Source of the DNA: a bacterium
Lineage (GTDB): Bacteria; Bacteroidota; Ignavibacteria; Kapaibacteriales; UBA2268
Direction of reading: 5' to 3'
Assembly (NCBI GenBank): GCA_024711295.1
Contig: JANJTB010000035.1
Span: 1-64,000, forward strand
DNA length: 64,000 bases
This document shows, piece by piece, positions 1 through 64,000 of this stretch. The notes below the pieces were generated by a model, which worked only from the letters and a program-made list of their open reading frames with translations, ran no database searches and was not told the origin of the DNA. The position numbers and the translations under genes were made by a program. Within the stretch, counting starts at the first letter, position 1; each line of letters opens with the position of its first letter.

Positions 1-1276
1 TGCTTTTGCTCAAACAGAAGAACTACCCGACACTGTCTGGACTAAGTTTACTTATCCTAATGCTGTAAATGCTGTAAAATTTACACCTGACGGTAAATAT
101 CTTGCCTCTGGTGGCGACGACGGAATACCCAAACTTTGGGACGCAGAAACCGGGGAATTGGTAAGAGAATTTCTTGGAAACGGAAGCAAAATTTGGTCAC
201 TTGATATTAATAATACCGGTGAATTAATTGCTGTGGTTAATGATTCTTCAGTTATTACTATTTGGAATGTGGTATCTGGTGAAATTTTAAAAGTAATTGA
301 CTATTATGGAAATAGCAATAAACTGAGAGGGCTTGATTTGAAGTTTTCTCATAATGGGATATATTTAGCTGCAATACTTGCAAAATACGGACTAAATTCT
401 ATTGAAAGAGATATCATTCTATGGAATACGCATAATTGGGAAATGAAATCTCAATTAATGGACGTTGCTGTACCAATTTCATTAATGTTTTCACCTGATG
501 ACTCAAAGATTGCTGTTTCTGATATTGTTTTAGGTGAAGAAAAAATAGTTGTTGCGATTTTGAATGTTCCAAGTTTATCCCATATTACTTACTCTAGTGA
601 ATCTAAAAATGCCATTATAGATTTAGCTTTTTCCCCAAACAACGAATACCTCGCAGGTGCAATCGAAGGAGGTCCCATCAAAATCTGGAATACTTCCGAC
701 TGGAAATTGTTTAGAGAGTTCGGTGGGAATGGTTATTCTGTTGCTTTCTCACCTGACAGCAAATATGTTGTAACAGGAAGAACAATATGGGGTAATGATT
801 GGTCAAGACTATTCATTTATGATAATGAAACAGGTTTTGAAACATATTCTTACTTACTAAATTACTTTAGCAGTAGATTAGGTCATCAATATGGTGATTT
901 AGCAAGAACAATCTCTGTTAGCGATAATTCCAATATTATTGCAATAGGTGGTTCAGGTGGAATTTACATGCTCAACGCCAAATGGAATCCGACATCAGTA
1001 CAGGACAATCCGGTACAAATAATTGAGCCGATTGTTTTTCCAAACCCGACAAACAGCAAAGCAAATATCAGATTTGACTTGCTAAATTCAGCAACAATTA
1101 ATATTCAGATTTATGATATTAATTCTCGGTTAATAGCTCATATTTTTGATGGTTTTCTTGAATCAGGAAACCACAATTTTGAGTGGAACACTGCAAAATC
1201 ACCTTCGGGCTCTTACTTTGCACGAATTACTGCTAACGGTACAGTTTCAACAGTACAAATAATCGTAAATAAGTGA
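1..1276 (+). CDS. WD40-like beta-propeller protein with T9SS sorting domain (5' partial)
   Basis: The reading frame is open from base 2, so the gene starts upstream of the window. Alignment with the paralogue at 2082 places base 2 at about residue 20, in the signal-peptide tail (AFAQTEELPD). An internal TTG at 158 is not the true start. The visible 424 residues contain WD40-like blades with motifs such as FTPDGKYLASGG, KIWNTSDW and AFSPDSKYVVTG, then a C-terminal T9SS type A domain (FPNPTNS, IQIYDINSR, SGSYFARI). Family knowledge says such proteins are exported and attached at the cell surface; the specific ligand is unknown. The first ~50 visible residues and last ~220 closely match the downstream paralogue, while the middle is different. 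The propeller call is motif-based. Confidence is high for the architecture and low for function. Confidence 0.85.
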   Translation, partial: AFAQTEELPDTVWTKFTYPNAVNAVKFTPDGKYLASGGDDGIPKLWDAETGELVREFLGNGSKIWSLDINNTGELIAVVNDSSVITIWNVVSGEILKVIDYYGNSNKLRGLDLKFSHNGIYLAAILAKYGLNSIERDIILWNTHNWEMKSQLMDVAVPISLMFSPDDSKIAVSDIVLGEEKIVVAILNVPSLSHITYSSESKNAIIDLAFSPNNEYLAGAIEGGPIKIWNTSDWKLFREFGGNGYSVAFSPDSKYVVTGRTIWGNDWSRLFIYDNETGFETYSYLLNYFSSRLGHQYGDLARTISVSDNSNIIAIGGSGGIYMLNAKWNPTSVQDNPVQIIEPIVFPNPTNSKANIRFDLLNSATINIQIYDINSRLIAHIFDGFLESGNHNFEWNTAKSPSGSYFARITANGTVSTVQIIVNK

Positions 1277-1282
1277 GGTGGA

Positions 1283-1327
1283 CAATGAAAATGGTAATTT
1301 TTGGGTGGCTGATTTATGAATGAAATA
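1283..1327 (+). pseudogene. Possible remnant of a duplicated gene start
   Basis: Just after the stop of the first WD40 gene the DNA reads gtgaggtggacaatgaaaat, nearly identical to the sequence after the second copy, where it forms the Shine-Dalgarno and start of the 3365 gene. Here the frame beginning at the ATG at 1286 stops after about 12 codons. This suggests the duplicated unit extended into the downstream gene and that copy was later lost. The inference rests on a short match. Confidence 0.4.
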
Positions 1328-1370
1328 TATAAATATTATTAACGTTTTTACAAATTAAGGAGATAAAATA

Positions 1371-1574
1371 ATGATTAATACTATAAATGCAATATACAAA
1401 AATGGGCGAATAATTTTCGATTCAGACATAGCAATACCTGATGAAACCAAGGTATTTGTCAGTTACTTTGAAAATGGAAATGATGATTTTTATTTAAACA
1501 GTTCCGAATATTCTCTGGATAAAATCTGGGCAAACGAAGAAGACGATATTTATGAAGAATTACTCAAAAAATGA
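1371..1574 (+). CDS. DUF104/AF2212-like antitoxin
   Basis: This 67-residue protein starts with the pattern INAIYKNGRIIF followed by IPDETKVFVSYF, which resembles short DUF104-type antitoxins (NG.I.. then LP.GT.V.V). Its acidic C-terminal half (WANEEDDIYEELLKK) would fit the toxin-binding, flexible part of a type II antitoxin. A good Shine-Dalgarno (aaggag, 1357-1362) sits upstream of the ATG. The last 23 bases overlap the following MazF/PemK-like gene, an arrangement typical of co-translated toxin-antitoxin pairs. The protein would neutralise the neighbouring endoribonuclease, and by analogy the complex would repress its own promoter. No operator was recognised. The family is assigned from the N-terminal pattern only. 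Confidence 0.7.
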   Translation: MINTINAIYKNGRIIFDSDIAIPDETKVFVSYFENGNDDFYLNSSEYSLDKIWANEEDDIYEELLKK

Positions 1575-1881
1575 AATTGTATTAATTAAATATCCATTTA
1601 GTGACTTAAGTAATTTTAAAGTCAGACCTGCAGTAGTGGCAAATAACGACTTTCCATCTTACGACTTGATTATAATACCATTAACAAGTAAAATTACCAA
1701 TCTTCATCCAGGTGAATTTTTAATAATTGATTATGCAAAATCCGGTCTGAACGTACAAACGGCAGTAAAACGTGGGTTATATACAATTGACAAACGGCTT
1801 GTAGTGCAATCAATAGGGTTTCTTGGAGATTCAGACTCCACCAAACTAACTCAGTCCATCTGCTACTGGTTAGGTCTTTAA
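1552..1881 (+). CDS. Type II toxin, PemK/MazF-family endoribonuclease
   Basis: The 109-residue product opens with EIVLIKYPFSDLSNFKVRPAVV, which matches the MazF/PemK hallmark (GDIV.v.fPF.d....K.RP.lvl) with the conserved Arg-Pro. The later IIPLTSKI segment and the KRGLYTIDKRLV stretch fit the second half of the SH3-like fold. These proteins cleave mRNA at short sequences and are inhibited by their antitoxin. The start ATG lies inside the antitoxin gene (23-bp overlap) with a purine-rich gaagaaga about 8 bases upstream, so translation is probably coupled. Length is normal for the family (about 110 residues). The module lies between two WD40 paralogues in an accessory stretch, consistent with acquisition or stabilisation of that region. 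Confidence 0.85.
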   Translation: MKNYSKNEIVLIKYPFSDLSNFKVRPAVVANNDFPSYDLIIIPLTSKITNLHPGEFLIIDYAKSGLNVQTAVKRGLYTIDKRLVVQSIGFLGDSDSTKLTQSICYWLGL

Positions 1882-2031
1882 CTGTTTTTTTGCCGTATTT
1901 GGAAATATTTATTATTGTATAAATAGTATTTTTTACATTTAGCCATTGTTAAATTCACCTCAATGAGGAGAATTATTAAATACAAATAATTTTTGTGATA
2001 TTGTCCACTTTAATGTGTTAATCTAATAGAT

Positions 2032-2039
2032 TATATTTG
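2032..2039 (+). promoter_or_regulatory. Candidate -7 box of the second WD40 gene
   Basis: TATATTTG matches the Bacteroidota -7 consensus TAnnTTTG and lies 42 bases before the ATG at 2082. Nineteen bases upstream there is TTTA rather than TTTG, so the -33 element is imperfect. Confidence 0.4.
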
Positions 2040-2081
2040 CAATTATAAAAAAACTTTTTTTATGAAAATTGAAAAAATTAT

Positions 2082-3356
2082 ATGAAACACAAAATGTTTT
2101 TAACGGCGGCGGCTTTGGTGCTGCTATTTGTTCAATCTGCTTTTGCTCAAACAGAAGAACTGCCAGATACTGTCTGGACTAAGTTCACTTATCCAAATGC
2201 TGTAAATGCAGTAAAATTTACACCTGACGGAAGGTATCTTGCTTCTGGTGGCGACGACGGAATACCCAAACTTTGGGATGTAGAAACTGGTGAACTTGTT
2301 TATGAATTTCCGATATTACCTGATATAATTGAAGATATTGATATATCAAATCGATATATTGCGTTCACTTCACGAAGTGAAAACGGAATTAATGTATATG
2401 ATTTGAATACGAAGGAACTATTAGTAGTTTTAAAAGGGAGTTCAAATGTAGCATTTTCATCTGACGAAAATTATCTTGTTACCGCTACTCATCATACGAC
2501 TGGTTTTTCCGGTTTAAGTATTTACAATACAGATAATTGGCATATATTAAAATCAATAGAATTTGATAAAACATCTTTTGATATAAAAGTATCTCAAGAC
2601 AATAATTATATCGTTAGATCAGGTAATTGGGGTGATCCTTCAACAGAAAATAAAGAAGGTACAATAGAATTATATAGCATACCCGAGCTAAGTTATATAA
2701 GGACAATAGATAAAAAAGAATACCTAGTATGTAATGATTTAGCATTTTCTAATTCAAATGAACATCTTGGAGGTGCTCTCGAATCCTCCCCCAACAAAAT
2801 CTGGAATACTTCCGACTGGAAACTGTTTAAAGAGTTCGGTGGGAATGGTTATTCAGTTGCTTTCTCACCTGACAGCAAATATGTTGTAACTGGTGAGGGA
2901 ACATGGGGTAATAGACATATCTTTATAAGAAATGCTCAAACTGGTGATTTAATATATACTTATCCAAGATCAAATGTACCAAATTCAATTGATGTATCTC
3001 CAGACAACAGATTCATCGCTGCTTCTTTAATGACAAGTGGAATTATTGTTTACAACGCAAAATGGAATCCGACATCAGTACAGGAAAATCCGGTGCAAAT
3101 TATTGAGCCCCTTGTTTTTCCAAACCCGACAAACAGCACAGCAAATATAAGATTTGACCTGCTTAATTCAGCAACAATTAATATTCAGATTTATGATATT
3201 AATTCCCGTTTAATAGCTCATATATTTGATGGTTTTCTTGAATCAGGAAACCACAATTTTGAGTGGAACACAGCACAAGCACCATCCGGCTCCTACTTTG
3301 CACGAATTACTGCAAACGGCATAGTTTCTTCAATTCAAATAATCGTAAATAAGTGA
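2082..3356 (+). CDS. WD40-like beta-propeller protein with T9SS sorting domain
   Basis: The complete 424-residue paralogue of the gene at 1-1276. It has a Sec signal peptide (residues 1-22, ending SAFAQ), WD40-like blades (FTPDGRYLASGG, AFSPDSKYVVTG, SPDNRFIAAS) and a C-terminal T9SS type A domain of about 75 residues (VFPNPTNSTANIRF, IQIYDINSRLIA, SGSYFARIT). The protein is expected to cross the inner membrane by Sec and the outer membrane by T9SS, and the propeller suggests a binding scaffold. Identity with copy 1 is very high for the first ~50 and last ~75 residues plus one propeller segment (about 230-275), but the rest differs. The stop TGA lies in the gtgaggtgg that serves as ribosome binding site of the next gene, so the two are probably co-transcribed. 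Confidence 0.9.
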   Translation: MKHKMFLTAAALVLLFVQSAFAQTEELPDTVWTKFTYPNAVNAVKFTPDGRYLASGGDDGIPKLWDVETGELVYEFPILPDIIEDIDISNRYIAFTSRSENGINVYDLNTKELLVVLKGSSNVAFSSDENYLVTATHHTTGFSGLSIYNTDNWHILKSIEFDKTSFDIKVSQDNNYIVRSGNWGDPSTENKEGTIELYSIPELSYIRTIDKKEYLVCNDLAFSNSNEHLGGALESSPNKIWNTSDWKLFKEFGGNGYSVAFSPDSKYVVTGEGTWGNRHIFIRNAQTGDLIYTYPRSNVPNSIDVSPDNRFIAASLMTSGIIVYNAKWNPTSVQENPVQIIEPLVFPNPTNSTANIRFDLLNSATINIQIYDINSRLIAHIFDGFLESGNHNFEWNTAQAPSGSYFARITANGIVSSIQIIVNK

Positions 3357-3364
3357 GGTGGAAA

Positions 3365-4870
3365 ATGAAAACGCTATTAATATCAGTAATTCTTTTCGTT
3401 TCGTTTGTCGCTTGTTTATTTTCGCAGAATGTAGAGCCGGAAGCAATGTATTTTTCGATACCACGCTCAAGTGGAACCAATATTCAGCAATTTGATATAA
3501 ACGACCCTGAATACATAATGAATAAATTCACACTTACATGGCAGTGGAATAATTCACCAAAACTGACAAGAGCATTGAAAATGAATTGCTCTCAGGGGCA
3601 TGAGCCAAGTTCAGGCGCTAAATATTTAGACAGTAATGATACCGGAAAGGAAATTGAATATATTTGGCAGGTAACTTCTATGAGTCCGCACCCACTTTAT
3701 CATTCAAAATCTTTTACTTACAAGCCGACGTTTACAGTTGACCCAGCTCATTTTTCGCCAAATGCAAACGATGCTGAGAAGAACATCTGGGGCTTCAAAA
3801 ACAGAAATATAACTAATCCTATTATTGTGAATAACCGTCTCCGGCTTTCACGTCTTACTCAGTACACTAATCCTGTACTTACAAATCCCTGGAGAAGTGA
3901 TAATTTTTATAAAGTTTATGATGATGACAAAGATAAGGACAATAATGACTTAAAACCAGTCAACGGCAAATACTGGCGAGTATCAGTCAATCTGCGTAGA
4001 GCAAGTTTTGCTTCAATGAATGATACATCAGATAATGCACCTGTATTGTCAATTGTAATTCCCTACTACCTTAATTTGAGCGATAGTGCCAGAAAAATCA
4101 AATTCAGTTCAAAACCAAATCCAAGTATCAGAACAGAAATGACTTATACCTATTCAGTTGGAGCCAACAATTATCAGGTAAGCCGTGGTTATGAACTTGG
4201 CACAGAAGCAACTACTGCCGACAGTATAATCATAACCAGAAGTATGATTCCTAATTCTTCTGATACATCAGTAACCGGACCTGACATTACAATCAACTTC
4301 GATTTTATTACAGATGGGGATGATAATCAAAATCCTGTCTTTTGGGGTGATATTAAAGATTCAACCGACACAACCAAAATACGCTCAATAGGACTTAATG
4401 TTTATTATCACAAAACTTGCGATATAGATCTGAACTATATCCGTATCGGTAACCCAATGAGCCACAAGCTATGGAAAGGCGAGTATGACTCTTTATTCCA
4501 TAGCAAAATCCAGACAGGAATAAATATAATAAAGAACAAAGGTTATAAACTTGTCAGATTCTACGGTCGTGACGAAATATCTGATCATTATGAGCTATGG
4601 GATGCAATGCGCTATTTCAACAAACTGGTCGGCGGTTTGGCAATAACAGAAGGTAATAGTCAGGATGAGAGGTATTTATATAGGACAGGCACGGACAGAA
4701 ATTGGCGGGGCAGCATACCATCAGGATCAACTTCAGCACCACATATTTATTTATATTGTGATCCCGGCTGGATTCGAACCAGCGGCACCAAGTTTAGGAA
4801 ACTTGTGCTCTATCCTACTGAGCTACGGGACCATCATTTTTCAATTAATAGTATCATTACCCAAAAGTAA
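3365..4870 (+). CDS. Secreted protein of unknown function, 3' end fused into antisense tRNA
   Basis: The start is the ATG at 3365, because a strong Shine-Dalgarno (gaggtgg, 3355-3361) precedes it; the upstream GTG at 3353 overlaps the previous gene. Residues 1-21 are a signal peptide (LLISVILFVSFVACLFSQ); a lipobox is possible but weak. The body is Asn/Ser/Asp-rich with no recognised domain. It contains a probable beta-rich section (INFDFITDGDDNQNP) and the segment RFYGRDEISDHYELWDAMRYF. The last ~40 residues (from about DPGWIRTSG) are read through the antisense strand of the tRNA-Arg gene at 4759-4832 and into the 3' end of smg, so the natural C-terminus is missing. No T9SS domain remains, although neighbouring proteins have one. 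The gene is best viewed as 3'-truncated. Confidence 0.6.
   Translation: MKTLLISVILFVSFVACLFSQNVEPEAMYFSIPRSSGTNIQQFDINDPEYIMNKFTLTWQWNNSPKLTRALKMNCSQGHEPSSGAKYLDSNDTGKEIEYIWQVTSMSPHPLYHSKSFTYKPTFTVDPAHFSPNANDAEKNIWGFKNRNITNPIIVNNRLRLSRLTQYTNPVLTNPWRSDNFYKVYDDDKDKDNNDLKPVNGKYWRVSVNLRRASFASMNDTSDNAPVLSIVIPYYLNLSDSARKIKFSSKPNPSIRTEMTYTYSVGANNYQVSRGYELGTEATTADSIIITRSMIPNSSDTSVTGPDITINFDFITDGDDNQNPVFWGDIKDSTDTTKIRSIGLNVYYHKTCDIDLNYIRIGNPMSHKLWKGEYDSLFHSKIQTGINIIKNKGYKLVRFYGRDEISDHYELWDAMRYFNKLVGGLAITEGNSQDERYLYRTGTDRNWRGSIPSGSTSAPHIYLYCDPGWIRTSGTKFRKLVLYPTELRDHHFSINSIITQK
4759..4832 (-). tRNA. tRNA-Arg (anticodon CCU)
   Basis: On the minus strand a full cloverleaf can be folded. The acceptor is GGTCCCG/CGGGATC (one G-U pair), the D-arm is GCTC/GAGC, the anticodon stem is CAAGT/ACTTG with loop TTCCTAA giving anticodon CCT, and the T-arm is GCTGG-TTCGAAT-CCAGC with discriminator A. 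CCA is not encoded. The gene starts 8 bases after the stop of smg on the same strand, so it may be co-transcribed with ybeY-smg. Its 3' end faces the accessory region at 1-4758, the usual geometry for tRNA-targeted integration. Confidence 0.95.
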
Positions 4871-5299
4871 AGTCCGTCCAGGTTTGTTCGAAAAATTCAT
4901 AGACTCAAGATGCAAAGCCGCTAAATAACTTCTTAAAAATTGAGTATCAACCGTGAACATTCCTGAATAATGAAGACGTTCCAATAACATATCAAGTTGA
5001 TAAGGTGTTATCAATCCTAAATATGCAAATTGTTGCAATTCTTTTAAAGCTTCAGGAGTGAACAAATCCTTTTCTATATTATGAAGTAACCTGAAACCTC
5101 TTTTTGAATCTTTTAGCTGAACAAGTTTTTCGAGTAATGCCAAATCTACTTTCTCAAATAACCAACTAAATGCAGTAGAAATCTCACTTTTGGTATAACC
5201 TTGATTTTCTAACTCTCTAAATTTATAATCCTGTAAATTCTTTGTATCGTCGTTGTTGTTTATCAGGAATACAATTATTTCCATTATTCTTTCAATCAT
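4841..5299 (-). CDS. smg: Smg/DUF494 family protein
   Basis: The 152-residue protein has the DUF494/Smg layout. The N-terminus is IERIMEIIVFLINN, a helical segment LENQGYTKSEISTAFSWLFE matches the family pattern (L...Gf...ei..al.WL), and RGFRLLHNIEKDLFTPEALKEL corresponds to the conserved R.f...E...L.......l stretch. The C-terminal half is more divergent. Smg is linked by gene neighbourhood in other bacteria to dprA and peptide deformylase; its biochemical role is not established. Here it overlaps the end of ybeY by 4 bases (ATGA), so the two are translationally coupled, and the tRNA-Arg gene follows immediately. The family call is from sequence pattern and size. Confidence 0.75.
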   Translation of the reverse strand: MIERIMEIIVFLINNNDDTKNLQDYKFRELENQGYTKSEISTAFSWLFEKVDLALLEKLVQLKDSKRGFRLLHNIEKDLFTPEALKELQQFAYLGLITPYQLDMLLERLHYSGMFTVDTQFLRSYLAALHLESMNFSNKPGRTLLLGNDTIN

Positions 5300-5718
5300 T
5301 TTGATGTATCCTTCATTAGTTTGAGATACTTATCCTCAAGACCAGTCATAATGGCTTTATCACTTGATTTTTCATCTTTATACCCAGCCAAATGCAATAC
5401 ACCATGAATACATAATCTGCTTAATTCATCTTTGAGTGAGCATTTATATTCATTGCTTTGCTTTTTTGCAGTATCAACACTAATGTATATCTCACCTTCG
5501 AGTGGTTCGTTGTCTATCTCAAAAGTTATTACATCGGTTGTGTAATCATGATTTAGATACTGTTTATTCAGTTGGTGAATATATTCATCAGAACAAATGA
5601 TAATATTTATAATACAATCTTTTTTGATTTCATTACTTGCCACCAAAGCAACGGCATTAATCAGGCTTTGCTTTGGTAAATACTTAGTTTCACTGTCGTT
5701 ATAAAAGTTTATTGTCAT
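5296..5718 (-). CDS. ybeY: Endoribonuclease YbeY (rRNA maturation factor)
   Basis: YbeY is a metal-dependent RNase that takes part in 16S rRNA 3'-end maturation and ribosome quality control. The motif HGVLHLAGYKDEKSSDK corresponds to the family's zinc site H-G-x-L-H-L-x-G-Y-D-H. The first two histidines are present, and the third ligand position reads Lys-Asp, a variant I associate with Bacteroidota YbeY. The segment DYTTDVITFEI matches the family motif TDVLSFP. The frame is open to a TTG at 5745, but the ATG at 5718 gives MTINFYNDSE, close to known N-termini, and is preferred; neither has a clear Shine-Dalgarno. The product is about 140 residues. It overlaps smg by 4 bases. Confidence 0.9.
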   Translation of the reverse strand: MTINFYNDSETKYLPKQSLINAVALVASNEIKKDCIINIIICSDEYIHQLNKQYLNHDYTTDVITFEIDNEPLEGEIYISVDTAKKQSNEYKCSLKDELSRLCIHGVLHLAGYKDEKSSDKAIMTGLEDKYLKLMKDTSK

Positions 5719-5751
5719 ATAGAGATAAGACGACAAATATGACAAAATAGT

Positions 5752-6180
5752 CTAATTGAGCAAACTTTCTGCAATTGATAATTGCATAGCTGATAATAAA
5801 ATTGCGGGGTGCAATTGAGAAAAATCAGATTTAATTAAGTTAATGTTGATGTTTGAATACAAAGAACAAGTATTTTCAGATCCGATTATTAAGCATGACA
5901 TAGTTGACTCATCACTTTTCAGAAATAGAACTTCATCAGGCTCGAAATACAAAATATTGTTGATATCATGAAGTTCGTAAAAGCCATGTCTTGTTTGAAC
6001 TGAAACCATAATGCCTGTTTTGAGATTTTCAATTTTTTGATATAAATTTATTACCATTGGCTTAGATTTATCAGAACTTCTTACTGTCCATGACCAACCA
6101 TTTTCAAATTCTGTCGGATGTGAATTAATAATCAAATTTATTTTTTCAATATCTTGTTCAGTTATATTCAATTTGTTCAC
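5752..6180 (-). CDS. Hypothetical cytosolic protein, 142 residues
   Basis: Not recognised. The predicted protein has no signal peptide or membrane segment and mixes alpha and beta character. Notable segments are ENGWSWTVRSSDKSKPMVINLY, TRHGFYELHDI and a hydrophobic C-terminal helix HPAILLSAMQLSIAESLL. The reading frame opens with GTG at 6180, and no better ATG lies near. It lies upstream of ybeY on the same strand, separated by about 30 bases, so it could be the first gene of a ybeY-smg-tRNA-Arg unit. It is likely real because it fills the gap with steady coding character and no overlap. Function unknown. Confidence 0.65.
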   Translation of the reverse strand: MNKLNITEQDIEKINLIINSHPTEFENGWSWTVRSSDKSKPMVINLYQKIENLKTGIMVSVQTRHGFYELHDINNILYFEPDEVLFLKSDESTMSCLIIGSENTCSLYSNININLIKSDFSQLHPAILLSAMQLSIAESLLN

Positions 6181-6283
6181 AACTATAAATATTTTATTGA
6201 GTAAAAAATAATTTTCTAAAATAAATTAATTTCTAAAATTTACAAAATATAATTAAGATTTATCATATACCAACTACGGTTTT

Positions 6284-7585
6284 TTAGACTGAAAGTTTCT
6301 TTATAAATTTTAGATATCTCAGAAACAATAAGGATGCTGCAGAAATAAGACCCACCAAAAATCCAAGCCATACCCCTGCAACACCCATTCTAAATAGAAT
6401 TCCAAGTGCATATCCTACTGGTAGAGATATCAACCAATAAGAAATCATGGCAATAATAGTTGGTAATTTAACATCTTCCAATCCACGCAAAATACCTAGT
6501 GAAGTTACTTGCAGCCCATCAAACAGTTGAAAAACTGCAGCAATAATTAAAAGAGTTGCAGAAATTTTGATAACATCAATTTCTGTAACAAAAAGCTCTG
6601 CTAACGGAAATCTGAAAATAACCATCAAAATTGCACAAAAAGACATCCATACCAAAACGAGCAAGTACGAAGATATGGCAGATTTTTTTAATTCTAAGAA
6701 TTTTTTCTCTCCATTAAGATGTGATATTCGGATTGTAGCTGCCGAAGCAATTCCGCTTGCCGCCAGATATGTAAATGCTGCTATACTCAAAGCAACTTGG
6801 TGAGCAGCTAAAGATTCAGGATTAATCCACCCTGACATAATTGCTCCAAATGAAAATGAAGCAACTTCGAGAAGGAACTGTAAACTAATGGGGAAGCCAA
6901 TTGTTAGAATTTTCTGAATATGAGAAATGGATAAAAATCTATTTAATTTATAAGAACGGTAAATTTTAAATTTTTTACTATACATTATATAAACAAATAA
7001 TGAAACGCCCATCCCAATTCTGGATATTAAGGTTGCCCATGCTGCTCCTTCGAGTTCAAGTCTTGGGAAGCCATAATTTCCATAAATAAGCAGATAATTA
7101 AGTATAATATTTACAATATTGAATACAATGCTTGCATTCATCGAGGGTTTCGTAAGTCCGGTACCTTCAATTAGCTGTTTACTGCCAACAAATAACATTG
7201 ATGGTATTAATGATATTGAGGCAATCAAATAATATGGAGTAGCTAGCTTCACTACTTTTTCAGATTGACCTAGATAGCCAAGCAGGGGAGTAGTGGCGAT
7301 CATTACTAAGGATAGAATCACACCTATGAGCACGACTAATAGCAAGCCATTTCTCATCAAGATGCTACACTCCCTGGTATTTTTTTCACCAAAGGCAATA
7401 CCAATAAGTGGTGTTATTCCGGTAGCTATACCTAAACCAATAATAAAAAATACTATATATATACTATGGCCAAGAGAACTTGCAGCTAAATGGTCTGCAC
7501 TTATATTGCCAACCATCACACTGTCTGCGATTCCTGTAAGAATATGACCCACCTGCCCCAACATTATCGGATAAGCAAGAGTCAA
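6284..7585 (-). CDS. MATE family multidrug efflux transporter
   Basis: A 433-residue (or slightly longer) polytopic protein with about 12 predicted membrane helices and MATE hallmarks. The N-terminal segment is PIMLGQVGHILTGIADSVMVGN, the internal repeat is IGFPISLQFLLEVASFSFGAIMSGW, and EGTGLTKPSMNASIVFN and LRGLEDVKLPTIIAMISYWLISLP follow. MATE proteins export cationic drugs or metabolites in exchange for Na+ or H+. The first usable start in frame is TTG at 7585, but the coding frame continues upstream as YREHLKNN, which is typical for the family, to about 7640 and overlaps the end of the preceding gene. The true start may therefore be a non-standard codon or lie in that overlap. I cannot decide it. 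Confidence 0.85.
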   Translation of the reverse strand: MTLAYPIMLGQVGHILTGIADSVMVGNISADHLAASSLGHSIYIVFFIIGLGIATGITPLIGIAFGEKNTRECSILMRNGLLLVVLIGVILSLVMIATTPLLGYLGQSEKVVKLATPYYLIASISLIPSMLFVGSKQLIEGTGLTKPSMNASIVFNIVNIILNYLLIYGNYGFPRLELEGAAWATLISRIGMGVSLFVYIMYSKKFKIYRSYKLNRFLSISHIQKILTIGFPISLQFLLEVASFSFGAIMSGWINPESLAAHQVALSIAAFTYLAASGIASAATIRISHLNGEKKFLELKKSAISSYLLVLVWMSFCAILMVIFRFPLAELFVTEIDVIKISATLLIIAAVFQLFDGLQVTSLGILRGLEDVKLPTIIAMISYWLISLPVGYALGILFRMGVAGVWLGFLVGLISAASLLFLRYLKFIKKLSV

Positions 7586-7632
7586 ATTATTTTTTAAATG
7601 CTCTCTGTACGAAGCAGTATCAAATTGCTTGT

Positions 7633-10600
7633 TTATTTTAATATTAAAAATGCCTTATGATGTGATTCAGAGCCATTGATTATTCTAATAATATAGACAC
7701 CAGAGCTAAATTTTGATACATCAATATTAATATTTCCCGATACTAGATTAGTATCGAATAAACAAACACCCCTTGTATCGTAAATGGCAATTTTTGATGA
7801 ATTCTCTTTAATATAATTATCAAAACCTACAGAGATAGTTTCATTCGCTGGAGTAGGGAATACAGTTATTTCTCCGAGTTGATGAGCATTTTCATCAATA
7901 CTGCTTATCTTATAGTTGTATAAGTCAGACATGAAACTTTTGCATGAATTTTCAGTTACCTGCACTGTATAATTACCTTCTACATCCTTGGTATCATAGT
8001 TCTTAGCTCTTGCCCCGGGGATAATATTCCCTTCAAAATACCATTGATTACCGGAAGAGGCACTGGAAATCAATACTCTGTTGTCTCTTGAAATTGTGGG
8101 TTGGGGTGGTAGTTCTGTTATATCAGTTTCAAAGTAAATTTGTTTGATAAAATCATCATCAGAAGAATACTCAAGATATAGGTTGCCTTTGCCTGGATTC
8201 TCCCATTTTACCTGTATCAGTTGAGTATTATTTGAACCAATGATTTTACCACCGGAAATACTCCATTTAAATTTACCTACATTTAACAATGAATTATAAA
8301 ATTGTTCATCAAATTGACAAACCTGGCTGACACCTTCTATTTCATTTGAAACATCCTCTTTTGTTTTTACAACTAATGATGCTGTTTCATTACAATTATC
8401 ATTTCTGAAATTCAACTCAATTTTGTTGTCGCCTACTGAATTAAAAGAAACAAATAAAGTATCTGAGTCATCAGCTCCAATTATAACTCCACCGGTCACT
8501 GACCACTTTTTGACTAACTTGTTATCAGTAACATAATACTTATATGTATTATTCGCAAAAACCTTATCAAAACCGGTTACATTTAATTGAGGGAAATCAT
8601 AAATTGAAATGTTTAATGTATCACTGAAAATTCTTGGCACTGTTGATTCAACAAACAGGAAATAATCATCACCGGATTGCATAATTCTTGGAAACTGAAT
8701 ATTTATATTATTAGCTAATGAACTTGTAATTTCACCAATCGTCATCGGAAATGTTTGCTGCCCGGGATTTCTTTTTCCCAACCTAACCCTGAATATATTC
8801 TCACCCAGAAAATTTCCATTTGATATTGAATATTTAAAATTCATTTTTGTACCTGGGCAAATTGCAGTATCAGCCAGCGGGGTTAAAGTTAGTTTAGGGG
8901 GGAGAGGAACGCTTGAATAAAAGAACCTGTAAATAGTGTCATTTCCACTTGCATCAACTACTCTTATGTAAGCTAATGCGTCTTCCTTAATATTAATTGG
9001 CCTTAGTTCAACGCTTACTTGGTTATCAACACCTGGAACAATTTCATCATTGAATAAATAATAATTATATGATGAATCTTTAACCAAATGGATCATTGCC
9101 AAATTTGACCTAATCTTTGAACTGGTTATTGGTTCGTCATTAATTATCCCGGAATAATTACCATTTCCTGTTAGCGAAAATGTTGCACTTGGCGGATAAA
9201 TATCCTCAGGTTTTTCATGATTTTTGAATGGCAAGTAGGCTGCAGAAGAATAAGTATCGTTAAAGTTTTCAAAGCCATATACTGAGCCGGCAATAGGTCT
9301 GTTTGACTCGACTATGTATCTACCATGTCTGGATAACTTTAGGTTAAGGTAGTAATATCTAAAACCTTCGGGTTCAGTAACCGGAAAAGGAATAGGGTTA
9401 TTTAAAGCTATATCTTTTACTTTTTTAATTTCAGATTTGCCGTCAATTATCTCTGTTAATAATAATTCTTCAGGGATTTGTCCGGCATCATTTAGTCTGA
9501 AAACCAGATTAAGATAATTATCTGTAAAGTATTGATTTGATGAAGTTGCCGGCAAATTAAACACTAATTTAGTGGCAAAGTTATCACCCGAAATAACCTG
9601 AGCTTTAAATGGTACACTCTTGTCAGACAAACTCTCGTTGCCTGTGTTAAACTGTACAACATTTATTCTTTTATCTGAGGATATGATTGCCGGCTTATTA
9701 TCTGTATTAACTCTAAAACTAAGGAAACCCTTTCCTTCAGCTCCATAAGGAAACTGAATGATACCTTTGTTCGCGTTATTCAATTTAACTTGTGTGTCAT
9801 TCTCATAAGCACTGACTTTAACCCAAGAACCGGTTGTTCTACCGTAAACAGGAGTAATATAATACCTTTTCGAAAAACTGCTGATTGGCATTTCCTGTTC
9901 AATTAAATGTTCACATGGGCTTAAATTTGTTGGTACTTGAGCACAATAATTCCCTGTAAATACAGCTATTGGTTTTGTTGACCTTATTGTACTACCTGAC
10001 AGGTCATTATTATTTCCTAAACCGCTCAATACCCAAACATCACCTTTTGTAAGCGTTCTGCTTACTGACGCATCAGTTTTTAGTGAATCATTATTTGCAA
10101 GTTTAACTTGAGTGCTGGTGTTACCACCTAGTTTAAAAGTTACGCGAGTGTTGTCGTAAGCACTTACAATTACTGCAGTTGATGGAGCATAATTGTTAGT
10201 GTTGTTTGAATAGTCATTAAATGTGGTTATGTTGTAAGAAGGTCCAAGGAAGTTTAAAGGAAGAGCTAAAAAACCCTCTGTGTATGTCCTTAATCTTACG
10301 ACAACATAAATAATTACCGGGGAGTCAGAAGTAACAAAGAGAGCTTTATTTTCATAAACATTCTCATTTGGTGTTTTGACATTTGGTGTTTTATTATAAG
10401 GCATCAAAAATTTAGCATGGATATCATGCTCGATTACTTTATTGGGAGTAACATCAACATTTGCATTATAAAATGATGCTTCAACCTTGAAGTTCACCTT
10501 GGCAGATGTGGATGATGAAATATAAAATTTAACTTGATTATAATCATCTAAAGCATTATAATACGCCGGTACAAAGCTGATGATAAAATTAGTGCCTGCA

Positions 10601-10719
10601 TTAGAAGGTGAGTTTAATTCAACAAGTTGTTCAGGATTAATTTGGGAGTTTAAATTATTATAAGAAACTAACAAAATTATAAATCCTGAAAGAATTAAAA
10701 ATTGTAAATATTTCATCAT
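7633..10719 (-). CDS. Giant secreted protein with IgGFc-binding-type domain, Ig/PKD-like modules and T9SS sorting domain
   Basis: The 1028-residue product has a signal peptide (YLQFLILSGFIILLVSY). Residues ~115-500 resemble the IgGFc-binding N-terminal domain family (PF17517-like): blocks such as ALFVTSDSPVIIYV, TAVIVSAYDNTRVTF, PIAVFTGNYCAQVP, CEHLIEQEMPISSFSKRYYI and GRTTGSWVKVSAYENDTQV. Several Ig/PKD-like modules follow (VTDNKLVKKWSVTGGVIIG; GKFKWSISGGKIIGSN). The last ~80 residues are a T9SS type A domain (VFPTPANETISVGF, IAIYDTRGVCLF, SGVYIIRI, KAFLIL). It is expected at the cell surface as an adhesin-like protein; the domain name does not prove immunoglobulin binding. The MATE gene begins within its last codons, suggesting co-transcription. 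Confidence 0.85.
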   Translation of the reverse strand: MMKYLQFLILSGFIILLVSYNNLNSQINPEQLVELNSPSNAGTNFIISFVPAYYNALDDYNQVKFYISSSTSAKVNFKVEASFYNANVDVTPNKVIEHDIHAKFLMPYNKTPNVKTPNENVYENKALFVTSDSPVIIYVVVRLRTYTEGFLALPLNFLGPSYNITTFNDYSNNTNNYAPSTAVIVSAYDNTRVTFKLGGNTSTQVKLANNDSLKTDASVSRTLTKGDVWVLSGLGNNNDLSGSTIRSTKPIAVFTGNYCAQVPTNLSPCEHLIEQEMPISSFSKRYYITPVYGRTTGSWVKVSAYENDTQVKLNNANKGIIQFPYGAEGKGFLSFRVNTDNKPAIISSDKRINVVQFNTGNESLSDKSVPFKAQVISGDNFATKLVFNLPATSSNQYFTDNYLNLVFRLNDAGQIPEELLLTEIIDGKSEIKKVKDIALNNPIPFPVTEPEGFRYYYLNLKLSRHGRYIVESNRPIAGSVYGFENFNDTYSSAAYLPFKNHEKPEDIYPPSATFSLTGNGNYSGIINDEPITSSKIRSNLAMIHLVKDSSYNYYLFNDEIVPGVDNQVSVELRPINIKEDALAYIRVVDASGNDTIYRFFYSSVPLPPKLTLTPLADTAICPGTKMNFKYSISNGNFLGENIFRVRLGKRNPGQQTFPMTIGEITSSLANNINIQFPRIMQSGDDYFLFVESTVPRIFSDTLNISIYDFPQLNVTGFDKVFANNTYKYYVTDNKLVKKWSVTGGVIIGADDSDTLFVSFNSVGDNKIELNFRNDNCNETASLVVKTKEDVSNEIEGVSQVCQFDEQFYNSLLNVGKFKWSISGGKIIGSNNTQLIQVKWENPGKGNLYLEYSSDDDFIKQIYFETDITELPPQPTISRDNRVLISSASSGNQWYFEGNIIPGARAKNYDTKDVEGNYTVQVTENSCKSFMSDLYNYKISSIDENAHQLGEITVFPTPANETISVGFDNYIKENSSKIAIYDTRGVCLFDTNLVSGNINIDVSKFSSGVYIIRIINGSESHHKAFLILK

Positions 10720-10786
10720 CTTTATTTCCTCAAAGAAAACTATAACCGAAAAATTCAGTTATTTATACTAAAATTATTTTAAATTT

Positions 10787-10794
10787 CAAATATA
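10787..10794 (-). promoter_or_regulatory. Candidate -7 box of the IgGFc-domain gene
   Basis: On the minus strand TATATTTG matches TAnnTTTG and lies 67 bases upstream of the ATG at 10719. No TTG lies at the expected -33 distance, so support is modest. Confidence 0.3.
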
Positions 10795-10954
10795 ATTATA
10801 TTTTTTGAATTTTATTAAAAATTCGTTAAATAATATTGATGTAACATACATGTTGACATGCTTTTATTATTTTTGAGTCTTTTAAGTTCACATACCAAAA
10901 TTAAATGTTAATATGAGAGAAATTTTTGTCAATAATCAAAACAACAAATTACAA

Positions 10955-11305
10955 TTATTTTCTTAAAATTTTATCTAATGATTTACCTTTCGCCAGTTCA
11001 TCAATTAACTTATCAAGATACCTGATTTGTTGCATTAGTTTATCTTCGATTTCTTCTACTCTAAAACCACATATCAACCCGGTTATTTTGTTTGCGTTTG
11101 GATTTAATAGTGGTGCGTCATTAAAAAAAGATTCAAAATCACTTCCATCTTCAATTTTACCCATAAGTGTTGTTTTGTCATATCCTGTCAGCCAGAAAAT
11201 AATCAAATCAACCTCTTCACGAGTCCTACCTTTTTTTTCTGCTTTTTGGACGTATAATGGGTACACTTTACTAAATGACATTTTAAATATTCTTGTATTA
11301 TCCAT
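10955..11305 (-). CDS. DUF2200 domain-containing protein
   Basis: The 116-residue protein matches DUF2200 over its whole length, by recollection of the family: [58 protein letters not shown], and the terminal [21 protein letters not shown]. It is a small soluble protein found widely in bacteria, with no established function. The start ATG at 11305 gives [10 protein letters not shown], in agreement with family N-termini. It follows a small membrane-protein gene on the same strand by 15 bases, so the two probably form an operon. An overlapping 232-codon frame on the plus strand is considered a shadow. Confidence 0.85.
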
Positions 11306-11320
11306 AATGCCCCTATTACT

Positions 11321-11560
11321 TTACTTGTTGAAAAGAGAAAATAATATTTTGCCTGACAAATATAAAAAGGAAATAAGAATAAAAATCACTCCAGCCATCA
11401 TCAAAGTTTCAAGTATATTTGTCTTTACGTCAGGTATCCTTTCATTTAAATCAATTATAAATCCAAAAATTGATGTAAGTAACGAAATAAATGAGATAAT
11501 GATTAACTCCTCTATTTTGAATACTTTAAATTTTCTTGTTTTAATCATAGTGCAATTCAT
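11321..11560 (-). CDS. Small two-helix membrane protein, unknown
   Basis: The product is 79 residues (75 if the second ATG at 11548 is used). It has two hydrophobic segments, LIIISFISLLTSIFGFII and TLMMAGVIFILISFLYLSG, joined by a short charged loop (DLNERIPDVKTN), with basic ends. The orientation is likely both termini in the cytoplasm. No family recognised. It lies 15 bases upstream of the DUF2200 gene on the same strand. The DUF2200 partner makes a real operon plausible, but a small AT-rich frame with hydrophobic content could arise by chance. Confidence 0.5.
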   Translation of the reverse strand: MNCTMIKTRKFKVFKIEELIIISFISLLTSIFGFIIDLNERIPDVKTNILETLMMAGVIFILISFLYLSGKILFSLFNK

Positions 11561-11753
11561 ATTATTTATTTTTTACAAAATTAATATATTTAGAATTAAT
11601 TATCAAAATATTCCTTTGAATTAATGATTTCTTTATGTTAATTAAAAAATAAATACAAATTCTAAATTTCCATAAGAGTAATGAATGATTAAAGGATTTC
11701 TTTGGAACTAATCAAATCATAGATAAACACTTTATTAAGTCGGATATTTTTTG

Positions 11754-11761
11754 TATTTTTG
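11754..11761 (+). promoter_or_regulatory. Candidate -7 box of gyrA
   Basis: TATTTTTG fits TAnnTTTG and lies 40 bases before the gyrA ATG. The same octamer recurs at a similar distance before several other genes of this window. A clear -33 TTG is missing. Confidence 0.4.
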
Positions 11762-11801
11762 TAAGTTTGTAAATTATTAAATTAAATAAAAGATATCATT
11801 T

Positions 11802-14306
11802 ATGTCATTACTTGATAAGGGACAAATAATCGAGACATTGCTTGAAGATGAGATGAGAAATTCTTATCTTGACTATTCAATGTCTGTAATAGTTTCCAGA
11901 GCATTGCCAGATGTCAGAGATGGATTAAAACCGGTTCATCGACGCATATTATATGCAATGCAGGAGTTGGGATTAGCCCCCAATAGACCTTACAAAAAGA
12001 GTGCTAGGCTTGTTGGTGAGGTTTTAGGTAAATATCACCCGCATGGAGATAGTTCTGTTTACGAAGCTATGGTAAGACTTGCTCAAAACTGGAGTATGCG
12101 TTATCCTTTGGTTGATGGCCAGGGAAATTATGGTTCGGTTGATGGTGATCCACCGGCAGCGATGCGTTATACCGAAACAAGATTATCACATATTGCTACT
12201 CAAACTCTCAGAGATATTGACAAGGAAACAGTTCTATTTCAGAATAACTTTGATGAGTCTCTGAAAGAGCCGACAGTATTGCCTACAGTACTACCTACAT
12301 TATTGGTAAATGGTGCAAGTGGTATTGCTGTAGGTATGGCAACAAATATTCCACCTCATAATTTGACCGAAATAATTAATGGGTTGATTGCTCTTATAGA
12401 TAATCCCGAAATTACCGATGAAGAGTTAATGAAACTGATACCTGCACCCGACTTTCCGACAGGTGGTATTATTTACGGATATAATGGTGTTCGCGAGTCA
12501 TATCTTACTGGTAGAGGTAAAATCACCGTAAGGGCTAAGGTTTTTATTGAAGAGAATAAAACGAAAACTAAGCAATCTTTAATTGTAACTGAATTGCCAT
12601 ATCAGGTTAATAAAGCTACATTGATAGAAAGAATAGCTGATTTGGTGCGAGGTAAGGTTATCGAAGATATATCAGGTCTGAATGATGAATCAGACAGAAA
12701 TGGTATGCGTATAGTAATTGATTTAAAGAGAGACGCAAACCCTGATGTTGTTTTGAATAATCTCTTTAAACACTCACAACTTCAGGTTACCTTTGGCTCT
12801 AATATGCTTGCTTTGGTTAATGGGCGTCCGAAAGTTTTGACACTTAAGCAAATGATGCACCACTTTGTAAATTTCAGAAATGAAGTTGTTGTTAAGCGTA
12901 CAAAATATGAATTAGACCAAGCTGAGAAACGTGCTCACATTCTCGAAGGATTTATAATCGCTTTGGATAATCTTGATGCAGTAATCAAAACTATCAGAGA
13001 ATCAAGGGATCCAAATTCAGCCTCTATTGCTTTACAACAGAATTTCGGATTGTCAGAAATTCAGGCTAAAGCAATTCTTGATATGAGATTGCAAAGATTG
13101 ACAGGTCTTGAAAGAGAAAAAATTCAGAAAGAGTATCGTGATATTTTGCAGTTAATTGAAAAGTTAAGATCTATTTTAGAGAACAAAAGTTTACAAATGG
13201 CAATCATTACACAGGAATTTACAGAGCTTAGAGACAGATTTGGCGATGCTCGTCGCACCGAAGTTATCATGGATTCCCGTGAGTTTTCTGTCGAAGATAT
13301 GATTGCAAACGAAGACGTTATCGTTACAATGTCACATAATGGATACATTAAGCGTACCCCATTATCAAGTTATCGCAGACAGAATAAAGGTGGGCGCGGT
13401 TCTAGCGGCACTGCTACTTACGATGACGATTATATTGAATTTCTATACCAATCTTCTACACATAATCATATATTATTCTTCACTGATGCAGGCAGAGTTT
13501 ATAAGATTAAAGTTTATGATATTCCTGAAGGAAGCAGAAATTCAAAAGGTAGATCAATTAATAATGTAATAAATAAATTACCCGATGAAAAAGTTACTGC
13601 ATTAATGCCTGTTAAGGAATTTTCTGATAATGAGTACGCAATGATGTGTACTGTAAATGGTACAATCAAGAAAACAGAATTATCGGCATTTGCCAATGTT
13701 AGAGTTACAGGAATTATTGCCATAAATCTTGATGACGGAGACAAACTGATTTCAGCTCAAATTACTGATGGTAATTGTGATATTATCATAGGAACAAAGA
13801 AAGGTTTGGCTTGTAGATTCAGAGAAAGTGAAGTTCGATCCATGGGCAGAACTGCAACTGGTGTAAGAGGTATATCTCTATCTAGTTCTGACAAAGTAAT
13901 TTCGATGATTGTTATTCGAAGAGCTGATGCACAAGTTCTTGTAGTCAGTGAAAATGGATTTGGTAAGAGAACCAAATTTGAGGATTTCAGACTTACAAAA
14001 AGAGGAGCAAAGGGAGTAATCTCTATGAATCTGACTCCAAAAACCGGTGATGTAATTGGCTTATTAATGGCTGTTGACAGTGAAGATTTGGTTGTGATGA
14101 CTGTCAACGGTATACTAATACGTCAATCAGTAAAGAATATAAGAACAATTGGCAGAAACACTCAGGGAGTCAAATTAATCAGACTTGATGAAGGTGATAA
14201 GATTGCTGATATTGCTGCGGTTAATCGTGACGATGAGGAAGAAACCGATATTATTGATGATGATATTGAGAATATTGATGGCAATGGACAGGAAGCATTG
14301 CTTTAG
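11802..14306 (+). CDS. gyrA: DNA gyrase subunit A
   Basis: An 834-residue GyrA, the breakage-reunion subunit that with GyrB introduces negative supercoils. The N-terminus [23 protein letters not shown] is diagnostic, the catalytic tyrosine lies in [10 protein letters not shown] (about Tyr123), and the quinolone region reads [10 protein letters not shown] with Ser84 and Glu88 aligning with E. coli Ser83/Asp87. The C-terminal beta-pinwheel contains a GyrA-box-like RQNKGGRGS and repeats such as [11 protein letters not shown], followed by an acidic tail ([18 protein letters not shown]). The GyrA-box favours gyrase over ParC. It stands alone on the plus strand, convergent with ispG, with a shared terminator. 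Confidence 0.97.
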
Positions 14307-14333
14307 TCCTGCATTTAAATATTTATATATTAA

Positions 14334-14366
14334 AAACCTCCGATTTTTAAGTCGGAGGTTTTTTTT
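14334..14366. terminator. Bidirectional terminator between gyrA and ispG
   Basis: The inverted repeat AAACCTCCGA / TCGGAGGTTT with an 8-base loop is flanked by an A-tract on the left and a T-tract on the right, so it can end transcription from both convergent genes. The ispG stop codon lies at its right edge. Confidence 0.85.
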
Positions 14367-15528
14367 AGCTTTGAGGTTCAAATAAATGAATTTCTTTAAG
14401 TAATTCCTGTACAATGTCTTCTTCAGGAACATATCTGATTGGGACACCTTTTCTAAACAACAAACCCTTTCCCTTTGCTGCAGCTACTCCCAGATCAGCT
14501 TCTCTAGCCTCGCCAGGTCCATTAACAGCACAGCCTAAAATTGAAACAGTCATAGGTTTTTTGATATCCTTAACAGCATCTTCGATTTGCTCGGTAATTT
14601 TGAACAAATCAACATCTAATCTACCACATGTTGGACATGAAATTATCTCAACATTCCTTTGAGCATAACCTAATGTTCTCAGGATTTCCTTTCCAACTTC
14701 AACTTCTCTTTCCGGTTCGTCGGTTAGTGAAACCCTTATTGTATCTCCAATACCCTCGGCAAGAAGAGTACCAATACCTACTGCGGATTTAATAGTTCCC
14801 ACTCTTAATCTACCAGCCTCAGTTACGCCAAGATGGAGAGGAAAATCTGTTCTCTCTGCAATTAGTCTGTATGCTTCAATCATGAGAGGAACTGATGTGG
14901 ACTTGACTGATATCACCAAATCTTCAAATCCAAATTCTTGAGATATTTGGACATGTTTCATTGCTGATTCAAATAATGCTTCGGCTGTTGGGTACCCATG
15001 CTTATCCAAAATTTCCTGTTCAAGAGAACCAGAATTAACGCCTATTCTAATTGGAATTCCTCTTTCCTTTGCTGCTGTAAGGACTTTCTTTACTCTTTCA
15101 ATTTTTCCGATATTTCCAGGATTAATCCTTACTTTTGCTACGCCAGCTTCAATTGCTTTTAGGGCGAACATATAGTTAAAATGAATATCTGCCACGATAG
15201 GAACATTTACTCTTTTAACAATTTCACCAATTGCTTCAGATGCTTCTTTGTTATTTACAGTTACCCTTACTATGTCAACCCCGGCTTCTTCGCATCTTTT
15301 AATTTGTGCAACCGTTGCCTCCACGTCAGAGGTCTTGGTTTTAGTCATTGTTTGCACAGATATCGGATGACCACCACCTATTGGAATCCCGCCTATATAT
15401 ACAGTCCTTGAACTACGTCGGGGATATCTTGTCTGAGCAAATCTGTGCTCATGTTTCGAACCATTTGAGCCATGATTTAAGACATTCAATCCCAATTCAT
15501 CATTGTTTAATTCCATACTTCCCATCAA
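14365..15528 (-). CDS. ispG: 4-hydroxy-3-methylbut-2-enyl diphosphate synthase (flavodoxin/ferredoxin)
   Basis: IspG (GcpE) catalyses the penultimate step of the methylerythritol phosphate route to isoprenoids with a [4Fe-4S] cluster. Diagnostic segments are PISVQTMTKTKTSDVEAT, VADIHFNYMFALKAIEAG and VRINPGNIG in the TIM barrel. The cluster ligands lie in SCPTCGRLDVDLF and ILGCAVNGPGEAREAD (three Cys plus the conserved Glu). The 387-residue length is the short proteobacterial/Chlorobi-like form and lacks the large central insertion common in many Bacteroidetes IspG. The first ~35 residues (N/S/G/H-rich) are not conserved, so the start could be further inside. The rhomboid gene lies about 10 bases upstream on the same strand. 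Confidence 0.95.
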   Translation of the reverse strand: MMGSMELNNDELGLNVLNHGSNGSKHEHRFAQTRYPRRSSRTVYIGGIPIGGGHPISVQTMTKTKTSDVEATVAQIKRCEEAGVDIVRVTVNNKEASEAIGEIVKRVNVPIVADIHFNYMFALKAIEAGVAKVRINPGNIGKIERVKKVLTAAKERGIPIRIGVNSGSLEQEILDKHGYPTAEALFESAMKHVQISQEFGFEDLVISVKSTSVPLMIEAYRLIAERTDFPLHLGVTEAGRLRVGTIKSAVGIGTLLAEGIGDTIRVSLTDEPEREVEVGKEILRTLGYAQRNVEIISCPTCGRLDVDLFKITEQIEDAVKDIKKPMTVSILGCAVNGPGEAREADLGVAAAKGKGLLFRKGVPIRYVPEEDIVQELLKEIHLFEPQS

Positions 15529-15537
15529 TTTATAGTA

Positions 15538-16515
15538 TTAAATAATTTTACTTAACTCAGTTAATATCTTTTTCTCTCTTTCGGTCAAATTCTGATAACC
15601 GGTTGCTGAGATTTTATCCAATATTATGTCAATTTTATTTTGGGTTATTTCTTCACCCTCTATGATATACTTTTTTATATTTGTATCAGCTCTGACAATT
15701 TCAGGTTCGGATTGTTTTGGTTTATTGCTCCAAGGTATGTTGTAAATAGGAGCTTTGGGCTTTGAATATTCATTATTATATTCGTTTCCGGTAAAAGTAT
15801 TTGAATAGCTATTTGAATAATACTGACCTTTCGATGCCCACGCCACTAATTTTTCAAATCCAATATTTCTTCCATATTTCAGTAATATATATCCTGTAAA
15901 AGCACCACCGAGGTGTGCAAAGTGAGCTACTCCGCTGGCTCCACTTACACCATTTATTAGCTCGATTGCTCCGAAGATTATTACAAAGAATTTCGCCGGT
16001 ATTGGTATAAATAAAGGGAACATAAAAATTGGTCTATTAGGAAATGTTAAGCCAAATGCAAGTAATAATCCATAAACTGAGCCTGATGCTCCCACTGTAG
16101 GTCGTAAATCACCAAAAAATGGAGTTACCATCATGTGTATTAATGCTGCTCCAATTCCTGCAATGATATAATATAATAAAAATCTTTTAGGTCCCCACAA
16201 TGATTCCAACTCTGAGCCAAACATCCATAAAGCAAACATATTCATTAACAAATGCCAAAAATCTGCGTGCATAAATTGATATGTTATCAACTGCCATGGG
16301 TAAAATTGCTTGTAATCAGCAAATGGCAAAATATTATCAAAATTAATGGGCCATAGTGCAGAATATTGCATGAAATAGTAATTTAGTGGTACACCGTTAA
16401 AAGTAAGTGTACCAATGAAAAAGTGCTGCAAAAAATAAACTGCAATATTAGCTATAAGCAAACCTTTTATGACAGGGGTGAACATTCCACCTCCGAAATT
16501 TCCGTATCTTTTCAT
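15538..16515 (-). CDS. Rhomboid family intramembrane serine protease
   Basis: A membrane protein with six or more helices and the rhomboid catalytic dyad. The Ser is in GASGSVYGLLLAFG and the His in AHFAHLGGAFTGY; the FWHLLMNMFALWMFG segment carries the HxxxN motif. Rhomboids cleave single-pass membrane proteins within the bilayer. The C-terminal tail (IDIILDKISATGYQNLTEREKKIL) resembles the short helical extension common in Bacteroidota rhomboids. The frame is open to an ATG at 16629, but that would overlap the upstream gene and add a non-homologous 38 residues. The ATG at 16515 (MKRYGNFGGGM) is preferred; neither has a strong Shine-Dalgarno. ispG follows after 9 bases. Confidence 0.9.
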   Translation of the reverse strand: MKRYGNFGGGMFTPVIKGLLIANIAVYFLQHFFIGTLTFNGVPLNYYFMQYSALWPINFDNILPFADYKQFYPWQLITYQFMHADFWHLLMNMFALWMFGSELESLWGPKRFLLYYIIAGIGAALIHMMVTPFFGDLRPTVGASGSVYGLLLAFGLTFPNRPIFMFPLFIPIPAKFFVIIFGAIELINGVSGASGVAHFAHLGGAFTGYILLKYGRNIGFEKLVAWASKGQYYSNSYSNTFTGNEYNNEYSKPKAPIYNIPWSNKPKQSEPEIVRADTNIKKYIIEGEEITQNKIDIILDKISATGYQNLTEREKKILTELSKII

Positions 16516-16582
16516 TTTCTGTTTTACTTTAGATTTATAGATATGATCATAGACGTTAAGCCGTTTAAGGAATTGCTTATTA

Positions 16583-16966
16583 TTAATTTGTACAAATATT
16601 AACGAACTTATCTGAATTAGCCATCTCAATTACGATTTTTTTGTAGTATTTCCAAAAATTTAAGAAATTTGACCAAGAAAGTCTCAAATTATCTGAACTC
16701 TCATCTGAATAGAATAAATCAAGCTGTAGCTCATGAAGAGTTAGTATAAGCTCCTGTTTCAAGTTCTTACCATCAAGGCGTCCTGTAAGGACTTGTGGCA
16801 ACATTGGAAGCAATATTGAATAACCTGTTAATAAATTATTGATTGAGTTGCTCAATTCATTATCGTATTTACTATGATTAATGTAAAAATCAATTAATTT
16901 ATCTGCAGCTTCGATTGTGCTATCTATAAAATTTATGTAAAATATTATATAGTCTTTTTGTTTCAT
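16583..16966 (-). CDS. Hypothetical protein, 127 residues
   Basis: Not recognised. The frame can begin with TTG at 16972, but the ATG at 16966 (MKQKDYIIFY) is more natural. The protein is predicted to be mainly helical and soluble, rich in Leu/Asn/Lys/Asp, with segments STIEAADKLIDFYINHSKYD, LLTGYSILLPMLPQVLTGR and RLSWSNFLNFWKYYKKIVI. There is no signal peptide. It lies upstream of the rhomboid gene on the same strand and diverges from the glycosyltransferase gene at 17043. It is probably real, as it occupies the only good frame in the space. Confidence 0.6.
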   Translation of the reverse strand: MKQKDYIIFYINFIDSTIEAADKLIDFYINHSKYDNELSNSINNLLTGYSILLPMLPQVLTGRLDGKNLKQELILTLHELQLDLFYSDESSDNLRLSWSNFLNFWKYYKKIVIEMANSDKFVNICTN

Positions 16967-17001
16967 AATCAATAATTACGTAATTATTCAGTTATTTATT
17001 T

Positions 17002-17009
17002 TATTTTTG
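17002..17009 (+). promoter_or_regulatory. Candidate -7 box of the glycosyltransferase gene
   Basis: TATTTTTG matches TAnnTTTG and lies 33 bases before the ATG at 17043. A convincing -33 element is not seen. Confidence 0.4.
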
Positions 17010-17042
17010 TTTTAATATTTTACCTCATAATTTTTGTTAAGA

Positions 17043-18356
17043 ATGAAAAATCTGTTAGTTGTTGCTTATTATTTCCCTCCATCAGGTGGACCTGGTGTTC
17101 AAAGAGTACTCAAACATATCAAGTATCTTCCAGAATTTGGTTGGAACCCTATTGTGCTTACAGTTTCAAATGGTGATTTCCCTGCCCGTGACGAATCATT
17201 ACTGAAGCAAATACCTCCAAATATAAAAGTTATCAGGACAAAAATTTTTGAACCTTACGATATTTACAGGAAGTTTACAGGCAAGCCTAAGTCAGCAGCG
17301 ATAGATGTAAATGTTATAAAAAAAGATGATCAGAAATCTAATTTGAAAGAAGCAATTGCAGAGTTTGTAAGAGCTACATTTTTTATACCTGATGCAAGAA
17401 TAGGATGGCTGTTTAGCGCCAAAACAGCAATCGATGATTTAATGCAAGAGAACGAAATTAAAGCAATATACAGTTCTTCGCCGCCCTATACCTGTTCTTT
17501 AATAGCTAAATATACACAGAAAAAGTATAATATTCCATGGATAGCAGGATTCCGCGACCCCTGGACAGGTTTTATATCTTCTCCAAGAAGATGGTTTTTG
17601 CCTGCATTAATTGACCGAAAAATGGAAAAATCTACTTTCGAAAAAGCTGATGCAGTAGAATGTGCTTGGGAAGGTATCATAAAGGATGCTTTAAATAAAT
17701 ATCCTTTACTTGATAAAAACAAATTTTCTCATGTACCAAATGGTTTTGACTCATCTGATTTTCCTGATTCAAAATATGAAAACACTGAGAAATTTACACT
17801 AACTTATACTGGTTCGATGTATGGGAGAAGAAATCCTTGGGCTTTGTTTCAGGCTGTAGAGCAACTTTTGATAAAGGGCTTAATTGATAAAAGTAAAATC
17901 AAATTTGTTTTTATAGGAAGATTTGGAAATGAAGTTGTTGAGATGTTTGATTCTACTACATTTAAGGATAATATTGAGCAAATATCTTATATACCTCATG
18001 ATGAAAGCATTAAATACTTAATTAAATCTGATGCTTTGCTCTTAGTAGTTGATGAGTCAAAAGAGAGTCAAGAAATTGTTCCTGGAAAAGTATATGAATA
18101 TATTGGTGTAATTAAGCCAATTATTGCAATTGGACCTAAATACGGAGCTGTTGGTAATTTGATTTTGGAAACTAATTCCGGGAAAATCGCACACCAAAGT
18201 GATATTGCTGAAATTGAAAAAATTTATCTTGAGTATTACAATAATTGGCTATCAGGAAATCTTAAACCCGAGCATGATAAGAGTATGGTCAGTAAATTTG
18301 AGAGGAAAAATGCTGCACAATTTTTGGCTAATTTACTTGATCAATTGACTAATTAA
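17043..18356 (+). CDS. Glycosyltransferase, GT4-like
   Basis: A 437-residue cytosolic glycosyltransferase of the GT-B fold. The N-terminal domain opens with KNLLVVAYYFPPSGGPGVQR, typical of WcaI/ExpE7-like GT4 enzymes, and includes FRDPWTG. The C-terminal domain starts near FTLTYTGSMYGRRNPWALFQA and contains VFIGRFGNE, QISYIPHDESIKYLIKSDALLLVVDES, and the nucleotide-sugar binding region VPGKVYEYIGVIKPIIAIGP. It would transfer a sugar from a nucleotide donor, probably to a surface polysaccharide or lipid; the acceptor is unknown. The ATG at 17043 is chosen over an in-frame TTG nine bases upstream. No polysaccharide cluster surrounds it, so it is a stand-alone gene. Confidence 0.85.
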   Translation: MKNLLVVAYYFPPSGGPGVQRVLKHIKYLPEFGWNPIVLTVSNGDFPARDESLLKQIPPNIKVIRTKIFEPYDIYRKFTGKPKSAAIDVNVIKKDDQKSNLKEAIAEFVRATFFIPDARIGWLFSAKTAIDDLMQENEIKAIYSSSPPYTCSLIAKYTQKKYNIPWIAGFRDPWTGFISSPRRWFLPALIDRKMEKSTFEKADAVECAWEGIIKDALNKYPLLDKNKFSHVPNGFDSSDFPDSKYENTEKFTLTYTGSMYGRRNPWALFQAVEQLLIKGLIDKSKIKFVFIGRFGNEVVEMFDSTTFKDNIEQISYIPHDESIKYLIKSDALLLVVDESKESQEIVPGKVYEYIGVIKPIIAIGPKYGAVGNLILETNSGKIAHQSDIAEIEKIYLEYYNNWLSGNLKPEHDKSMVSKFERKNAAQFLANLLDQLTN

Positions 18357-18376
18357 GTCAAAATCAATAAAATTTT

Positions 18377-18384
18377 TATTTTTG
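18377..18384 (+). promoter_or_regulatory. Candidate -7 box of the PEP-binding fusion gene
   Basis: TATTTTTG matches TAnnTTTG and is 60 bases before the ATG at 18445. No TTG is present 19-21 bases further upstream. Confidence 0.35.
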
Positions 18385-18444
18385 TGAATCGAATTATATA
18401 GAAGATTTATCATAAAACCCTTTTAAATAAAATAAATTAAAGCT

Positions 18445-21400
18445 ATGGCAACAAAAATTAAGAATCTTCAACTTGCGGTTAATACAGAGCTTATCGAAAG
18501 AACAAAAGAATTAAATACAATTTACGAGGTTGAGCAAGTTTTTAACCAGACTCAATTATCTCTTGAAGAAATAATGAATTCTTTGATTGAAATTATTCCA
18601 AAAGGTTTTAAAGACCCTGACTCTATTAAGATTAAGATAAATTTTCTTGATAAGACATTTTTTCCTCTAGATTTTTCAAAAGGAAAGTTTGTAACATCAA
18701 CAATTATAAAAGCATTTGAAGAAGAATTTGGCACTTTAGAAATTCATGAATATGAAACATCTCTTCCACTTACAAAAAGTATAATTTTGAATGAAGAGCT
18801 TAAATTGATAAACACAATTGCTGACCGACTTGGGCATTTTGCGATTTTTATCAAAGTAAAAGGGTTATTCCAGGAATTAAAACAGCTTAATGATGAATTG
18901 TCTGAAAGCAAAATGCCTGAATGGTTGGTCATTATTGATTTATTAAGAAAAACTGACCAAAATTTGTACTCAATAATTTCAAGAAAGATGCTTAACCACC
19001 TCTTTTGCAAAGGAATAAGAGAATCTTCTGAGTTATTCAAAAAGTTAGGTTCTAATGTAGATTTTGATTCGGTAGTTCAATCAGAAACAAATCGTCCGTC
19101 AAAAAAGGCTATATTACTTCAGTCTTTCAAGTTAGGTCATGAAATATTTGACCTTGCTGCAAAATATTTTAACAATGATGAGATAATCCAGAAAATCCAA
19201 AAATGGATTCACGAAGAAAAATCAAATAATTTGATAAAACTTCTTGCAAATCTAAATTCATCAATTACTGACCTGTCCGAAGCACTAAGAAGATATCACA
19301 ACGTAAATCCAAGTGTGCAGGATATGATTCATACACCTACACGACACGGGATAGTAGTTGCATTGATAAGGCGAATTTTGACAGAACAACTGGAGTTCAT
19401 TGAAATTGCAAAAAATTTCTTTAACGAAGAAGATTTTTTTCAGCTATTCCAGAAATTAATTTTTCCTGCAGAAAGCCATGGTAAAATAGGAGGTAAAGCT
19501 GCAGGTATTTTACTGGCAAGAAATATAATTGATAAGTCATCAAATTTTACAGATAAATTAAATGGGGTAAAAACTCCTAAGACCTGGTATATTACTTCTG
19601 ATGGTTTAATGAATTTCATGTATTATAATAATATGGAAGATGTTTTAGATCAGAAATATAAAGATATTGATGAAATCAGACAAGAGTATCCTCACATAAT
19701 TCAAGCTTTCAAAAATTCAAATTTTTCTCCAGAAATATTGAATGGTCTATCGAGAGCTCTAGATGATTTTGGCGATAATCCGATTATTGTCAGAAGTTCC
19801 AGCTTGTTAGAGGATAGGCTAGGTTCTGCGTTTGCAGGAAAATATAAAAGTCTTTTTCTTGCTAATCAAGGTCCTAAGCAACAAAGATTGGAAGATTTGT
19901 TAGATGCCATTTCTGAAGTTTATGCATCAACCTTTGGTCCTGATCCAATAGGATACCGTGCTGAAAAGGGACTCCTTGACTTTAACGAAGAGATGGCCAT
20001 TATGATTCAGGAGGTGGTTGGCCAAAAAACAGGAAAATATTTCTTTCCAGCATTTGCCGGTGTAGCATTTAGCAATAATGAATTCAGGTGGTCACCACGA
20101 ATAGAAAGGGAAGACGGTTTAATTAGAATGGTACCTGGACTTGGGACCAGAGCTGTAGATAGAATTGGCGATGATTTCCCTACCTTGATTGCACCTGGAA
20201 AGCCAAATCTAAGAGTTAATCAGACATTTAACGAAATAGTCGGATATTCAGCAAAGTACATTGACGTAATCAATTTGGAAACAAACTCTTTTGATACAAT
20301 TCAAATAAGTGATTTGATTAATCAAATTGGCAACAGTTATCCCTTGATAAATGAAATTTTTAGCATTGTAGATGGTCGAAACGTAAAGAAACCTGTCGGA
20401 TTAGGTATTGATACTCGGCAGCATGATGTCATTGTAACATTTGAAAATTTGATATCCAACAAAAAATATATTGAGCAAATCAATTCTCTTTTAATTGAAT
20501 TGAAGGACAAGCTTAATACACCTGTAGATATTGAGTTTGCTTGTGATGGTAAAGATTTATTCCTGTTACAATGCCGTCCTCAATCCTCAGCTGGAGAGTC
20601 TGTTTCTGCTGTCATTCCGCAGGATGTTGATCCTGAGAAAGTTATATTTACAGCAGATAAATATATATCTAATGGCAAAGTACCTGATATAGCATTTATT
20701 GTATTCGTTGACCCGATGGAATACTCTGAATTAGTTAAACACGACGACTTGCTGGATGTTGGAGTAGCTGTAGGAAAGCTTAATAAAATGTTACCCAAAA
20801 GGAATTTCATCTTAATGGGTCCTGGGAGATGGGGGAGCCGTGATGATATCAGATTAGGTGTTAAGGTGAATTATTCGGATATTCATAATTGCTCAGTCTT
20901 AATGGAAATTGCCTTGAAAAAAGGAAATTATACTCCGGATCTCTCTTTTGGTACTCATTTTTTCCAGGATTTGGTCGAAGCAGGGATCAGGTATTTACCT
21001 CTGTATCCCGATGAAGAAGGGCAGTATCTTAATTGGGAATACTTAAGAAACTCAGAAAATACATTAGAGAGATTTTTGCCTGAGTATAAGCATATTTCTA
21101 AAGTATTAAAAGTTATCAATATACGTGAAACTAACCATGGCAATATTCTCAGAGTACTATTTAATGCTGATATTAATCAAGCAATGGGTTTAGTTACAGA
21201 TTCTTCTATAGCTCAGAATTACTCTTCAACCGAGTCAATAATTTCAAAAGGAGATAGTATTTATGATGAGCCTCTTCAATGGAGAAAGAGAATGGCAGAG
21301 AGTATAGCTCTAAAGATTGATCCGGTTAGGTTCGGTGTTCGTTCGGTATATCTCTTCGGAACTGTGTTCAATGAAACTGCTGGTCCAAATTCTGATATTG

Positions 21401-21645
21401 ATTTATTGGTGCAATTTGAGGGTGATGAACAACAAAAAAGAGATTTAGATTTATGGTTTGAGGGTTGGAATTTGTGCTTGAGCCAAATTAATTATAATCG
21501 CTCAGGGTACTTTATAGGAAAATTCCTGGATATAACGTACATCTCTGAAAAAGACTTTAAGGACAGAAAATATTATGTTGACTTAATGGATCCAAACAAC
21601 CACAGTTCCAGAATGCTAAGAATCGGAGGTAATGATGGAAATTAA
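18445..21645 (+). CDS. Sensor / PEP-pyruvate-binding / nucleotidyltransferase fusion protein
   Basis: A 1066-residue cytosolic multidomain protein. Residues ~10-145 resemble a GAF-like input domain found ahead of some sensor kinases (ELNTIYEVEQVFNQTQLSLEE, then a P-G segment and ELKLINTIADRLGHFA). Residues ~345-710 are a PEP/pyruvate-binding (PPDK N-terminal) ATP-grasp domain: GKIGGKAAG, NPIIVRSSSLLEDRLGSAFAG, EEMAIMIQEVVG, PVDIEFACDGKDLFLLQCRP. A conserved-looking block GPGRWGSRDDIRLGV follows at ~790. Residues ~965-1050 are a NTP_transf_2 fold with LFGTVF and SDIDLLV, matching the GS/T...DxD signature. The swivelling phosphohistidine domain (TSHAA-type) and the PEP-utiliser barrel are absent, so it cannot be a normal PEP synthase or PPDK. 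Function unknown; a nucleotide-dependent regulator is one possibility. Confidence 0.8.
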   Translation: MATKIKNLQLAVNTELIERTKELNTIYEVEQVFNQTQLSLEEIMNSLIEIIPKGFKDPDSIKIKINFLDKTFFPLDFSKGKFVTSTIIKAFEEEFGTLEIHEYETSLPLTKSIILNEELKLINTIADRLGHFAIFIKVKGLFQELKQLNDELSESKMPEWLVIIDLLRKTDQNLYSIISRKMLNHLFCKGIRESSELFKKLGSNVDFDSVVQSETNRPSKKAILLQSFKLGHEIFDLAAKYFNNDEIIQKIQKWIHEEKSNNLIKLLANLNSSITDLSEALRRYHNVNPSVQDMIHTPTRHGIVVALIRRILTEQLEFIEIAKNFFNEEDFFQLFQKLIFPAESHGKIGGKAAGILLARNIIDKSSNFTDKLNGVKTPKTWYITSDGLMNFMYYNNMEDVLDQKYKDIDEIRQEYPHIIQAFKNSNFSPEILNGLSRALDDFGDNPIIVRSSSLLEDRLGSAFAGKYKSLFLANQGPKQQRLEDLLDAISEVYASTFGPDPIGYRAEKGLLDFNEEMAIMIQEVVGQKTGKYFFPAFAGVAFSNNEFRWSPRIEREDGLIRMVPGLGTRAVDRIGDDFPTLIAPGKPNLRVNQTFNEIVGYSAKYIDVINLETNSFDTIQISDLINQIGNSYPLINEIFSIVDGRNVKKPVGLGIDTRQHDVIVTFENLISNKKYIEQINSLLIELKDKLNTPVDIEFACDGKDLFLLQCRPQSSAGESVSAVIPQDVDPEKVIFTADKYISNGKVPDIAFIVFVDPMEYSELVKHDDLLDVGVAVGKLNKMLPKRNFILMGPGRWGSRDDIRLGVKVNYSDIHNCSVLMEIALKKGNYTPDLSFGTHFFQDLVEAGIRYLPLYPDEEGQYLNWEYLRNSENTLERFLPEYKHISKVLKVINIRETNHGNILRVLFNADINQAMGLVTDSSIAQNYSSTESIISKGDSIYDEPLQWRKRMAESIALKIDPVRFGVRSVYLFGTVFNETAGPNSDIDLLVQFEGDEQQKRDLDLWFEGWNLCLSQINYNRSGYFIGKFLDITYISEKDFKDRKYYVDLMDPNNHSSRMLRIGGNDGN

Positions 21646-21708
21646 AGCTAAAAAAACAATACTTTAATTTATTTGTCTTATTTATTGTTTGAAAGTCAAA
21701 AAGATTTG

Positions 21709-21716
21709 TATTTTTG
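21709..21716 (+). promoter_or_regulatory. Candidate promoter of the DUF2795 gene
   Basis: TATTTTTG fits the -7 consensus 48 bases before the ATG. TTG at 21685-21687 is 21 bases upstream, and a second TTG is 17 bases upstream, giving a plausible -33/-7 pair. Confidence 0.5.
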
Positions 21717-21764
21717 CAAAAATTTTGAAATACAATTTGTTAAAATATATAATTGAGGTTTTTT

Positions 21765-22004
21765 ATGTTTTGGACTCCTGAGCTTGCAGCAACTCTCGAA
21801 GATGCACCGTGGCCGGCGACAAAAGAGGAATTGATAGATTATGCCAACCGTAGTGGTTGTCCATTGCAAGTAATTGAAAATTTATATGAATTAGAAGATA
21901 ATGATGAATTGATTGAAGGTATGGAAGACCTCTGGCCTGAGTATGAGGACATCACTAATGAAGAATACTTTTACAATGATGACGAAGAAGAACAGTATAT
22001 CTAG
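21765..22004 (+). CDS. DUF2795 domain-containing small acidic protein
   Basis: The preferred start is the ATG at 21765, with a Shine-Dalgarno gagg at 21755-21758; an in-frame TTG twelve bases earlier overlaps it. The 79-residue product begins MFWTPELAATLEDAPWPATKEELIDYANRSG, which matches the DUF2795 pattern (L.....yPa.k.eL...A...g.p..v...L). Many DUF2795 proteins have about 60-90 residues and unknown function, with proposed roles near stress or nucleic-acid proteins. The C-terminus is very acidic (EEYFYNDDEEEQ). It is expected to be cytosolic. The gene is monocistronic, followed at once by a hairpin terminator. Confidence 0.85.
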   Translation: MFWTPELAATLEDAPWPATKEELIDYANRSGCPLQVIENLYELEDNDELIEGMEDLWPEYEDITNEEYFYNDDEEEQYI

Positions 22005-22027
22005 AATAAACTTTTTTAAATTAATTA

Positions 22028-22075
22028 AACTGTCTTTGTGTTCAAATAATACGTTCCAAAGACAGTTAATTTTTT
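22028..22075 (+). terminator. Hairpin terminator immediately before the BamA-like start
   Basis: The perfect 11-bp inverted repeat AACTGTCTTTG / CAAAGACAGTT (22028-22038 / 22057-22067, loop of 18) is followed by AATTTTTT. It looks like the terminator of the DUF2795 gene, yet the T-tract ends exactly at the ATG of the next gene at 22076, so it may act as an attenuator for that gene. Confidence 0.75.
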
Positions 22076-24394
22076 ATGACAAATTATAAATTAAATATTT
22101 TTTTCATTTTTATTATTGGAGTTTTATTTTTCTCTACTGTTGTAGCGAAATCTCAAAATTTCATTTCCGACAGCCTTTATCCCTCAAAAAAAGACAGATT
22201 ACTCTTCGAAGTTGCGGATATAAAATTTTCCGGCAATGAAGCATTTTCAGCGTATGAGTTAATTGATGCGGTAAATTCCAAAATGAATTCAAGAAGTATT
22301 CAACATGACGTTTTTGAATATTATTTAGATAATTTAAAAAAAATTGATTTTACTCCAGAAGTACTTAAAAAATCTCTTCAGGTTGCTTTGAAAAATTTAT
22401 CTCATGAAATAAAGTACTTCAACGAGGGAACAGCTGAATTAGATGTTCAAACATTGTGGCATTTTTATAATACCAACGGTTACCATTTTGTTGATGTTAA
22501 TTATGAGTTTATACCTAATTATGAAAAAAAACAAAATGAGTTGATTTTTAAAGTCAAAGAAAATGATAGATATAAGATTGATACTATAATTTATAATGGA
22601 TTGGAAAATTTAGATACTGAAACATCAAAAATGGTAGCCGATGCACAAAAAATCCGAAGGGGTGATTATTATAGTGAAAGAAATATCATGAGTGAGGCAA
22701 ATCATATTTTAAATATATTGTTAAATAATGGATATTATTATTCTTCGCTCGAAATAGCTCCTGTAATTATTAATACTGATAATTTGACAGATAAAGTAAT
22801 TATTAACTTTACACATGGCAAAAGGCAAAGAATAATTGATATAACCTATGTAGATAGTCTTAATAATCAATTTAAAGTTATTGATGATATGAAAAATCTG
22901 CAACTCGATATTAAAGTTGGTGACTGGTATTCGAGAGCAAATGTCCAAAGTTCAATAAACAATCTTCTGATTTTAGGTACATTTGAATTAGTAACAATTG
23001 ATACATCCGGTGTTTTTTATCCTTTGACGGATTCTACTCTATCAATGGTTGTATTTACTAAGTATAGAAAGCAGAAAGAGTGGGGAGTTGGTTTGTTTGT
23101 ACATAATACACAGCTTGATAATTTCACCAACATCGGTGTTGAGGCAAATTTATTGCATCGTAATTGGGGTGGAGCAGCACAATCCGGTAATATATTTACA
23201 AATGCAAGAATTAAGAATGTAAGCAGGCTTTTTGCAGGACAAGCCGGTGAGTATGAGGGCCAAGTAGGTCTCAGAATAGCTCAGCCCCTTATATGGTCAA
23301 TTGAGAACATGAAAATTGGAGCAAATGCAAGTATTTATTATTCATTATCAACAGTTGACCAAATATTTAATATTTCTTCATGGTTTATACCTGTTAGATT
23401 TCCTATAAAGCTTACAAATGATACATATTTAAATCAAATAATTGTTGACTTTAATTTTGAGTTCCAAAATCCTACCAATTTTGTAGATTACGATGAAAGT
23501 AAGGAAAATACCGGTAATTTTAATCCGCGATTCTATCAGTCACTCGCATTATATTCTAATTTATATGAATATTTAAATAGTCCTGAAACTACATTGCTAA
23601 CATCCAACCTTTTTGGTATCACATTAATAGGTGACAGCAGGAATCATCCATTTAATCCAAATTTCGGAGATTATTTTTACTTTATGCTTGATGGATGGAA
23701 TATTTTCTTTTCTCATCCATGGATATCAGGAATTGCTAAATATCTTCGTGTTCAATCAACTTATAATTTTTTCTTACCCATTAGTAATACTTCAGTTTCA
23801 GCATTTAAAATAAGGGCAGGGTTAATAAACTTAGCCGATGATTATAATTCTTTTGTACCTTTCGAAAGGCAATTTTTTGCAGGTGGTGCTAATAGTGTCA
23901 GGGGCTGGTTATCCAGGGAATTACATTATTCAACGTTGGAATCTGTTGAGTATGCGGGAAACACTGAACCTAATCCTAATATTCTGGATAGCCGAACATA
24001 TAACCTTATTTCAAATATTGTTGGAAGCTCCGCAATAATAGAAGGCTCTTACGAGTTTAGATTTACATTTGAAAGGCCAAAAGGAATTGATGAAGTATTA
24101 GCAGAGCAAATTTCAAAAATTGGATTAACTTTTTTTCTTGATTTTGGAAATGCATACCATTGGTATGCCGAAACTGATCAAGAATCTAAGCTGAAATGGT
24201 ACGAATATTTCAGTAAACTTGCATGGGCTGCAGGCTTTGGAGTAAGATATGATACTCCTATTGGTCCGGTAAGGTTGGATTTCGGCTTTCCTGTTTACAG
24301 GCCCGGGTATAATGTTCCTGACTATGTTCTATGGAATAATGGCAGTTTGTTCGGCGATATGAAACTTCACTTTGGAATTGGTCATTCATTTTAA
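22076..24394 (+). CDS. BamA/TamA-family outer membrane protein
   Basis: The 772-residue protein has a signal peptide (residues ~1-25, NIFFIFIIGVLFFSTVVAKSQ), a periplasmic part of about 300 residues with at least three POTRA-like repeats (VADIKFSGNEAFSAYELIDAV; IDTIIYNGLENLDTETSKMV; IIDITYVDS), and a C-terminal 16-strand-type barrel (from ~350). The diagnostic loop reads FFAGGANSVRGWLSREL (VRGF/W motif) near residue 600, and the barrel ends with FGIGHSF, a terminal Phe beta-signal. It inserts proteins in the outer membrane or exports lipids or proteins, according to family. It lacks the usual BamA neighbours (skp, lpxD), so TamA-like or another Omp85 role is possible. A hairpin lies at its start. 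Confidence 0.85.
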   Translation: MTNYKLNIFFIFIIGVLFFSTVVAKSQNFISDSLYPSKKDRLLFEVADIKFSGNEAFSAYELIDAVNSKMNSRSIQHDVFEYYLDNLKKIDFTPEVLKKSLQVALKNLSHEIKYFNEGTAELDVQTLWHFYNTNGYHFVDVNYEFIPNYEKKQNELIFKVKENDRYKIDTIIYNGLENLDTETSKMVADAQKIRRGDYYSERNIMSEANHILNILLNNGYYYSSLEIAPVIINTDNLTDKVIINFTHGKRQRIIDITYVDSLNNQFKVIDDMKNLQLDIKVGDWYSRANVQSSINNLLILGTFELVTIDTSGVFYPLTDSTLSMVVFTKYRKQKEWGVGLFVHNTQLDNFTNIGVEANLLHRNWGGAAQSGNIFTNARIKNVSRLFAGQAGEYEGQVGLRIAQPLIWSIENMKIGANASIYYSLSTVDQIFNISSWFIPVRFPIKLTNDTYLNQIIVDFNFEFQNPTNFVDYDESKENTGNFNPRFYQSLALYSNLYEYLNSPETTLLTSNLFGITLIGDSRNHPFNPNFGDYFYFMLDGWNIFFSHPWISGIAKYLRVQSTYNFFLPISNTSVSAFKIRAGLINLADDYNSFVPFERQFFAGGANSVRGWLSRELHYSTLESVEYAGNTEPNPNILDSRTYNLISNIVGSSAIIEGSYEFRFTFERPKGIDEVLAEQISKIGLTFFLDFGNAYHWYAETDQESKLKWYEYFSKLAWAAGFGVRYDTPIGPVRLDFGFPVYRPGYNVPDYVLWNNGSLFGDMKLHFGIGHSF

Positions 24395-24461
24395 ATTTTT
24401 TTTTTAAAAAAAAAATACTTATTTTAGCATAGTATTACTTAATATATTATGTGAGGATTAT

Positions 24462-24860
24462 ATGTCAGTTGTTTCAGAGTTCAAGACTTTTATATCTCGC
24501 GGCAATGTTGTTGATATGGCTGTTGGTGTGATTATTGGTGGAGCTTTTGGCAAAATTGTAAGTAGTTTGGTAGCTGACGTTATTATGCCACCAATTGGAT
24601 TAATTCTTGGTTCAGTCAACTTTAAGGATTTATCTTTAGTACTTAAAGAAGCTGTTGGTGAAACACCTGCAGTAACTCTTAATTATGGATTGTTTATTCA
24701 AAATATTGTTGACTTTGTTATAATAGCTTTTGCGATTTTCATGTTCATTAAAGTTATCAATCAATTCAAAAAGAAAGTAGAAGAACAACCTGCTGCTCCA
24801 GCAGCTCCACCGAGACAGGAAGTATTGCTCGAAGAAATTCGTGATTTACTTAAAAAATAG
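24462..24860 (+). CDS. mscL: Large-conductance mechanosensitive channel MscL
   Basis: The 132-residue protein has the MscL architecture: a short N-terminal amphipathic helix ([18 protein letters not shown]), the pore-lining TM1 ([29 protein letters not shown]), a periplasmic loop, TM2 ([23 protein letters not shown]) and a C-terminal helix ([13 protein letters not shown]) after a Pro/Ala linker. It opens under membrane tension to release solutes during hypo-osmotic shock. A Shine-Dalgarno-like gtgagg precedes the ATG. It is probably monocistronic, followed by a hairpin terminator. Confidence 0.97.
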
Positions 24861-24883
24861 TTTTATTATACTAATTAAAAATT

Positions 24884-24921
24884 GAAACTTTGTAAATTCA
24901 ATGAGTTTGCAAAGTTTCTTC
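24884..24921 (+). terminator. Terminator-like hairpin after mscL
   Basis: GAAACTTTG at 24884-24892 pairs with CAAAGTTTC at 24910-24918, and the inner bases extend the stem with G-U pairs to about 16 bp. The U-tract after it is short, so it may be a weak terminator or an mRNA stabiliser. Confidence 0.6.
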
Positions 24922-25027
24922 ATAATAGCATTTGTATAAAAAAAATTTTACTTAATCTAAAAAAATGCTTAGTTTTACATTTCACTAAGTCTCAAAAATC
25001 GAAAAAGTTTTTTAAATTATAAATAGA

Positions 25028-25849
25028 ATGAATATGAAAGACCGTAACCTGTATGCTTTAATCTTGGGTGTATCTAGTGGATTTGGTAAAGCTTGTGCAT
25101 TAGAATTAGCCGGAATGGGCTACAATATAATTGGTGCTCATCTTGACTTGGGTTCTAATAAACAAAGAGCTGAAGAATTCAGACAAGAACTTGAAAGCTT
25201 TGGTGTAAAGGTAAAATTTTTTAATGCAAATGCATCAGATGACAATGTAAGGAAAGAAATTGTTGACTATATCAAACATGACTTTTCGGACGGTAAGGAG
25301 CATGTTTTGAGAGTTTTAATACACTCACTCGCTTTCGGAGCCATTAAGCCATTATTTGATAAAAATCCTGATAATGCAGTAAATAAGCGTCAAATTGAAA
25401 TGACCATGGATGTGATGGCTAATTCTTTAGTTTATTGGGTTCAGGATTTATTCGTCAATAACTTGTTGGCAGAGAATTCCAGAATTTTTGGACTTACTAG
25501 TATAGGTTCTACACGTGCGATGAATAACTATGGTGCTATCTCAGCAGCGAAATGCGCATTAGAAGCTTATACAAGACAAATTGCAATCGAACTGGCACCT
25601 TACAAAATTACTGCTAACGCAATTTTAGCCGGATTAACAGACACGCCTGCTAGTAACAAGATACCGGGCTTTGACAAAATGTTAGCTCATGCAAAGGAAC
25701 ACAATCCATTTGGAAGAAATACCGTTCCTGAGGATGTCGCAAAAGCAGTTGCTATGCTTGCTGACGAAAAGTTTTATTGGATAACGGGGCAGGTCCTTGG
25801 TGTAGATGGTGGTGAGAGTATTCTCAATTTCATTGAAACACATAAATAG
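25028..25849 (+). CDS. Enoyl-ACP reductase-like SDR protein, copy 1
   Basis: A 273-residue short-chain dehydrogenase. The dinucleotide site is LILGVSSGFGKACALELA, and the active site reads NNYGAISAAKCALEAY: Tyr-x6-Lys spacing as in FabI/FabL rather than the Tyr-x3-Lys of ordinary SDRs. The product end ITGQVLGVDGGESI is normal for the family. FabI-type enzymes reduce trans-2-enoyl-ACP with NAD(P)H in the last step of fatty acid elongation. The start may be the second ATG (MKDRNLYALI), six bases in. The gene is followed after 9 bases by a paralogue of the same length and fold, so the two are probably co-transcribed. Which of the two is the essential reductase cannot be read from sequence. Confidence 0.8.
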   Translation: MNMKDRNLYALILGVSSGFGKACALELAGMGYNIIGAHLDLGSNKQRAEEFRQELESFGVKVKFFNANASDDNVRKEIVDYIKHDFSDGKEHVLRVLIHSLAFGAIKPLFDKNPDNAVNKRQIEMTMDVMANSLVYWVQDLFVNNLLAENSRIFGLTSIGSTRAMNNYGAISAAKCALEAYTRQIAIELAPYKITANAILAGLTDTPASNKIPGFDKMLAHAKEHNPFGRNTVPEDVAKAVAMLADEKFYWITGQVLGVDGGESILNFIETHK

Positions 25850-25858
25850 GATTATATA

Positions 25859-26674
25859 ATGAACAGAAATAATGCCTTAATTTTAGGTGTGTCAAGCGGA
25901 TTCGGTAGAAGTACAGCTCTTGAATTGGCAAAAAGAGGTTTTAACATATATGGAGCTCACTTAGACCTTGGATCTGCAAAGTTAAAGGCTGAGGAACTTA
26001 GACAGGAAATAGAAGCTATAGGTGTAGAAGCAGTATTTTTTAACACTAATGTGGCAGATGCAGATAACAGGCAAAATGTTATTAATAATGTAAAAAGTAT
26101 TTTTGCAACAAGAAATGATAATTCTGTTCTTGGGCTATTTCTTCATTCCATTGCTTTTGGAGCATTAGGACCTTTTATTGACAAAAATCCTGAAATTCAA
26201 ATTAATCAGAAAAAGCTTGAGATGTCTGTAAATGTCATGGCAAACAGCTTGTTGTATTGGGTGCAGGACTTATTTCATGCAAATTTATTTGGTGAGCATA
26301 GCAGAATATTAGCAATGTCGAGTAATGGAGCAAGAGTAGCTACAAACAAATATGGTCCTGTATCAGTTGCAAAAGCAGCGCTGGAAGCATTAATAAGACA
26401 GTTGGCATTTGAGTTACAACCTTATGGAATTACCGCAAATTCAATAATGGCAGGTGCTACTGCTACACCAGCTTCTGCCAAAATTCCTGATTTCGACAAA
26501 ATGTTGAAATTCGCTAAAGATTTTAATCCTTCCCAAAGAAATACCATACCTGAAGATGCATCAAAAGTGATTGGTATGTTGGCTGGCCTTGAATCTGACT
26601 GGATAACCGGCCAGGTTATAAATGTTGACGGCGGGCAAAGTTTGTTTACATATTTGCCGGATTATTTTGGTTGA
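25859..26674 (+). CDS. Enoyl-ACP reductase-like SDR protein, copy 2
   Basis: A 271-residue paralogue of the preceding gene, with the same features: LILGVSSGFGRSTALELA nucleotide loop, Tyr-x6-Lys catalytic pair in NKYGPVSVAKAALEAL, PYGITANSIMAGATATP, and ITGQVINVDGGQS. The two proteins share the same spacing throughout but differ at many positions, so the duplication is old. Both are FabI-like by catalytic spacing. In the first, the residues before the Tyr-loop are LTSIGSTRAMNN; in this one, MSSNGARVATNK. It could form a heteromer with copy 1, or have another substrate chain length. It is followed by a bidirectional terminator that it shares with clpX. Confidence 0.8.
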   Translation: MNRNNALILGVSSGFGRSTALELAKRGFNIYGAHLDLGSAKLKAEELRQEIEAIGVEAVFFNTNVADADNRQNVINNVKSIFATRNDNSVLGLFLHSIAFGALGPFIDKNPEIQINQKKLEMSVNVMANSLLYWVQDLFHANLFGEHSRILAMSSNGARVATNKYGPVSVAKAALEALIRQLAFELQPYGITANSIMAGATATPASAKIPDFDKMLKFAKDFNPSQRNTIPEDASKVIGMLAGLESDWITGQVINVDGGQSLFTYLPDYFG

Positions 26675-26687
26675 TTGTAATTTTTGT

Positions 26688-26728
26688 AAAAAAAAAAGAA
26701 AGTTGATTTTGCCAACTTCCTTTTTTTG
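26688..26728. terminator. Bidirectional terminator between fabI-like pair and clpX
   Basis: An A-tract with GAAAGTTG, a short loop, then CAACTTCC and a T-tract form a hairpin with A/T flanks on both sides, between the convergent genes ending at 26674 and 26743. Confidence 0.8.
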
Positions 26729-26742
26729 TTGTATGATTTCTT

Positions 26743-27978
26743 TTAAGCTGTCTTTTTGGGCTTAAATACGAGCTCTGGAATACTATTCCCATTAATAACA
26801 TCTGAGTTAACTATTACTTTTTCAAGATTGATTTTGTCTGGTAAATCGAACATGATATCCAGCAACACTTGCTCAACAATAGTTCTCAGTGCACGTGCTC
26901 CGGTTTTCCTTTCCTTTGCTTTTTCGACTATTGATTTAAGAGCATCTTCAGTAAATTCAAGCTCTATATTATCAATCTGTAATAATTTTTGAAATTGTTT
27001 TATTATAGCATTCTTCGGTTCTGTCAAAATTCTGAGATAAGCTTCATCGGATAATTCTCCTAAAGTTGCAATAACAGGAAGTCTGCCGATCAACTCAGGA
27101 ATAAAGCCAAATTTCATTAAATCATCCGGTTCGGCGTGCTTTAATAAATCTAAACTTTCTTCAACATTAACAGATTCTACAGTATTAAAACCAATTGTTG
27201 ATTTTTTCATCCTTTGAGAAATTATTTTTTCCAATCCAACAAAAGCACCACCGCATATAAATAAAATATTTGTAGTATCAATGTAAATCAATGATTGTTC
27301 AGGGTGTTTTCTGCCACCTTTTGGTGGAACGCCGGATTTAGTACCTTCAAGTATTTTGAGCAAGGCTTGTTGTACACCTTCACCTGAAACATCTCTGGTA
27401 ATTGAACTGGATTCAGACTTTCTGCCAATTTTATCAATTTCATCAATATAGATTATACCTCTTTGTGCTAGATTTACATCAAAATTTGCATTTTGCAACA
27501 AATTTAATAGGATTGATTCCACATCATCACCCACATAACCTGCCTCGGTTATAGTAGTTGCATCTGCTATGGCAAATGGCACTTTTAAAAGTTTAGCTAA
27601 TGACTTAGCCATGAGTGTTTTCCCTGTGCCTGTAGGTCCAACGAACAAAATGTTACTTTTCTCAAGCTCTACATCATTGTTTTTGGTATTTGAACCAATT
27701 CTTTTATAATGATTATAAACGGCAACAGAAAGCACTCTTTTAGCATATTCCTGACCTATAACGTATTGGTCAAGATAGTTCTTTATTTCACTTGGTTTTG
27801 GAATCTTTCCTAGATTGGTTTGAGGAATATCATTTTGGGGTGCGTTCAGTATATCTTTGGCTGCTTCTACACAGTAATTACAGATAAAGATATTCTGAAT
27901 ACCTCTGACCATTCCTTCAACTTGGTTTGCTGGTCTCCCACAAAAAGAGCAGGTTTCAATATATTCTTTTTTAGCCAT
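26743..27978 (-). CDS. clpX: ATP-dependent Clp protease ATP-binding subunit ClpX
   Basis: A 411-residue AAA+ unfoldase that feeds substrates to ClpP. The N-terminal zinc-binding domain has Cys10, Cys13, Cys33 and Cys36 (TCSFCG, ICNYC). Walker A is [16 protein letters not shown], Walker B is [13 protein letters not shown], and the pore and ClpP-docking regions are recognisable (GYVGDD pore loop, IGFNTVES docking loop with an IGF tripeptide). The C-terminal AAA small domain contains [11 protein letters not shown], the sensor-2 motif. It is the last gene of tig-clpP-clpX, eight bases downstream of clpP, and would be translated from the same message. Confidence 0.97.
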
Positions 27979-27986
27979 TATTCAAC

Positions 27987-28613
27987 TTACTTTTTCTCTT
28001 CAACATTAGTATCTGGAATTCTTTCGAGAACTTTATCAATAATTCCATATTCAAGAGCTTCTGACGAAGTCATATATTTATCTCTGTCAGCATCAATTTT
28101 GATTTGTTCAACATCTTTTCCGGTATGCTTGCCAATGATTGTATACAAACTATCTCGCATTCTAAGGATTTCTTTGGTATATATTTCAATATCAGACGAC
28201 TGTCCTTGAGTTCCTCCGGATGGTTGATGCATTAAAATTCTGGAATTTGGTAATGCATATCTTTTACCCTTTGTGCCAGCACAAAGCAATACCTGAGCCA
28301 TGGATGCACCTAAGCCCAGACAAATTGTCGAGATATCATTTTTGATGTACTGCATTGTATCATATATCGCCAAACCAGCAGTGACACTACCTCCTGGTGA
28401 GTTTATATAAATATTAATATCTTTTTTGGGGTCTTCGCTCGTCAAAAACAATAATTGAGCAATTACTAAATTCGCAACATAATCATCTATGGGTGAACCG
28501 ATGAATATTATGTTTTCCTTGAGTAACCTTGAATAAATGTCAAATGAACGTTCGCCTCTGCTTGTTTGCTCAATAACTATCGGTATCAGCTGGTTATTCA
28601 TTTTTTCCTGCAT
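27987..28613 (-). CDS. clpP: ATP-dependent Clp protease proteolytic subunit ClpP
   Basis: The 208-residue serine protease of the Clp complex. The catalytic triad is Ser in [19 protein letters not shown], His in [10 protein letters not shown] and Asp in [18 protein letters not shown]. The N-terminal axial loop region and [19 protein letters not shown] are standard, and the head domain contains [19 protein letters not shown]. It assembles as a tetradecamer with ClpX. The ATG at 28613 gives [11 protein letters not shown]; the second ATG at 28601 is equally possible. A hairpin with a T-run lies between tig and clpP, so part of the clpP message may come from its own promoter. Confidence 0.97.
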
Positions 28614-28670
28614 TAATGTTTAAAAAAGTTTATGACGTTATAAAAATACAAATATTAGTAAAGTCAGATT

Positions 28671-28701
28671 ATAAAAAAGCCGGCAAAATTAAGCCGGCTT
28701 G
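28671..28701 (-). terminator. Terminator between tig and clpP
   Basis: The perfect inverted repeat AAGCCGGC / GCCGGCTT with an 8-base loop is followed on the minus strand by TTTTTTAT. It lies just downstream of the tig stop and upstream of clpP, so it probably reduces read-through from tig into clpP-clpX. Confidence 0.85.
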
Positions 28702-28725
28702 AATAAAGAAAAATTTTTATATGTT

Positions 28726-30207
28726 TTATTTTTTTGATAATTCATCATCATCAAAATCTTCATCTTCTTCTGTATCATCATCTTCTTCATCGTCCACGAA
28801 GTCTTCTTCATCGTATCCGTCTTCGAATTCGTCATCATCAAAAAATTCGTCTTCGAGTTCTTCATCACCTATAAATTCTTCATCATCGGTAAATAAGTCA
28901 TCGTCTTCATCAAGTTCATCATCGAAATCTTCATCAAAACTGTCATACAGTTGCGCAGTTTTCTGCTCTTCAGTGAACTCAACTGTATTTGTTGTTGTGA
29001 AATCGATCAAGAAATCCATAACTTTTCTCGCTAAAATATTATTAATAAGTTGTTCATTTCCTTTAATAACATCGACATAAGTTTGTCGCATTTGGTCATT
29101 CGGTTGCAAGTATTTATCAACATAATCAATTATATCTTCTTCTTCAACCTTTATATCCTCTTTATCGGCAATTTTATCTCTTATCAGAGACCATTTAATT
29201 ACATTTTCGGCTACTTTTAAGTAAGACTCAATAGTAGGGTTAAAATAAGGATTATTCTGGTACTGCTTTTTATCAGCTTCCAACATACGTTGTGCTTGCT
29301 CCTTGATGTAAAAATCAGGAATCTTAATTTCGTACTGACTGATAATTGCATTTATTAAATTGTCTTCAAAAACTGATTTTGAACGCTCGTCCCAATTGTG
29401 TTGTAAGTCTAATTCAATATTTGTTCTTAATTCATCTTCTGTAGAAAACTTGTCTTGAGTCATCTTTTTGATGAATTCTTCAGTTAATTCATTAGGTATT
29501 AATTTTTCAATTTTGGTGATTTCGAATAATGATTCATCAGTAGATACAGACTCAGCTGCAGAAAAATCAATTTTATCACCCACTTTCTTTTCAATAAATT
29601 TGTCTGTAAAATCCTTGGCAAAACCTTTTTGACGAAGATTAACAGGAAACTCTTGATTTTCAGCTTTTTCTTCAGTATCAGCTTCTGTTGTTTCAACTGA
29701 ATTGATTTTCTTTAGGTGTACGATATAATTTTTGTCTATAACCATATCGTCAGCTTCAGTTTTCGATTCGAAATAGACAAAATCATCAACGATGTTATCA
29801 ATTTCATCATTAGTTACAACATGTTGAGGTTCATCAACTGTTAGCCCTTTATATTCAAATAGGTCAAAGCTGGGTATATGATGATAATGTACAACAATCT
29901 CCAAACCTCCATCTTTCTTATTTAAATCGTGAAGGTGTGGTGTCGAAACCAGGTGAATTTTGTCATTCTTCAAAACTTCGGGAATGTGTTGGTCAGCTAA
30001 TTTAGCAAATTCTTCATTCTCAATTGATTCTCCATACATTTTTTTAATTAAATGTAAAGGTGCTTTACCGGGTCTAAAGCCATTTATATGAATTTTGGGT
30101 GCAATTTCTCTATATGCTCTATCCAAAATTGGCTTAATTTCATCAGAACTAAAAGTAAGATGTAATTCTTGTTCGGTTTCGTTAATATTGTGATAAATGC
30201 TTTCCAA
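28726..30207 (-). CDS. tig: Trigger factor with long acidic C-terminal tail
   Basis: A ribosome-associated chaperone. The ribosome-binding signature is GFRPGKAPLHLIKKMYG (about residues 43-59). A divergent FKBP-like domain follows (~150-240), then the helical C-terminal chaperone part with LTEEFIKKM and KIPDFYIKEQAQRML. The last ~70 residues are almost only Asp, Glu and Phe (DSFDEDFDDELDEDDDLF to DFDDDELSKK), which makes the protein 493 residues against a usual ~430-450. The start is TTG at 30207 with an aggaaa Shine-Dalgarno about ten bases upstream; upstream reading meets a stop after six codons, so TTG is well supported. It lies 29 bases downstream of tRNA-Leu, so the tRNA promoter may drive it. 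Confidence 0.95.
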   Translation of the reverse strand: MESIYHNINETEQELHLTFSSDEIKPILDRAYREIAPKIHINGFRPGKAPLHLIKKMYGESIENEEFAKLADQHIPEVLKNDKIHLVSTPHLHDLNKKDGGLEIVVHYHHIPSFDLFEYKGLTVDEPQHVVTNDEIDNIVDDFVYFESKTEADDMVIDKNYIVHLKKINSVETTEADTEEKAENQEFPVNLRQKGFAKDFTDKFIEKKVGDKIDFSAAESVSTDESLFEITKIEKLIPNELTEEFIKKMTQDKFSTEDELRTNIELDLQHNWDERSKSVFEDNLINAIISQYEIKIPDFYIKEQAQRMLEADKKQYQNNPYFNPTIESYLKVAENVIKWSLIRDKIADKEDIKVEEEDIIDYVDKYLQPNDQMRQTYVDVIKGNEQLINNILARKVMDFLIDFTTTNTVEFTEEQKTAQLYDSFDEDFDDELDEDDDLFTDDEEFIGDEELEDEFFDDDEFEDGYDEEDFVDDEEDDDTEEDEDFDDDELSKK

Positions 30208-30236
30208 GACTGTAATTTCCTGTGGTTATTGTTATG

Positions 30237-30318
30237 TACGGACGGAGAGACTCGAACTCTCACATCTTTCGATACTAGATCCTAAGTCTAGCGCGTCTGC
30301 CAATTCCGCCACGTCCGC
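30237..30318 (-). tRNA. tRNA-Leu (anticodon UAG)
   Basis: On the minus strand the acceptor GCGGACG / CGTCCGT (one G-U end pair), the anticodon stem CTAGA / TCTAG with loop CTTAGGA (anticodon TAG), a long variable arm typical of class II tRNAs, and the T-arm GAGAG-TTCGAGT-CTCTC with discriminator A can be folded. CCA is not encoded. It is immediately upstream of tig. Confidence 0.95.
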
Positions 30319-30332
30319 AAAAATATGAACTA

Positions 30333-30362
30333 CAAAAATATTACCATTATGTCAAATAGCAA
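30333..30362 (-). promoter_or_regulatory. Promoter of tRNA-Leu / tig
   Basis: On the minus strand TTG at 30362-30360, exactly 19 bases, then TATTTTTG at 30340-30333: a full match to the Bacteroidota -33/-7 promoter. It lies 14 bases upstream of the mature tRNA 5' end, the place expected for a stable-RNA promoter. Confidence 0.7.
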
Positions 30363-30474
30363 AATCTTTTTTGATATTTTTCAAAAAATTATAAATAATT
30401 TGAAATAATTATAAATAATTGCAATTTCTAAATTAAATTTTAGTCAATATAAAAGTTACATTTAATGAGATTGT

Positions 30475-33400
30475 ATGAAAATTAATTACTATTTTTTTAA
30501 ATCATTGATTTTTGTGTTCGTATTGCTTTTTACAAGCTTTACTCAATCCTATGGTGTCGGAACATGTGATTCGTTAAAAGCTTGTTTGGGAAATGCATTG
30601 ACACAAACTCAAACAAGTGGTAAGTCAGCACATTATGTTGATGTACCATCCTCGCAATCATTATTTTCGTACAGCAATGCTATAACAATTGAGGCATGGC
30701 TAAAACCTTCAAGACAAAGTGGAAAAGTGCAATTTGTTGCCGGCATTTGGGGACCGGCAGAGGATGCAAACGACGTTTGGGTAATTTACATTGATGATAA
30801 TGATTATCTCACATTCGAAATTAACAATCCGGTAACGAAACTCAAATCAAATGACAATACAAAAGCAAGATATCAGATTTCTGCATATTATGATAAATGG
30901 TTTCATCTCGCAGCAGTATTTGACGGGCAAAATAGTAGTGCATCAATATTTATCGACGGCTCATTAGTAGCGTTTGATATTAATTCTCTTTATAGAATAT
31001 CACAATTAAAAAAGCCTGAAAGAGCTGATTTATCTTTACAAATTGGTGGCTCTAACGCGGTCTCGAATGATTCTGAGAAAAATAGAACTTTTCTTGGCCA
31101 GATAGATGAATTTCGAATTTGGCACAAAGTAATTCAGGCACCTGAAATTTATTGCGGAAAAGATTTATCATTCGAAGGAAATGAAAAAGATCTGATTTTA
31201 TATCATCGATACAATCAGAATCCAAACATATTTACTTTATGCGATGCTTCAACTTTTGGCAATATTGGAATTGCCAGAAGCGGTGCTTCATGCAGGTCAT
31301 CTAACAGAAGATTTAACCAAACAGTTTTTATCGAACCTCCAATAACTCAACTTATTGACACTCTCAAATGCGAGAACAAAAAAGAATGGAAATTTAAAGT
31401 AAGGGATACATCATCATGCAGCAAAACAGTATATGTTAGAGTAGATGGCGCAGGGAAAGAATTTTTTAAAGTAAATCCAAACAGATTTAATTCAACTGTC
31501 AGAGGTCAGGAGTATGAATTTACACTTAGTTTTGAAGGCGAAATAATTGGGAATATTGCTCCAAACCTTCAAGTTTACACTGCAAACAGATGCAGAGATT
31601 GGATAAACATCCCCTTAAAACTCACAAGGTCTTCTGAGTTATCTTATTCCAAGGATTCTTTAGGATTTGGAATGTTGAAAGCTCTCTGTATTGAAACACC
31701 ATATATTGATTCTATTATTAGAATATGTAATACAACAACAAATAAAAGTGTCAGAGTTACCGAAGTTGTAAGTTCATTACCGAGTATATTCACTGTTTTG
31801 AATCCAATCGGAGGTTTTACCCTTGCTCCTGGAGAGTGTGTTGACGTAAGGATCAGATTTAATTCAAAAGATACTACCGAATTGTATAAAGGAGTATTGA
31901 CAGTTAAATCTGATGATGCATGTAATCCTGAGGTTAAAATTGACTTGGTTGGTCAGGTCCAGGAAGTAATCGGAATTTTCAAAACTGATGGCAAAACCAG
32001 ACTGACATCTGCAAGTTTTGGAACTGTTTGTGTTGATTTTGCTTCAGATGCTGTTCAATATATTTGGGCGAATTTATTAGTTAAGGAAAATATTTATGTT
32101 GATTCAATAATATACCCTAAGGGCTTTACTGGTGTCAAATTTCGTTATCCTGTTGTATTGGAGCCTGAAACCGGCCATTTACCGGACTATTTCAGATTTT
32201 TTCCTGACAGAAAAGGAGTATTTGATGATTCAATAGTCTTTGTAGTTAAATCCAATGGTTGCACTATACGTAAATCTGTTTATGTAAAAGGAAATGGTTA
32301 CGATCCTGAACTTGAATTTGTTTTTCCAAATATTGATTTTGGTGCGATTCCTGTAGGTCAAACAATAACTATAAACGTTGAAATAGTCAATAAATCCAAC
32401 GACCAGCTTAATACATCATTCTATTTAAAAAATGGTTCAGGGTTTTTCTTGACAGGAACAAAATCAATTACGATTCCACCCAAGAGTTCACGTTTTATTC
32501 CTTTAACATTTAATCCTTCTGAAAGTAAGAAGTATTTTGATGAGATTTGTTTTTTTGAAGGTAGATGTTATAAATCAGGTTGTATAAAGGTCGAAGGTGA
32601 GGGATATTCAGAAAGATTTTCATTTACACCTGAAGTTCTTGCAATTCAAAATGTTATTGGTTGTAAATCCGGTAATGCTAAGATCAAACTTAAAAATAAT
32701 GGTAATGCAGCTGAAACTCTTACTAATTTCTTTTTTGCTGATACTTCAGGGAAATTCAAGCTTATAAATCCAATTGCTTTGCCTTCATCAGTTAATTTGA
32801 ATACCGGTGAAGAACTTGAATTCGAATTTTCATATACACCCTCACAATTATTCATTGATAGGGTAGATAGAGCCTTTCTTTATTTCAAAACACAGGATAA
32901 TGTTGAATGGAATTTAAAACTTTTAGGTACTTCACAATCTCCAAAATTATTTATTACTCCGGAAACCAGCTTTGGACAATTGGAAATTGGTGAAACCAAA
33001 ATAATGAGTGCAATAATAGAAAATGTATCACCTTTTGATATTTTGGTTGATAGTATTAGTGTCGGAAATGGGTTTAAGCTTATTTATCCAATTAACTTTA
33101 ATAAATCTTTAAAACCAAGAGATACTATTCATTGTAAAATTGAGTTTGCACCTCAAATTGAAACAAACTATATGGAGCAGATAAATGTTTATTCGACTTC
33201 ACCTTGTAATATAGAATTTTCATCTAAGTTGACTGGAAAGGGGGTAATTTTGCCACTTGAAATTCCAATTTCAGTTGTTAGTTATGGTTTTATAAAGCCT
33301 TGTGATTGCGCAGAAAGAAAAATTCAGATTATTAATCATTCGAGGGTTTTTGATGCTACAATAGACTCAGTTTATATTGATGGATATAATATTCCAAATC

Positions 33401-35484
33401 CTAAACCTGAACTATATTCATGGAGTTCTTTTGTTATGAATTCTCAGGGTAATAGTCTTCCATATATAATTAAGCCTCTTAACAGAGACACCATAACAAT
33501 AAAATATTGTCCATCAGGTGAATTTAATAGGGATAGTATTGACCATGGAGCAAGAATTTGGATAAATGGTTATAGTCAGAATTGGTCTTTGAAAACTAAT
33601 GTTTATCTTAGCGGAAAAATGGAGATTCCATTCGAATCTGATAAGAAAAGTATAACTTTCAATCCTACTAGAGTGGATACTTTGGCTTTGCCACAAAATG
33701 CCATACTGAAAATTCCACCAATTGAATTTAATCAAGACCAAAAGGATGTGACAATAGATTCAATTTCTTTCTATCCTGATGAAAGAGTTTTTACAGCTAC
33801 TATAAATGGTTCACAAGTGTTTCCTCAATTTATTAAATCATTGGATTCACTTACCATCAAAGTAGACTTCAAGCCAAGAGCTGTTAGGGAATATGTTGCT
33901 AAAATGGTAATACATTACAGTAAGCCATGTAATAATATTGATACTACTATTGTTGTTAAAGGATCAGGCTATGCACCTGCATTTGGATTATCGTTTAATA
34001 TTGATAATAGAAAGATAGAGGAAGATACACTTCGATTTATTACTTGTGATACATTATTTGTACCAATCTATTCTTCAAGAGAATTTCCTGCTAATGTAGT
34101 TGATATTAACCTTAGAGTCGGATACGATAATAATCTTCTTGAGTTTGTAGGGTATGAGTCTCCATTTTTATTTGACACTTGTAAACCACACATTCCTTTT
34201 ATCAGCCACAAATTATCACAATTCGGAGGAAGTGATTTATTATTAAAGAATTTTTGTCGGGTAGATTCTGTAAGACCACTAATAATTGCAAAATATCTAA
34301 GCAAAACAGGTATCAGAGATACTTTGAGGCTTACCATTGATTCAATTAATTTTGATACAGAAGAAGTGATATTATACAATATTGTTGCAGCTAATGATTT
34401 TGCAACAATTATAAAATTACAGCCCGAGATTAAAGTCGCAAATAGTATTAATTATGATAGTGTACAGGTGTTGGATTGCAAAAAAGGGCTTATTTCAATA
34501 GTTAATATCGGTGACGTTCCAATTAAGGTTGATGATTTGGTAAATCTTTCCCAGCATTATAAACTTGTATCTTTTGTACCTCCAAAAGGTAGTCTGATTC
34601 AGGTTGGAGACACCTGTTTTGCTGAAGTTGATTTTTGCCCTAGAAGGTCTGATACACTGATAAATGTAGCTTATGTAATTAGTAATTATCCATGCTTAGT
34701 GAGTGATTCAGTATCATTATTCGGAATTGGGTATGCTCCAGAATTCCCTGTAAAAATTGATGTTTCTTACAATATTGATACTCCTGATACTATAAGTTAT
34801 ACCATTGGTGATACTGTATTTATTGACTTGTATAACTACAGGGATATAAGTGCTATTCGTAATGGAATAACTTATCCAATAATGGACTTGGACTTTGATG
34901 TTGCTTTCAAATATAATCATTTGTCACTTAAGCACATTGAAAGCAAGCCAACCATTGGAAATGAGCATGATGTTGTAGACAGTATCGGAAAAGTTGTATT
35001 TTCTTACAGAAGTGTGGATGGATTATTGAAAGGTAAGATTGCTGAAATGAAATTCTTAGCCGTTGTTCCTGACTCAACATTTTGGCATTTCGATATAATT
35101 GCTGATAATTTTAACTCAGATTCACTATTGTTTTTAGATCTGAAATCATTTCCTGTTTTTGGATTTTGCAAATCAGATGGTAAATGTTCATTAAGCTATT
35201 TAATATATAAAGATGGAGAGCAAAATTTAGGGCAGAATTTCCCAAATCCTTGGAGTGATTTTACCGAAATTCATTTTTCCATACTCGAAAAAGTTCCGGT
35301 TACATTGGATTTATATGATATTAACGGGAATAAAACAGCATCTTTGATTGAAGAGAGCTTAGTTTTCGAACCAGGTAGTTACAAAATTATAATAAATTCA
35401 AACGAACTGAAGTCAGGTGTTTATTATTATGTTATAAATGCAGGTGTATTCAGAGATTTTAAGAAAATGATTTTAGTTAAATAA
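30475..35484 (+). CDS. Giant secreted protein: LamG-like domain, ASH/choice-of-anchor-D repeats, T9SS sorting domain
   Basis: A 1669-residue protein with a signal peptide ([20 protein letters not shown]). Residues ~45-230 are a LamG/concanavalin-like lectin domain ([38 protein letters not shown]). A long series of beta-sandwich modules of the ASH/choice-of-anchor-D type follows, with the recurring pattern F-G-...-V-x-I-x-N ... L-x-P-G-E-x-x-x-x-I-x-F (examples: [60 protein letters not shown]). The C-terminus is a T9SS type A domain ([43 protein letters not shown]). It is expected at the surface as a stalk or adhesin. It ends in an 8-base overlap with lptB, convergent. Confidence 0.85.
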
Positions 35485-36247
35485 CATCAGATGAGCTTTC
35501 ACTGATTGAGCCATATCTCTCAAGTTTGAAAGTTTCACCCAAATATCTTTTTCTGACCTCTTCATTAGAAGCTATATACTCAGCCGTACCTGCAATATAT
35601 ATATTGCCATCAATTAAAATATATGCTCTATCGGTTATTGACAATGTTTCGTGAACATTGTGGTCTGTAATGAGTACTCCAATGTTTTGTTTTTTGAGTT
35701 TCATCACTATTTTCATAATGTCTTCAACAGCAATTGGGTCAATACCTGCAAATGGTTCGTCTAACAAAACAAACTTGGGGTCAGATGCAAGAGTACGAGC
35801 TATTTCGCATCTTCGTCTTTCACCACCGGAAAGCATATATCCCTTACTTTTACGGATATGATTAAGTCCAAATTCATCAATCAAAGTGTCAAGCTTAATT
35901 TTTCTTTCTTTCGATGTTAGCTTTTGTAATTGCAGGATTGCTTTAATATTATTTTCGACGGATAATTTTCTAAATACTGATGGTTCCTGAGGTAAATAAC
36001 TTATTCCCAATCTGGATCTTTTATACATTGCATTACCGGTAATTTCATTATTGTCCAGCCATACTGTTCCTTCATTGGGTTTTATCATTCCAACAATCAT
36101 ATAAAACGAAGTAGTTTTCCCCGCACCATTTGGTCCGAGTAAACCTACCACTTCGCCCTGTCGTACCTCCAGAGATACTCCCTTTACAACTACTCTTTGT
36201 TTGTATTTTTTTACTAAGTTTTCAGCCTTCAGTATGCTCTCAGACAC
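35477..36247 (-). CDS. lptB: LPS export ABC transporter ATP-binding protein LptB
   Basis: The 256-residue ATPase of the LptB2FGC complex that extracts lipopolysaccharide from the inner membrane. Walker A is [17 protein letters not shown]-loop [13 protein letters not shown], signature [13 protein letters not shown], Walker [14 protein letters not shown], and the H-loop is TDHNVHE; the SVFRKL stretch is typical of LptB. The start is GTG at 36247, one base after the degQ stop, so translation is probably coupled; an ATG overlapping it is in another frame. No lptA/lptC is visible beside it. It is convergent with the giant surface protein gene, sharing eight bases. Confidence 0.93.
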
Positions 36248-36248
36248 A

Positions 36249-37475
36249 TTATCTCCGTGGTACTTGTTCGAGTGTTAGTTTTTTATTAAAAGTTTTATTG
36301 TTACGAATTATCGTAAAAGTGACTTGATCACCCGTTTGTTTATCACCGACACCAATATAATAATCTTCGAGTTTTGTAACTTTATATCCATCTACTTCGA
36401 TTATTATGTCCCCAAGTTCAATCCCTGCTTTTTCGGCAGGTGAATTCCTCTGCATTCCAAATACAACAACACCTTCCGTATTATCAACCTTTATCATTCT
36501 TGCCATCTGTTCATCCAGGAGTCTGGGCTCAATTCCGGTATAATAATCTCTGTCAATTGCTTTTTTGGATTTAATAATATCAACAATTTTCTTAACACGA
36601 TTAATAGGAATCGAAAAACCTATGCCAATACTTCCAGCACCTCTATTGCCCTGTGATGTAGAATATATAATTGTATTCATCCCAATTACCTCGCCAAGGG
36701 AGTTAATTAGTGGGCCTCCTGAGTTGCCTGAACTGATTGCTGCATCAGTCTGAACCATTCCACGATAAATTCTGTTGTATGGTTGGTCTTCGTGCAATAA
36801 ATTTACATTATTATTTGAAACCACCCCAACAGTTACTGTGGGTTTTGCATTAATATCAAAGAGTCCAAACGGATTTCCAAAAGCAATAACCCACTCTCCG
36901 ATAATTAAATCATCAGAATTTCCTAATTTTAAATATGGAAGATTTTTAGCATCAATTTTGAGTAGGGCGACGTCGGAAACCATATCTGAGCCAATAATCT
37001 CTGCATCATACTTAGTACCATTTGTCATTGTAATAACAATTTTGGATGCATTACCAGCAACATGGTGATTGGTAAGGATATAACCATCAGGTGATATTAT
37101 AAATCCTGAGCCCAAACCTCTTACTTCATATTGTTTAGTTCTACGACCGGCATTGTCTCCGTAAAATCTTCGAAAGAACTGATTAAAAAATGGGTCATCA
37201 AAAAAAGGATCCCTTACTACGACTTGTCTGACTTCAGTCACATTGATACCCACAATCGCAGGACTACAATCAGCTATTGCCCGTGTTATTGCATTTTGTC
37301 TCGTGTTATATATTTCATCATTATTTTTTTTGATTTGATTAATTTCTTGAGAGTTCAAAGCTAAATCATTTTCAGAATTTTCATAAATTCTTGTATTATC
37401 ATCTTCTGAAGCGATACAAGAGTTTAAATTTAATAGTGCAAAAAAAACAATTATAAAATTAAAGAATTTAAACAT
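36249..37475 (-). CDS. DegP/DegQ (HtrA) family serine protease, probable lipoprotein
   Basis: A 408-residue periplasmic or membrane-anchored protease. The N-terminus [14 protein letters not shown] gives a lipobox with Cys20, so it is likely a lipoprotein. The trypsin-like domain has the triad His in ILTNHHVAG, Asp in [10 protein letters not shown] and Ser in [12 protein letters not shown]. One PDZ domain follows ([32 protein letters not shown]); DegP has two, so this is DegS/HtrA-sized. It degrades or refolds damaged envelope proteins. The lptB start follows after one base, linking envelope quality control with LPS export. A plausible start is the ATG at 37475. Confidence 0.92.
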
Positions 37476-37613
37476 ATTTTTGTAACCTGTTTTAATTCAA
37501 AAAATAATTTCAATTTTAATTAGTTATTTTCGTAATTATAAAGATTATACGAAACACACGATCAAAAAGACGAAGTAATAATAAAAGAATTTGTTGGCAA
37601 TTTTACGGTATTA

Positions 37614-40121
37614 ATGAGCAAAGTAGTAAAAATAGCAATTCCGGTCCCTACAGACCAGTTATATACTTATACGATTTCAGATGATGAAGTTAATTATATT
37701 GGCAAGAGAGCTTTAGTTGAATTTGGGCCTCGCTTGCTTACTGGAATAATTGTAGCTGATGAGAATTTACCTGTTGTACGTGAATTAAAACACGTTATAG
37801 AAATATTGGATGCAATTCCTGCATTTTCTAATGCCTTGTTGAGACTAACAAGGTGGATTTCAGAATATTACATGTGTTCTTGGGGAGAAACCCTCAAAGC
37901 TGCTACACCACCGTCAATGTCTCCTGAAACCCAAATTAGGGTAAAAGTTCTCAAAGTGCCAAGTACTTCAGATTTTACCAGAATGCGTCAAAGAAGTCCA
38001 TTAAGAGCTGAAGTTTTGAACTACTTGTCAACGCACGAAGATACGATAAGCATATCAACAATTGAAAAAAAACTTAATAATAAGAATGTCCATTCAGCAA
38101 TATATGCTCTCGAAAGGCTGGGTTATCTCGAAACCAAAAGAGTTTTAAAAAAGGAAGCAAGCCTTAAGAAAATAAAATGTTTGCAAGTTGCTAAACATCT
38201 GATCAATGATGATACCAGGTTGCATCAAATATTAGACAAACTTGAAGCAGGCTCTCCAATACGTGCCCGTTTATTCAGTTATGTTTACATGAAGAATAAA
38301 CTTAATGAATATCCTGTTGTCAAGACCTCAATCACAGCTACACAAAGTAACCATTCACATCTGAAATATTTAGTTGACAAAAATTTGCTTCAAACAATTG
38401 AAATTGAATCAAGCAAAAAGAATAGTGATGACAAAAATAATTTGGGTAAAGGTGACGAATCTTCTTTAGAGCTTACTCAAGAGCAAAATGCTTGCTTAAA
38501 TATTATCAGCCAGTCCATTAATGACGAGATTAATAAAACTTATCTATTGCATGGAATTACAGGTTCAGGCAAAACCCTTGTTTACATACAGCTTATTAGG
38601 AAGACTATTGAATTAGGTAAGTCAGTTTTAATTTTGGTTCCGGAAATTTCATTGACACCACAATTGATAGACAGGTTCACCTCAACATTTGGAAGTCAAA
38701 TATCTGTTCTTCATTCAAAAATGACAGATGCTGAGAGGTATGAGTCCTGGAAAAATATCCATAATGGAAAGATAAGAATAGCTCTTGGAGTTAGATCAGC
38801 AATTTTTGCACCTCTACATAACTTAGGTTTGGTTATTGTAGATGAAGAACATGATTCATCATATAAGCAAGAAGCCCCTTCACCCAGGTATAATGCTCGT
38901 GATGCTGCTGTAATTCGTGGAGTTTTTGAAAATGCAGTCGTGGTACTTGGTTCTGCAACTCCATCGCTTGAGTCAATGTTTAATGCTAAGACTGAAAAAT
39001 ATGAGCTCTTACAAATAAATCAACGAGCCGATGGTGCTAACCTCCCGGAAGTTACTATCGTTGATATGTGCAATATTACAAAAAAAGGTCAATCAAAAAG
39101 CTCATTTTCAAAAATAATGCTCGAGAAAATTCAAGCTGCAGTTAATAAGAACGAAGGTGTGATCATTTTGCAGAATCGAAGGGGTTACTCAACGAGTGTA
39201 AGATGTACATCATGCAGCCATGTGCCAGAGTGTAAAAACTGCTCAATCAAACTTACATATCATAAGTTACGCGACCAACTGAAATGTCACTATTGCGGTT
39301 ATACAACCAAAATACCTCAACATTGTCCTGAGTGTAATAATAAAAAATATGAATTAATCGGATTTGGTACCCAGAGAGTTGAAGATGAACTCGAAAACTT
39401 GATTGAAGTTAATAACTCAAAAGCTAATGTAGCTAGACTGGATAACGATACAACTTCAAAAAAAGGCAGCCAACGAAAAATACTCCAGAATTTTGCTCAG
39501 GGCAAAACTGACATTTTAGTTGGAACTCAAATGATTGCCAAGGGATTAGATTTTGAGAGAGTGTCATTGGTAGGTGTAGTAAATGCTGATATTCAACTTT
39601 ATTTGCCTGATTTCAGAGCCGTTGAGCGTACATTCCAATTGCTTACTCAAGTATCTGGAAGGGCAGGTAGGAAAAAAGGCCAAAAAGGTGAAGTTGTAAT
39701 TCAATCATTCAGTCCTGAAAATCCTGCAATAAAATTTGCAAAAGAGCATGATTATTACAAGTTTTATGAGCAAGAGATTTTGATCAGAGAAAAAGCAAAT
39801 TATCCTCCTTTTGCTAGATTTGTATTAATTGAATTTTATGGTAAAGAAGAAAACCTTGTTTCAAATTATGCTTCCGCTTTCTATGGGTTGCTTCCCAAGA
39901 ATGAAGAATATGCCGAAATATTGGGTCCAATACTTCCTGCTTTATCAAAAATGAATAATTATCACAGAAGAATTATTATCATAAAAAATATCAAGAAGTT
40001 TGATAAATCCGGTGTAAAACTCAGAAAAATGTTAAGATCTTCCTTACTTGATTTTAAACTAAATATATCTCAAACCGGTGTGATGATGAAAATTGATATT
40101 GATTCTCATTCCACAATTTAA
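37614..40121 (+). CDS. priA: Primosomal protein N' (replication restart helicase PriA)
   Basis: An 835-residue superfamily 2 helicase that reloads the replisome at stalled forks. The N-terminal DNA-binding part is recognisable (KIAIPVPTDQLYTYTI, RLTRWISEYYMCSWGETLKAATP). Walker A is GITGSGKTLVYIQ, Walker B DEEHDSSYKQEAPSPRYNARD, and the two-zinc cysteine cluster is present (CTSCSHVPECKNC, CHYCGY, HCPECNNKKYE). Helicase motifs V and VI read VGTQMIAKGLDFERV and VSGRAGR. The start ATG at 37614 fits known N-termini. The following gene starts 4 bases after the stop, so a priA-phosphatase-OMP operon is likely. Confidence 0.96.
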   Translation: MSKVVKIAIPVPTDQLYTYTISDDEVNYIGKRALVEFGPRLLTGIIVADENLPVVRELKHVIEILDAIPAFSNALLRLTRWISEYYMCSWGETLKAATPPSMSPETQIRVKVLKVPSTSDFTRMRQRSPLRAEVLNYLSTHEDTISISTIEKKLNNKNVHSAIYALERLGYLETKRVLKKEASLKKIKCLQVAKHLINDDTRLHQILDKLEAGSPIRARLFSYVYMKNKLNEYPVVKTSITATQSNHSHLKYLVDKNLLQTIEIESSKKNSDDKNNLGKGDESSLELTQEQNACLNIISQSINDEINKTYLLHGITGSGKTLVYIQLIRKTIELGKSVLILVPEISLTPQLIDRFTSTFGSQISVLHSKMTDAERYESWKNIHNGKIRIALGVRSAIFAPLHNLGLVIVDEEHDSSYKQEAPSPRYNARDAAVIRGVFENAVVVLGSATPSLESMFNAKTEKYELLQINQRADGANLPEVTIVDMCNITKKGQSKSSFSKIMLEKIQAAVNKNEGVIILQNRRGYSTSVRCTSCSHVPECKNCSIKLTYHKLRDQLKCHYCGYTTKIPQHCPECNNKKYELIGFGTQRVEDELENLIEVNNSKANVARLDNDTTSKKGSQRKILQNFAQGKTDILVGTQMIAKGLDFERVSLVGVVNADIQLYLPDFRAVERTFQLLTQVSGRAGRKKGQKGEVVIQSFSPENPAIKFAKEHDYYKFYEQEILIREKANYPPFARFVLIEFYGKEENLVSNYASAFYGLLPKNEEYAEILGPILPALSKMNNYHRRIIIIKNIKKFDKSGVKLRKMLRSSLLDFKLNISQTGVMMKIDIDSHSTI

Positions 40122-40134
40122 CTATATGTACTCA

Positions 40135-40869
40135 ATGAAAAATATTAATATATTATATATAAGCATTTGCGTTCTTGTATTTAACTTTTCAATCACTTTT
40201 TCAAATGATTTTAAAACACTGGACGAAAAAGTTGAATATTATAAAAATCTTTTCAATGTAGAATGTGCTAATCAAAAAATCACAGACAATTTCGGTAATG
40301 GAAATGATAAATTTTATGGTACCCGAAATATGAGACCAATTCTTCACGGAATTGCGTATAGGGGAGGTGCTAACAACTTTTATCACAAAGATAATAAAAG
40401 AGATAATCACAATCCATTACCTGAAGATGGTTTAACTAATTTGTGTCTAAATGGTTTCTCTAATTCAGTTTATCTCTATGCCACAAATTTCAAGTCATCA
40501 AAAACAGATATTTCCAAAGATGGTAAAACTCTTAAATATATCCAAAAGTCTGGTAATTCCAAAGAAGAGCTGAATTTACTTTTTACTATGATTTTGAATG
40601 CCGTAAACAACCCCCAAATGGGCCCGATTTACTTGCATTGCTGGAATGGATGGCATCAATCTGGATATGTTTCATCGGCTATTTTAATGCAATTTTGCGG
40701 GTTATCAAATGAAGAAGCTTATCAATATTGGCTTGATAATACAGATGGAGTGAATAAGGGTTATGATAATGTTAAAAGCATGGTCAAAAATTTTAAAAAG
40801 CTTGATAATTTCAGCATACCGGATTCAGTCAAATCATTGATATGTCCTTGCATTAAGAAGAATAAATAA
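40135..40869 (+). CDS. Secreted dual-specificity-phosphatase-like protein with CX5Q active-site loop
   Basis: About 245 residues, with a signal peptide (NINILYISICVLVFNFSITFS), so exported. The fold is suggested by a DSP-like layout: GIAYRGGANN (as in RGGQP/RGSR segments), PEDGLTNLCLNGFSNSVYL, and the P-loop-like IYLHCWNGWHQSGYVSSAILM, followed by FCGLSNEEAYQYWLDNTDGVN. In classical enzymes the loop is HC-x5-R-(S/T); here the cysteine is present but the arginine position is Gln. The start at 40135 is chosen because the signal peptide follows; ATG 40126 (MYS...) is the alternative. Its stop overlaps the next start (TAATG), so the OMP downstream is translationally coupled. It is probably a degenerate or altered-substrate enzyme. 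Confidence 0.7.
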   Translation: MKNINILYISICVLVFNFSITFSNDFKTLDEKVEYYKNLFNVECANQKITDNFGNGNDKFYGTRNMRPILHGIAYRGGANNFYHKDNKRDNHNPLPEDGLTNLCLNGFSNSVYLYATNFKSSKTDISKDGKTLKYIQKSGNSKEELNLLFTMILNAVNNPQMGPIYLHCWNGWHQSGYVSSAILMQFCGLSNEEAYQYWLDNTDGVNKGYDNVKSMVKNFKKLDNFSIPDSVKSLICPCIKKNK

Positions 40870-42491
40870 TGTTCCTCAATAAATTTCAATCGTTTATTAT
40901 AGTCATTGCATTTTTAGCAATTAACAGAGTTGACATATTTTCGAGCGAAATAAAGGTACGAAATATCAATTTCGATAAACGAAATGTTTTTGACGATAAA
41001 GACAAAGACCATTTCTTTGCCTCAAAATTTTTGAACTTCTTTCACACAACTACACAAGATTTCATTATTGAAGATGAATTGCTCTTTAGCGAAGGAGATT
41101 TCATTGATATTGATTTATTAACCGAAACAGAGAGAAATTTGCGTAGAACTAATTTATTTACCTATGCAAATATTGAAATTGACAGCGTCGGTGATAATTT
41201 ATATGATGTATTTGTGGTTACAAAAGATAGGTGGTCTTTATATCCTGCTATATTATTCGGCTCAGGTGGAGGAGTTACAAATTATGGCGCAAGAGTTCAA
41301 GAGTTTAATTTATTTGGTACTGGCACAGCTGTAAGTGTTGAAGCGCTTAATCGAAGTGAAAATGACATCGGTTGGCAAGGATTTGCTTCAATTGAAAAAC
41401 AAAGAATTTTACGAACAGAATTGACATTCTATGGAGCATTACAAGCCAATAAATATAAAACAATTCAGTATTTAAATCTATATAAACCATACAGAACACT
41501 TGAAACGGAATTCTCTTATGGATTATTTGGCTTAAATTCCTTTGGCGATGACTTTGTCTTTTCTAATGATGGAACATATCTATTGGCACCATATAATGAG
41601 ACCCGTGCACAAATGTTCTTTAGCAAATCTTGGAGAAAAACAGACCGGATATTTGCAAGTGGTATGGTTGAATATCATCAAGTAAAAAGACCAAACGAAA
41701 TCACTCGTCAGGTTTTTGATAATTCTGGTAAACTCTTACTTATGTTTTCTTCGGTATCGCAGAAATTTTATCTGTCTGAAAAAGTAAACTATTACCATAT
41801 AGACGACATGATTGTTGGTGGCTATGGTTCTGCCACTTTAGGAAAAATATTTTCTATAGGCAGTAATGGGGAGGACAGATATTATGTTGCTGCTCAGGGT
41901 GAAGCCTCGTATTATAATGGCACGTCCTATTTATTCGGACAACTTACGGGAGCAAGTGCTTTCAGCCAATCAACTGCTTCATATACTTATCAGGAATTTT
42001 TAGGATTAGGATTTGTTAAGGTAACTTCCGGCTTAGTTCTCGCGGCAAGGTTCCGACAGCAAACTGCATGGAACTGGAGTGCATTCAGGCAGCTTATTAT
42101 TGATAATGATATTGGGTTAAGGGGATTTGAAGCAAATAAATTAAGCGGGGAAAATAGAATTATCTCAAATGTTGAATTTAGATATTTCCCAGATATACCT
42201 ATTTGGTTTGTAAATTTTTCAGGTGTTGCTTTTTGGGATATTGGAACAGTTTGGAATCAGGATAAACAATTGTTCGATACCAAATTTTATAATGCAGCGG
42301 GACTCGGTTTAAGATTCCATTTTACTAAATCAAGTTCTCCAAGTCATACTCTAAGAGTTGATTTTGCATATAACATTACCGATGGAAAGTTCGGTGGCAT
42401 CGTATTTTCTTCGAAACAATTATTCTCTGCATTTGGTAACCACGACTTCAAACTACCGGAAATATTTGGTAGCATAATTGATTTGGAATAA
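40869..42491 (+). CDS. BamA-superfamily outer membrane beta-barrel protein with one POTRA-like domain
   Basis: A 540-residue protein with a signal peptide (SFIIVIAFLAINRVDIFSSE). Residues ~55-120 form a POTRA-like module (FIIEDELLFSEGDFIDIDLLTETERNLRRTNLFTYANIEI), then VFVVTKDRWSLYPAILFGSGGGVTNYG begins the barrel, rich in alternating aromatic strands. The VRGF-like motif is IGLRGFEANKLSGENRIISNVEFRYFP near residue 417. This arrangement matches Omp85-type translocators. Start and stop of the previous gene overlap (TAATG). A natural inference is that the OMP handles the secreted phosphatase-like partner or that the two act in one envelope pathway; this is untested. Confidence 0.8.
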   Translation: MFLNKFQSFIIVIAFLAINRVDIFSSEIKVRNINFDKRNVFDDKDKDHFFASKFLNFFHTTTQDFIIEDELLFSEGDFIDIDLLTETERNLRRTNLFTYANIEIDSVGDNLYDVFVVTKDRWSLYPAILFGSGGGVTNYGARVQEFNLFGTGTAVSVEALNRSENDIGWQGFASIEKQRILRTELTFYGALQANKYKTIQYLNLYKPYRTLETEFSYGLFGLNSFGDDFVFSNDGTYLLAPYNETRAQMFFSKSWRKTDRIFASGMVEYHQVKRPNEITRQVFDNSGKLLLMFSSVSQKFYLSEKVNYYHIDDMIVGGYGSATLGKIFSIGSNGEDRYYVAAQGEASYYNGTSYLFGQLTGASAFSQSTASYTYQEFLGLGFVKVTSGLVLAARFRQQTAWNWSAFRQLIIDNDIGLRGFEANKLSGENRIISNVEFRYFPDIPIWFVNFSGVAFWDIGTVWNQDKQLFDTKFYNAAGLGLRFHFTKSSSPSHTLRVDFAYNITDGKFGGIVFSSKQLFSAFGNHDFKLPEIFGSIIDLE

Positions 42492-42496
42492 AAGTA

Positions 42497-42850
42497 TTAG
42501 TGAAGTAAGTCTTTAAAAATTAATTTCAATGCATCGTTTTCGCTTTCTAAGTAAGCTTTCCCTTTAAATCTAATTATTGGGGTTTTTATCAAGTATGGAT
42601 ATTCTAATAATACTTTTTCGACATCGAACACCATGAATTTCAGGTTTAATTTTTTATATTCCTTTGACTCAATATCTAATAATTCTTCCAAAGCAATTGA
42701 TTTAGATATGTTATTTAATTCACCCTGAGAGAGTGGTTTTTGATTTAAATCCAAGAAATGAAACTTAATGCCTCTTTCTTTCAGAAATCTACTTACTTTT
42801 TGTGTTGCTCTGCACTTAAGAGTTCCAACTAACTGTATCTGGTCAGCCAT
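42497..42850 (-). CDS. ArsC/Spx-like thioredoxin-fold protein
   Basis: A 117-residue ArsC-family protein (arsenate reductase / Spx / YffB fold). The N-terminal strand and helix GTLKCRATQKVSRFLKERGIKFHFLDL carry a single active-site Cys (C-R-A-T) rather than CxxC, and TPIIRFKGKAYLESE is the cis-proline region (TP) of the fold. It probably is a thiol-disulfide or glutaredoxin-like reductase or a regulator of the Spx type. True arsenate reductases in this family have RCS arginine residues that I cannot confirm here. It is transcribed alone, between two plus-strand genes. Confidence 0.75.
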   Translation of the reverse strand: MADQIQLVGTLKCRATQKVSRFLKERGIKFHFLDLNQKPLSQGELNNISKSIALEELLDIESKEYKKLNLKFMVFDVEKVLLEYPYLIKTPIIRFKGKAYLESENDALKLIFKDLLH

Positions 42851-42904
42851 AATGTTTTTTTTATATATTGTAATATACTGAAAATGACTATTTTAAGTCT
42901 TATT

Positions 42905-42912
42905 TATTTTTG
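42905..42912 (+). promoter_or_regulatory. Candidate -7 box of rarA
   Basis: TATTTTTG matches TAnnTTTG and lies 32 bases before the ATG at 42945. No good -33 element. Confidence 0.4.
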
Positions 42913-42944
42913 TTAATAATGATTTGAATTAGATTCAATAAAAT

Positions 42945-44231
42945 ATGAATAATATTGCAAAACCTTTGGCTGAAAGAATGAGGCCAACTAGTTTGGATTG
43001 TTTTTTTGGGCAAGAGCATCTTACCAAAAAAAACGCTCCATTAAGAATTGCTTTCGATAACCAAAACTTTCACTCCATGATTTTTTGGGGACCTCCTGGT
43101 GTTGGTAAAACCACTCTTGCACATCTGATATCTAAATCAGGCACTTATAATTTTATTAGAATTTCAGCGGTAGAAGCCGGTGTCAGAGATTTAAGGAAAA
43201 TCATTTCAGAAGCAGAAAATCTATTAGAAAATAAAATAAAAACTCTATTGTTTATTGACGAAATACACAGGTTTAATAAATCACAGCAGGATTCATTATT
43301 ACATTCAGTAGAATCAGGAATTATTACTTTAATAGGTGCTACTACCGAAAATCCTTCGTTCGAAGTAAACTCAGCATTATTATCAAGATGCAGGGTTTAC
43401 AAGCTTAATGAACTAGATCTCAATGCTATCAAAAATATTATTGATTACTCAATTACCAATGATGAATTGCTGTCAAAATACAAAATAATTATCGATGATT
43501 ACAATTTAATTTATAAGTTATGCGGAGGGGATGCTAGGGGAGCATTAAATACAATTGAAGCTGCTTTTAATTTCTCTGATAAATCAAGGAATGAAATTAA
43601 AATTTCACAGGAACTATTGGAAAAAGCTGTTTTGCAAAGAATTCCAATGTACGACAAACAAGGAGAGTCTCACTATGATACAATTTCAGCATTTATCAAA
43701 TCTATGAGAGGTTCTGATCCCGACGCAGCAATTTTCTGGCTTGCTAAGATGATTGAGAGCGGCGAAGACCCTAAATTTATAGCTAGGAGGATGGTTATTT
43801 TTGCTAGTGAAGATATTGGCAATGCAGACACAAATGCTTTGAATGTTGCAGTGAACGTATTTAATGCCGTAAACTTAATTGGACTACCAGAGTGTAGAAT
43901 AAATTTAGCTCAGGGTGTTATTTATTTAAGCTCTGCTCCTAAATCAAATGCATCATACCTGGCTATAGATTCTGCTTTGAGTGATATTCGTGCCGGTGTT
44001 GACACAAGTGTACCACTACATTTAAGAAATGCTCCTACAAAGCTAATGAAAACTGAAGGATACGGTAAGGATTACAAATATCCCCATGATTACGAAAATC
44101 ACTTTGTTGTGGAAAATTATTTTCCGGTCAGTTTTTCAAAGCAATATTACTTTCCAACTGACGAAGGCATCGAAAGCAAAATTAAACAGAGATTAAGTAA
44201 ATTATGGAGCAACAAAAAGAAGAGTGACTAA
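42945..44231 (+). CDS. rarA: Replication-associated recombination protein A (MgsA/RarA), AAA+ ATPase
   Basis: A 428-residue AAA+ protein of the clamp-loader-like family that acts at stalled forks. Walker A is WGPPGVGKTTLAHLI, Walker B LLFIDEIHRFNKSQQD, sensor 1 IGATTENPSFEVNSALLSRC, and the sensor 2 region is CGGDARGALNTIE. The C-terminal tetramerisation part includes GSDPDAAIFWLAKMIESGEDP and FASEDIGNADTNAL, specific to RarA/WRNIP1. The start and family length are normal. Its stop overlaps the stop of obg (convergent, 4 bases), with no room for a terminator. Confidence 0.96.
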   Translation: MNNIAKPLAERMRPTSLDCFFGQEHLTKKNAPLRIAFDNQNFHSMIFWGPPGVGKTTLAHLISKSGTYNFIRISAVEAGVRDLRKIISEAENLLENKIKTLLFIDEIHRFNKSQQDSLLHSVESGIITLIGATTENPSFEVNSALLSRCRVYKLNELDLNAIKNIIDYSITNDELLSKYKIIIDDYNLIYKLCGGDARGALNTIEAAFNFSDKSRNEIKISQELLEKAVLQRIPMYDKQGESHYDTISAFIKSMRGSDPDAAIFWLAKMIESGEDPKFIARRMVIFASEDIGNADTNALNVAVNVFNAVNLIGLPECRINLAQGVIYLSSAPKSNASYLAIDSALSDIRAGVDTSVPLHLRNAPTKLMKTEGYGKDYKYPHDYENHFVVENYFPVSFSKQYYFPTDEGIESKIKQRLSKLWSNKKKSD

Positions 44232-45241
44232 TTTTCAGATCCCTCACTTTCTTTGACTTCACTGTAATAATTCCACATTAAGAACTTAAGTTCATCAATG
44301 TTCATATTCATTACGGAAGATATAAACAGTAATGGAGTATTTTTTTCACCAAAATTTAATTTTTTAAGAATATGCAAATCGGATTCTGATAAAATGTCGC
44401 ATTTGCTAATGCATATAATTCTTTTCTTGAAAATCATATCAGGATTGTAGGTTTCGAGCTCATTCAGTAGTACTTTATAGTCGTTAACCATGTCCTCACT
44501 TTCCGCAGAAATAAGGAATACCAAAACATTGCATCTGTCAACATGTCTCAAAAATTGTGCGCCAAGACCTTTCCCATCAGAGGCACCTTCAATCAAACCG
44601 GGTATATCCGCAACAGTAAACGATTTTTCATGTGATAAATAAACAATACCCAGGTTTGGCACTAGTGTTGTGAATGGATAATCTGCAATTTTAGGTTTTG
44701 CTGCTGAAATAACGGAAATTAATGTAGATTTTCCGGCATTTGGCATTCCCACAAGACCAATATCAGCTAGAAGCTTTAATTCCAAAACAAGGTTAGATTC
44801 TTCACCCGGTAATCCGGGATTAGCGTTTCTGGGTGCCTGATTTGTTGCAGTAGTAAACATAGCATTACCCCATCCACCATTTCCGCCCTTACAGACTATA
44901 AATTCCTGATTTTCAAATGACAAATCTGCGAGTATTTCCTCAAATTCATTTTTGATTATTGTACCCATAGGCACTTTTATTATAACATCCTTACCTGCTT
45001 TTCCCGACATTAGTTTTCTTCCGCCATGTTGACCGTTGTCAGCAATAAAATGACGTTTATATTTAAAGTCAACCAATGTATTAATGTGTCGCGATGCTCT
45101 AATTACAATATTACCGCCTTTGCCTCCATTTCCACCATCTGGTCCGCCTTTTGGAACGTATTTTTCTTTTCTGAATGAAATGTGACCATTTCCACCATCT
45201 CCGGCTTTCACGTAAATTGCTGCTATATCTACAAATTTCAT
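44228..45241 (-). CDS. obg: GTPase Obg
   Basis: A 337-residue ribosome-assembly GTPase. The N-terminal glycine-rich Obg fold contains VKAGDGGNGHISFRKEKYVPKGGPDGGNGGKGG. The G domain has G1 GMPNAGKSTL, G2 DYPFTTL, G3 DIPGLIEGASDGKGLG, and G4 at ISKCD (NKxD-type, here SKCD). The C-terminus is short and acidic (EVKESEGSEN), without the OCT domain. It follows hslO by 9 bases and is the last gene of pfk-hslO-obg; it converges with rarA. Confidence 0.96.
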   Translation of the reverse strand: MKFVDIAAIYVKAGDGGNGHISFRKEKYVPKGGPDGGNGGKGGNIVIRASRHINTLVDFKYKRHFIADNGQHGGRKLMSGKAGKDVIIKVPMGTIIKNEFEEILADLSFENQEFIVCKGGNGGWGNAMFTTATNQAPRNANPGLPGEESNLVLELKLLADIGLVGMPNAGKSTLISVISAAKPKIADYPFTTLVPNLGIVYLSHEKSFTVADIPGLIEGASDGKGLGAQFLRHVDRCNVLVFLISAESEDMVNDYKVLLNELETYNPDMIFKKRIICISKCDILSESDLHILKKLNFGEKNTPLLFISSVMNMNIDELKFLMWNYYSEVKESEGSEN

Positions 45242-45250
45242 TTATTATTC

Positions 45251-46153
45251 CTAGTTATTTTTTGCTATTAATTGCTCTTTAATCGAAGCGAAATCATTGT
45301 CATCAAAATAGTAATGTTTATTGCAATAATGACATACAAGCTCATTTTGGTTAGCATTTTGCATTTCGATTATATTGTTCAAACCCAAAGTAAGAATTCT
45401 ACTTGTAAAACTATCCTTCGAACAACGACAAAAGAAATCTACTTGTGTACTATTTATTAAATCAAACTCAAAAGGTAGTATTTTTTTTAATATTTGTTGG
45501 GGGTTCAGTCCATCAGAGAGTAATTCAGTAAGACGTGGAAGATTACTCAGTACTGAAAATATTTCCAATATTTCAATGTCCTTATGTCCTGGAAGTGCCT
45601 GTAATATCAAACCACCTGATTCGAGTATTAATCCATTATCATCAACTATGGAATCAAGTATTACTGCTGTAGGTACCTGCTCAGACTGGTTGTAGTAAAA
45701 CGCTAAATCAGTTGCAATATCACCTTTATGAAGCTCTACTATTCCGGTTATAGGTTCAGCACGGTTATACAAAATTCTTGAAACTCTCAAGACTCCTTCG
45801 CCTAATGGAGTATTAAAGTCTGTTATTTCACTTGTACTATCTTTAAAATCTACAAAACCACGTACTTCACCTATCTGAAGTGCTTCTGCATAGACTTTCT
45901 TAATTGGTCCGGTTCCATCGAAATCCAATACAACTCTTTCTTCGCCTTTTAAAAATGAAGCTGCTAATGATGCACCTGAGAGCGATTTTGCCAATATAAC
46001 AGCCGATACATCATCTAAACTATGATTCAATTGTGCAGTTTGTGCTGTTTTTGTATTCTTTACGCAGGAGACTCTAAAATGTCCGTTCTTGGATAATACC
46101 CTTACACATCTGTCTCTAAGCTGTATGCTTTTCTTGATTTTCTCTATATCCAT
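45251..46153 (-). CDS. hslO: Redox-regulated chaperone Hsp33
   Basis: A 300-residue holdase activated by oxidation. The N-terminal part has RVLSKNGHFRVSCVKNT and TDFNTPLGEGVLRVSR, and the C-terminal zinc redox switch is Cys242-x-Cys244 in FFCRCSKD and Cys274-x2-Cys277 in LVCHYCNKHY, spacing CXC-X29-CXXC as in the family. Zinc release under oxidative or heat stress unfolds the linker and exposes binding surfaces. It is 49 bases downstream of pfk and 9 upstream of obg, consistent with an operon. Confidence 0.95.
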   Translation of the reverse strand: MDIEKIKKSIQLRDRCVRVLSKNGHFRVSCVKNTKTAQTAQLNHSLDDVSAVILAKSLSGASLAASFLKGEERVVLDFDGTGPIKKVYAEALQIGEVRGFVDFKDSTSEITDFNTPLGEGVLRVSRILYNRAEPITGIVELHKGDIATDLAFYYNQSEQVPTAVILDSIVDDNGLILESGGLILQALPGHKDIEILEIFSVLSNLPRLTELLSDGLNPQQILKKILPFEFDLINSTQVDFFCRCSKDSFTSRILTLGLNNIIEMQNANQNELVCHYCNKHYYFDDNDFASIKEQLIAKNN

Positions 46154-46202
46154 AATTAATATTTGTGCTAATCTTCATTTACAAAAAATATAAGACGATT
46201 AA

Positions 46203-47414
46203 CTACATATATCTGTGGATTTTACCTTTTTGTTCACTAAATTCAGGTGAATAGCCAACAGGTTCTCTACCGAAACAAACTCCCAATGATTCATGAAATG
46301 CTATTTCGTCTAGGTCTACAAATCGTTGTTTAATAGCTTCTTTAGTTGGGATATATGTTATGTTATGTCCTTCAACTCCTACTACAGTAACACCAAAAAT
46401 ATTTTTTTTCATTAACAAGACAGCAGCTCCACCTGCCTGTTTGCCGAAAGTAACATCATAAGCGCTAGTTTGTCCTGCTCTCACCAGATGACCTAACTGA
46501 ACTTCTCTTATCTCAGGATACATATAAATATCTTCAACATAGATACCTTCTCTTTTGAGGATAAATTCCCAGTAAGAGTCTTTGTTGGTATAATATTCTA
46601 ATTGTTTTCTTATGTAAGAGCCAACACCAGTAAGTTTTTTATGACCAAATGAATCTAATGAATTTTCATCAACAAAGAATTGTCCGTTTTTGTCCTTCAC
46701 TCCTTCAGCTGCAACTATGATATAAGTTGAACCCTTAACGTCGCTTGTCAGCAAACGATTGACATAAGTAGTTTTGAAGTGATTATATACAACTTCGTAA
46801 TCAACATTAACTTCAGGTATCAATATACAGTCTGCATCAGCGCCAATACCACCTCTGAAAGCGGTATGTCCGGCATATCTTCCGAAGACTTCAATAATTA
46901 ATGCTCTGTTATGCGTTATTCCGGTTGTTCTTAATTCATCAGTAAACTTGGAAATTCTGTTAATTGTTGAATCGCCACCTACTGAATATGATTGTAAATC
47001 TAAATCCATTGTTTTTGGTACATGAATGCACTTGATTCCTTCATTTATCAAATCAACAACAACCGATCCTGTATCATCTCCACCGGCAATTACTAATGAG
47101 TCAATATTGTGCTTTTTAAGCCCACTTCGAATGGTATTATACTTATCTGAGTCCTTGATATTGCTAATCTTAACCCTTGAATGCCCTGCTTCTGAGCCGG
47201 CAATACCTGAATGTATTTTATCAGCACGTGCAAAATCAATGATAGTTGGTTCCAAATTCAATAGGTTATATAACCCCGCATACCCATTTGGTATTAAACA
47301 TGTTTCTACCCCAAGAGTATAACCCATTCTGGCTACGCCTGTTATAACTGCATTCAAACCACCACAGTCACCACCGCTAGTAATAATACCGACCTTTTTA
47401 ATCTCTATCATCAA
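46203..47414 (-). CDS. 6-phosphofructokinase, predicted pyrophosphate-type
   Basis: A 403-residue group-A phosphofructokinase that phosphorylates fructose 6-phosphate. The sugar and phosphate loops are present: GIITSGGDCGGLNAVI, AGSEAGHSR, VFGRYAGHTAFRGG and GLHLVRAGQTSA-like QLGHLVRAGQTSAYD. Two positions point to pyrophosphate: residues 111-114 are GGDD (ATP enzymes have GGDG) and residues 133-140 are PKTMDLDL (Lys in place of Gly, as in PPi-PFKs; the usual Asn of TIDND is Leu). So the reaction is probably reversible and PPi-dependent, with class I FBPase also encoded at 52135. The start ATG at 47414 opens MMIEIKKVGII. It is followed by hslO and obg. Confidence 0.9.
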   Translation of the reverse strand: MMIEIKKVGIITSGGDCGGLNAVITGVARMGYTLGVETCLIPNGYAGLYNLLNLEPTIIDFARADKIHSGIAGSEAGHSRVKISNIKDSDKYNTIRSGLKKHNIDSLVIAGGDDTGSVVVDLINEGIKCIHVPKTMDLDLQSYSVGGDSTINRISKFTDELRTTGITHNRALIIEVFGRYAGHTAFRGGIGADADCILIPEVNVDYEVVYNHFKTTYVNRLLTSDVKGSTYIIVAAEGVKDKNGQFFVDENSLDSFGHKKLTGVGSYIRKQLEYYTNKDSYWEFILKREGIYVEDIYMYPEIREVQLGHLVRAGQTSAYDVTFGKQAGGAAVLLMKKNIFGVTVVGVEGHNITYIPTKEAIKQRFVDLDEIAFHESLGVCFGREPVGYSPEFSEQKGKIHRYM

Positions 47415-47460
47415 TTACCTGAATACTTTTTATATTAGTTTTGATTTTTTTTTCAAGGTG

Positions 47461-47468
47461 CAAAACTA
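47461..47468 (-). promoter_or_regulatory. Candidate -7 box of pfk-hslO-obg
   Basis: On the minus strand TAGTTTTG matches TAnnTTTG and lies 46 bases upstream of the pfk ATG. No clear -33 element. Confidence 0.35.
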
Positions 47469-47625
47469 ATAATAATTTAAAACTTTGAACTAATAAAAAT
47501 TCATTCTTTAAAAATAATTGAAAAATTTTTATATATTTTTTTTCTTAATTGAAACTAATATTAAAATGTTCCGTAATCTAAAATGTGTTTAGTTTTAATA
47601 TTTTATTATAAAATAGGAGTTTACA

Positions 47626-47982
47626 ATGAAAACTTTTATGAGTTACTTTATTGCCTTAACCATATTTTTTGGTTTAAGTCTCGCAAATAATTCCCAAGCC
47701 AAAGAAGACAACATACAGAAATATGAAGTAAAAATGAAAACATCAGCTTTTTCTGAAATGTGCAAAAACAGAATTGAAACAGAAATGAAAGAGCAGAAGG
47801 GTGTGTTGGATGTATATTTAGATTTGTCGGAACAGACTTTGACAGTAAGTTATGATTATCAAACAATCAAGGGCTCCAACCTGAAAGATATAGTTGAAAA
47901 TATGGGATATGAATGTAGTATCATTGAGGACAAGGCTAGTAATGATACCTCTAAACCAAATACTTCACATAATTTAAATTAG
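47626..47982 (+). CDS. Periplasmic HMA-like (heavy-metal-associated fold) protein
   Basis: A 118-residue protein with a signal peptide (FMSYFIALTIFFGLSLANNSQA). The rest fits a ferredoxin-like HMA fold: KYEVKMKTSAFSEMCKNRIETEM, then VLDVYLDLSEQTLTVSYDY and LKDIVENMGYECSII. HMA proteins bind metal with a GMxCxxC loop; here the loop is SEMCKNR with one Cys, and a second Cys is in the last strand (YEC), so the metal site is altered. It may be a divergent MerP-like carrier or a non-metal relative. It has an upstream agga Shine-Dalgarno and is followed by a strong hairpin terminator, so it is monocistronic. Confidence 0.75.
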   Translation: MKTFMSYFIALTIFFGLSLANNSQAKEDNIQKYEVKMKTSAFSEMCKNRIETEMKEQKGVLDVYLDLSEQTLTVSYDYQTIKGSNLKDIVENMGYECSIIEDKASNDTSKPNTSHNLN

Positions 47983-48006
47983 TGTTGATTGCAAAAAAAT
48001 AATCTT

Positions 48007-48052
48007 GAACTAATTAGAGAGTTTCAAAAATACTCTAATTAGTTCATTTTTT
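48007..48052 (+). terminator. Rho-independent terminator after the HMA-like gene
   Basis: A perfect 13-bp inverted repeat, GAACTAATTAGAG / CTCTAATTAGTTC (48007-48019 / 48033-48045), with a 13-base loop, followed by ATTTTTTAA. Confidence 0.9.
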
Positions 48053-48131
48053 AATATCAAATTGAAAAAAAAATGTTAAATTTAAATTTTAAATTTTTGT
48101 TAATTTCAAAATTCTTTTTAGAGGATTAAAT

Positions 48132-50963
48132 ATGAATTTCAAATCAAGGATTGTGCTTTCGATATTAGTAATATTTATGGCACTAAACATGTCATTACAA
48201 GCACAAAAAGTATCAGGATACGACCTTAATGCTAAAATCCCAAGCAAGCCTGAGTTAAAAACAGGTGAACTTAGTAATGGGTTAAAGTATTATATTCTGA
48301 AAAACAAAAAGCCCGAGAATAGAACAGACTTACAGATTGTAGTTAGAGCCGGTTCTGTTCATGAAGATGATGACCAAGCAGGTCTTGCTCACTTTTTGGA
48401 GCACATGGCATTCAACGGTACAAAGAATTTTCCTAAAATGGAATTAGTTAGTTTCCTCGAATCAACTGGAATGAGATTCGGTGCTGATGTTAATGCAAAT
48501 ACCGGCTTTGACAGAACTTATTATATGATAACAATACCAATGGACAAACCAGGAATGCTTGATAAGGGCTTTACAGTTTTGGAGGATTGGTTACGCAACA
48601 TTTCATTTGATGCTGAAGAAATTGAAAAAGAGCGTGGCGTTATTATGGAAGAATGGAGACTTTACGAAGCTAATGCGAATGGTAGAGTCCAAAACAAGCA
48701 TTTCAAGAAATTCCTCGAAGGAAGTAAATTTGCCAACAGAAGTCCTATTGGCGATACAAATATAATTCAAAAAGCTCCGAGAGAAGCTTTCACCAGATTT
48801 TATAATGACTTTTACAGACCAAATCTTTCGGCAATTATCGCTGTAGGTGATTTTGATGTAGCTGAAATAGAAAAGAAAATAGTTGATATTTTTGGTGATG
48901 TAAAAAATCCTGATAAAATACGTCCCAGAGAGGAATTCGAAATTCCAATCAATCCCAAACCCATCATATCAATCGAAGCTGACCCTGAATTAGTTATGCC
49001 CAATTATACTCTTATCTTCAAAAGAAAATCGCAAAATTACCCTTCAGGCACTTATGGTGAATATAGAAATAACATCATTGTAAACTTATTTAGTACTGTT
49101 TTCCAATACAGACTTCAGGAAATATCAAGGAAGTCAGATTCACCTTTCCAATTTGCTATGGGCGGATACGGGAAATTCTTGGTTCAGAACCTAGATGCAT
49201 TCCAGCTTATAACAGTTCCTAAGTTGAATACAATGAATGAAGCATATTCAAAACTTTTAGAAGAAGCGTTCAGACTTACACGTCATGGTGTGACTAAATC
49301 TGAGCTTGAAAGAGCAAAAACTGAAATCTTGAGAGGTCTTGAAAAAGCATTAAGCGAAAAAGATAAAACCGAATCAGGTGATTTAGCCAGAGAATTGTAT
49401 CGTCATTTTCATGAGGGTGAAAGTGTACCTGGAATCGAAGCTGAATATAAGATTCAACAAGATTTCATGAAAGATATTTCGGTAGAAGAAGTAAATAAAT
49501 TTTTAAAGCCATTATTGGCTGATGAGGGTTTAGTTATTGCAGGTAGTTTTCCAAAGAAACCTGAAATAAAAATCCCAACAGAAAGTGAATTACTTTCTAA
49601 GTATCAAGCTGTCAAAGCTATGAACATCGAGCCATACAAAGATGTTGATGTTGACAAGCCGCTGATGAGCAAAAAACCAACTCCCGGTAAAATCAGCAAC
49701 AAGAAAAATTGGGACAAACTTGATACTAAAGAACTTACTCTATCTAATGGTGCAAAGGTATTCTTAAAGAAAACCGACTTCAAAAATGATCAGGTGCTAT
49801 TCAGAGGTTTCAGCATCGGAGGAACTTCACTTGCAAGTGATGAAGATTACCATTCAGCTGCATTGGCATCATCAATTATCAATGAATCAGGTTTAGGTGA
49901 ATTTGATCAGACTTCATTAGAAAAATTATTACAAGGTAAAATTGTAAGAGTCAGTCCTTACATCAGCTCTATTTCAGAAGGATTTAGTGGTAGTGCTTCT
50001 CCAAAAGATCTTGAAACAATGTTTCAAATGATTTATTTGTATTTTAACAGCCCTCGTAAAGATTTAGATGCTTTCAAAACTGAAATGTCTAATTTGAAGG
50101 AACAAATCATCAATTCCGGCTCAAATCCTGACAGAGTATTTTCTGATTCGATCAATGCAGTTATGGGCAACTATCATTTCAGAGCAATGCCATGGACACT
50201 TGAGTCTATTGAAAAAGTAAACTTAGATAAAGCATTTAAATTCTATCAAAGCAGATTTACTGATGCATCTGATTTTACATTTACATTTGTAGGCAACTAT
50301 GATGAAAAAGAAATGGAAACAATGATTGAGACATATCTTGCTAGCATCAAGTCTGATAATTCAAAGAACAATTACAAAGATGTTGGTATCAAATCTCCTA
50401 AGAAAGGATTTACAAAAGAAGTTAAAAAAGGTATTGAACCAAAAAGTACTGTAAGATTAGTAATTAATGGTGATGCTGAATACAACAAAGAAAACAGATT
50501 CGCTTTACGTTCTCTGGTTGAAGTAATGAATATCAGATTACGAGAAGTAATCCGTGAAGATAAAGGTGGAGTTTATGGAATTGGAGCGAGACCAAGATTA
50601 GAAAAATATCCAAATCCTGAGTATTCAATCTCCATTTTCTTTGGTACATCTCCTGCAAAAGTTAAAGATTTGATTACAGCAGCAAAAGGTGTAATTGATG
50701 AATTAAAATCAGGTACCTTCAAGGATGATAACATTGACAAAGTTAAAGAAATTATGAAAAGAGAATACGAAGTTAACTTAAAAGAAAATAACTTCTGGTT
50801 AAATTCAATTTATAACAGTCTTTACAATGGAGATGACTTAAATGAAATACTTGAGAACAACCAACTGGTAGATAAAATTACAAAAGATTACGTTGTATCA
50901 GCTGCGAAAAAATATTTGAATATGGACTCATTCAAAGAATTTATTCTTTATCCTGAAGATTAA
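48132..50963 (+). CDS. M16 family metallopeptidase (pitrilysin/insulinase), secreted
   Basis: A 943-residue periplasmic or outer-membrane zinc peptidase with a signal peptide (LSILVIFMALNMSLQAQ). The inverted zinc motif HFLEHMAFNGT (H-x2-E-H) lies near residue 87, with the downstream Glu in EEIEKERGVIMEEWR. Two M16 halves follow (active N-terminal half and inactive C-terminal half with SLVEVMNIRLREVIREDKGGVYGIG). The presence of both halves in one chain fits the large PqqL/YmxG-type Bacteroidota members. Substrates are likely peptides or signal peptides. A near-consensus Shine-Dalgarno (gagg) precedes the ATG, and a strong terminator follows. Confidence 0.93.
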   Translation: MNFKSRIVLSILVIFMALNMSLQAQKVSGYDLNAKIPSKPELKTGELSNGLKYYILKNKKPENRTDLQIVVRAGSVHEDDDQAGLAHFLEHMAFNGTKNFPKMELVSFLESTGMRFGADVNANTGFDRTYYMITIPMDKPGMLDKGFTVLEDWLRNISFDAEEIEKERGVIMEEWRLYEANANGRVQNKHFKKFLEGSKFANRSPIGDTNIIQKAPREAFTRFYNDFYRPNLSAIIAVGDFDVAEIEKKIVDIFGDVKNPDKIRPREEFEIPINPKPIISIEADPELVMPNYTLIFKRKSQNYPSGTYGEYRNNIIVNLFSTVFQYRLQEISRKSDSPFQFAMGGYGKFLVQNLDAFQLITVPKLNTMNEAYSKLLEEAFRLTRHGVTKSELERAKTEILRGLEKALSEKDKTESGDLARELYRHFHEGESVPGIEAEYKIQQDFMKDISVEEVNKFLKPLLADEGLVIAGSFPKKPEIKIPTESELLSKYQAVKAMNIEPYKDVDVDKPLMSKKPTPGKISNKKNWDKLDTKELTLSNGAKVFLKKTDFKNDQVLFRGFSIGGTSLASDEDYHSAALASSIINESGLGEFDQTSLEKLLQGKIVRVSPYISSISEGFSGSASPKDLETMFQMIYLYFNSPRKDLDAFKTEMSNLKEQIINSGSNPDRVFSDSINAVMGNYHFRAMPWTLESIEKVNLDKAFKFYQSRFTDASDFTFTFVGNYDEKEMETMIETYLASIKSDNSKNNYKDVGIKSPKKGFTKEVKKGIEPKSTVRLVINGDAEYNKENRFALRSLVEVMNIRLREVIREDKGGVYGIGARPRLEKYPNPEYSISIFFGTSPAKVKDLITAAKGVIDELKSGTFKDDNIDKVKEIMKREYEVNLKENNFWLNSIYNSLYNGDDLNEILENNQLVDKITKDYVVSAAKKYLNMDSFKEFILYPED

Positions 50964-50988
50964 TTCAATTAGTTCCATGTTGTTTTTG

Positions 50989-51021
50989 AGCCTCTGTTTA
51001 TTTTAACAGAGGCTTTTTTTT
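50989..51021 (+). terminator. Terminator after the M16 peptidase gene
   Basis: A perfect 10-bp inverted repeat AGCCTCTGTT / AACAGAGGCT with a 6-base loop and TTTTTTTT. Confidence 0.93.
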
Positions 51022-51046
51022 ATTAATAAAACAGAAATAAATTTTG

Positions 51047-51054
51047 TATTTTTG
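51047..51054 (+). promoter_or_regulatory. Candidate -7 box of purM
   Basis: TATTTTTG matches TAnnTTTG and is 33 bases before the purM ATG; it lies just after the upstream terminator. No clear -33 element. Confidence 0.45.
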
Positions 51055-51087
51055 AAGTACTGTAATCACAAATCTTGAAATAATTTA

Positions 51088-52077
51088 ATGAGTATTACTT
51101 ATAAAGACTCCGGAGTTAACATAGCAGCCGGAGAAGAAACAGTAGAAAAAATCAAGCCATTGGTTAAATCAACTCACAACGAAAAAGTTCTTTCAAATAT
51201 CGGACTTTTCGGGGGCTTTTATGATGCCAAATTTGAAAATTACGAGCATCCGATTCTTGTAGCAAGTACTGATGGTGTGGGAACTAAACTCAAAGTAGCT
51301 TTCGCTTCAGGCAAGCACAATACAATAGGTGAATGCTTAGTCAACCATTGTGTTAATGATATTCTTTGCTGTGGTGCCAAACCATTATTTTTTCTTGATT
51401 ATTTTGCTACAGGAGTACTTAAGCCTGATGTTGCAGTTGACGTAATAAGTGGTTTTGTTAAAGCATGTAAGGAAAACGGAACGGCTTTGATAGGTGGTGA
51501 AACTGCTGAAATGCCTTCAATGTATCACGAGGGTGAGTATGATGTTTCGGGCACAATTATTGGTGTTGTGGATAAAAAGAATATCGTTAACGGTACAGAA
51601 ATTAAAAAAGGTGATGTATTGATAGGTCTGCAATCAAGTGGACTGCATACCAATGGTTATTCTTTGGCAAGAAAAGTTCTTTTTCCAAAGTATAAAGTCG
51701 ATGACTTTCTTGATTTTCTTGGAGAAACAATCGGAGAAAGTCTTCTAAAAGTTCATAGAAGTTATTTAAATAAAGTCTTGCCTTTGGTTGAATCGCAGCT
51801 TCTTACAGGAATTTCTCACATAACCGGTGGTGGAATCATTGGAAATACAAGTAGAATTGTACCTAATGGTTTATGTTTAAATATTGATTGGAGTTCTTGG
51901 ACGCAGTTGCCGATTTTTGACTTAATTCAAGATGCCGGTGGCATTTCTGACCAAGAAATGAGGCAGGCGTTTAATTTGGGAATTGGTATGATTCTAGTAG
52001 CGCGCCCTGAGAACGTTGATTATATAATTAATTTTGTAAAAGATTATAATCCCATTTTAATTGGTAATATTGACTAA
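51088..52077 (+). CDS. purM: Phosphoribosylformylglycinamidine cyclo-ligase (AIR synthetase)
   Basis: A 329-residue PurM that closes the imidazole ring in step 5 of purine biosynthesis using ATP. Family segments include ITYKDSGVNIAAGE, VASTDGVGTKLKVA, HCVNDILCCGAKPLFFLDYFA, ALIGGETAEMPSMY, GLQSSGLHTNGYSLAR and GISHITGGGIIGN, followed by FNLGIGMILV. Length and motif order are normal. No other purine gene is adjacent. It is convergent with fbp, with a shared terminator. Confidence 0.97.
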   Translation: MSITYKDSGVNIAAGEETVEKIKPLVKSTHNEKVLSNIGLFGGFYDAKFENYEHPILVASTDGVGTKLKVAFASGKHNTIGECLVNHCVNDILCCGAKPLFFLDYFATGVLKPDVAVDVISGFVKACKENGTALIGGETAEMPSMYHEGEYDVSGTIIGVVDKKNIVNGTEIKKGDVLIGLQSSGLHTNGYSLARKVLFPKYKVDDFLDFLGETIGESLLKVHRSYLNKVLPLVESQLLTGISHITGGGIIGNTSRIVPNGLCLNIDWSSWTQLPIFDLIQDAGGISDQEMRQAFNLGIGMILVARPENVDYIINFVKDYNPILIGNID

Positions 52078-52114
52078 AAAAAAGCCCGCAATTGAAAAAA
52101 TGCGGGCTTTATAA
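52078..52114. terminator. Bidirectional terminator between purM and fbp
   Basis: AAAGCCCGCA / TGCGGGCTTT, a perfect 10-bp stem with a 10-base loop, flanked by an A-tract on the left; it separates convergent genes. Confidence 0.9.
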
Positions 52115-52134
52115 TATAATTTAAAATTAATATT

Positions 52135-53172
52135 TTAGATGATTTTTTGCATAGGGTGCTCACCCTTCAAAAACGACTCACATTCGATTACATCTTCCTT
52201 ACTACCTGCAATTAATGGTATTCGTTGATGTATATTATCCGGTTTGATATCTAAAATTCTCTTTTCTCCATCAGAAGCTCTGCCACCGGCTTGTTCAATT
52301 ATCATTGCAAGTGCATTTGCTTCATAAACTATCCTTAATTTCCCATTTGGATGAGAATTATCAGCCGGATAGAGGAAGATTCCGCCATTAAGCAATGTTC
52401 TGTGAATATCAGCTACAGCTGTACCGATATATCTTAAAGAATATGGGCGTGATTTATCGCTTGAAGGTGTTTTTATGAAATCAACATATTGCCTCATATT
52501 TTCTGACCATTTATAATAATAGCCTTCATTTACACTATATGATTTACCACGATGGGGGAGTCTGATATTTTCTTTTGTAAGCAAGAATTCACCGAGTGTA
52601 GGGTCGTATGTGAAAGCATGAACTCCATGACCGGTTGTATAAACCAGTAATGTACTGCTGCCATATAAAGCATAACCTGCTGCCTGTAGTTTATAGCCTG
52701 GTTGAATAACATCATCAATCGTTGCAGTTTCATCAGAGTATGGGTCAATTCTCTTATAAAGTCCAAAAATTGTACCGATGGTCACATTAACGTCAATGTT
52801 TGATGATCCGTCAAGTGGGTCAAATACTAAAACATACTTAGCTTTCGAGTTAGATGGAGTAAGGATTATATCGTCATCTTCCTCCGAAGCCATAATACAT
52901 ATATGACCACTTCTAAGCATAGCCCTCTTTATAACATCATTGGAATATGTGTCGAGTTTTCTTACTTGTTCTCCATGGACGTTTGTGTCTTTGGTAAGAC
53001 CAAGAACATCATTCAAACCAGCTCTTCTTACATCACGAGAAATAATTCTTAATGCTAATGTTAGGTCGTTCAAAATTGAAGTAAATTCTCCGGTTGCTTC
53101 CGGATGTAAATTTTGTTCTTCATCAATATGATGAGAAATCGTTGTTAATCTAGATGTTAACAATGTTGGCAT
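52135..53172 (-). CDS. fbp: Class I fructose-1,6-bisphosphatase
   Basis: A 345-residue gluconeogenic phosphatase. The metal and phosphate site is VLVFDPLDGSSNIDVNVTIGTIFGLY, with MASEED (Glu ligand) and YVLVFDPLD. The substrate region includes RYIGTAVADIHRTLLNGGIFLYPAD and YEANALAMIIEQAGGRASDG, all typical of the type I enzyme. It catalyses fructose 1,6-bisphosphate to fructose 6-phosphate. With a PPi-type PFK in the same window, the balance of glycolysis and gluconeogenesis may be tuned by pyrophosphate. A TAnnTTTG box lies at 53217-53224 upstream. Confidence 0.97.
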   Translation of the reverse strand: MPTLLTSRLTTISHHIDEEQNLHPEATGEFTSILNDLTLALRIISRDVRRAGLNDVLGLTKDTNVHGEQVRKLDTYSNDVIKRAMLRSGHICIMASEEDDDIILTPSNSKAKYVLVFDPLDGSSNIDVNVTIGTIFGLYKRIDPYSDETATIDDVIQPGYKLQAAGYALYGSSTLLVYTTGHGVHAFTYDPTLGEFLLTKENIRLPHRGKSYSVNEGYYYKWSENMRQYVDFIKTPSSDKSRPYSLRYIGTAVADIHRTLLNGGIFLYPADNSHPNGKLRIVYEANALAMIIEQAGGRASDGEKRILDIKPDNIHQRIPLIAGSKEDVIECESFLKGEHPMQKII

Positions 53173-53216
53173 TGTATCCTCATTTATTCAAATTCGAAAA
53201 TATCACAATTAATATT

Positions 53217-53224
53217 CAAATTTA
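53217..53224 (-). promoter_or_regulatory. Candidate -7 box of fbp
   Basis: On the minus strand TAAATTTG matches TAnnTTTG, 44 bases upstream of the fbp ATG. No TTG at the -33 distance. Confidence 0.35.
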
Positions 53225-53266
53225 ACTAAATATTTTCTAAAAAAAAATTATTTTAGTCAAAAATAA

Positions 53267-54556
53267 TTAATTTATTATTTTTTCTATTTTTGATATATCA
53301 TCAAGAGCAGCAGATATTTCACCTCTCGATATTTTATTCATTGCAGAGGATGATAAACTTATAGGATTTCCTATTCTGTCAGCGATATATACGCTTACGA
53401 AGAAAATTCCTAGCAAAGATATTATTACGGCAATTGCAATATATATGTATATTTGTTTAAATCCTGCAAATACCATATTTTCAGCTTCATGAAGCTCTTC
53501 CTTATCTGTTTCAACTACTATAAGCCAATCAAACGGTTTGAAATATGAAACAGCTGCTACTTTATTCTTCTTGGTTCCATCCTCGCCTAATTGATATGGA
53601 TATTCATGAAAATTTATGTTTCCAACCGGACTATCTTTAGCTGTATTTATAAAATTTTGAATATAAAAATTACCATCAATATCTTTTGCCTCATAAACAC
53701 TTTTACCATCTTCCTGGCCTTTCTTAGATATTATGTAATAACCTTTTCTTGCACCTGAGGCTCCTAAAACATACATGAATCCTGACTTACCTATAACAAC
53801 ATCCAAAATAGATTCTCTCAACTTATTTACTGCTTCGAGCGAAACTCCGGTATATATCATACCAATTACATTATCATTTTTATCTTTAATTGGCTCGTAC
53901 AAAGTTTGATAATATTCACTTACAACGTAAGCTGTACCGAAAAATGACTGGCCACTCATTACATTGCTTATTATTGGATTTGGCTGTCCTTCGTTATCTT
54001 TGTGTGGTATGAATGTGCCTATAGCACGCTCACCATTTTCCAGCTTAATATTTGTTGCAATTCTCAACATATCGCCGGATTGGTTCATCTTTTGAAAAAT
54101 TGTAAAAGAGTAGAAATCTTCCCGTAAGTCATCAATAATAGGTTGAAATACATTGTAATCTTTGTTGTAACCAATCCAGCTGCTACCAATCATCATCTTC
54201 GGTAATGTAATTTTAGATTCTGCTTTAGTAACCTGATTTGTGCAATTCCAATCATACATTTCAGGCGAAAGTGCAAAATCACCCCGCTTTTTTATGATTT
54301 CTTTTGCTTCGTTAATTTTTCTAATCAGAATTTTATTGATTAATTGGTCAGTAATTGCACAAGAACTGTAAGTATTACTTAAAATGGTTGATAAATTATT
54401 TTGTGATTGCTCATTCACACTTTCAGCAATTTCTGTTGAAATTTCTGTAGAAGATAAATATAAAACAGCAAATGCAACTATGGTTATACCAAATGCTACG
54501 GATAAAGATAAGCCCAGAATTTTGGATTTGATTGTAAATTTATTTAAAATTTTCAT
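53267..54556 (-). CDS. Cache-domain membrane receptor, truncated within HAMP
   Basis: The start is the ATG at 54556, preceded by gaggga; the longer frame begins with a TTG. The 429-residue protein has TM1 (ILGLSLSVAFGITIVAFAVLYL), a long periplasmic part of about 320 residues resembling a Cache/dCache-type sensor (YEPIKDKNDNVIGMIYTGVSLEAV, KSGFMYVLGASG, VAAVSYFKPFDWLIVVET), TM2 (YIAIAVIISLLGIFFVSVYIA) and the beginning of a HAMP domain (RIGNPISLSSSAMNKISRGEIS). It stops about 35 residues after TM2, before any methyl-accepting, kinase or cyclase domain. No remnant lies downstream. It may be a decoy or adaptor or a decayed chemoreceptor. Confidence 0.8.
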   Translation of the reverse strand: MKILNKFTIKSKILGLSLSVAFGITIVAFAVLYLSSTEISTEIAESVNEQSQNNLSTILSNTYSSCAITDQLINKILIRKINEAKEIIKKRGDFALSPEMYDWNCTNQVTKAESKITLPKMMIGSSWIGYNKDYNVFQPIIDDLREDFYSFTIFQKMNQSGDMLRIATNIKLENGERAIGTFIPHKDNEGQPNPIISNVMSGQSFFGTAYVVSEYYQTLYEPIKDKNDNVIGMIYTGVSLEAVNKLRESILDVVIGKSGFMYVLGASGARKGYYIISKKGQEDGKSVYEAKDIDGNFYIQNFINTAKDSPVGNINFHEYPYQLGEDGTKKNKVAAVSYFKPFDWLIVVETDKEELHEAENMVFAGFKQIYIYIAIAVIISLLGIFFVSVYIADRIGNPISLSSSAMNKISRGEISAALDDISKIEKIIN

Positions 54557-54605
54557 AAAGTCCCTCAAGATTCATCATAATAAAATTAATCAATTATCAG
54601 TCTTA

Positions 54606-54621
54606 CAAATATACAAATTTA
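54606..54621 (-). promoter_or_regulatory. Two overlapping -7-like boxes upstream of the Cache receptor
   Basis: On the minus strand TATATTTG and TAAATTTG lie back to back, 50-60 bases upstream of the ATG at 54556. Neither has a good -33 element, so the pair is weakly supported. Confidence 0.3.
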
Positions 54622-54677
54622 TTTTAATTAATTACAGTTGATTTAATACTAAATAATACAAATTGTGATATGAACTC

Positions 54678-54699
54678 TATAGTGAGAAAAATCACTATA
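54678..54699. repeat. Inverted repeat in the receptor-slipin intergenic region
   Basis: TATAGTGA (54678-54685), 6-base loop, TCACTATA (54692-54699). It lacks a T-tract, so it could be an operator-like site or a chance palindrome. Confidence 0.35.
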
Positions 54700-54915
54700 A
54701 AAAAAACACATATGAATATTTTTTTTACAGTAAAAAAGAATCTGATTAAGCCCTTAAATTAAAATAACTTAATTGATGAAATGCAATTAGTATATACTTA
54801 TAATAGTTTAATAGGAAATTAAAATAAACTGAATCGCTAAATTTACTTAAATGAGAGTTACATAAAGCAGTTTAATTGCTTAATGAAATCATAAATGAAA
54901 TATTATTAATGAATT

Positions 54916-54947
54916 ATGAGTGCAGAATTTTAAAATCCTGCACTCAT
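54916..54947 (-). terminator. Hairpin downstream of the slipin gene
   Basis: A perfect 10-bp inverted repeat ATGAGTGCAG / CTGCACTCAT with a 12-base loop. On the minus strand it is followed by AATTCATTAAT, not a strong U-tract. Confidence 0.55.
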
Positions 54948-54956
54948 ATGATATTA

Positions 54957-55757
54957 TTAAGATTTAAATTTCTCTAATAGTTGTTTGAGGTCACTTAAAT
55001 TTTCTTCGCTTAAATTTTTTGCATTGTTCATAAATGGAGTTAATAAATCAATCGGGATTGGGAACAATATAGTAGAATTCTTTTCTGTTGCTATATCAGC
55101 AAGTGTTTGTAAGAATCTAAGTTGAAGAGCAATAGGTTGCTTAGAAATTTGTTCTGCAGCGTCAGCCAATTTGGTTGCAGCCTGGAACTCACCATCAGCA
55201 TTGATTACTTTAGCTCTTCTCTCGCGTTCTGCTTGTGCCTGTTTAGCCATAGCTCTCTGCATTTCGAGAGGGAGATCGATTTGCTTTACTTCCACTGCGC
55301 TTACTTTGATGCCCCATGGCTCAGTATGTTCGTCAATAATTTGCTGCAACTGTAGATTAATTTTGTCTCTTTCTGCCAATAAGTCATCTAATTCAGATTG
55401 TCCTAAAATACTTCTTAAAGTAGTTTGTGCAATCTGGTTTGTTGCGTATAAATAATTTTCGATATTCACTACGGCTTTATCAGGGTAAACAACCCGAAAA
55501 TAAAGAACTGCATTAACTTTGATGGAAACATTATCACGTGTAATAATATCCTGAGGTTCTACATCCAACGTTATTGTTCTTAAACTTACTCGTACCATTT
55601 TGTCAATAAAAGGTATCAGTAGTATCAAACCCGGACCTTTGAATCCAATAAGTCTTCCAAGTCTGAATATAACAGCCCGTTCGTACTCACGAATAACTTT
55701 GATTGAGGAAAAAATAATAAAACCGATGAATACAATTATTAAACCTAAAAATTCCAT
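54957..55757 (-). CDS. Slipin (stomatin/SPFH family membrane protein)
   Basis: A 266-residue SPFH protein. The N-terminal membrane segment is [16 protein letters not shown], followed by the SPFH core with [30 protein letters not shown] and [49 protein letters not shown], and the coiled-coil tail. Stomatin-like slipins form ring scaffolds in the inner membrane and are often paired with an NfeD protease-like partner; none is adjacent here. The ATG at 55757 is preceded by a G-rich Shine-Dalgarno (ggggg). Confidence 0.93.
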
Positions 55758-55803
55758 AAAGCCCCCAAATAATTTATATTTAAAATGTTAATTCAATATT
55801 CTT

Positions 55804-55833
55804 CAAAATTATGAAAATAATTTGATAAATCAA
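55804..55833 (-). promoter_or_regulatory. Promoter of the slipin gene
   Basis: On the minus strand TTG (55833-55831, within TTTG), exactly 19 bases, then TAATTTTG (55811-55804): a full match to the Bacteroidota promoter consensus, 46 bases upstream of the ATG at 55757. Confidence 0.65.
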
Positions 55834-55889
55834 ATGAATAAAAAATTATTACTTTTAAAATCGTCGCATACATTATTTTATACTTTAAT

Positions 55890-58706
55890 ATGTTTTTTAT
55901 GGAAACCAATAAAAAATTATTTTTGATAGATGGAATGTCTATTGTCTTTAGGGCATATCATGCTATGGCAAACTCGGGATTAAAATCAAAGGATGGCGAA
56001 CCAACAGGTGCTGTTTTTGCATTCTCTAATATTATAACATCATTGTTGGAAAAATATGATCCTGAAAACATTGCTGTAGTTTTTGATAGAGCAGAACCAA
56101 CTTTTCGTCATGATATTTACCCTGAATATAAGGCTAATCGTGCAGAATTTCCTGAGGATTTAGTACCCCAACTACCCAGAATTAAAGAGTTACTTGATTT
56201 GATAAATATTCCAAGATTTGAAATTGCCGGATTCGAGGCAGATGACATAATAGGTACATTAGCGAAAAAAGCTTCAGGAGATAATTGGCAGGTAGTCTGC
56301 ATTACTTCTGATAAGGATTACTATCAATTGGTTGATGGCAACATATCATTATTGAAACCAGGCAAGCGGGGTGAAGATTTTGAATCTGTCGGTATCCCTG
56401 ACGTTCTTAATAAATTTGGTGTTACACCCGATAAAGTTATTGATGTGCTTGGCTTAATTGGTGACAGCTCAGATAATGTGCCCGGTATTAAGGGAATAGG
56501 TGAGAAAACTGCAATTCCTCTGATACAGCAGTATGGGTCAATAGAGAACATTTATAATAATTTATCATTGATTGAAAAAGACTCTTTGAGAAATAAATTT
56601 GAAACCTCAAAAGAAATTGCAATGTTATCTAAATACTTAGTAACTATTGACACAAATGTTCCTATAGATTTTAGTCACTACTCATGCAATTTAGGCGTTC
56701 CTGATTATGATGGGCTAGACCATCTTTTTGCATTATTAGGATTTAACACTATCAGAGCTAAGTGGAGGAACAAAGCACAAAATAATAATCAGAAAGTTGA
56801 AAATAATTTAAATGATTCAAATGAAGTGACAAATATTGACCAGATAGAAAAAGAATATGTTTTGGTTAAATCAATCAATCAACTTAAGAATATCATTAGT
56901 GAAATTAATAATTCAGAATATTTGTCAATTGATTTAGAGACTGATTCATTAGATAAGAATACTTGCGAAATAGTAGGAATCTCATTTTCACATGAAATAG
57001 GCAAGGCATACTATGTGCCTGTAGAGTATTTCATCGCTGAGTCAGTATATCATTCAGATTCATTGTTCAGTCAAGAAAAGCCAATTGTAAAGTGGGAGGA
57101 ATCTCTCAATATTTATGAGGTATTACTTTTGATAAAGCCAATGTTAGAAAATCCAGCAATCAAAAAAGTAGGGCAGAACATAAAGTTTGATACATTTATT
57201 TTTAAAAGACATGACGTAAATATTTATCCGATTTATTTCGATTCAATGGTAGCATCTTACTTGATTGACCCTGATCAAAAGCATAACATGGATGCTTTAG
57301 CCGAAAAATATTTGAATTATAAACCTATCTCAATAACTTCACTTATTGGAGAAAAGAAATCAACTCAAAAATCAATGAGAGAACTGAATCCCGGAGAAAT
57401 CTCTGATTATGCTTGCGAAGATGCAGATGTTACTCTTAAGTTAATGTATGCACTCAAACCAATTATCGAAAAAGAAAATCTTACAAAACTTGCATTTGAT
57501 ATTGAATTCCCATTAATCAACGTTTTGTGTGACATGGAGTTATCAGGAATTTCAATCAACGAAAAGTCATTGAAAGAACTTGCAATTATTATCAAGGAAG
57601 AATTGAGTAAACTTAAAGATTTGATTTATAAAGAATCAAATGAGATATTCAATATTGATTCTCCAAAGCAACTCGGAGAAATTCTTTTCGATAAAATGAT
57701 GATACCTGGTGGTAAGAAAAATAAAACAGGTTATAGTACAGACTTACAAGTACTTTCTGAATTATCACCATCTTATCCGATTGCAGAATTTGTTCTGGAG
57801 TATAGACAATTAAATAAATTATTATCTACTTATGTTGAATCTTTACCAAAGTTGATTAATCCCACAACCGGAAGAATTCATACAACCTACAATCAAACGG
57901 TGGCATCAACAGGGCGGCTCTCTTCAACAGACCCAAATTTACAGAATATACCCATCAGAACTGATATTGGGAAAAAAATAAGAAAAGTATTTGTAGCAAA
58001 GAACAATGATTACATGATTTACTCAGCTGATTATTCACAAATAGAATTAAGAATCATGGCTTTTATCAGTAATGATATTCATCTGATAAACGCATTTAAA
58101 AATGGTCACGATATCCATAGTGCAACAGCTGCAATACTTAATAATGTTGATTTGTCGGAGGTGGATTCAGATATGAGAAGGATTGCTAAAACAGTAAATT
58201 TTGGTATAATGTATGGATTGGGTGCTTTTGGTTTAGCTCAGCGATTAAATTTGAATAGAACACATGCTAAAGAAATCATTACAAATTACTTTGAAAAATA
58301 CCCAGGAATAAAATCATACATGGATATGACTGTTAAGTTTACCAGAGAAAGAGGCTATGCAGAAACTTTATTCGGCAGAAGAAGATATTTCAATGATATT
58401 AACAATAATAACGCAAATTTACGCACTGCAGCCGAGAGGGGTGCGATAAATATGCCCATTCAAGGCACTGCTTCAGATATGATGAAAATTGCCATGAAAA
58501 AAATACATGACATCATGATTTCTGAGCAGATGGAATCTAAGATGTTATTGCAGGTTCATGACGAACTAGTATTCGAAGCTCATAAAAATGAGTTAGCCCA
58601 CCTTGATGTTCTAGTAAAAAAGTGCATGGTGGAAGCACTACCATTAGGAGAAGTACCTGTAATAGTAGATGCAGGTTATGGTCCTAACTGGTACGAGGCC
58701 CACTGA
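55890..58706 (+). CDS. polA: DNA polymerase I
   Basis: A 938-residue family A polymerase. The 5'-3' exonuclease (about 1-300) has LFLIDGMSIVFRAYHA, DRAEPTFRHDIYPEYKANR, GFEADDIIGTLAKKA and GDSSDNVPGIKGIGEKTA. The 3'-5' exonuclease (~330-520) retains its acidic DxE in LSIDLETDSL and FDSMVASYLIDPD, so proofreading is probably active. The polymerase (~560-938) has SADYSQIELRIMA, the O-helix RRIAKTVNFGIMYGLGAFGLA, and LLQVHDELVFEA. The start could be the ATG at 55890 or 55899 (METNKKLFL). It converges with flagellin, sharing a terminator. Confidence 0.97.
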   Translation: MFFMETNKKLFLIDGMSIVFRAYHAMANSGLKSKDGEPTGAVFAFSNIITSLLEKYDPENIAVVFDRAEPTFRHDIYPEYKANRAEFPEDLVPQLPRIKELLDLINIPRFEIAGFEADDIIGTLAKKASGDNWQVVCITSDKDYYQLVDGNISLLKPGKRGEDFESVGIPDVLNKFGVTPDKVIDVLGLIGDSSDNVPGIKGIGEKTAIPLIQQYGSIENIYNNLSLIEKDSLRNKFETSKEIAMLSKYLVTIDTNVPIDFSHYSCNLGVPDYDGLDHLFALLGFNTIRAKWRNKAQNNNQKVENNLNDSNEVTNIDQIEKEYVLVKSINQLKNIISEINNSEYLSIDLETDSLDKNTCEIVGISFSHEIGKAYYVPVEYFIAESVYHSDSLFSQEKPIVKWEESLNIYEVLLLIKPMLENPAIKKVGQNIKFDTFIFKRHDVNIYPIYFDSMVASYLIDPDQKHNMDALAEKYLNYKPISITSLIGEKKSTQKSMRELNPGEISDYACEDADVTLKLMYALKPIIEKENLTKLAFDIEFPLINVLCDMELSGISINEKSLKELAIIIKEELSKLKDLIYKESNEIFNIDSPKQLGEILFDKMMIPGGKKNKTGYSTDLQVLSELSPSYPIAEFVLEYRQLNKLLSTYVESLPKLINPTTGRIHTTYNQTVASTGRLSSTDPNLQNIPIRTDIGKKIRKVFVAKNNDYMIYSADYSQIELRIMAFISNDIHLINAFKNGHDIHSATAAILNNVDLSEVDSDMRRIAKTVNFGIMYGLGAFGLAQRLNLNRTHAKEIITNYFEKYPGIKSYMDMTVKFTRERGYAETLFGRRRYFNDINNNNANLRTAAERGAINMPIQGTASDMMKIAMKKIHDIMISEQMESKMLLQVHDELVFEAHKNELAHLDVLVKKCMVEALPLGEVPVIVDAGYGPNWYEAH

Positions 58707-58721
58707 TTCAATTTTAAAAAT

Positions 58722-58757
58722 AAGGGTAATATTTTAAATTAAGTAGTATTACCCTTG
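58722..58757. terminator. Hairpin between polA and flagellin
   Basis: AAGGGTAATA / TATTACCCTT, a perfect 10-bp stem with a 15-base loop. The flagellin stop codon lies in the right arm, so the two convergent genes share one hairpin. No strong U-tract. Confidence 0.7.
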
Positions 58758-59684
58758 AATTAACTGCAAGAACGACTGTGGATTAGTGTTTGCTTGACCT
58801 AATGAAATCAAAGATGCTTGTTGCAAAAACTGTGATTTTATGAGTTCAAGCTGCTCTTTTGCAACGTCAGCATCTTCAATTCTTGAAATAGCTGCATTGT
58901 AGTTTACTACTTGACTTTTTAATAAATCTTCCTGTGAATCAAGACGGCCAACTATACCACCAACATATGAAGCTACTTTGCTTACATTATTAATTGCCAA
59001 TGAAATACTTGTTAAAGTGCTTGTTATATTTTCAGCTGAAAAAATACCTAAATTGCTTGAGGATACAATATTTAGAGCTGACAAATTGAAATCACTTATA
59101 CCTGCAAAATCAGAGTGGGTATCAAGAAGCAAGAAATCTCGACCTGATTGAATATTGAAATCATCATTTTCCTTCTTCATATTAATATCAAGTTTGATCA
59201 GCTTATTGTCGGCTTTAGTTCCAATTACAAAATCTGTTGAAAAATTACCGTCTAATAAATTGGTGCTGCCAAAAACTGTGGACTCAACAACTGTAGTAAT
59301 TTGTTGAGCAATTCGGTAAGCTGCTTTTGCTAAAGCTACTTTCTCGTCGGTTCCCATTGCACCTGAAGATGCATTCAAAACAGACTCCTTGATTTTTTGT
59401 AATTGTTCACCAATATTTTCTAATGAATCCATTAAAATGTTTGCTAAATTTTTAGCATCTCCAACTACATTAACTGCTGATTTTAATGATAAGTTTCGTG
59501 CCATAAGAGCACGTGATGTGATATAACCCGCTACATCATCTGCAGCGCTGTTAATTCTCTTACCAGTAGATAATCTTAGCTGACGAAGAGATATACTGCG
59601 ATTAGAAACCTCTAAAGAATTATATGCATTCTCAGCAGGTATATTTGTGCGTATCCTTGCATTTCCGCCTATTGCAAAAGGCAT
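58749..59684 (-). CDS. Flagellin
   Basis: A 311-residue flagellin. The conserved N-terminal D0/D1 region is present (AYNSLEVSNRSISLRQLRLSTGKRINSAADDVAGYITSRALMA), with a short variable central part (~145-215) and the C-terminal D1/D0 region (ISRIEDADVAKEQLELIKSQFLQQASLISLGQANTNPQSFLQLIQG). The ending LGQAN.nPqsfLqLiqg is a normal flagellin C-terminus. The start is the ATG at 59684, six bases after a perfect GGAGG (59695-59691); the longer TTG frame adds two residues only. It is the filament subunit exported by the flagellar type III apparatus. No other flagellar gene is visible in the window. Confidence 0.93.
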   Translation of the reverse strand: MPFAIGGNARIRTNIPAENAYNSLEVSNRSISLRQLRLSTGKRINSAADDVAGYITSRALMARNLSLKSAVNVVGDAKNLANILMDSLENIGEQLQKIKESVLNASSGAMGTDEKVALAKAAYRIAQQITTVVESTVFGSTNLLDGNFSTDFVIGTKADNKLIKLDINMKKENDDFNIQSGRDFLLLDTHSDFAGISDFNLSALNIVSSSNLGIFSAENITSTLTSISLAINNVSKVASYVGGIVGRLDSQEDLLKSQVVNYNAAISRIEDADVAKEQLELIKSQFLQQASLISLGQANTNPQSFLQLIQG

Positions 59685-59690
59685 AGTCAA

Positions 59691-59695
59691 CCTCC
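59691..59695 (-). promoter_or_regulatory. Shine-Dalgarno site of flagellin
   Basis: GGAGG six bases upstream of the ATG at 59684. It is the strongest ribosome binding site noticed in the window and decides the flagellin start. Confidence 0.8.
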
Positions 59696-59755
59696 ATGTG
59701 ACATTTATATATAAAATTCATTTGTTCATTTTAACTAACAAACTATTCAATCTAA

Positions 59756-59771
59756 CTCAAGTAATATGCCA
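59756..59771 (-). promoter_or_regulatory. Candidate sigma-54-like promoter of flagellin
   Basis: On the minus strand TGGCATATTACTTGAG matches the sigma-54 consensus TGGCAyr-N4-TTGCw at the -24 half, with TTGA instead of TTGC at -12. It would give a 5' leader of about 60 bases. One mismatch at a conserved base keeps this tentative. Confidence 0.35.
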
Positions 59772-59941
59772 AAATTGTATTTATTGACTTTTTGAATATA
59801 TGTTAATTGTTTGTAAAGTATTGAAAATAAATGAAATAAGTGACGATTAATTATAAAGTTAATATTTGTTGAAATAATTGAATTTTATGAATTTGCACAA
59901 TAATATACTTTTTTTAGTTATAAAAATCTGGCTAATTATCT

Positions 59942-59949
59942 TATTTTTG
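59942..59949 (+). promoter_or_regulatory. Candidate -7 box of queA
   Basis: TATTTTTG matches TAnnTTTG, 36 bases before the ATG at 59986. It lies inside the artificially extended reading frame from 59878, which supports the internal start. Confidence 0.45.
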
Positions 59950-59985
59950 CATAATATTAGCATTATATATAAAAAAATCAAGAAA

Positions 59986-61221
59986 ATGAACTTTTTACCT
60001 GACCTAAAAATTAGTGAGTATGATTATACATTACCAAAAGTAAAGATTGCAGATTATCCATTAGAGAAAAGAGATGAAAGTAAATTACTTTTCTTCAACT
60101 GTAAAGCAAAAGTAATTGAGCATTATATTTTTAAAAGTATTACAGAATTAATTCCTTCTGATTCGCTGCTAATAATTAATTCAACCAAAGTAATTTCAGC
60201 AAGGTTATACATGAAAAAAAACAGTGGTGGCAAGTGTGAGCTATTATTAGTTGATCCTATAGAGCCAACAAATGATCCGGCATTAATTATGAATTCATTT
60301 GGCACTTGCACATGGAAATGTATGATAGGTGGTCGAAAAATTAAAGAAGGTACAATACTTGAATATCATTTACCTAATAAACTAAATTTCACTGCCGAGA
60401 TTCTCCATAGAAGCCAAAATTACGGAAGGGTGAAATTTTGTTGGCAATCAGGATTATCTTTTGCTGAATTAATAAATGTATTAGGAGAAATTCCACTTCC
60501 TCCATATATCGAACGTGAGACAACTGAGGATGATAAAGAATGGTATCAAACTATTTATGCCAAGTCTGACGGTTCTATTGCTGCACCAACAGCAGGGCTT
60601 CACTTCACTGATGAAGTATTGATAAATCTAAAAAAAATGAATATTAAAATAAGTGAGTTATTGCTGCATGTTGGTCCTGGAACATTTTTACCTGTTTCAG
60701 CAGACGAGGTACGTCATCATAATATGCACGATGAAAGATTTTATGTAAACAAAAGTACGATTGTGAGTATTATTAAACAACTAAATCTTAAGAAAAACAT
60801 TATCGCTGTCGGTACTACATCTGTTCGCACCCTCGAAACATTATACTGGTTAGGGTTGGCTATAGATGCAAAAAATACGATTAATGATTTTAATTTAGAA
60901 CAGGATTATCCTTATTCACAGATTTACAAAGGAACAAAGATTGAAGCTGTTCATTCATTAGAGAATATTCTTGCTTTTCTTGAGTATAATAATCTGGAGT
61001 ACATTACTGGCAAGACAAAACTATTTATTATGCCGGGATATAATTATAAAATTGTTAATGGAATAATAACAAATTTTCATTTACCAAAATCAACATTATT
61101 ATTGCTGGTAGCTGCATTTATTGGTGAACTAGAATGGAAGAAGGTGTATGACGAAGCGCTCCTTAACGATTATAGATTTCTGAGCTACGGTGATTCTTCA
61201 TTTTTATTCAATCCTAAATAA
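59986..61221 (+). CDS. queA: tRNA preQ1(34) S-adenosylmethionine ribosyltransferase-isomerase
   Basis: A 411-residue QueA that transfers and isomerises the ribosyl part of SAM onto preQ1 in tRNA to make epoxyqueuosine. The N-terminus DYTLPKVKIADYPLEKRDESKLL is diagnostic. Others are LIINSTKVISARLY (usual NdTkVi.ARl), GEIPLPPYI, YQTIYAKSDGSIAAPTAGLHFTDEVL, LLLHVGPGTFLPV, HHNMHDERFYV, IAVGTTSVRTLETLYW and TNFHLPKSTLLLLVAAF. The frame is open from 59878, but the 36 extra residues are hydrophobic and non-homologous and overlie a promoter box, so the ATG at 59986 is chosen. panB follows after 55 bases. Confidence 0.95.
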   Translation: MNFLPDLKISEYDYTLPKVKIADYPLEKRDESKLLFFNCKAKVIEHYIFKSITELIPSDSLLIINSTKVISARLYMKKNSGGKCELLLVDPIEPTNDPALIMNSFGTCTWKCMIGGRKIKEGTILEYHLPNKLNFTAEILHRSQNYGRVKFCWQSGLSFAELINVLGEIPLPPYIERETTEDDKEWYQTIYAKSDGSIAAPTAGLHFTDEVLINLKKMNIKISELLLHVGPGTFLPVSADEVRHHNMHDERFYVNKSTIVSIIKQLNLKKNIIAVGTTSVRTLETLYWLGLAIDAKNTINDFNLEQDYPYSQIYKGTKIEAVHSLENILAFLEYNNLEYITGKTKLFIMPGYNYKIVNGIITNFHLPKSTLLLLVAAFIGELEWKKVYDEALLNDYRFLSYGDSSFLFNPK

Positions 61222-61276
61222 ACAAAAGAAATCAATAATCGTTGTTATTCTTTTATTTGAAAAATTTTAGATTTAA

Positions 61277-62107
61277 ATGAGTATAGCTAAACAATATGAT
61301 TATGAGAAGAAGAAAGTAACAACACTTCGACTCAAGGAAATGAAGAAAAAAAATATTAAAATAGCATGTTTGACTGCTTATGATGCCATAACAGCCAAAG
61401 TGTTCTCTGAAGCTGGAATAGATGTCTTATTGGTTGGAGATTCGCTAGGTAATGTTGTGCAGGGACTAGAAACAACACTATCTGTAACCTTAGATCAAAC
61501 AATATATCACACAAAAGCTGTCGTTAATGGGGCAGAACGTTCGCTTATTGTAGCTGATATGCCGTTCATGACATATCAGGTATCAGCAAATGAAGCATTT
61601 ACCAATGCCGGTAAAATTATGAAAGAAACCGGATGCAATGCAGTAAAACTCGAAGGATGCTCTAATGTAGTCCTAGAAGCAATCTCAAAGATGACAGAAG
61701 CGGGTATTCCGGTAATGGGGCATCTGGGGCTCACTCCACAAAGTATCAATCAGTTCGGTTCATACAGAGCAAGAGGTACAGATGAGAGTGAAGCCGACAA
61801 AATATTTAATCAAGCACATAAACTTCAGGATGCAGGTGCTTTTTCTATTGTGCTTGAAAAAATTCCTTCGGAGCTTGGTAAAAAAGTTAGTGAATCTATT
61901 ACTATTCCTACAATTGGGATTGGTGCCGGTCCTTATTGTGATGGCCAAATTCTTGTATGGACTGATATGCTTGGATTAACAGTAGATTTTAATCCCAGAT
62001 TTGTTCGTCACTATTCAAACTTAAATGATATAATGACTGAAGCTGTTAAAAAATATGGTGAAGATATTAGAGCAAGTAATTTTCCGAGCAATAAGGAATC
62101 GTATTAA
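61277..62107 (+). CDS. panB: 3-methyl-2-oxobutanoate hydroxymethyltransferase
   Basis: A 276-residue PanB, the first committed step of pantothenate (CoA) synthesis, adding a hydroxymethyl group from 5,10-methylene-THF to alpha-ketoisovalerate. Diagnostic segments are LTAYDAITAKVFSEAGIDVLLVGDSLGNVV, TIYHTKAV, NAVKLEGC, GIPVMGHLGLTPQS, FSIVLEKIPSELGKK and TIPTIGIGAGPYCDGQILVW, including the metal-binding Asp residues. Its stop overlaps the next gene by one base (TAATG), so the next gene is translationally coupled. No panC or panD is nearby. Confidence 0.97.
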   Translation: MSIAKQYDYEKKKVTTLRLKEMKKKNIKIACLTAYDAITAKVFSEAGIDVLLVGDSLGNVVQGLETTLSVTLDQTIYHTKAVVNGAERSLIVADMPFMTYQVSANEAFTNAGKIMKETGCNAVKLEGCSNVVLEAISKMTEAGIPVMGHLGLTPQSINQFGSYRARGTDESEADKIFNQAHKLQDAGAFSIVLEKIPSELGKKVSESITIPTIGIGAGPYCDGQILVWTDMLGLTVDFNPRFVRHYSNLNDIMTEAVKKYGEDIRASNFPSNKESY

Positions 62108-62496
62108 TGAAAATCACTTTTATATTAATGCTAGTAATAGTGTCTCTGGTATTTATGGGATGTCCTGATTCAATTTCCAGCCCTAAAGATATAATATTCC
62201 CTGAAAAGGATGTAAGTTACACTGCACAGGTTGAGCCATTCTTAAATTTAACTTGTGCTTTTTCAGGTTGTCACGGTATAGGGTCAACAAATGGTATATA
62301 TTTGAATGATTATTTCCAAATTATAAATACACCGGGTTTAGTCGTTGCCGGTAACCCTGATGGAAGTTTGTTGAATCAAATAATTGAAGAAAGAAAACCT
62401 CATTTTACTTATTTCGAACGTTCTAACATCACTGAGAATCACAAAAAAGGGATAAGGCAGTGGGTTTTGGAAGGAGCGAAATTAAGCAAAAACTAG
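62107..62496 (+). CDS. Predicted c-type haem lipoprotein with CX4CH motif
   Basis: A 129-residue envelope protein. The N-terminus ITFILMLVIVSLVFMGC gives a lipobox with the acylated Cys near residue 18. The core DVSYTAQVEPFLNLTCAFSGCHGIG resembles Bacteroidota/planctomycete-type cytochrome c domains; the haem site is C-A-F-S-G-C-H, with four residues between the cysteines instead of two. The C-terminus contains a Met/His-poor region (NHKKGIRQWVLEGAKL), so the sixth ligand is unclear. The start codon overlaps the panB stop (TAATG). The genomic link with panB is probably only translational coupling. Confidence 0.75.
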   Translation: MKITFILMLVIVSLVFMGCPDSISSPKDIIFPEKDVSYTAQVEPFLNLTCAFSGCHGIGSTNGIYLNDYFQIINTPGLVVAGNPDGSLLNQIIEERKPHFTYFERSNITENHKKGIRQWVLEGAKLSKN

Positions 62497-62559
62497 TTGA
62501 TTAGCGAATTAATCCAATTAATTATAAATTGATTGAATATTCTAATCACTTCATTTTAG

Positions 62560-62567
62560 TAATTTTG
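62560..62567 (+). promoter_or_regulatory. Candidate -7 box of ftcD
   Basis: TAATTTTG matches TAnnTTTG, 41 bases before the ATG at 62609. A TTG lies 24 bases further upstream, longer than usual. Confidence 0.35.
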
Positions 62568-62608
62568 TATATGTTAAATCATCAATTTTAAAAACTTAAA
62601 AAATAATT

Positions 62609-64000
62609 ATGAAAAAAATAGTTGAATGTGTTCCAAATTTCTCTGAAGGTAGAGATAAGGACATTATCGAAGCAATTGCTGAGTCAATCAGAAAAACTGA
62701 AGGTGTTACATTACTTGATGTTGACCCTGGTTATTCAACCAATAGAACTGTTTACACATTTGTGGGTGATCCAGATAGTGTAGTACTTGGAGCATTTAAT
62801 GCAACTAAAGTTGCCAAATCATTAATTGATATGAAAAATCATAAAGGTGAACATCCTAGAATGGGTGCTTTAGATGTTTGTCCATTTATTCCTGTGGCAA
62901 ATGTTACAATGGAAGAGTGTGTAGAATGTTCGAAGAAATATGGAGAGCTGGCTTCAAAAGAATTAGGTATTCCTGTTTATCTATACGAAGAAGCTTCAAA
63001 TACTGATTATCGAAAAACATTGCCACAGATTAGACAAGGTGAGTATGAAGGTTTGGCAAAAAAGATTTACAAATCTGAATGGAAACCAGATTATGGACCT
63101 GCAGAGTTCATTCCTGAATGGGGTGCAACGGTTACCGGAGCAAGATTTTTCTTAATAGCATACAACGTAAATGTGCTTGGTACCTCGAACCAGGCTCACA
63201 GAATTGCATTAGATTTACGTGAAGCCGGAAGAGGTCCTGAAGAGCCAGGTAAATTAAAAGAAGTTAAGGGATTAGGTTGGTTTGTTGATGAATATAATAT
63301 GGCTCAAATATCAATGAACCTTACTAATTATAAAATTACTCCGATGCATATAGCTTTTGAAGAGTGTCTTTCAGCCGCAAAAGAACTTAAAGTCGGGATA
63401 GCAGGTTCTGAGTTGGTAGGCTTAATACCTTTAGAGGCAATGCTTATGGCAGCTGACTATTATATTGAAAAAGAAAACTTATTCATATTAGATGAAAAAC
63501 AGAAAATCAAGCTAGTTGTTGATAGGTTGGGGCTTAATTCAGTATCTCAGTTTATTCCTGAAAAAAGAATAATTGAATATATGATACAGGAAAAGAAAGA
63601 AGAACCGTTAGCTTCCTTAACTGTAAGGAAGTTTATTGAGGAAATAGCATCAAGAAGTTCTGCACCAGGTGGAGGCAGTGCTTCAGCAGCTATTGCAGCT
63701 ATCGGTACTGGCTTGGGTTGTATGGTTGCTCAATTGACTTATGGTGTCAGAAAATTTGAGCACTTAGATAATGAAATGAGGAAAATCATACCACCATTGC
63801 ACAATACTACTCAGAATTTAATTCCCATGATAGATGCTGATACCAATGCATTTAACGATTATATGGAAGCTCTGAGACTTCCAAAAAATTCACCTGAAGA
63901 AAAGGAATTAAGAAATGAGGCAATGCAAAATGGACTGAAAAAAGCCATTGAAGTACCTTTGAATACGATGAAATATGGTGATTCCGCATGGGATTGGATG
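62609..64000 (+). CDS. ftcD: Glutamate formimidoyltransferase / formimidoyltetrahydrofolate cyclodeaminase (3' partial)
   Basis: The frame is open from the ATG at 62609 to the window end (464 codons), so the protein is longer. The N-terminal part is the formimidoyltransferase: KKIVECVPNFSEGRDKDIIEAIA, GYSTNRTVYTFVGDP, and HPRMGALDVCPFIPV with family residues. From about residue 330 the cyclodeaminase follows, with LTVRKFIEEIASRSSAPGGGSASAAIAAIGTGLGCMV. The fusion is the vertebrate-like bifunctional enzyme of histidine degradation, which moves the formimino group from formiminoglutamate to tetrahydrofolate and releases ammonia. Histidine utilisation genes (hutH/U/I) may lie beyond the window. 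A TAnnTTTG box precedes it. Confidence 0.95.
   Translation, partial: MKKIVECVPNFSEGRDKDIIEAIAESIRKTEGVTLLDVDPGYSTNRTVYTFVGDPDSVVLGAFNATKVAKSLIDMKNHKGEHPRMGALDVCPFIPVANVTMEECVECSKKYGELASKELGIPVYLYEEASNTDYRKTLPQIRQGEYEGLAKKIYKSEWKPDYGPAEFIPEWGATVTGARFFLIAYNVNVLGTSNQAHRIALDLREAGRGPEEPGKLKEVKGLGWFVDEYNMAQISMNLTNYKITPMHIAFEECLSAAKELKVGIAGSELVGLIPLEAMLMAADYYIEKENLFILDEKQKIKLVVDRLGLNSVSQFIPEKRIIEYMIQEKKEEPLASLTVRKFIEEIASRSSAPGGGSASAAIAAIGTGLGCMVAQLTYGVRKFEHLDNEMRKIIPPLHNTTQNLIPMIDADTNAFNDYMEALRLPKNSPEEKELRNEAMQNGLKKAIEVPLNTMKYGDSAWDWM

Follow-up and report, generated by a model that had tools for sequence, protein, structure and literature searches.

Orphan Rhs/CDI arrays contain incomplete copies of large surface genes that lie near full ones, and in these arrays the 3' ends are displaced. 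Riemerella anatipestifer is, like the bacterium analysed here, a member of the Bacteroidota. The 10K genomic island of this species uses an Arg-tRNA as attB and carries a tyrosine integrase adjoining the tRNA, and excerpts of the report (PMC6764341) describe 53-base perfect direct repeats as well as tests of integration and excision. Islands that tyrosine integrases have placed in tRNA genes are the more general subject of Islander (PMC4383910, in extract). Mosaic surface proteins of Porphyromonas gingivalis have been reported to be diversified by domain rearrangement and exchange (PMC5266723, in extract). The locus described here lies at the left end of a stretch of 64,000 nucleotides (the window), whose position 1 is also the first base of contig C9 (length 71,656 bases); the genome (G000) comprises 3.45 Mb in 40 contigs. 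Its junction is of a known kind, and what is less usual is the presence of several cut copies of one gene pair beside different tRNA genes in one genome. As in the islands of the Islander extract (PMC4383910), the 3' end of a tRNA marks the start of accessory DNA, a tyrosine integrase and a short tRNA-end repeat are present, and relatives carry other cargo; here, however, the repeat holds only 9 tRNA bases and the integrase is on another contig. The Islander method, as far as that extract goes, rejects repeats in opposite orientation, whereas the second copy here is inverted if two contigs abut and is otherwise unplaced. The Arg-tRNA site and the tyrosine integrase are common to the Riemerella 10K island, but the 53-base repeats and the excision and integration tests in the excerpts of PMC6764341 have no counterpart here. 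Unlike the P. gingivalis mosaics in the extract of PMC5266723, the proteins concerned are a WD40 protein and a giant partner, and the partner copies are truncated at their 3' ends.

An open reading frame at 3353/3365-4870 (forward strand) is confirmed in the window by the open reading frame listing. Its first 460 codons (3365-4744) are the start of the gene for a giant T9SS-type secreted protein, here labelled gene2, of which the larger 3' part is absent. Aligned with a long frame (1,631 aa) in a relative (G002), these codons show about 60% identity; the G002 frame is open at its contig start and lacks its own start. Judged from sequence comparison, the window copy is the first quarter to third of gene2. 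The alignment ends at residue 460 (positions 4742-4744), and the 41 codons that follow (461-501) are therefore regarded as readthrough. This tail (4745-4870, forward strand) lies outside the gene2 alignment and consists of an att-like flank, the antisense of tRNA-Arg(CCU), a spacer and the antisense of the smg end. The frame spans the entire tRNA antisense and the last smg codons, and what keeps it open is solely the absence of a stop from the antisense strand of the tRNA and the smg end. The tRNA-Arg(CCU) gene (anticodon cct) was placed by ARAGORN at 4758-4832 on the minus strand, with its 3' end towards the accessory side, and an smg-like DUF494 gene (4841-5299, minus strand; Pfam DUF494, E 8e-9) lies on the core side. 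Thus the initial annotation, which had described a truncated secreted gene whose last ~40 codons are antisense to the tRNA and the 3' end of smg, and a tRNA 3' end that faces the accessory region, is borne out by the end of homology and by the tRNA strand. A full-length gene ending at the tRNA was also considered and was ruled out, as homologues extend further. The 3365 frame has zero Pfam matches and no T9SS tail. In particular, Por_Secre_tail, the C-terminal domain taken as the criterion for a T9SS type A sorted protein, is absent from its product, whereas both WD40 genes upstream carry this tail (Pfam), in agreement with the earlier remark that the gene lacks a T9SS domain of its neighbours. 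The truncated product is presumably not a functional T9SS protein. The predicted fold of the fragment has a mean pLDDT of 36, and a PDB sequence search with it gave two matches only (E 0.33 and 0.38). The analysis of the junction explains a misleading chimeric reading frame that automatic annotation might retain as a gene. Further into the core side, the window encodes a 1,028-aa IgGFc_binding protein with a T9SS tail (7633-10719).

A 25-base att-like sequence (4742-4766) covers the junction; 16 of its bases lie beyond the tRNA 3' end, and only the other 9 are tRNA sequence. The start of the motif is the breakpoint, and its first three bases are common to the last homologous codon. At up to 3 mismatches the motif occurs at two places in the 3.45-Mb genome (reversed control, 0), which is more than chance would give. 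The sole other place, G000:C11:205654-205678, is 188 bases ahead of the first ATG of the gene for a tyrosine integrase (413 aa) with Phage_integrase, Phage_int_SAM_5 (SAM_5) and Arm-DNA-bind_5 domains, all three above curated cut-offs. Behind the integrase come a protein of 253 aa, another that resembles HTH_17 (marginally above the cut-off) and, at the contig end, a WD40-type start. Three ATGTTCA words lie between the C11 motif and the integrase; any such word occurred three times in 14 of 2000 simulated sequences, a test picked after the words had been seen. Contig C11 also encodes a type IIG-like Eco57I restriction-modification protein that contains a Y1_Tnp (IS200-like transposase) match (L051 5844-9584). 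A 104-aa frame stands just before this gene, in the same frame and behind a single stop codon, and an interruption of the gene is therefore possible.

Because the window opens at the first base of C9, the DNA upstream of the window is another contig. C9 starts 19 codons inside a WD40 gene, and the right end of C11 covers a WD40-type start up to its seventh base, together with the region upstream of it. The 47-base upstream stretch at the C11 end is found in full length only on C8 (47/47) and C26 (96%); C20 and C15 have 19 bases of it as well. Among the 68 of 80 contig ends examined, no match was found for the left end of C9, the last 31 bases of C11 matched only the shared upstream stretch inside C8, and several ends overlapped by about 140 bases, whereas C11 and C9 would join without overlap. 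Contig ends, rather than reads, suggest that C11 probably continues into C9 with about 50 bases absent between them. If so, the element would measure about 8.6 kb and its two motif copies would be inverted. The initial annotation had called for a direct repeat of the tRNA end and an integrase upstream; a 25-base repeat and the C11 integrase are indeed present, but the repeat is inverted rather than direct if C11 and C9 abut.

The same site has been compared in relatives, as had also been proposed. The flank behind tRNA-Arg(CCU) was read in 17 relatives (G002 and 16 further loci; most over about 1.5 kb, one under 300 bases), a set that excludes loci L036 and L041, where no tRNA-Arg(CCU) was obtained. 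In all 17 the DNA behind the tRNA differs from that of the window, the first 80 or so bases being different in every one, and none has the same junction with a full-length homologue ending there, the case that would have spoken against truncation. Accessory DNA from the tRNA 3' end and other DNA at that place in relatives, which together form one of the criteria for a tRNA island, are thus both found. Homologues of the C11 integrase start less than 200 bases behind tRNA-Arg(CCU) in two of the 17 (G013 and G011). The same three integrase domains are present in the G013 homologue, in a G002 homologue and in one of two G011 integrases. The G011 site carries two integrases, a D5_N/BT4734-like protein and cas genes with type I-B best models. 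For these cas genes behind the integrases (G011:C102, L169), the best PADLOC models are Cas6b, Cas8b, Cas7b, Cas5b, Cas3b and Cas4b. Further proteins that look secreted by eye occupy the G013 site, an EcoRV endonuclease and a D12 methylase the G002 site, and what we take to be aroC lies behind tRNA-Arg in G001. An smg-like protein (likeness by eye) precedes tRNA-Arg in G001, G002, G011 and G013. A long gene2 of G002 faces another integrase of the C11-integrase family. The 24 kb behind the G011 tRNA yielded no far copy of the tRNA end, and the stretches of G002, G013, G006 and G012 showed no direct repeats of the tRNA end of note. From the integrase homologues behind the same tRNA and the differing cargo in relatives, smg-tRNA-Arg is best read as a candidate integration hot spot, which would place such a site in a little-studied Bacteroidota family.

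The gene pair cut at this site is found repeatedly. Matches to gene2 occur in 17 of the 40 genomes searched, its own included; among the 55 matches listed, 29 are in open frames of 1,052-1,963 aa and the others are shorter. A search with an alignment of gene2 starts against three genomes gave 10 matches in G000, 4 in G001 and 6 in G002, some of them weak. G000 has two long paralogues, on C39 (1,318 aa) and C35 (1,697 aa, start missing at the contig end). Both end in Por_Secre_tail and have no other Pfam match; in NCBIfam one is just below the curated cut-off. An orphan 3' part of gene2 was not found in the genome, where only the C35 and C39 paralogues matched, with best stretches of 34-36% identity. 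In this respect the family differs from Rhs/CDI arrays, as 5' ends are retained here and no orphan gene2-type 3' part was found. Copies of gene2 are also cut at other tRNA genes: about 96 bases lie between the end of the C26 copy (77% identity) and tRNA-Glu(TTC), and the C13 copy stops beside tRNA-Gln(CTG), with a hairpin-like stretch retained beside the tRNA at both junctions (by eye). Other fragments stop ahead of a ParDE pair (C15) and of another WD40 unit (C39), and cut copies in relatives also adjoin other genes. Counting matches at E <=1e-6 with a 3' end inside a contig, 3 of 6 gene2 3' ends in G000 (C9, C26 and C13) lie no more than about 100 bases from the 3' end of a tRNA. Of the other three, one is on C15 and two are stubs (C39 and C13) that may represent one place. 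In G001 and G002 together, 0 of 6 fragment ends adjoin a tRNA in the stretches read, and one of these stretches stops at a contig end. These are raw counts, and they leave out two weak G000 matches (E 0.005), the window's own stub (1277), fragments that run off a contig, and the long copies. In G002, the start of one array lies about 620 bases behind tRNA-Lys.

In 339 kb of the 3.45-Mb G000 genome, no att pair like the Arg motif was found for the Glu and Gln junctions. Within that scan, 29 bases of the tRNA-Glu block are repeated on C38, at the 3' end of tRNA-Lys. The two tRNAs share this terminator-like flank, and the similarity is lost about 14 bases before the gene2 edge is reached; for the tRNA-Gln block, no match longer than 17 bases was obtained. 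The 3' flank common to tRNA-Lys (G000:C38, L213 2090-2260) and tRNA-Glu (L052 6510-6640) includes the hairpin and continues beyond it, for about 80 bases with gaps. Spread by phage or plasmid was rejected, as a search of viral contigs, by a method that detects close relatives only and with gene2 left out of the phage-collection search, found no relative, and plasmids gave no match.

Upstream of the 3365 frame the window holds two WD40-repeat T9SS genes, both on the forward strand. WD40 no. 1 (1-1276) lacks its first 19 codons at the contig end and is followed by a stub of a gene2 start (1277-1323), whose likeness to the C26 copy stops at 1291. WD40 no. 2 (2082-3356; WD40 and Por_Secre_tail) is the gene2 partner. 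Between them lie a PemK/MazF-like toxin gene (1552-1881, forward strand; PemK_toxin, E 4e-7) and a possible antitoxin frame (1371-1574, forward strand) for which no family was found. In two arrays, toxin-antitoxin-type genes separate a truncated gene2 from the WD40 gene that follows: the PemK genes (window 1371-1881) and a ParDE pair (L063 4283-4832). WD40 no. 1 is a mosaic with no. 2 and the C26 copy, and much of it most closely resembles the C26 copy. Compared in 30-codon steps, the WD40 copies switch between highly similar blocks (about 90% identity or higher, up to 98%) and blocks of about 34-66%. The gene2 fragments of C9 and C26 have a dN/dS of 0.25 and are almost identical in their first 70 codons. 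These patterns point to likely sequence exchange between gene copies. A repeated gene pair with mosaic copies and one-sided truncations may be a means of varying the cell surface.

From the motif, the integrase and the relatives, it is probable, if well short of certain, that window 1-4741 is accessory DNA at a tyrosine-recombinase attachment site and that its edge truncates gene2. In this Bacteroidota family, tyrosine-recombinase elements would then attach at the tRNA-Arg(CCU) 3' end beside smg, and the DNA of window 1-4741 would be an element, or a remnant of one, brought to that site with the PemK toxin gene and copies of the surface-protein gene pair as cargo. The edge of this DNA would cut gene2 after codon 460, and the C11 integrase or a close relative may have made the junction. 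The att pair gives rise to a directly testable prediction. Several observations count against an integrase origin. First, the motif copies are inverted if C11 joins C9, whereas attL and attR should be direct. Second, gene2 is truncated at tRNA-Glu and tRNA-Gln without a comparable att pair found in the DNA scanned, and also away from tRNAs. Further points are that just 9 motif bases belong to the tRNA, that no far copy of the tRNA end lies in the 24 kb examined in G011, and that the C11-C9 adjacency is drawn from contig ends. The first of these observations has a place in a different reading, in which the integrase would turn over the roughly 8.6 kb that lies between two 25-base sites in inverted order, so that either the integrase or gene2 adjoins the tRNA. 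The flipped form would have the integrase behind tRNA-Arg, as in G011 and G013, but only one orientation was assembled and the C11-C9 adjacency is itself a deduction; an invertible segment is accordingly considered rather improbable. The second observation bears on an edge left by deletion or rearrangement. Tandem WD40-gene2 arrays would decay by deletion and unequal crossing-over, the junction would have halted before a needed tRNA gene, and the integrase would be incidental. Truncated gene2 copies are common (at tRNA-Glu, tRNA-Gln, the ParDE pair, a WD40 unit and other genes in relatives), and both WD40 and gene2 copies are mosaics. This account is unlikely, though the strongest of the alternatives, and leaves unexplained a 25-base motif at the breakpoint whose sole second place is at an integrase with homologues at the same tRNA. 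Since gene2 is also cut elsewhere without a comparable att pair found, integrase action is a better explanation for the tRNA-Arg junction than for the truncations as a whole. The motif suits an integrase event, while the gene family also undergoes one-sided loss in tandem copies. The integrase-type geometry proposed in the initial annotation is accordingly supported in part for tRNA-Arg, by the att-like repeat, the integrase at its second copy and the same-tRNA integrases of two relatives, and it accounts less well for the Glu, Gln and non-tRNA cuts.

It is doubtful that the short gene is itself functional or serves as a donor cassette for gene conversion among surface-protein copies. The dN/dS of the C9-C26 pair, its nearly identical first 70 codons and the recurrence of fragments in relatives would suit such a role, but most of the C9-C26 divergence may predate truncation, the T9SS tail is missing, and fragment lengths range from stubs to 460 codons. 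Least probable by far is an assembly chimera: contigs do end at repeats and the window starts at a contig end, but the junction is 4.7 kb inside the contig, and the tRNA-Glu and tRNA-Gln junctions show the same pattern on other contigs. Beyond integration at tRNA-Arg, a wider and quite speculative proposal is that the WD40-T9SS/giant-T9SS pair forms a dispersed, recombining surface repertoire carried on small tyrosine-recombinase elements that enter tRNA 3' ends. The giant partner would repeatedly lose its 3' end while its 5' end and the WD40 partner are retained, the cut copies would be partners in mosaic exchange, and the tRNA-Arg integrase might also flip a segment between inverted att copies.

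Some minor observations concern other copies of the pair. On C8 (G000:C8, L157 1-1795) a WD40-T9SS-type gene starts 437 bases behind tRNA-Ser(GCT) and runs off the contig end. A short palindromic stretch just before the WD40 genes is common to C26 (L052 3840-3875) and C8 (L157 1290-1330). In addition, the same gene2 stub, with a WD40 start behind it, is found at two contig ends, on C13 (L062 12131-12319) and C39 (L064 2-220), and this repeat branches, leading into different WD40-gene2 units.

Follow-up and report, generated by a model that had tools for sequence, protein, structure and literature searches.

The 64,000-nucleotide stretch of DNA that we analyzed (hereafter the window) carries at 18445-21645, on the forward strand like all the domains described below, an intact open reading frame with an ATG start, present in one copy in the genome. 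Its product, of 1066 amino acids, is probably a controller of nitrogen-carbon metabolism that has not been described before, because its relatives in many phyla adjoin the gene for glutamate dehydrogenase (GDH), the enzyme that connects the citric acid cycle with nitrogen assimilation. We have referred to this protein and its orthologues, i.e., proteins with a GAF-like region, an ATP-grasp domain, a swivel-like domain and a nucleotidyltransferase (NT) domain, as LONG, and to a paralogue of ca. 580 amino acids that has only the ATP-grasp and the swivel-like domain as SHORT. These last two domains are the core of LONG, since their key residues are invariant while the NT motif is degenerate or missing in some orthologues; the GAF and NT domains are add-ons. 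With the arguments evenly poised, we propose that LONG is an ATP-driven autophosphorylating sensor-dikinase that works with GDH and controls it.

Domain architecture of LONG

Pfam, an AlphaFold2 model built from 71 sequences (mean pLDDT 83.7) and structural matches gave the order GAF, helical linker, PPDK-type ATP-grasp, swivel-like His domain and nucleotidyltransferase. The predicted structure of residues 11-146 (18475-18882) matched the structure 3cit at a Z of 12.4, together with many other GAF domains (VIA-align), and the Pfam search had no match for this sensor region. The linker (residues 159-335, 18919-19449) is all-helical according to the secondary structure of the model and is conserved in the orthologues, with no Pfam match above cut-off. 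The ATP-grasp, identified as PPDK_N (PF01326, E 2.8e-57), covers residues 347-727 (19483-20625). Throughout the 71 aligned LONG sequences the positions K351, R450, S451-S453, E456-D457, E697, Q709 and R711 were invariant, and K351, R450, E697, Q709 and R711 were kept also in SHORT and in a second group of paralogues with a receiver domain. Rifampin phosphotransferase (RPH) was the closest structural match of this domain. The sequence matches of LONG span the ATP-grasp only, and the leading structural alignments mostly stop near residue 719.

At the C-terminus, NTP_transf_2 (PF01909) was found above the Pfam cut-off at residues 963-1009 (E 3.1e-6), within a domain of the MNT / NTP_transf_2 type that extends over residues 940-1060 (21262-21624). 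There was no Pfam match to the PEP barrel (PF02896) in LONG at E up to 1, and past residue 925 there is only the NT domain, which leaves no residues for a barrel. The three domains recognized in the first-pass annotation (GAF-like, ATP-grasp and NT) are therefore borne out, two of them by Pfam and the GAF by predicted structure, and so is the absence of the barrel. A second PPDK_N gene located elsewhere in the same genome codes for an ordinary PPDK, judged by its PEP-utiliser domain.

A swivel-like domain with an invariant histidine

The full model of LONG could be aligned with PPDK (1dik, 2dik, 1jde and 1kbl) from residue 308 to ca. 916-924, corresponding to PPDK 12 to ca. 505-514, i.e., the alignment does not stop at the ATP-grasp but enters the His domain at the center of PPDK. 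For this reason the region 725-925 was folded alone (107 sequences), giving a pLDDT of 92.6 and a pTM of 0.91. Its top VIA-align match was a muramoyltetrapeptide carboxypeptidase (Z 5.9), and a Z of 5.8 was obtained both with the C-terminal domain of the pyruvate kinase of S. aureus and with the His domain of RPH (residues 757-867, rmsd 3.5, 107 residues aligned). Chaperonin apical domains, RraA and the PPDK central domain (382-510, Z 4.6) ranked lower. Most of these matches have the “swivelling beta/beta/alpha” fold of SCOP, a fold that takes in the phosphohistidine domains. The matching segment of RPH holds its catalytic His825 (PMC4844700). All the structural matches of the region are weak (Z 4.6-5.9 for the swivel-like fold with its invariant histidine, always below 8) and Foldseek alone retrieved no match with E < 0.001 for the model, and for these reasons the swivel assignment is probable, unproven.

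The histidine in question, His838 (codon at 20956-20958), sits in a S-x-G-T/S-H-F-F motif, where a helix begins after a strand, and was invariant in the three subfamilies (71/71 LONG, 38/38 SHORT and 31/31 receiver-type paralogues), which makes it the candidate phospho-accepting residue. An HHalign comparison anchored on the ATP-grasp paired it with the catalytic His of GGxTSHA, a pairing that was not counted as proof because its local posterior confidence was zero. Taken with the model, fold and conservation indicate that residues 728-925 (20626-21219), with the motifs GPGRWGS and GTHFF, are probably a swivel-like domain and a candidate divergent phosphohistidine domain. The first-pass annotation had described the protein as lacking a phosphohistidine domain (PF00391). 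Sequence comparison did not detect one: Pfam gave no PF00391 match in LONG, the canonical GGxTSHAA motif is absent, and a profile comparison of 725-925 alone with PF00391-type domains from the same phylum detected no similarity. At the level of fold, however, the description is probably false, since the region is conserved and folds, swivelling domains make up most of its best structural matches and His838 is invariant. It is also less likely that the ATP-grasp has another target for want of a His carrier, because the domain directly after it is swivel-like and contains this invariant histidine.

Linkage to glutamate dehydrogenase

A search with the family alignment, using one genome per species, provided 525 relatives. 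We took the best 80, chosen by similarity and mostly from metagenome assemblies, and for this reason the linkage figures given here describe a non-random sample. Their record titles included Ignavibacteria, Kapabacteria, Zixibacteria, Calditrichota, Acidobacteria, Aminicenantes, Planctomycetes, Spirochaetes, Krumholzibacteria, Eisenbacteria, Deltaproteobacteria and others. Within these best 80 of 525, a GDH gene was located at most 6 kb from LONG in 48 of the 55 loci whose upstream sequence was 3.6 kb or longer. SHORT was directly upstream of LONG in 41 loci of the same 80; in 37 of these the two genes overlap, in most cases by 4 or 8 nt. GDH was the direct upstream neighbor in 22 further loci, two of them divergent. 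A frequent order was GDH, SHORT and LONG with overlapping genes; L060 and L076 have divergent GDH-LONG pairs, and L127 has GDH downstream of LONG. As a control, the surroundings of ordinary PEP-utiliser genes were read in 30 loci, and in none of these was there a GDH within 1.5 kb. GDH is the usual neighbor of LONG beyond the family of the window.

The situation is different in the window's own genome, where LONG and GDH are on different contigs, and in three relatives from the same family LONG was likewise not beside GDH. In this family we also observed LONG-type proteins of 776-778 amino acids without GAF and without NT, not beside GDH (L041 and L042). The only GDH of the genome (428 amino acids) is 80% identical to the GDHs that divergently adjoin LONG in L060 and L076, compared with ca. 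34% (median) to those beside the receiver-type paralogues, and for this reason the LONG of the window may, judging from these identities, serve the same type of GDH partner from an unlinked locus. Co-occurrence is uninformative in this respect, because nearly every genome of the phylum (289 of 296) has a GDH.

The receiver-type paralogues (ca. 1000 amino acids, with Response_reg and PPDK_N in the copy scanned) adjoin GDH too, in 22 of 27 genes from 20 Bacteroidota loci, and the GDHs beside them were mostly of other types (about 446 and 453 amino acids). A relative of this group in Parabacteroides distasonis, WP_041525632.1, publicly annotated as “PEP/pyruvate-binding domain-containing protein,” is divergent to an annotated gdhA. 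In L046 a single cluster (7808-18910) contains SHORT and LONG together with a receiver-type paralogue and two GDH genes.

Other neighbors were noted. A convergent gene of ca. 280-300 amino acids, probably a calcineurin-like metallophosphatase as read by eye, lies directly downstream of LONG in 35 of the best 80 loci of 525 (e.g., L056, L064 and L068) and may be part of the LONG system. A histidine biosynthesis operon (by sequence hisG, hisD, hisC, hisB-type, hisH, hisA, hisF and hisIE) was found downstream of LONG in L033, L034, L037, L044, L046-L048, L091 and L107. In the window, a small acidic open reading frame (21753-22004, 83 amino acids from a TTG start) is located between LONG and an Omp85/TamL-like gene; it is probably the DUF2795 gene of the first-pass annotation and had no linkage to LONG in other loci. 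The gene order with either this gene or a GT4 gene, which was to be checked for conservation, did not recur in other loci, apart from a single GT4-like neighbor in L038. Two similar tandem short-chain dehydrogenases (273 and 271 amino acids), enoyl-ACP reductase-like by eye, are found at 25028-26674.

Proposed role

That the protein might be a signalling or regulatory enzyme, as proposed earlier, gains support from the sensor domain, the invariant ATP-grasp residues and the conserved linkage to a metabolic enzyme. We propose, after the example of VadK described below, that His838 would be phosphorylated from ATP under the control of the GAF domain, followed by action in trans on GDH. The GAF domain would sense a small ligand, for which 2-oxoglutarate, an amino acid or another nitrogen or carbon metabolite is a guess. 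The conserved residues and the fold suggest that the ATP-grasp would bind ATP and phosphorylate His838 of the swivel-like domain next to it. Since LONG has no PEP barrel, the phosphorylated or swung domain would act in trans, and the gene linkage suggests that it might bind or phosphorylate GDH, or a partner of GDH, tuning its activity. The C-terminal NT domain would be an optional second output, perhaps by nucleotidylylation. No description of a coupling between GDH and a dikinase was found in the open-licence papers searched. Histidine phosphorylation of the E. coli GDH has reportedly been described, and our literature search found no such report.

A wider version of this proposal, which we advance tentatively and consider doubtful as a whole, is that a widespread and undescribed post-translational control exists in which PPDK-derived, ATP-driven dikinases with a divergent phosphohistidine domain, controlled by GAF or receiver domains, directly phosphorylate or nucleotidylylate GDH, each GDH type having its own dikinase. 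If dikinase-type histidine kinases do control GDH, metabolism in many phyla would be regulated in a new way, which could be tested on a partner pair in cultured gut Bacteroidales, P. distasonis among them, and proteins whose annotation goes no further than the PEP/pyruvate-binding domain would gain a likely role.

It could be argued that the dikinase has a target other than GDH and that both share an operon only because one nitrogen or carbon condition calls for the two of them. The lack of linkage in the window's family would fit such a situation, as would the probable metallophosphatase gene, which is also a frequent neighbor. However, the linkage to GDH recurs whether the genes are co-directional or divergent or GDH lies downstream, and it involves more than one type of GDH and of paralogue; we regard this explanation as unlikely. 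We find it improbable, too, that LONG is a metabolic dikinase, in which ATP-grasp and swivel would act on a small molecule from glutamate/2-oxoglutarate metabolism, phosphorylating it as RPH and HpeHI do with their substrates, GDH merely belonging to the same pathway. The structural proximity of its ATP-grasp to RPH speaks for it, as do two-component dikinases in which the ATP-grasp is a protein of its own (PMC12167813). Yet no substrate-binding domain is seen to follow, SHORT consisting of nothing beyond the two core domains, and the GAF and receiver domains suggest regulation.

The nucleotidyltransferase domain as an accessory

The sensor-dikinase reading leaves to the NT domain a secondary part. 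Its motif in LONG comprises G972, T973 and the metal-binding pair D984-x-D986 (21394-21402), with D1029 (21529-21531) as third carboxylate, and its structure matched MNT antitoxins and AadA-type enzymes in Foldseek. The ATP-grasp residues were invariant in the orthologues, but the GT...DxD signature was not, the full motif being kept in 67 of the 71 aligned LONG sequences. It is degenerate in L081, L090, L110, L127, L038 and L040, and the whole domain is missing from the 776-778 amino acid proteins of L041 and L042. As judged by these sequences, the NT domain is an accessory that appears to have been lost several times.

That this domain is the main effector, adenylylating or uridylylating GDH or another protein with the ATP-grasp part as a nucleotide-sensing regulator, is very doubtful: in spite of the large majority of full motifs and of the fact that MNT-type enzymes AMPylate proteins (structure 7ae9), the triad is lost or deleted in the eight loci just listed, two of which (L038 and L040) have LONG directly adjoining GDH, neither SHORT nor the receiver-type paralogues, both linked to GDH, carry the domain, and ATP-grasp and His838 are constant.

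We also considered LONG as a defence system. The PADLOC match covered the NT motif only (candidate PDC-S09, residues 962-1000) and the neighborhoods were metabolic, so this possibility was rejected. A phage origin was not indicated either, with no PHROG match for LONG.

Comparison with known systems

The nearest experimentally tested precedent for LONG is VadK (Rv1127c) of Mycobacterium tuberculosis, a barrel-less relative of PPDK that autophosphorylates His422 with Mg-ATP and reportedly interacts with methylcitrate cycle enzymes, tuning their flux (PMC13400623). Both have a PPDK-type ATP-grasp, no PEP barrel and a proposed regulation of metabolic enzymes; the His domain that comes after the ATP-grasp in VadK has in LONG a candidate counterpart, supported by fold and invariant His. 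However, VadK is a short truncated PPDK, while LONG has in addition GAF and NT domains and a divergent GTHFF site undetected as PF00391, and the link of VadK is with the methylcitrate cycle instead of GDH. RPH and HpeHI-type enzymes, which are small-molecule dikinases (PMC4844700, PMC12167813), share with LONG the ATP-grasp, for which RPH is the best structural match, and probably the swivel-type domain with its histidine, but LONG shows no substrate-binding domain, a different domain order and the linkage to GDH. With PPDK and PEP synthase the likeness is in the PPDK_N ATP-grasp with conserved catalytic residues and probably in an adjoining swivel-like domain, and the difference in the missing PEP/pyruvate barrel and GGxTSHAA motif. 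PtsP (enzyme I-Ntr), involved in nitrogen control, joins a GAF sensor to a phosphohistidine-type domain, for which LONG has a candidate; PtsP uses PEP and a barrel, whereas LONG, with no barrel match, would use its ATP-grasp and ATP.

The NT domain resembles MNT / NTP_transf_2 proteins such as the MntA antitoxin in its G-S/T...DxD motif, third carboxylate and fold, but in LONG it is a fused C-terminal domain, dispensable in several orthologues, for which nucleotidyl transfer is predicted. No HEPN partner was noticed in the LONG neighborhoods read. WP_041525632.1, the annotated relative of the receiver-type group next to gdhA, differs from LONG in its size (about 985-1000 amino acids) and in being of the receiver type in the Bacteroidota copies scanned, with no GAF and no NT. 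From these comparisons LONG would be one of the PPDK-derived barrel-less dikinases, and its important feature, the conserved coupling to GDH, lies outside the window.
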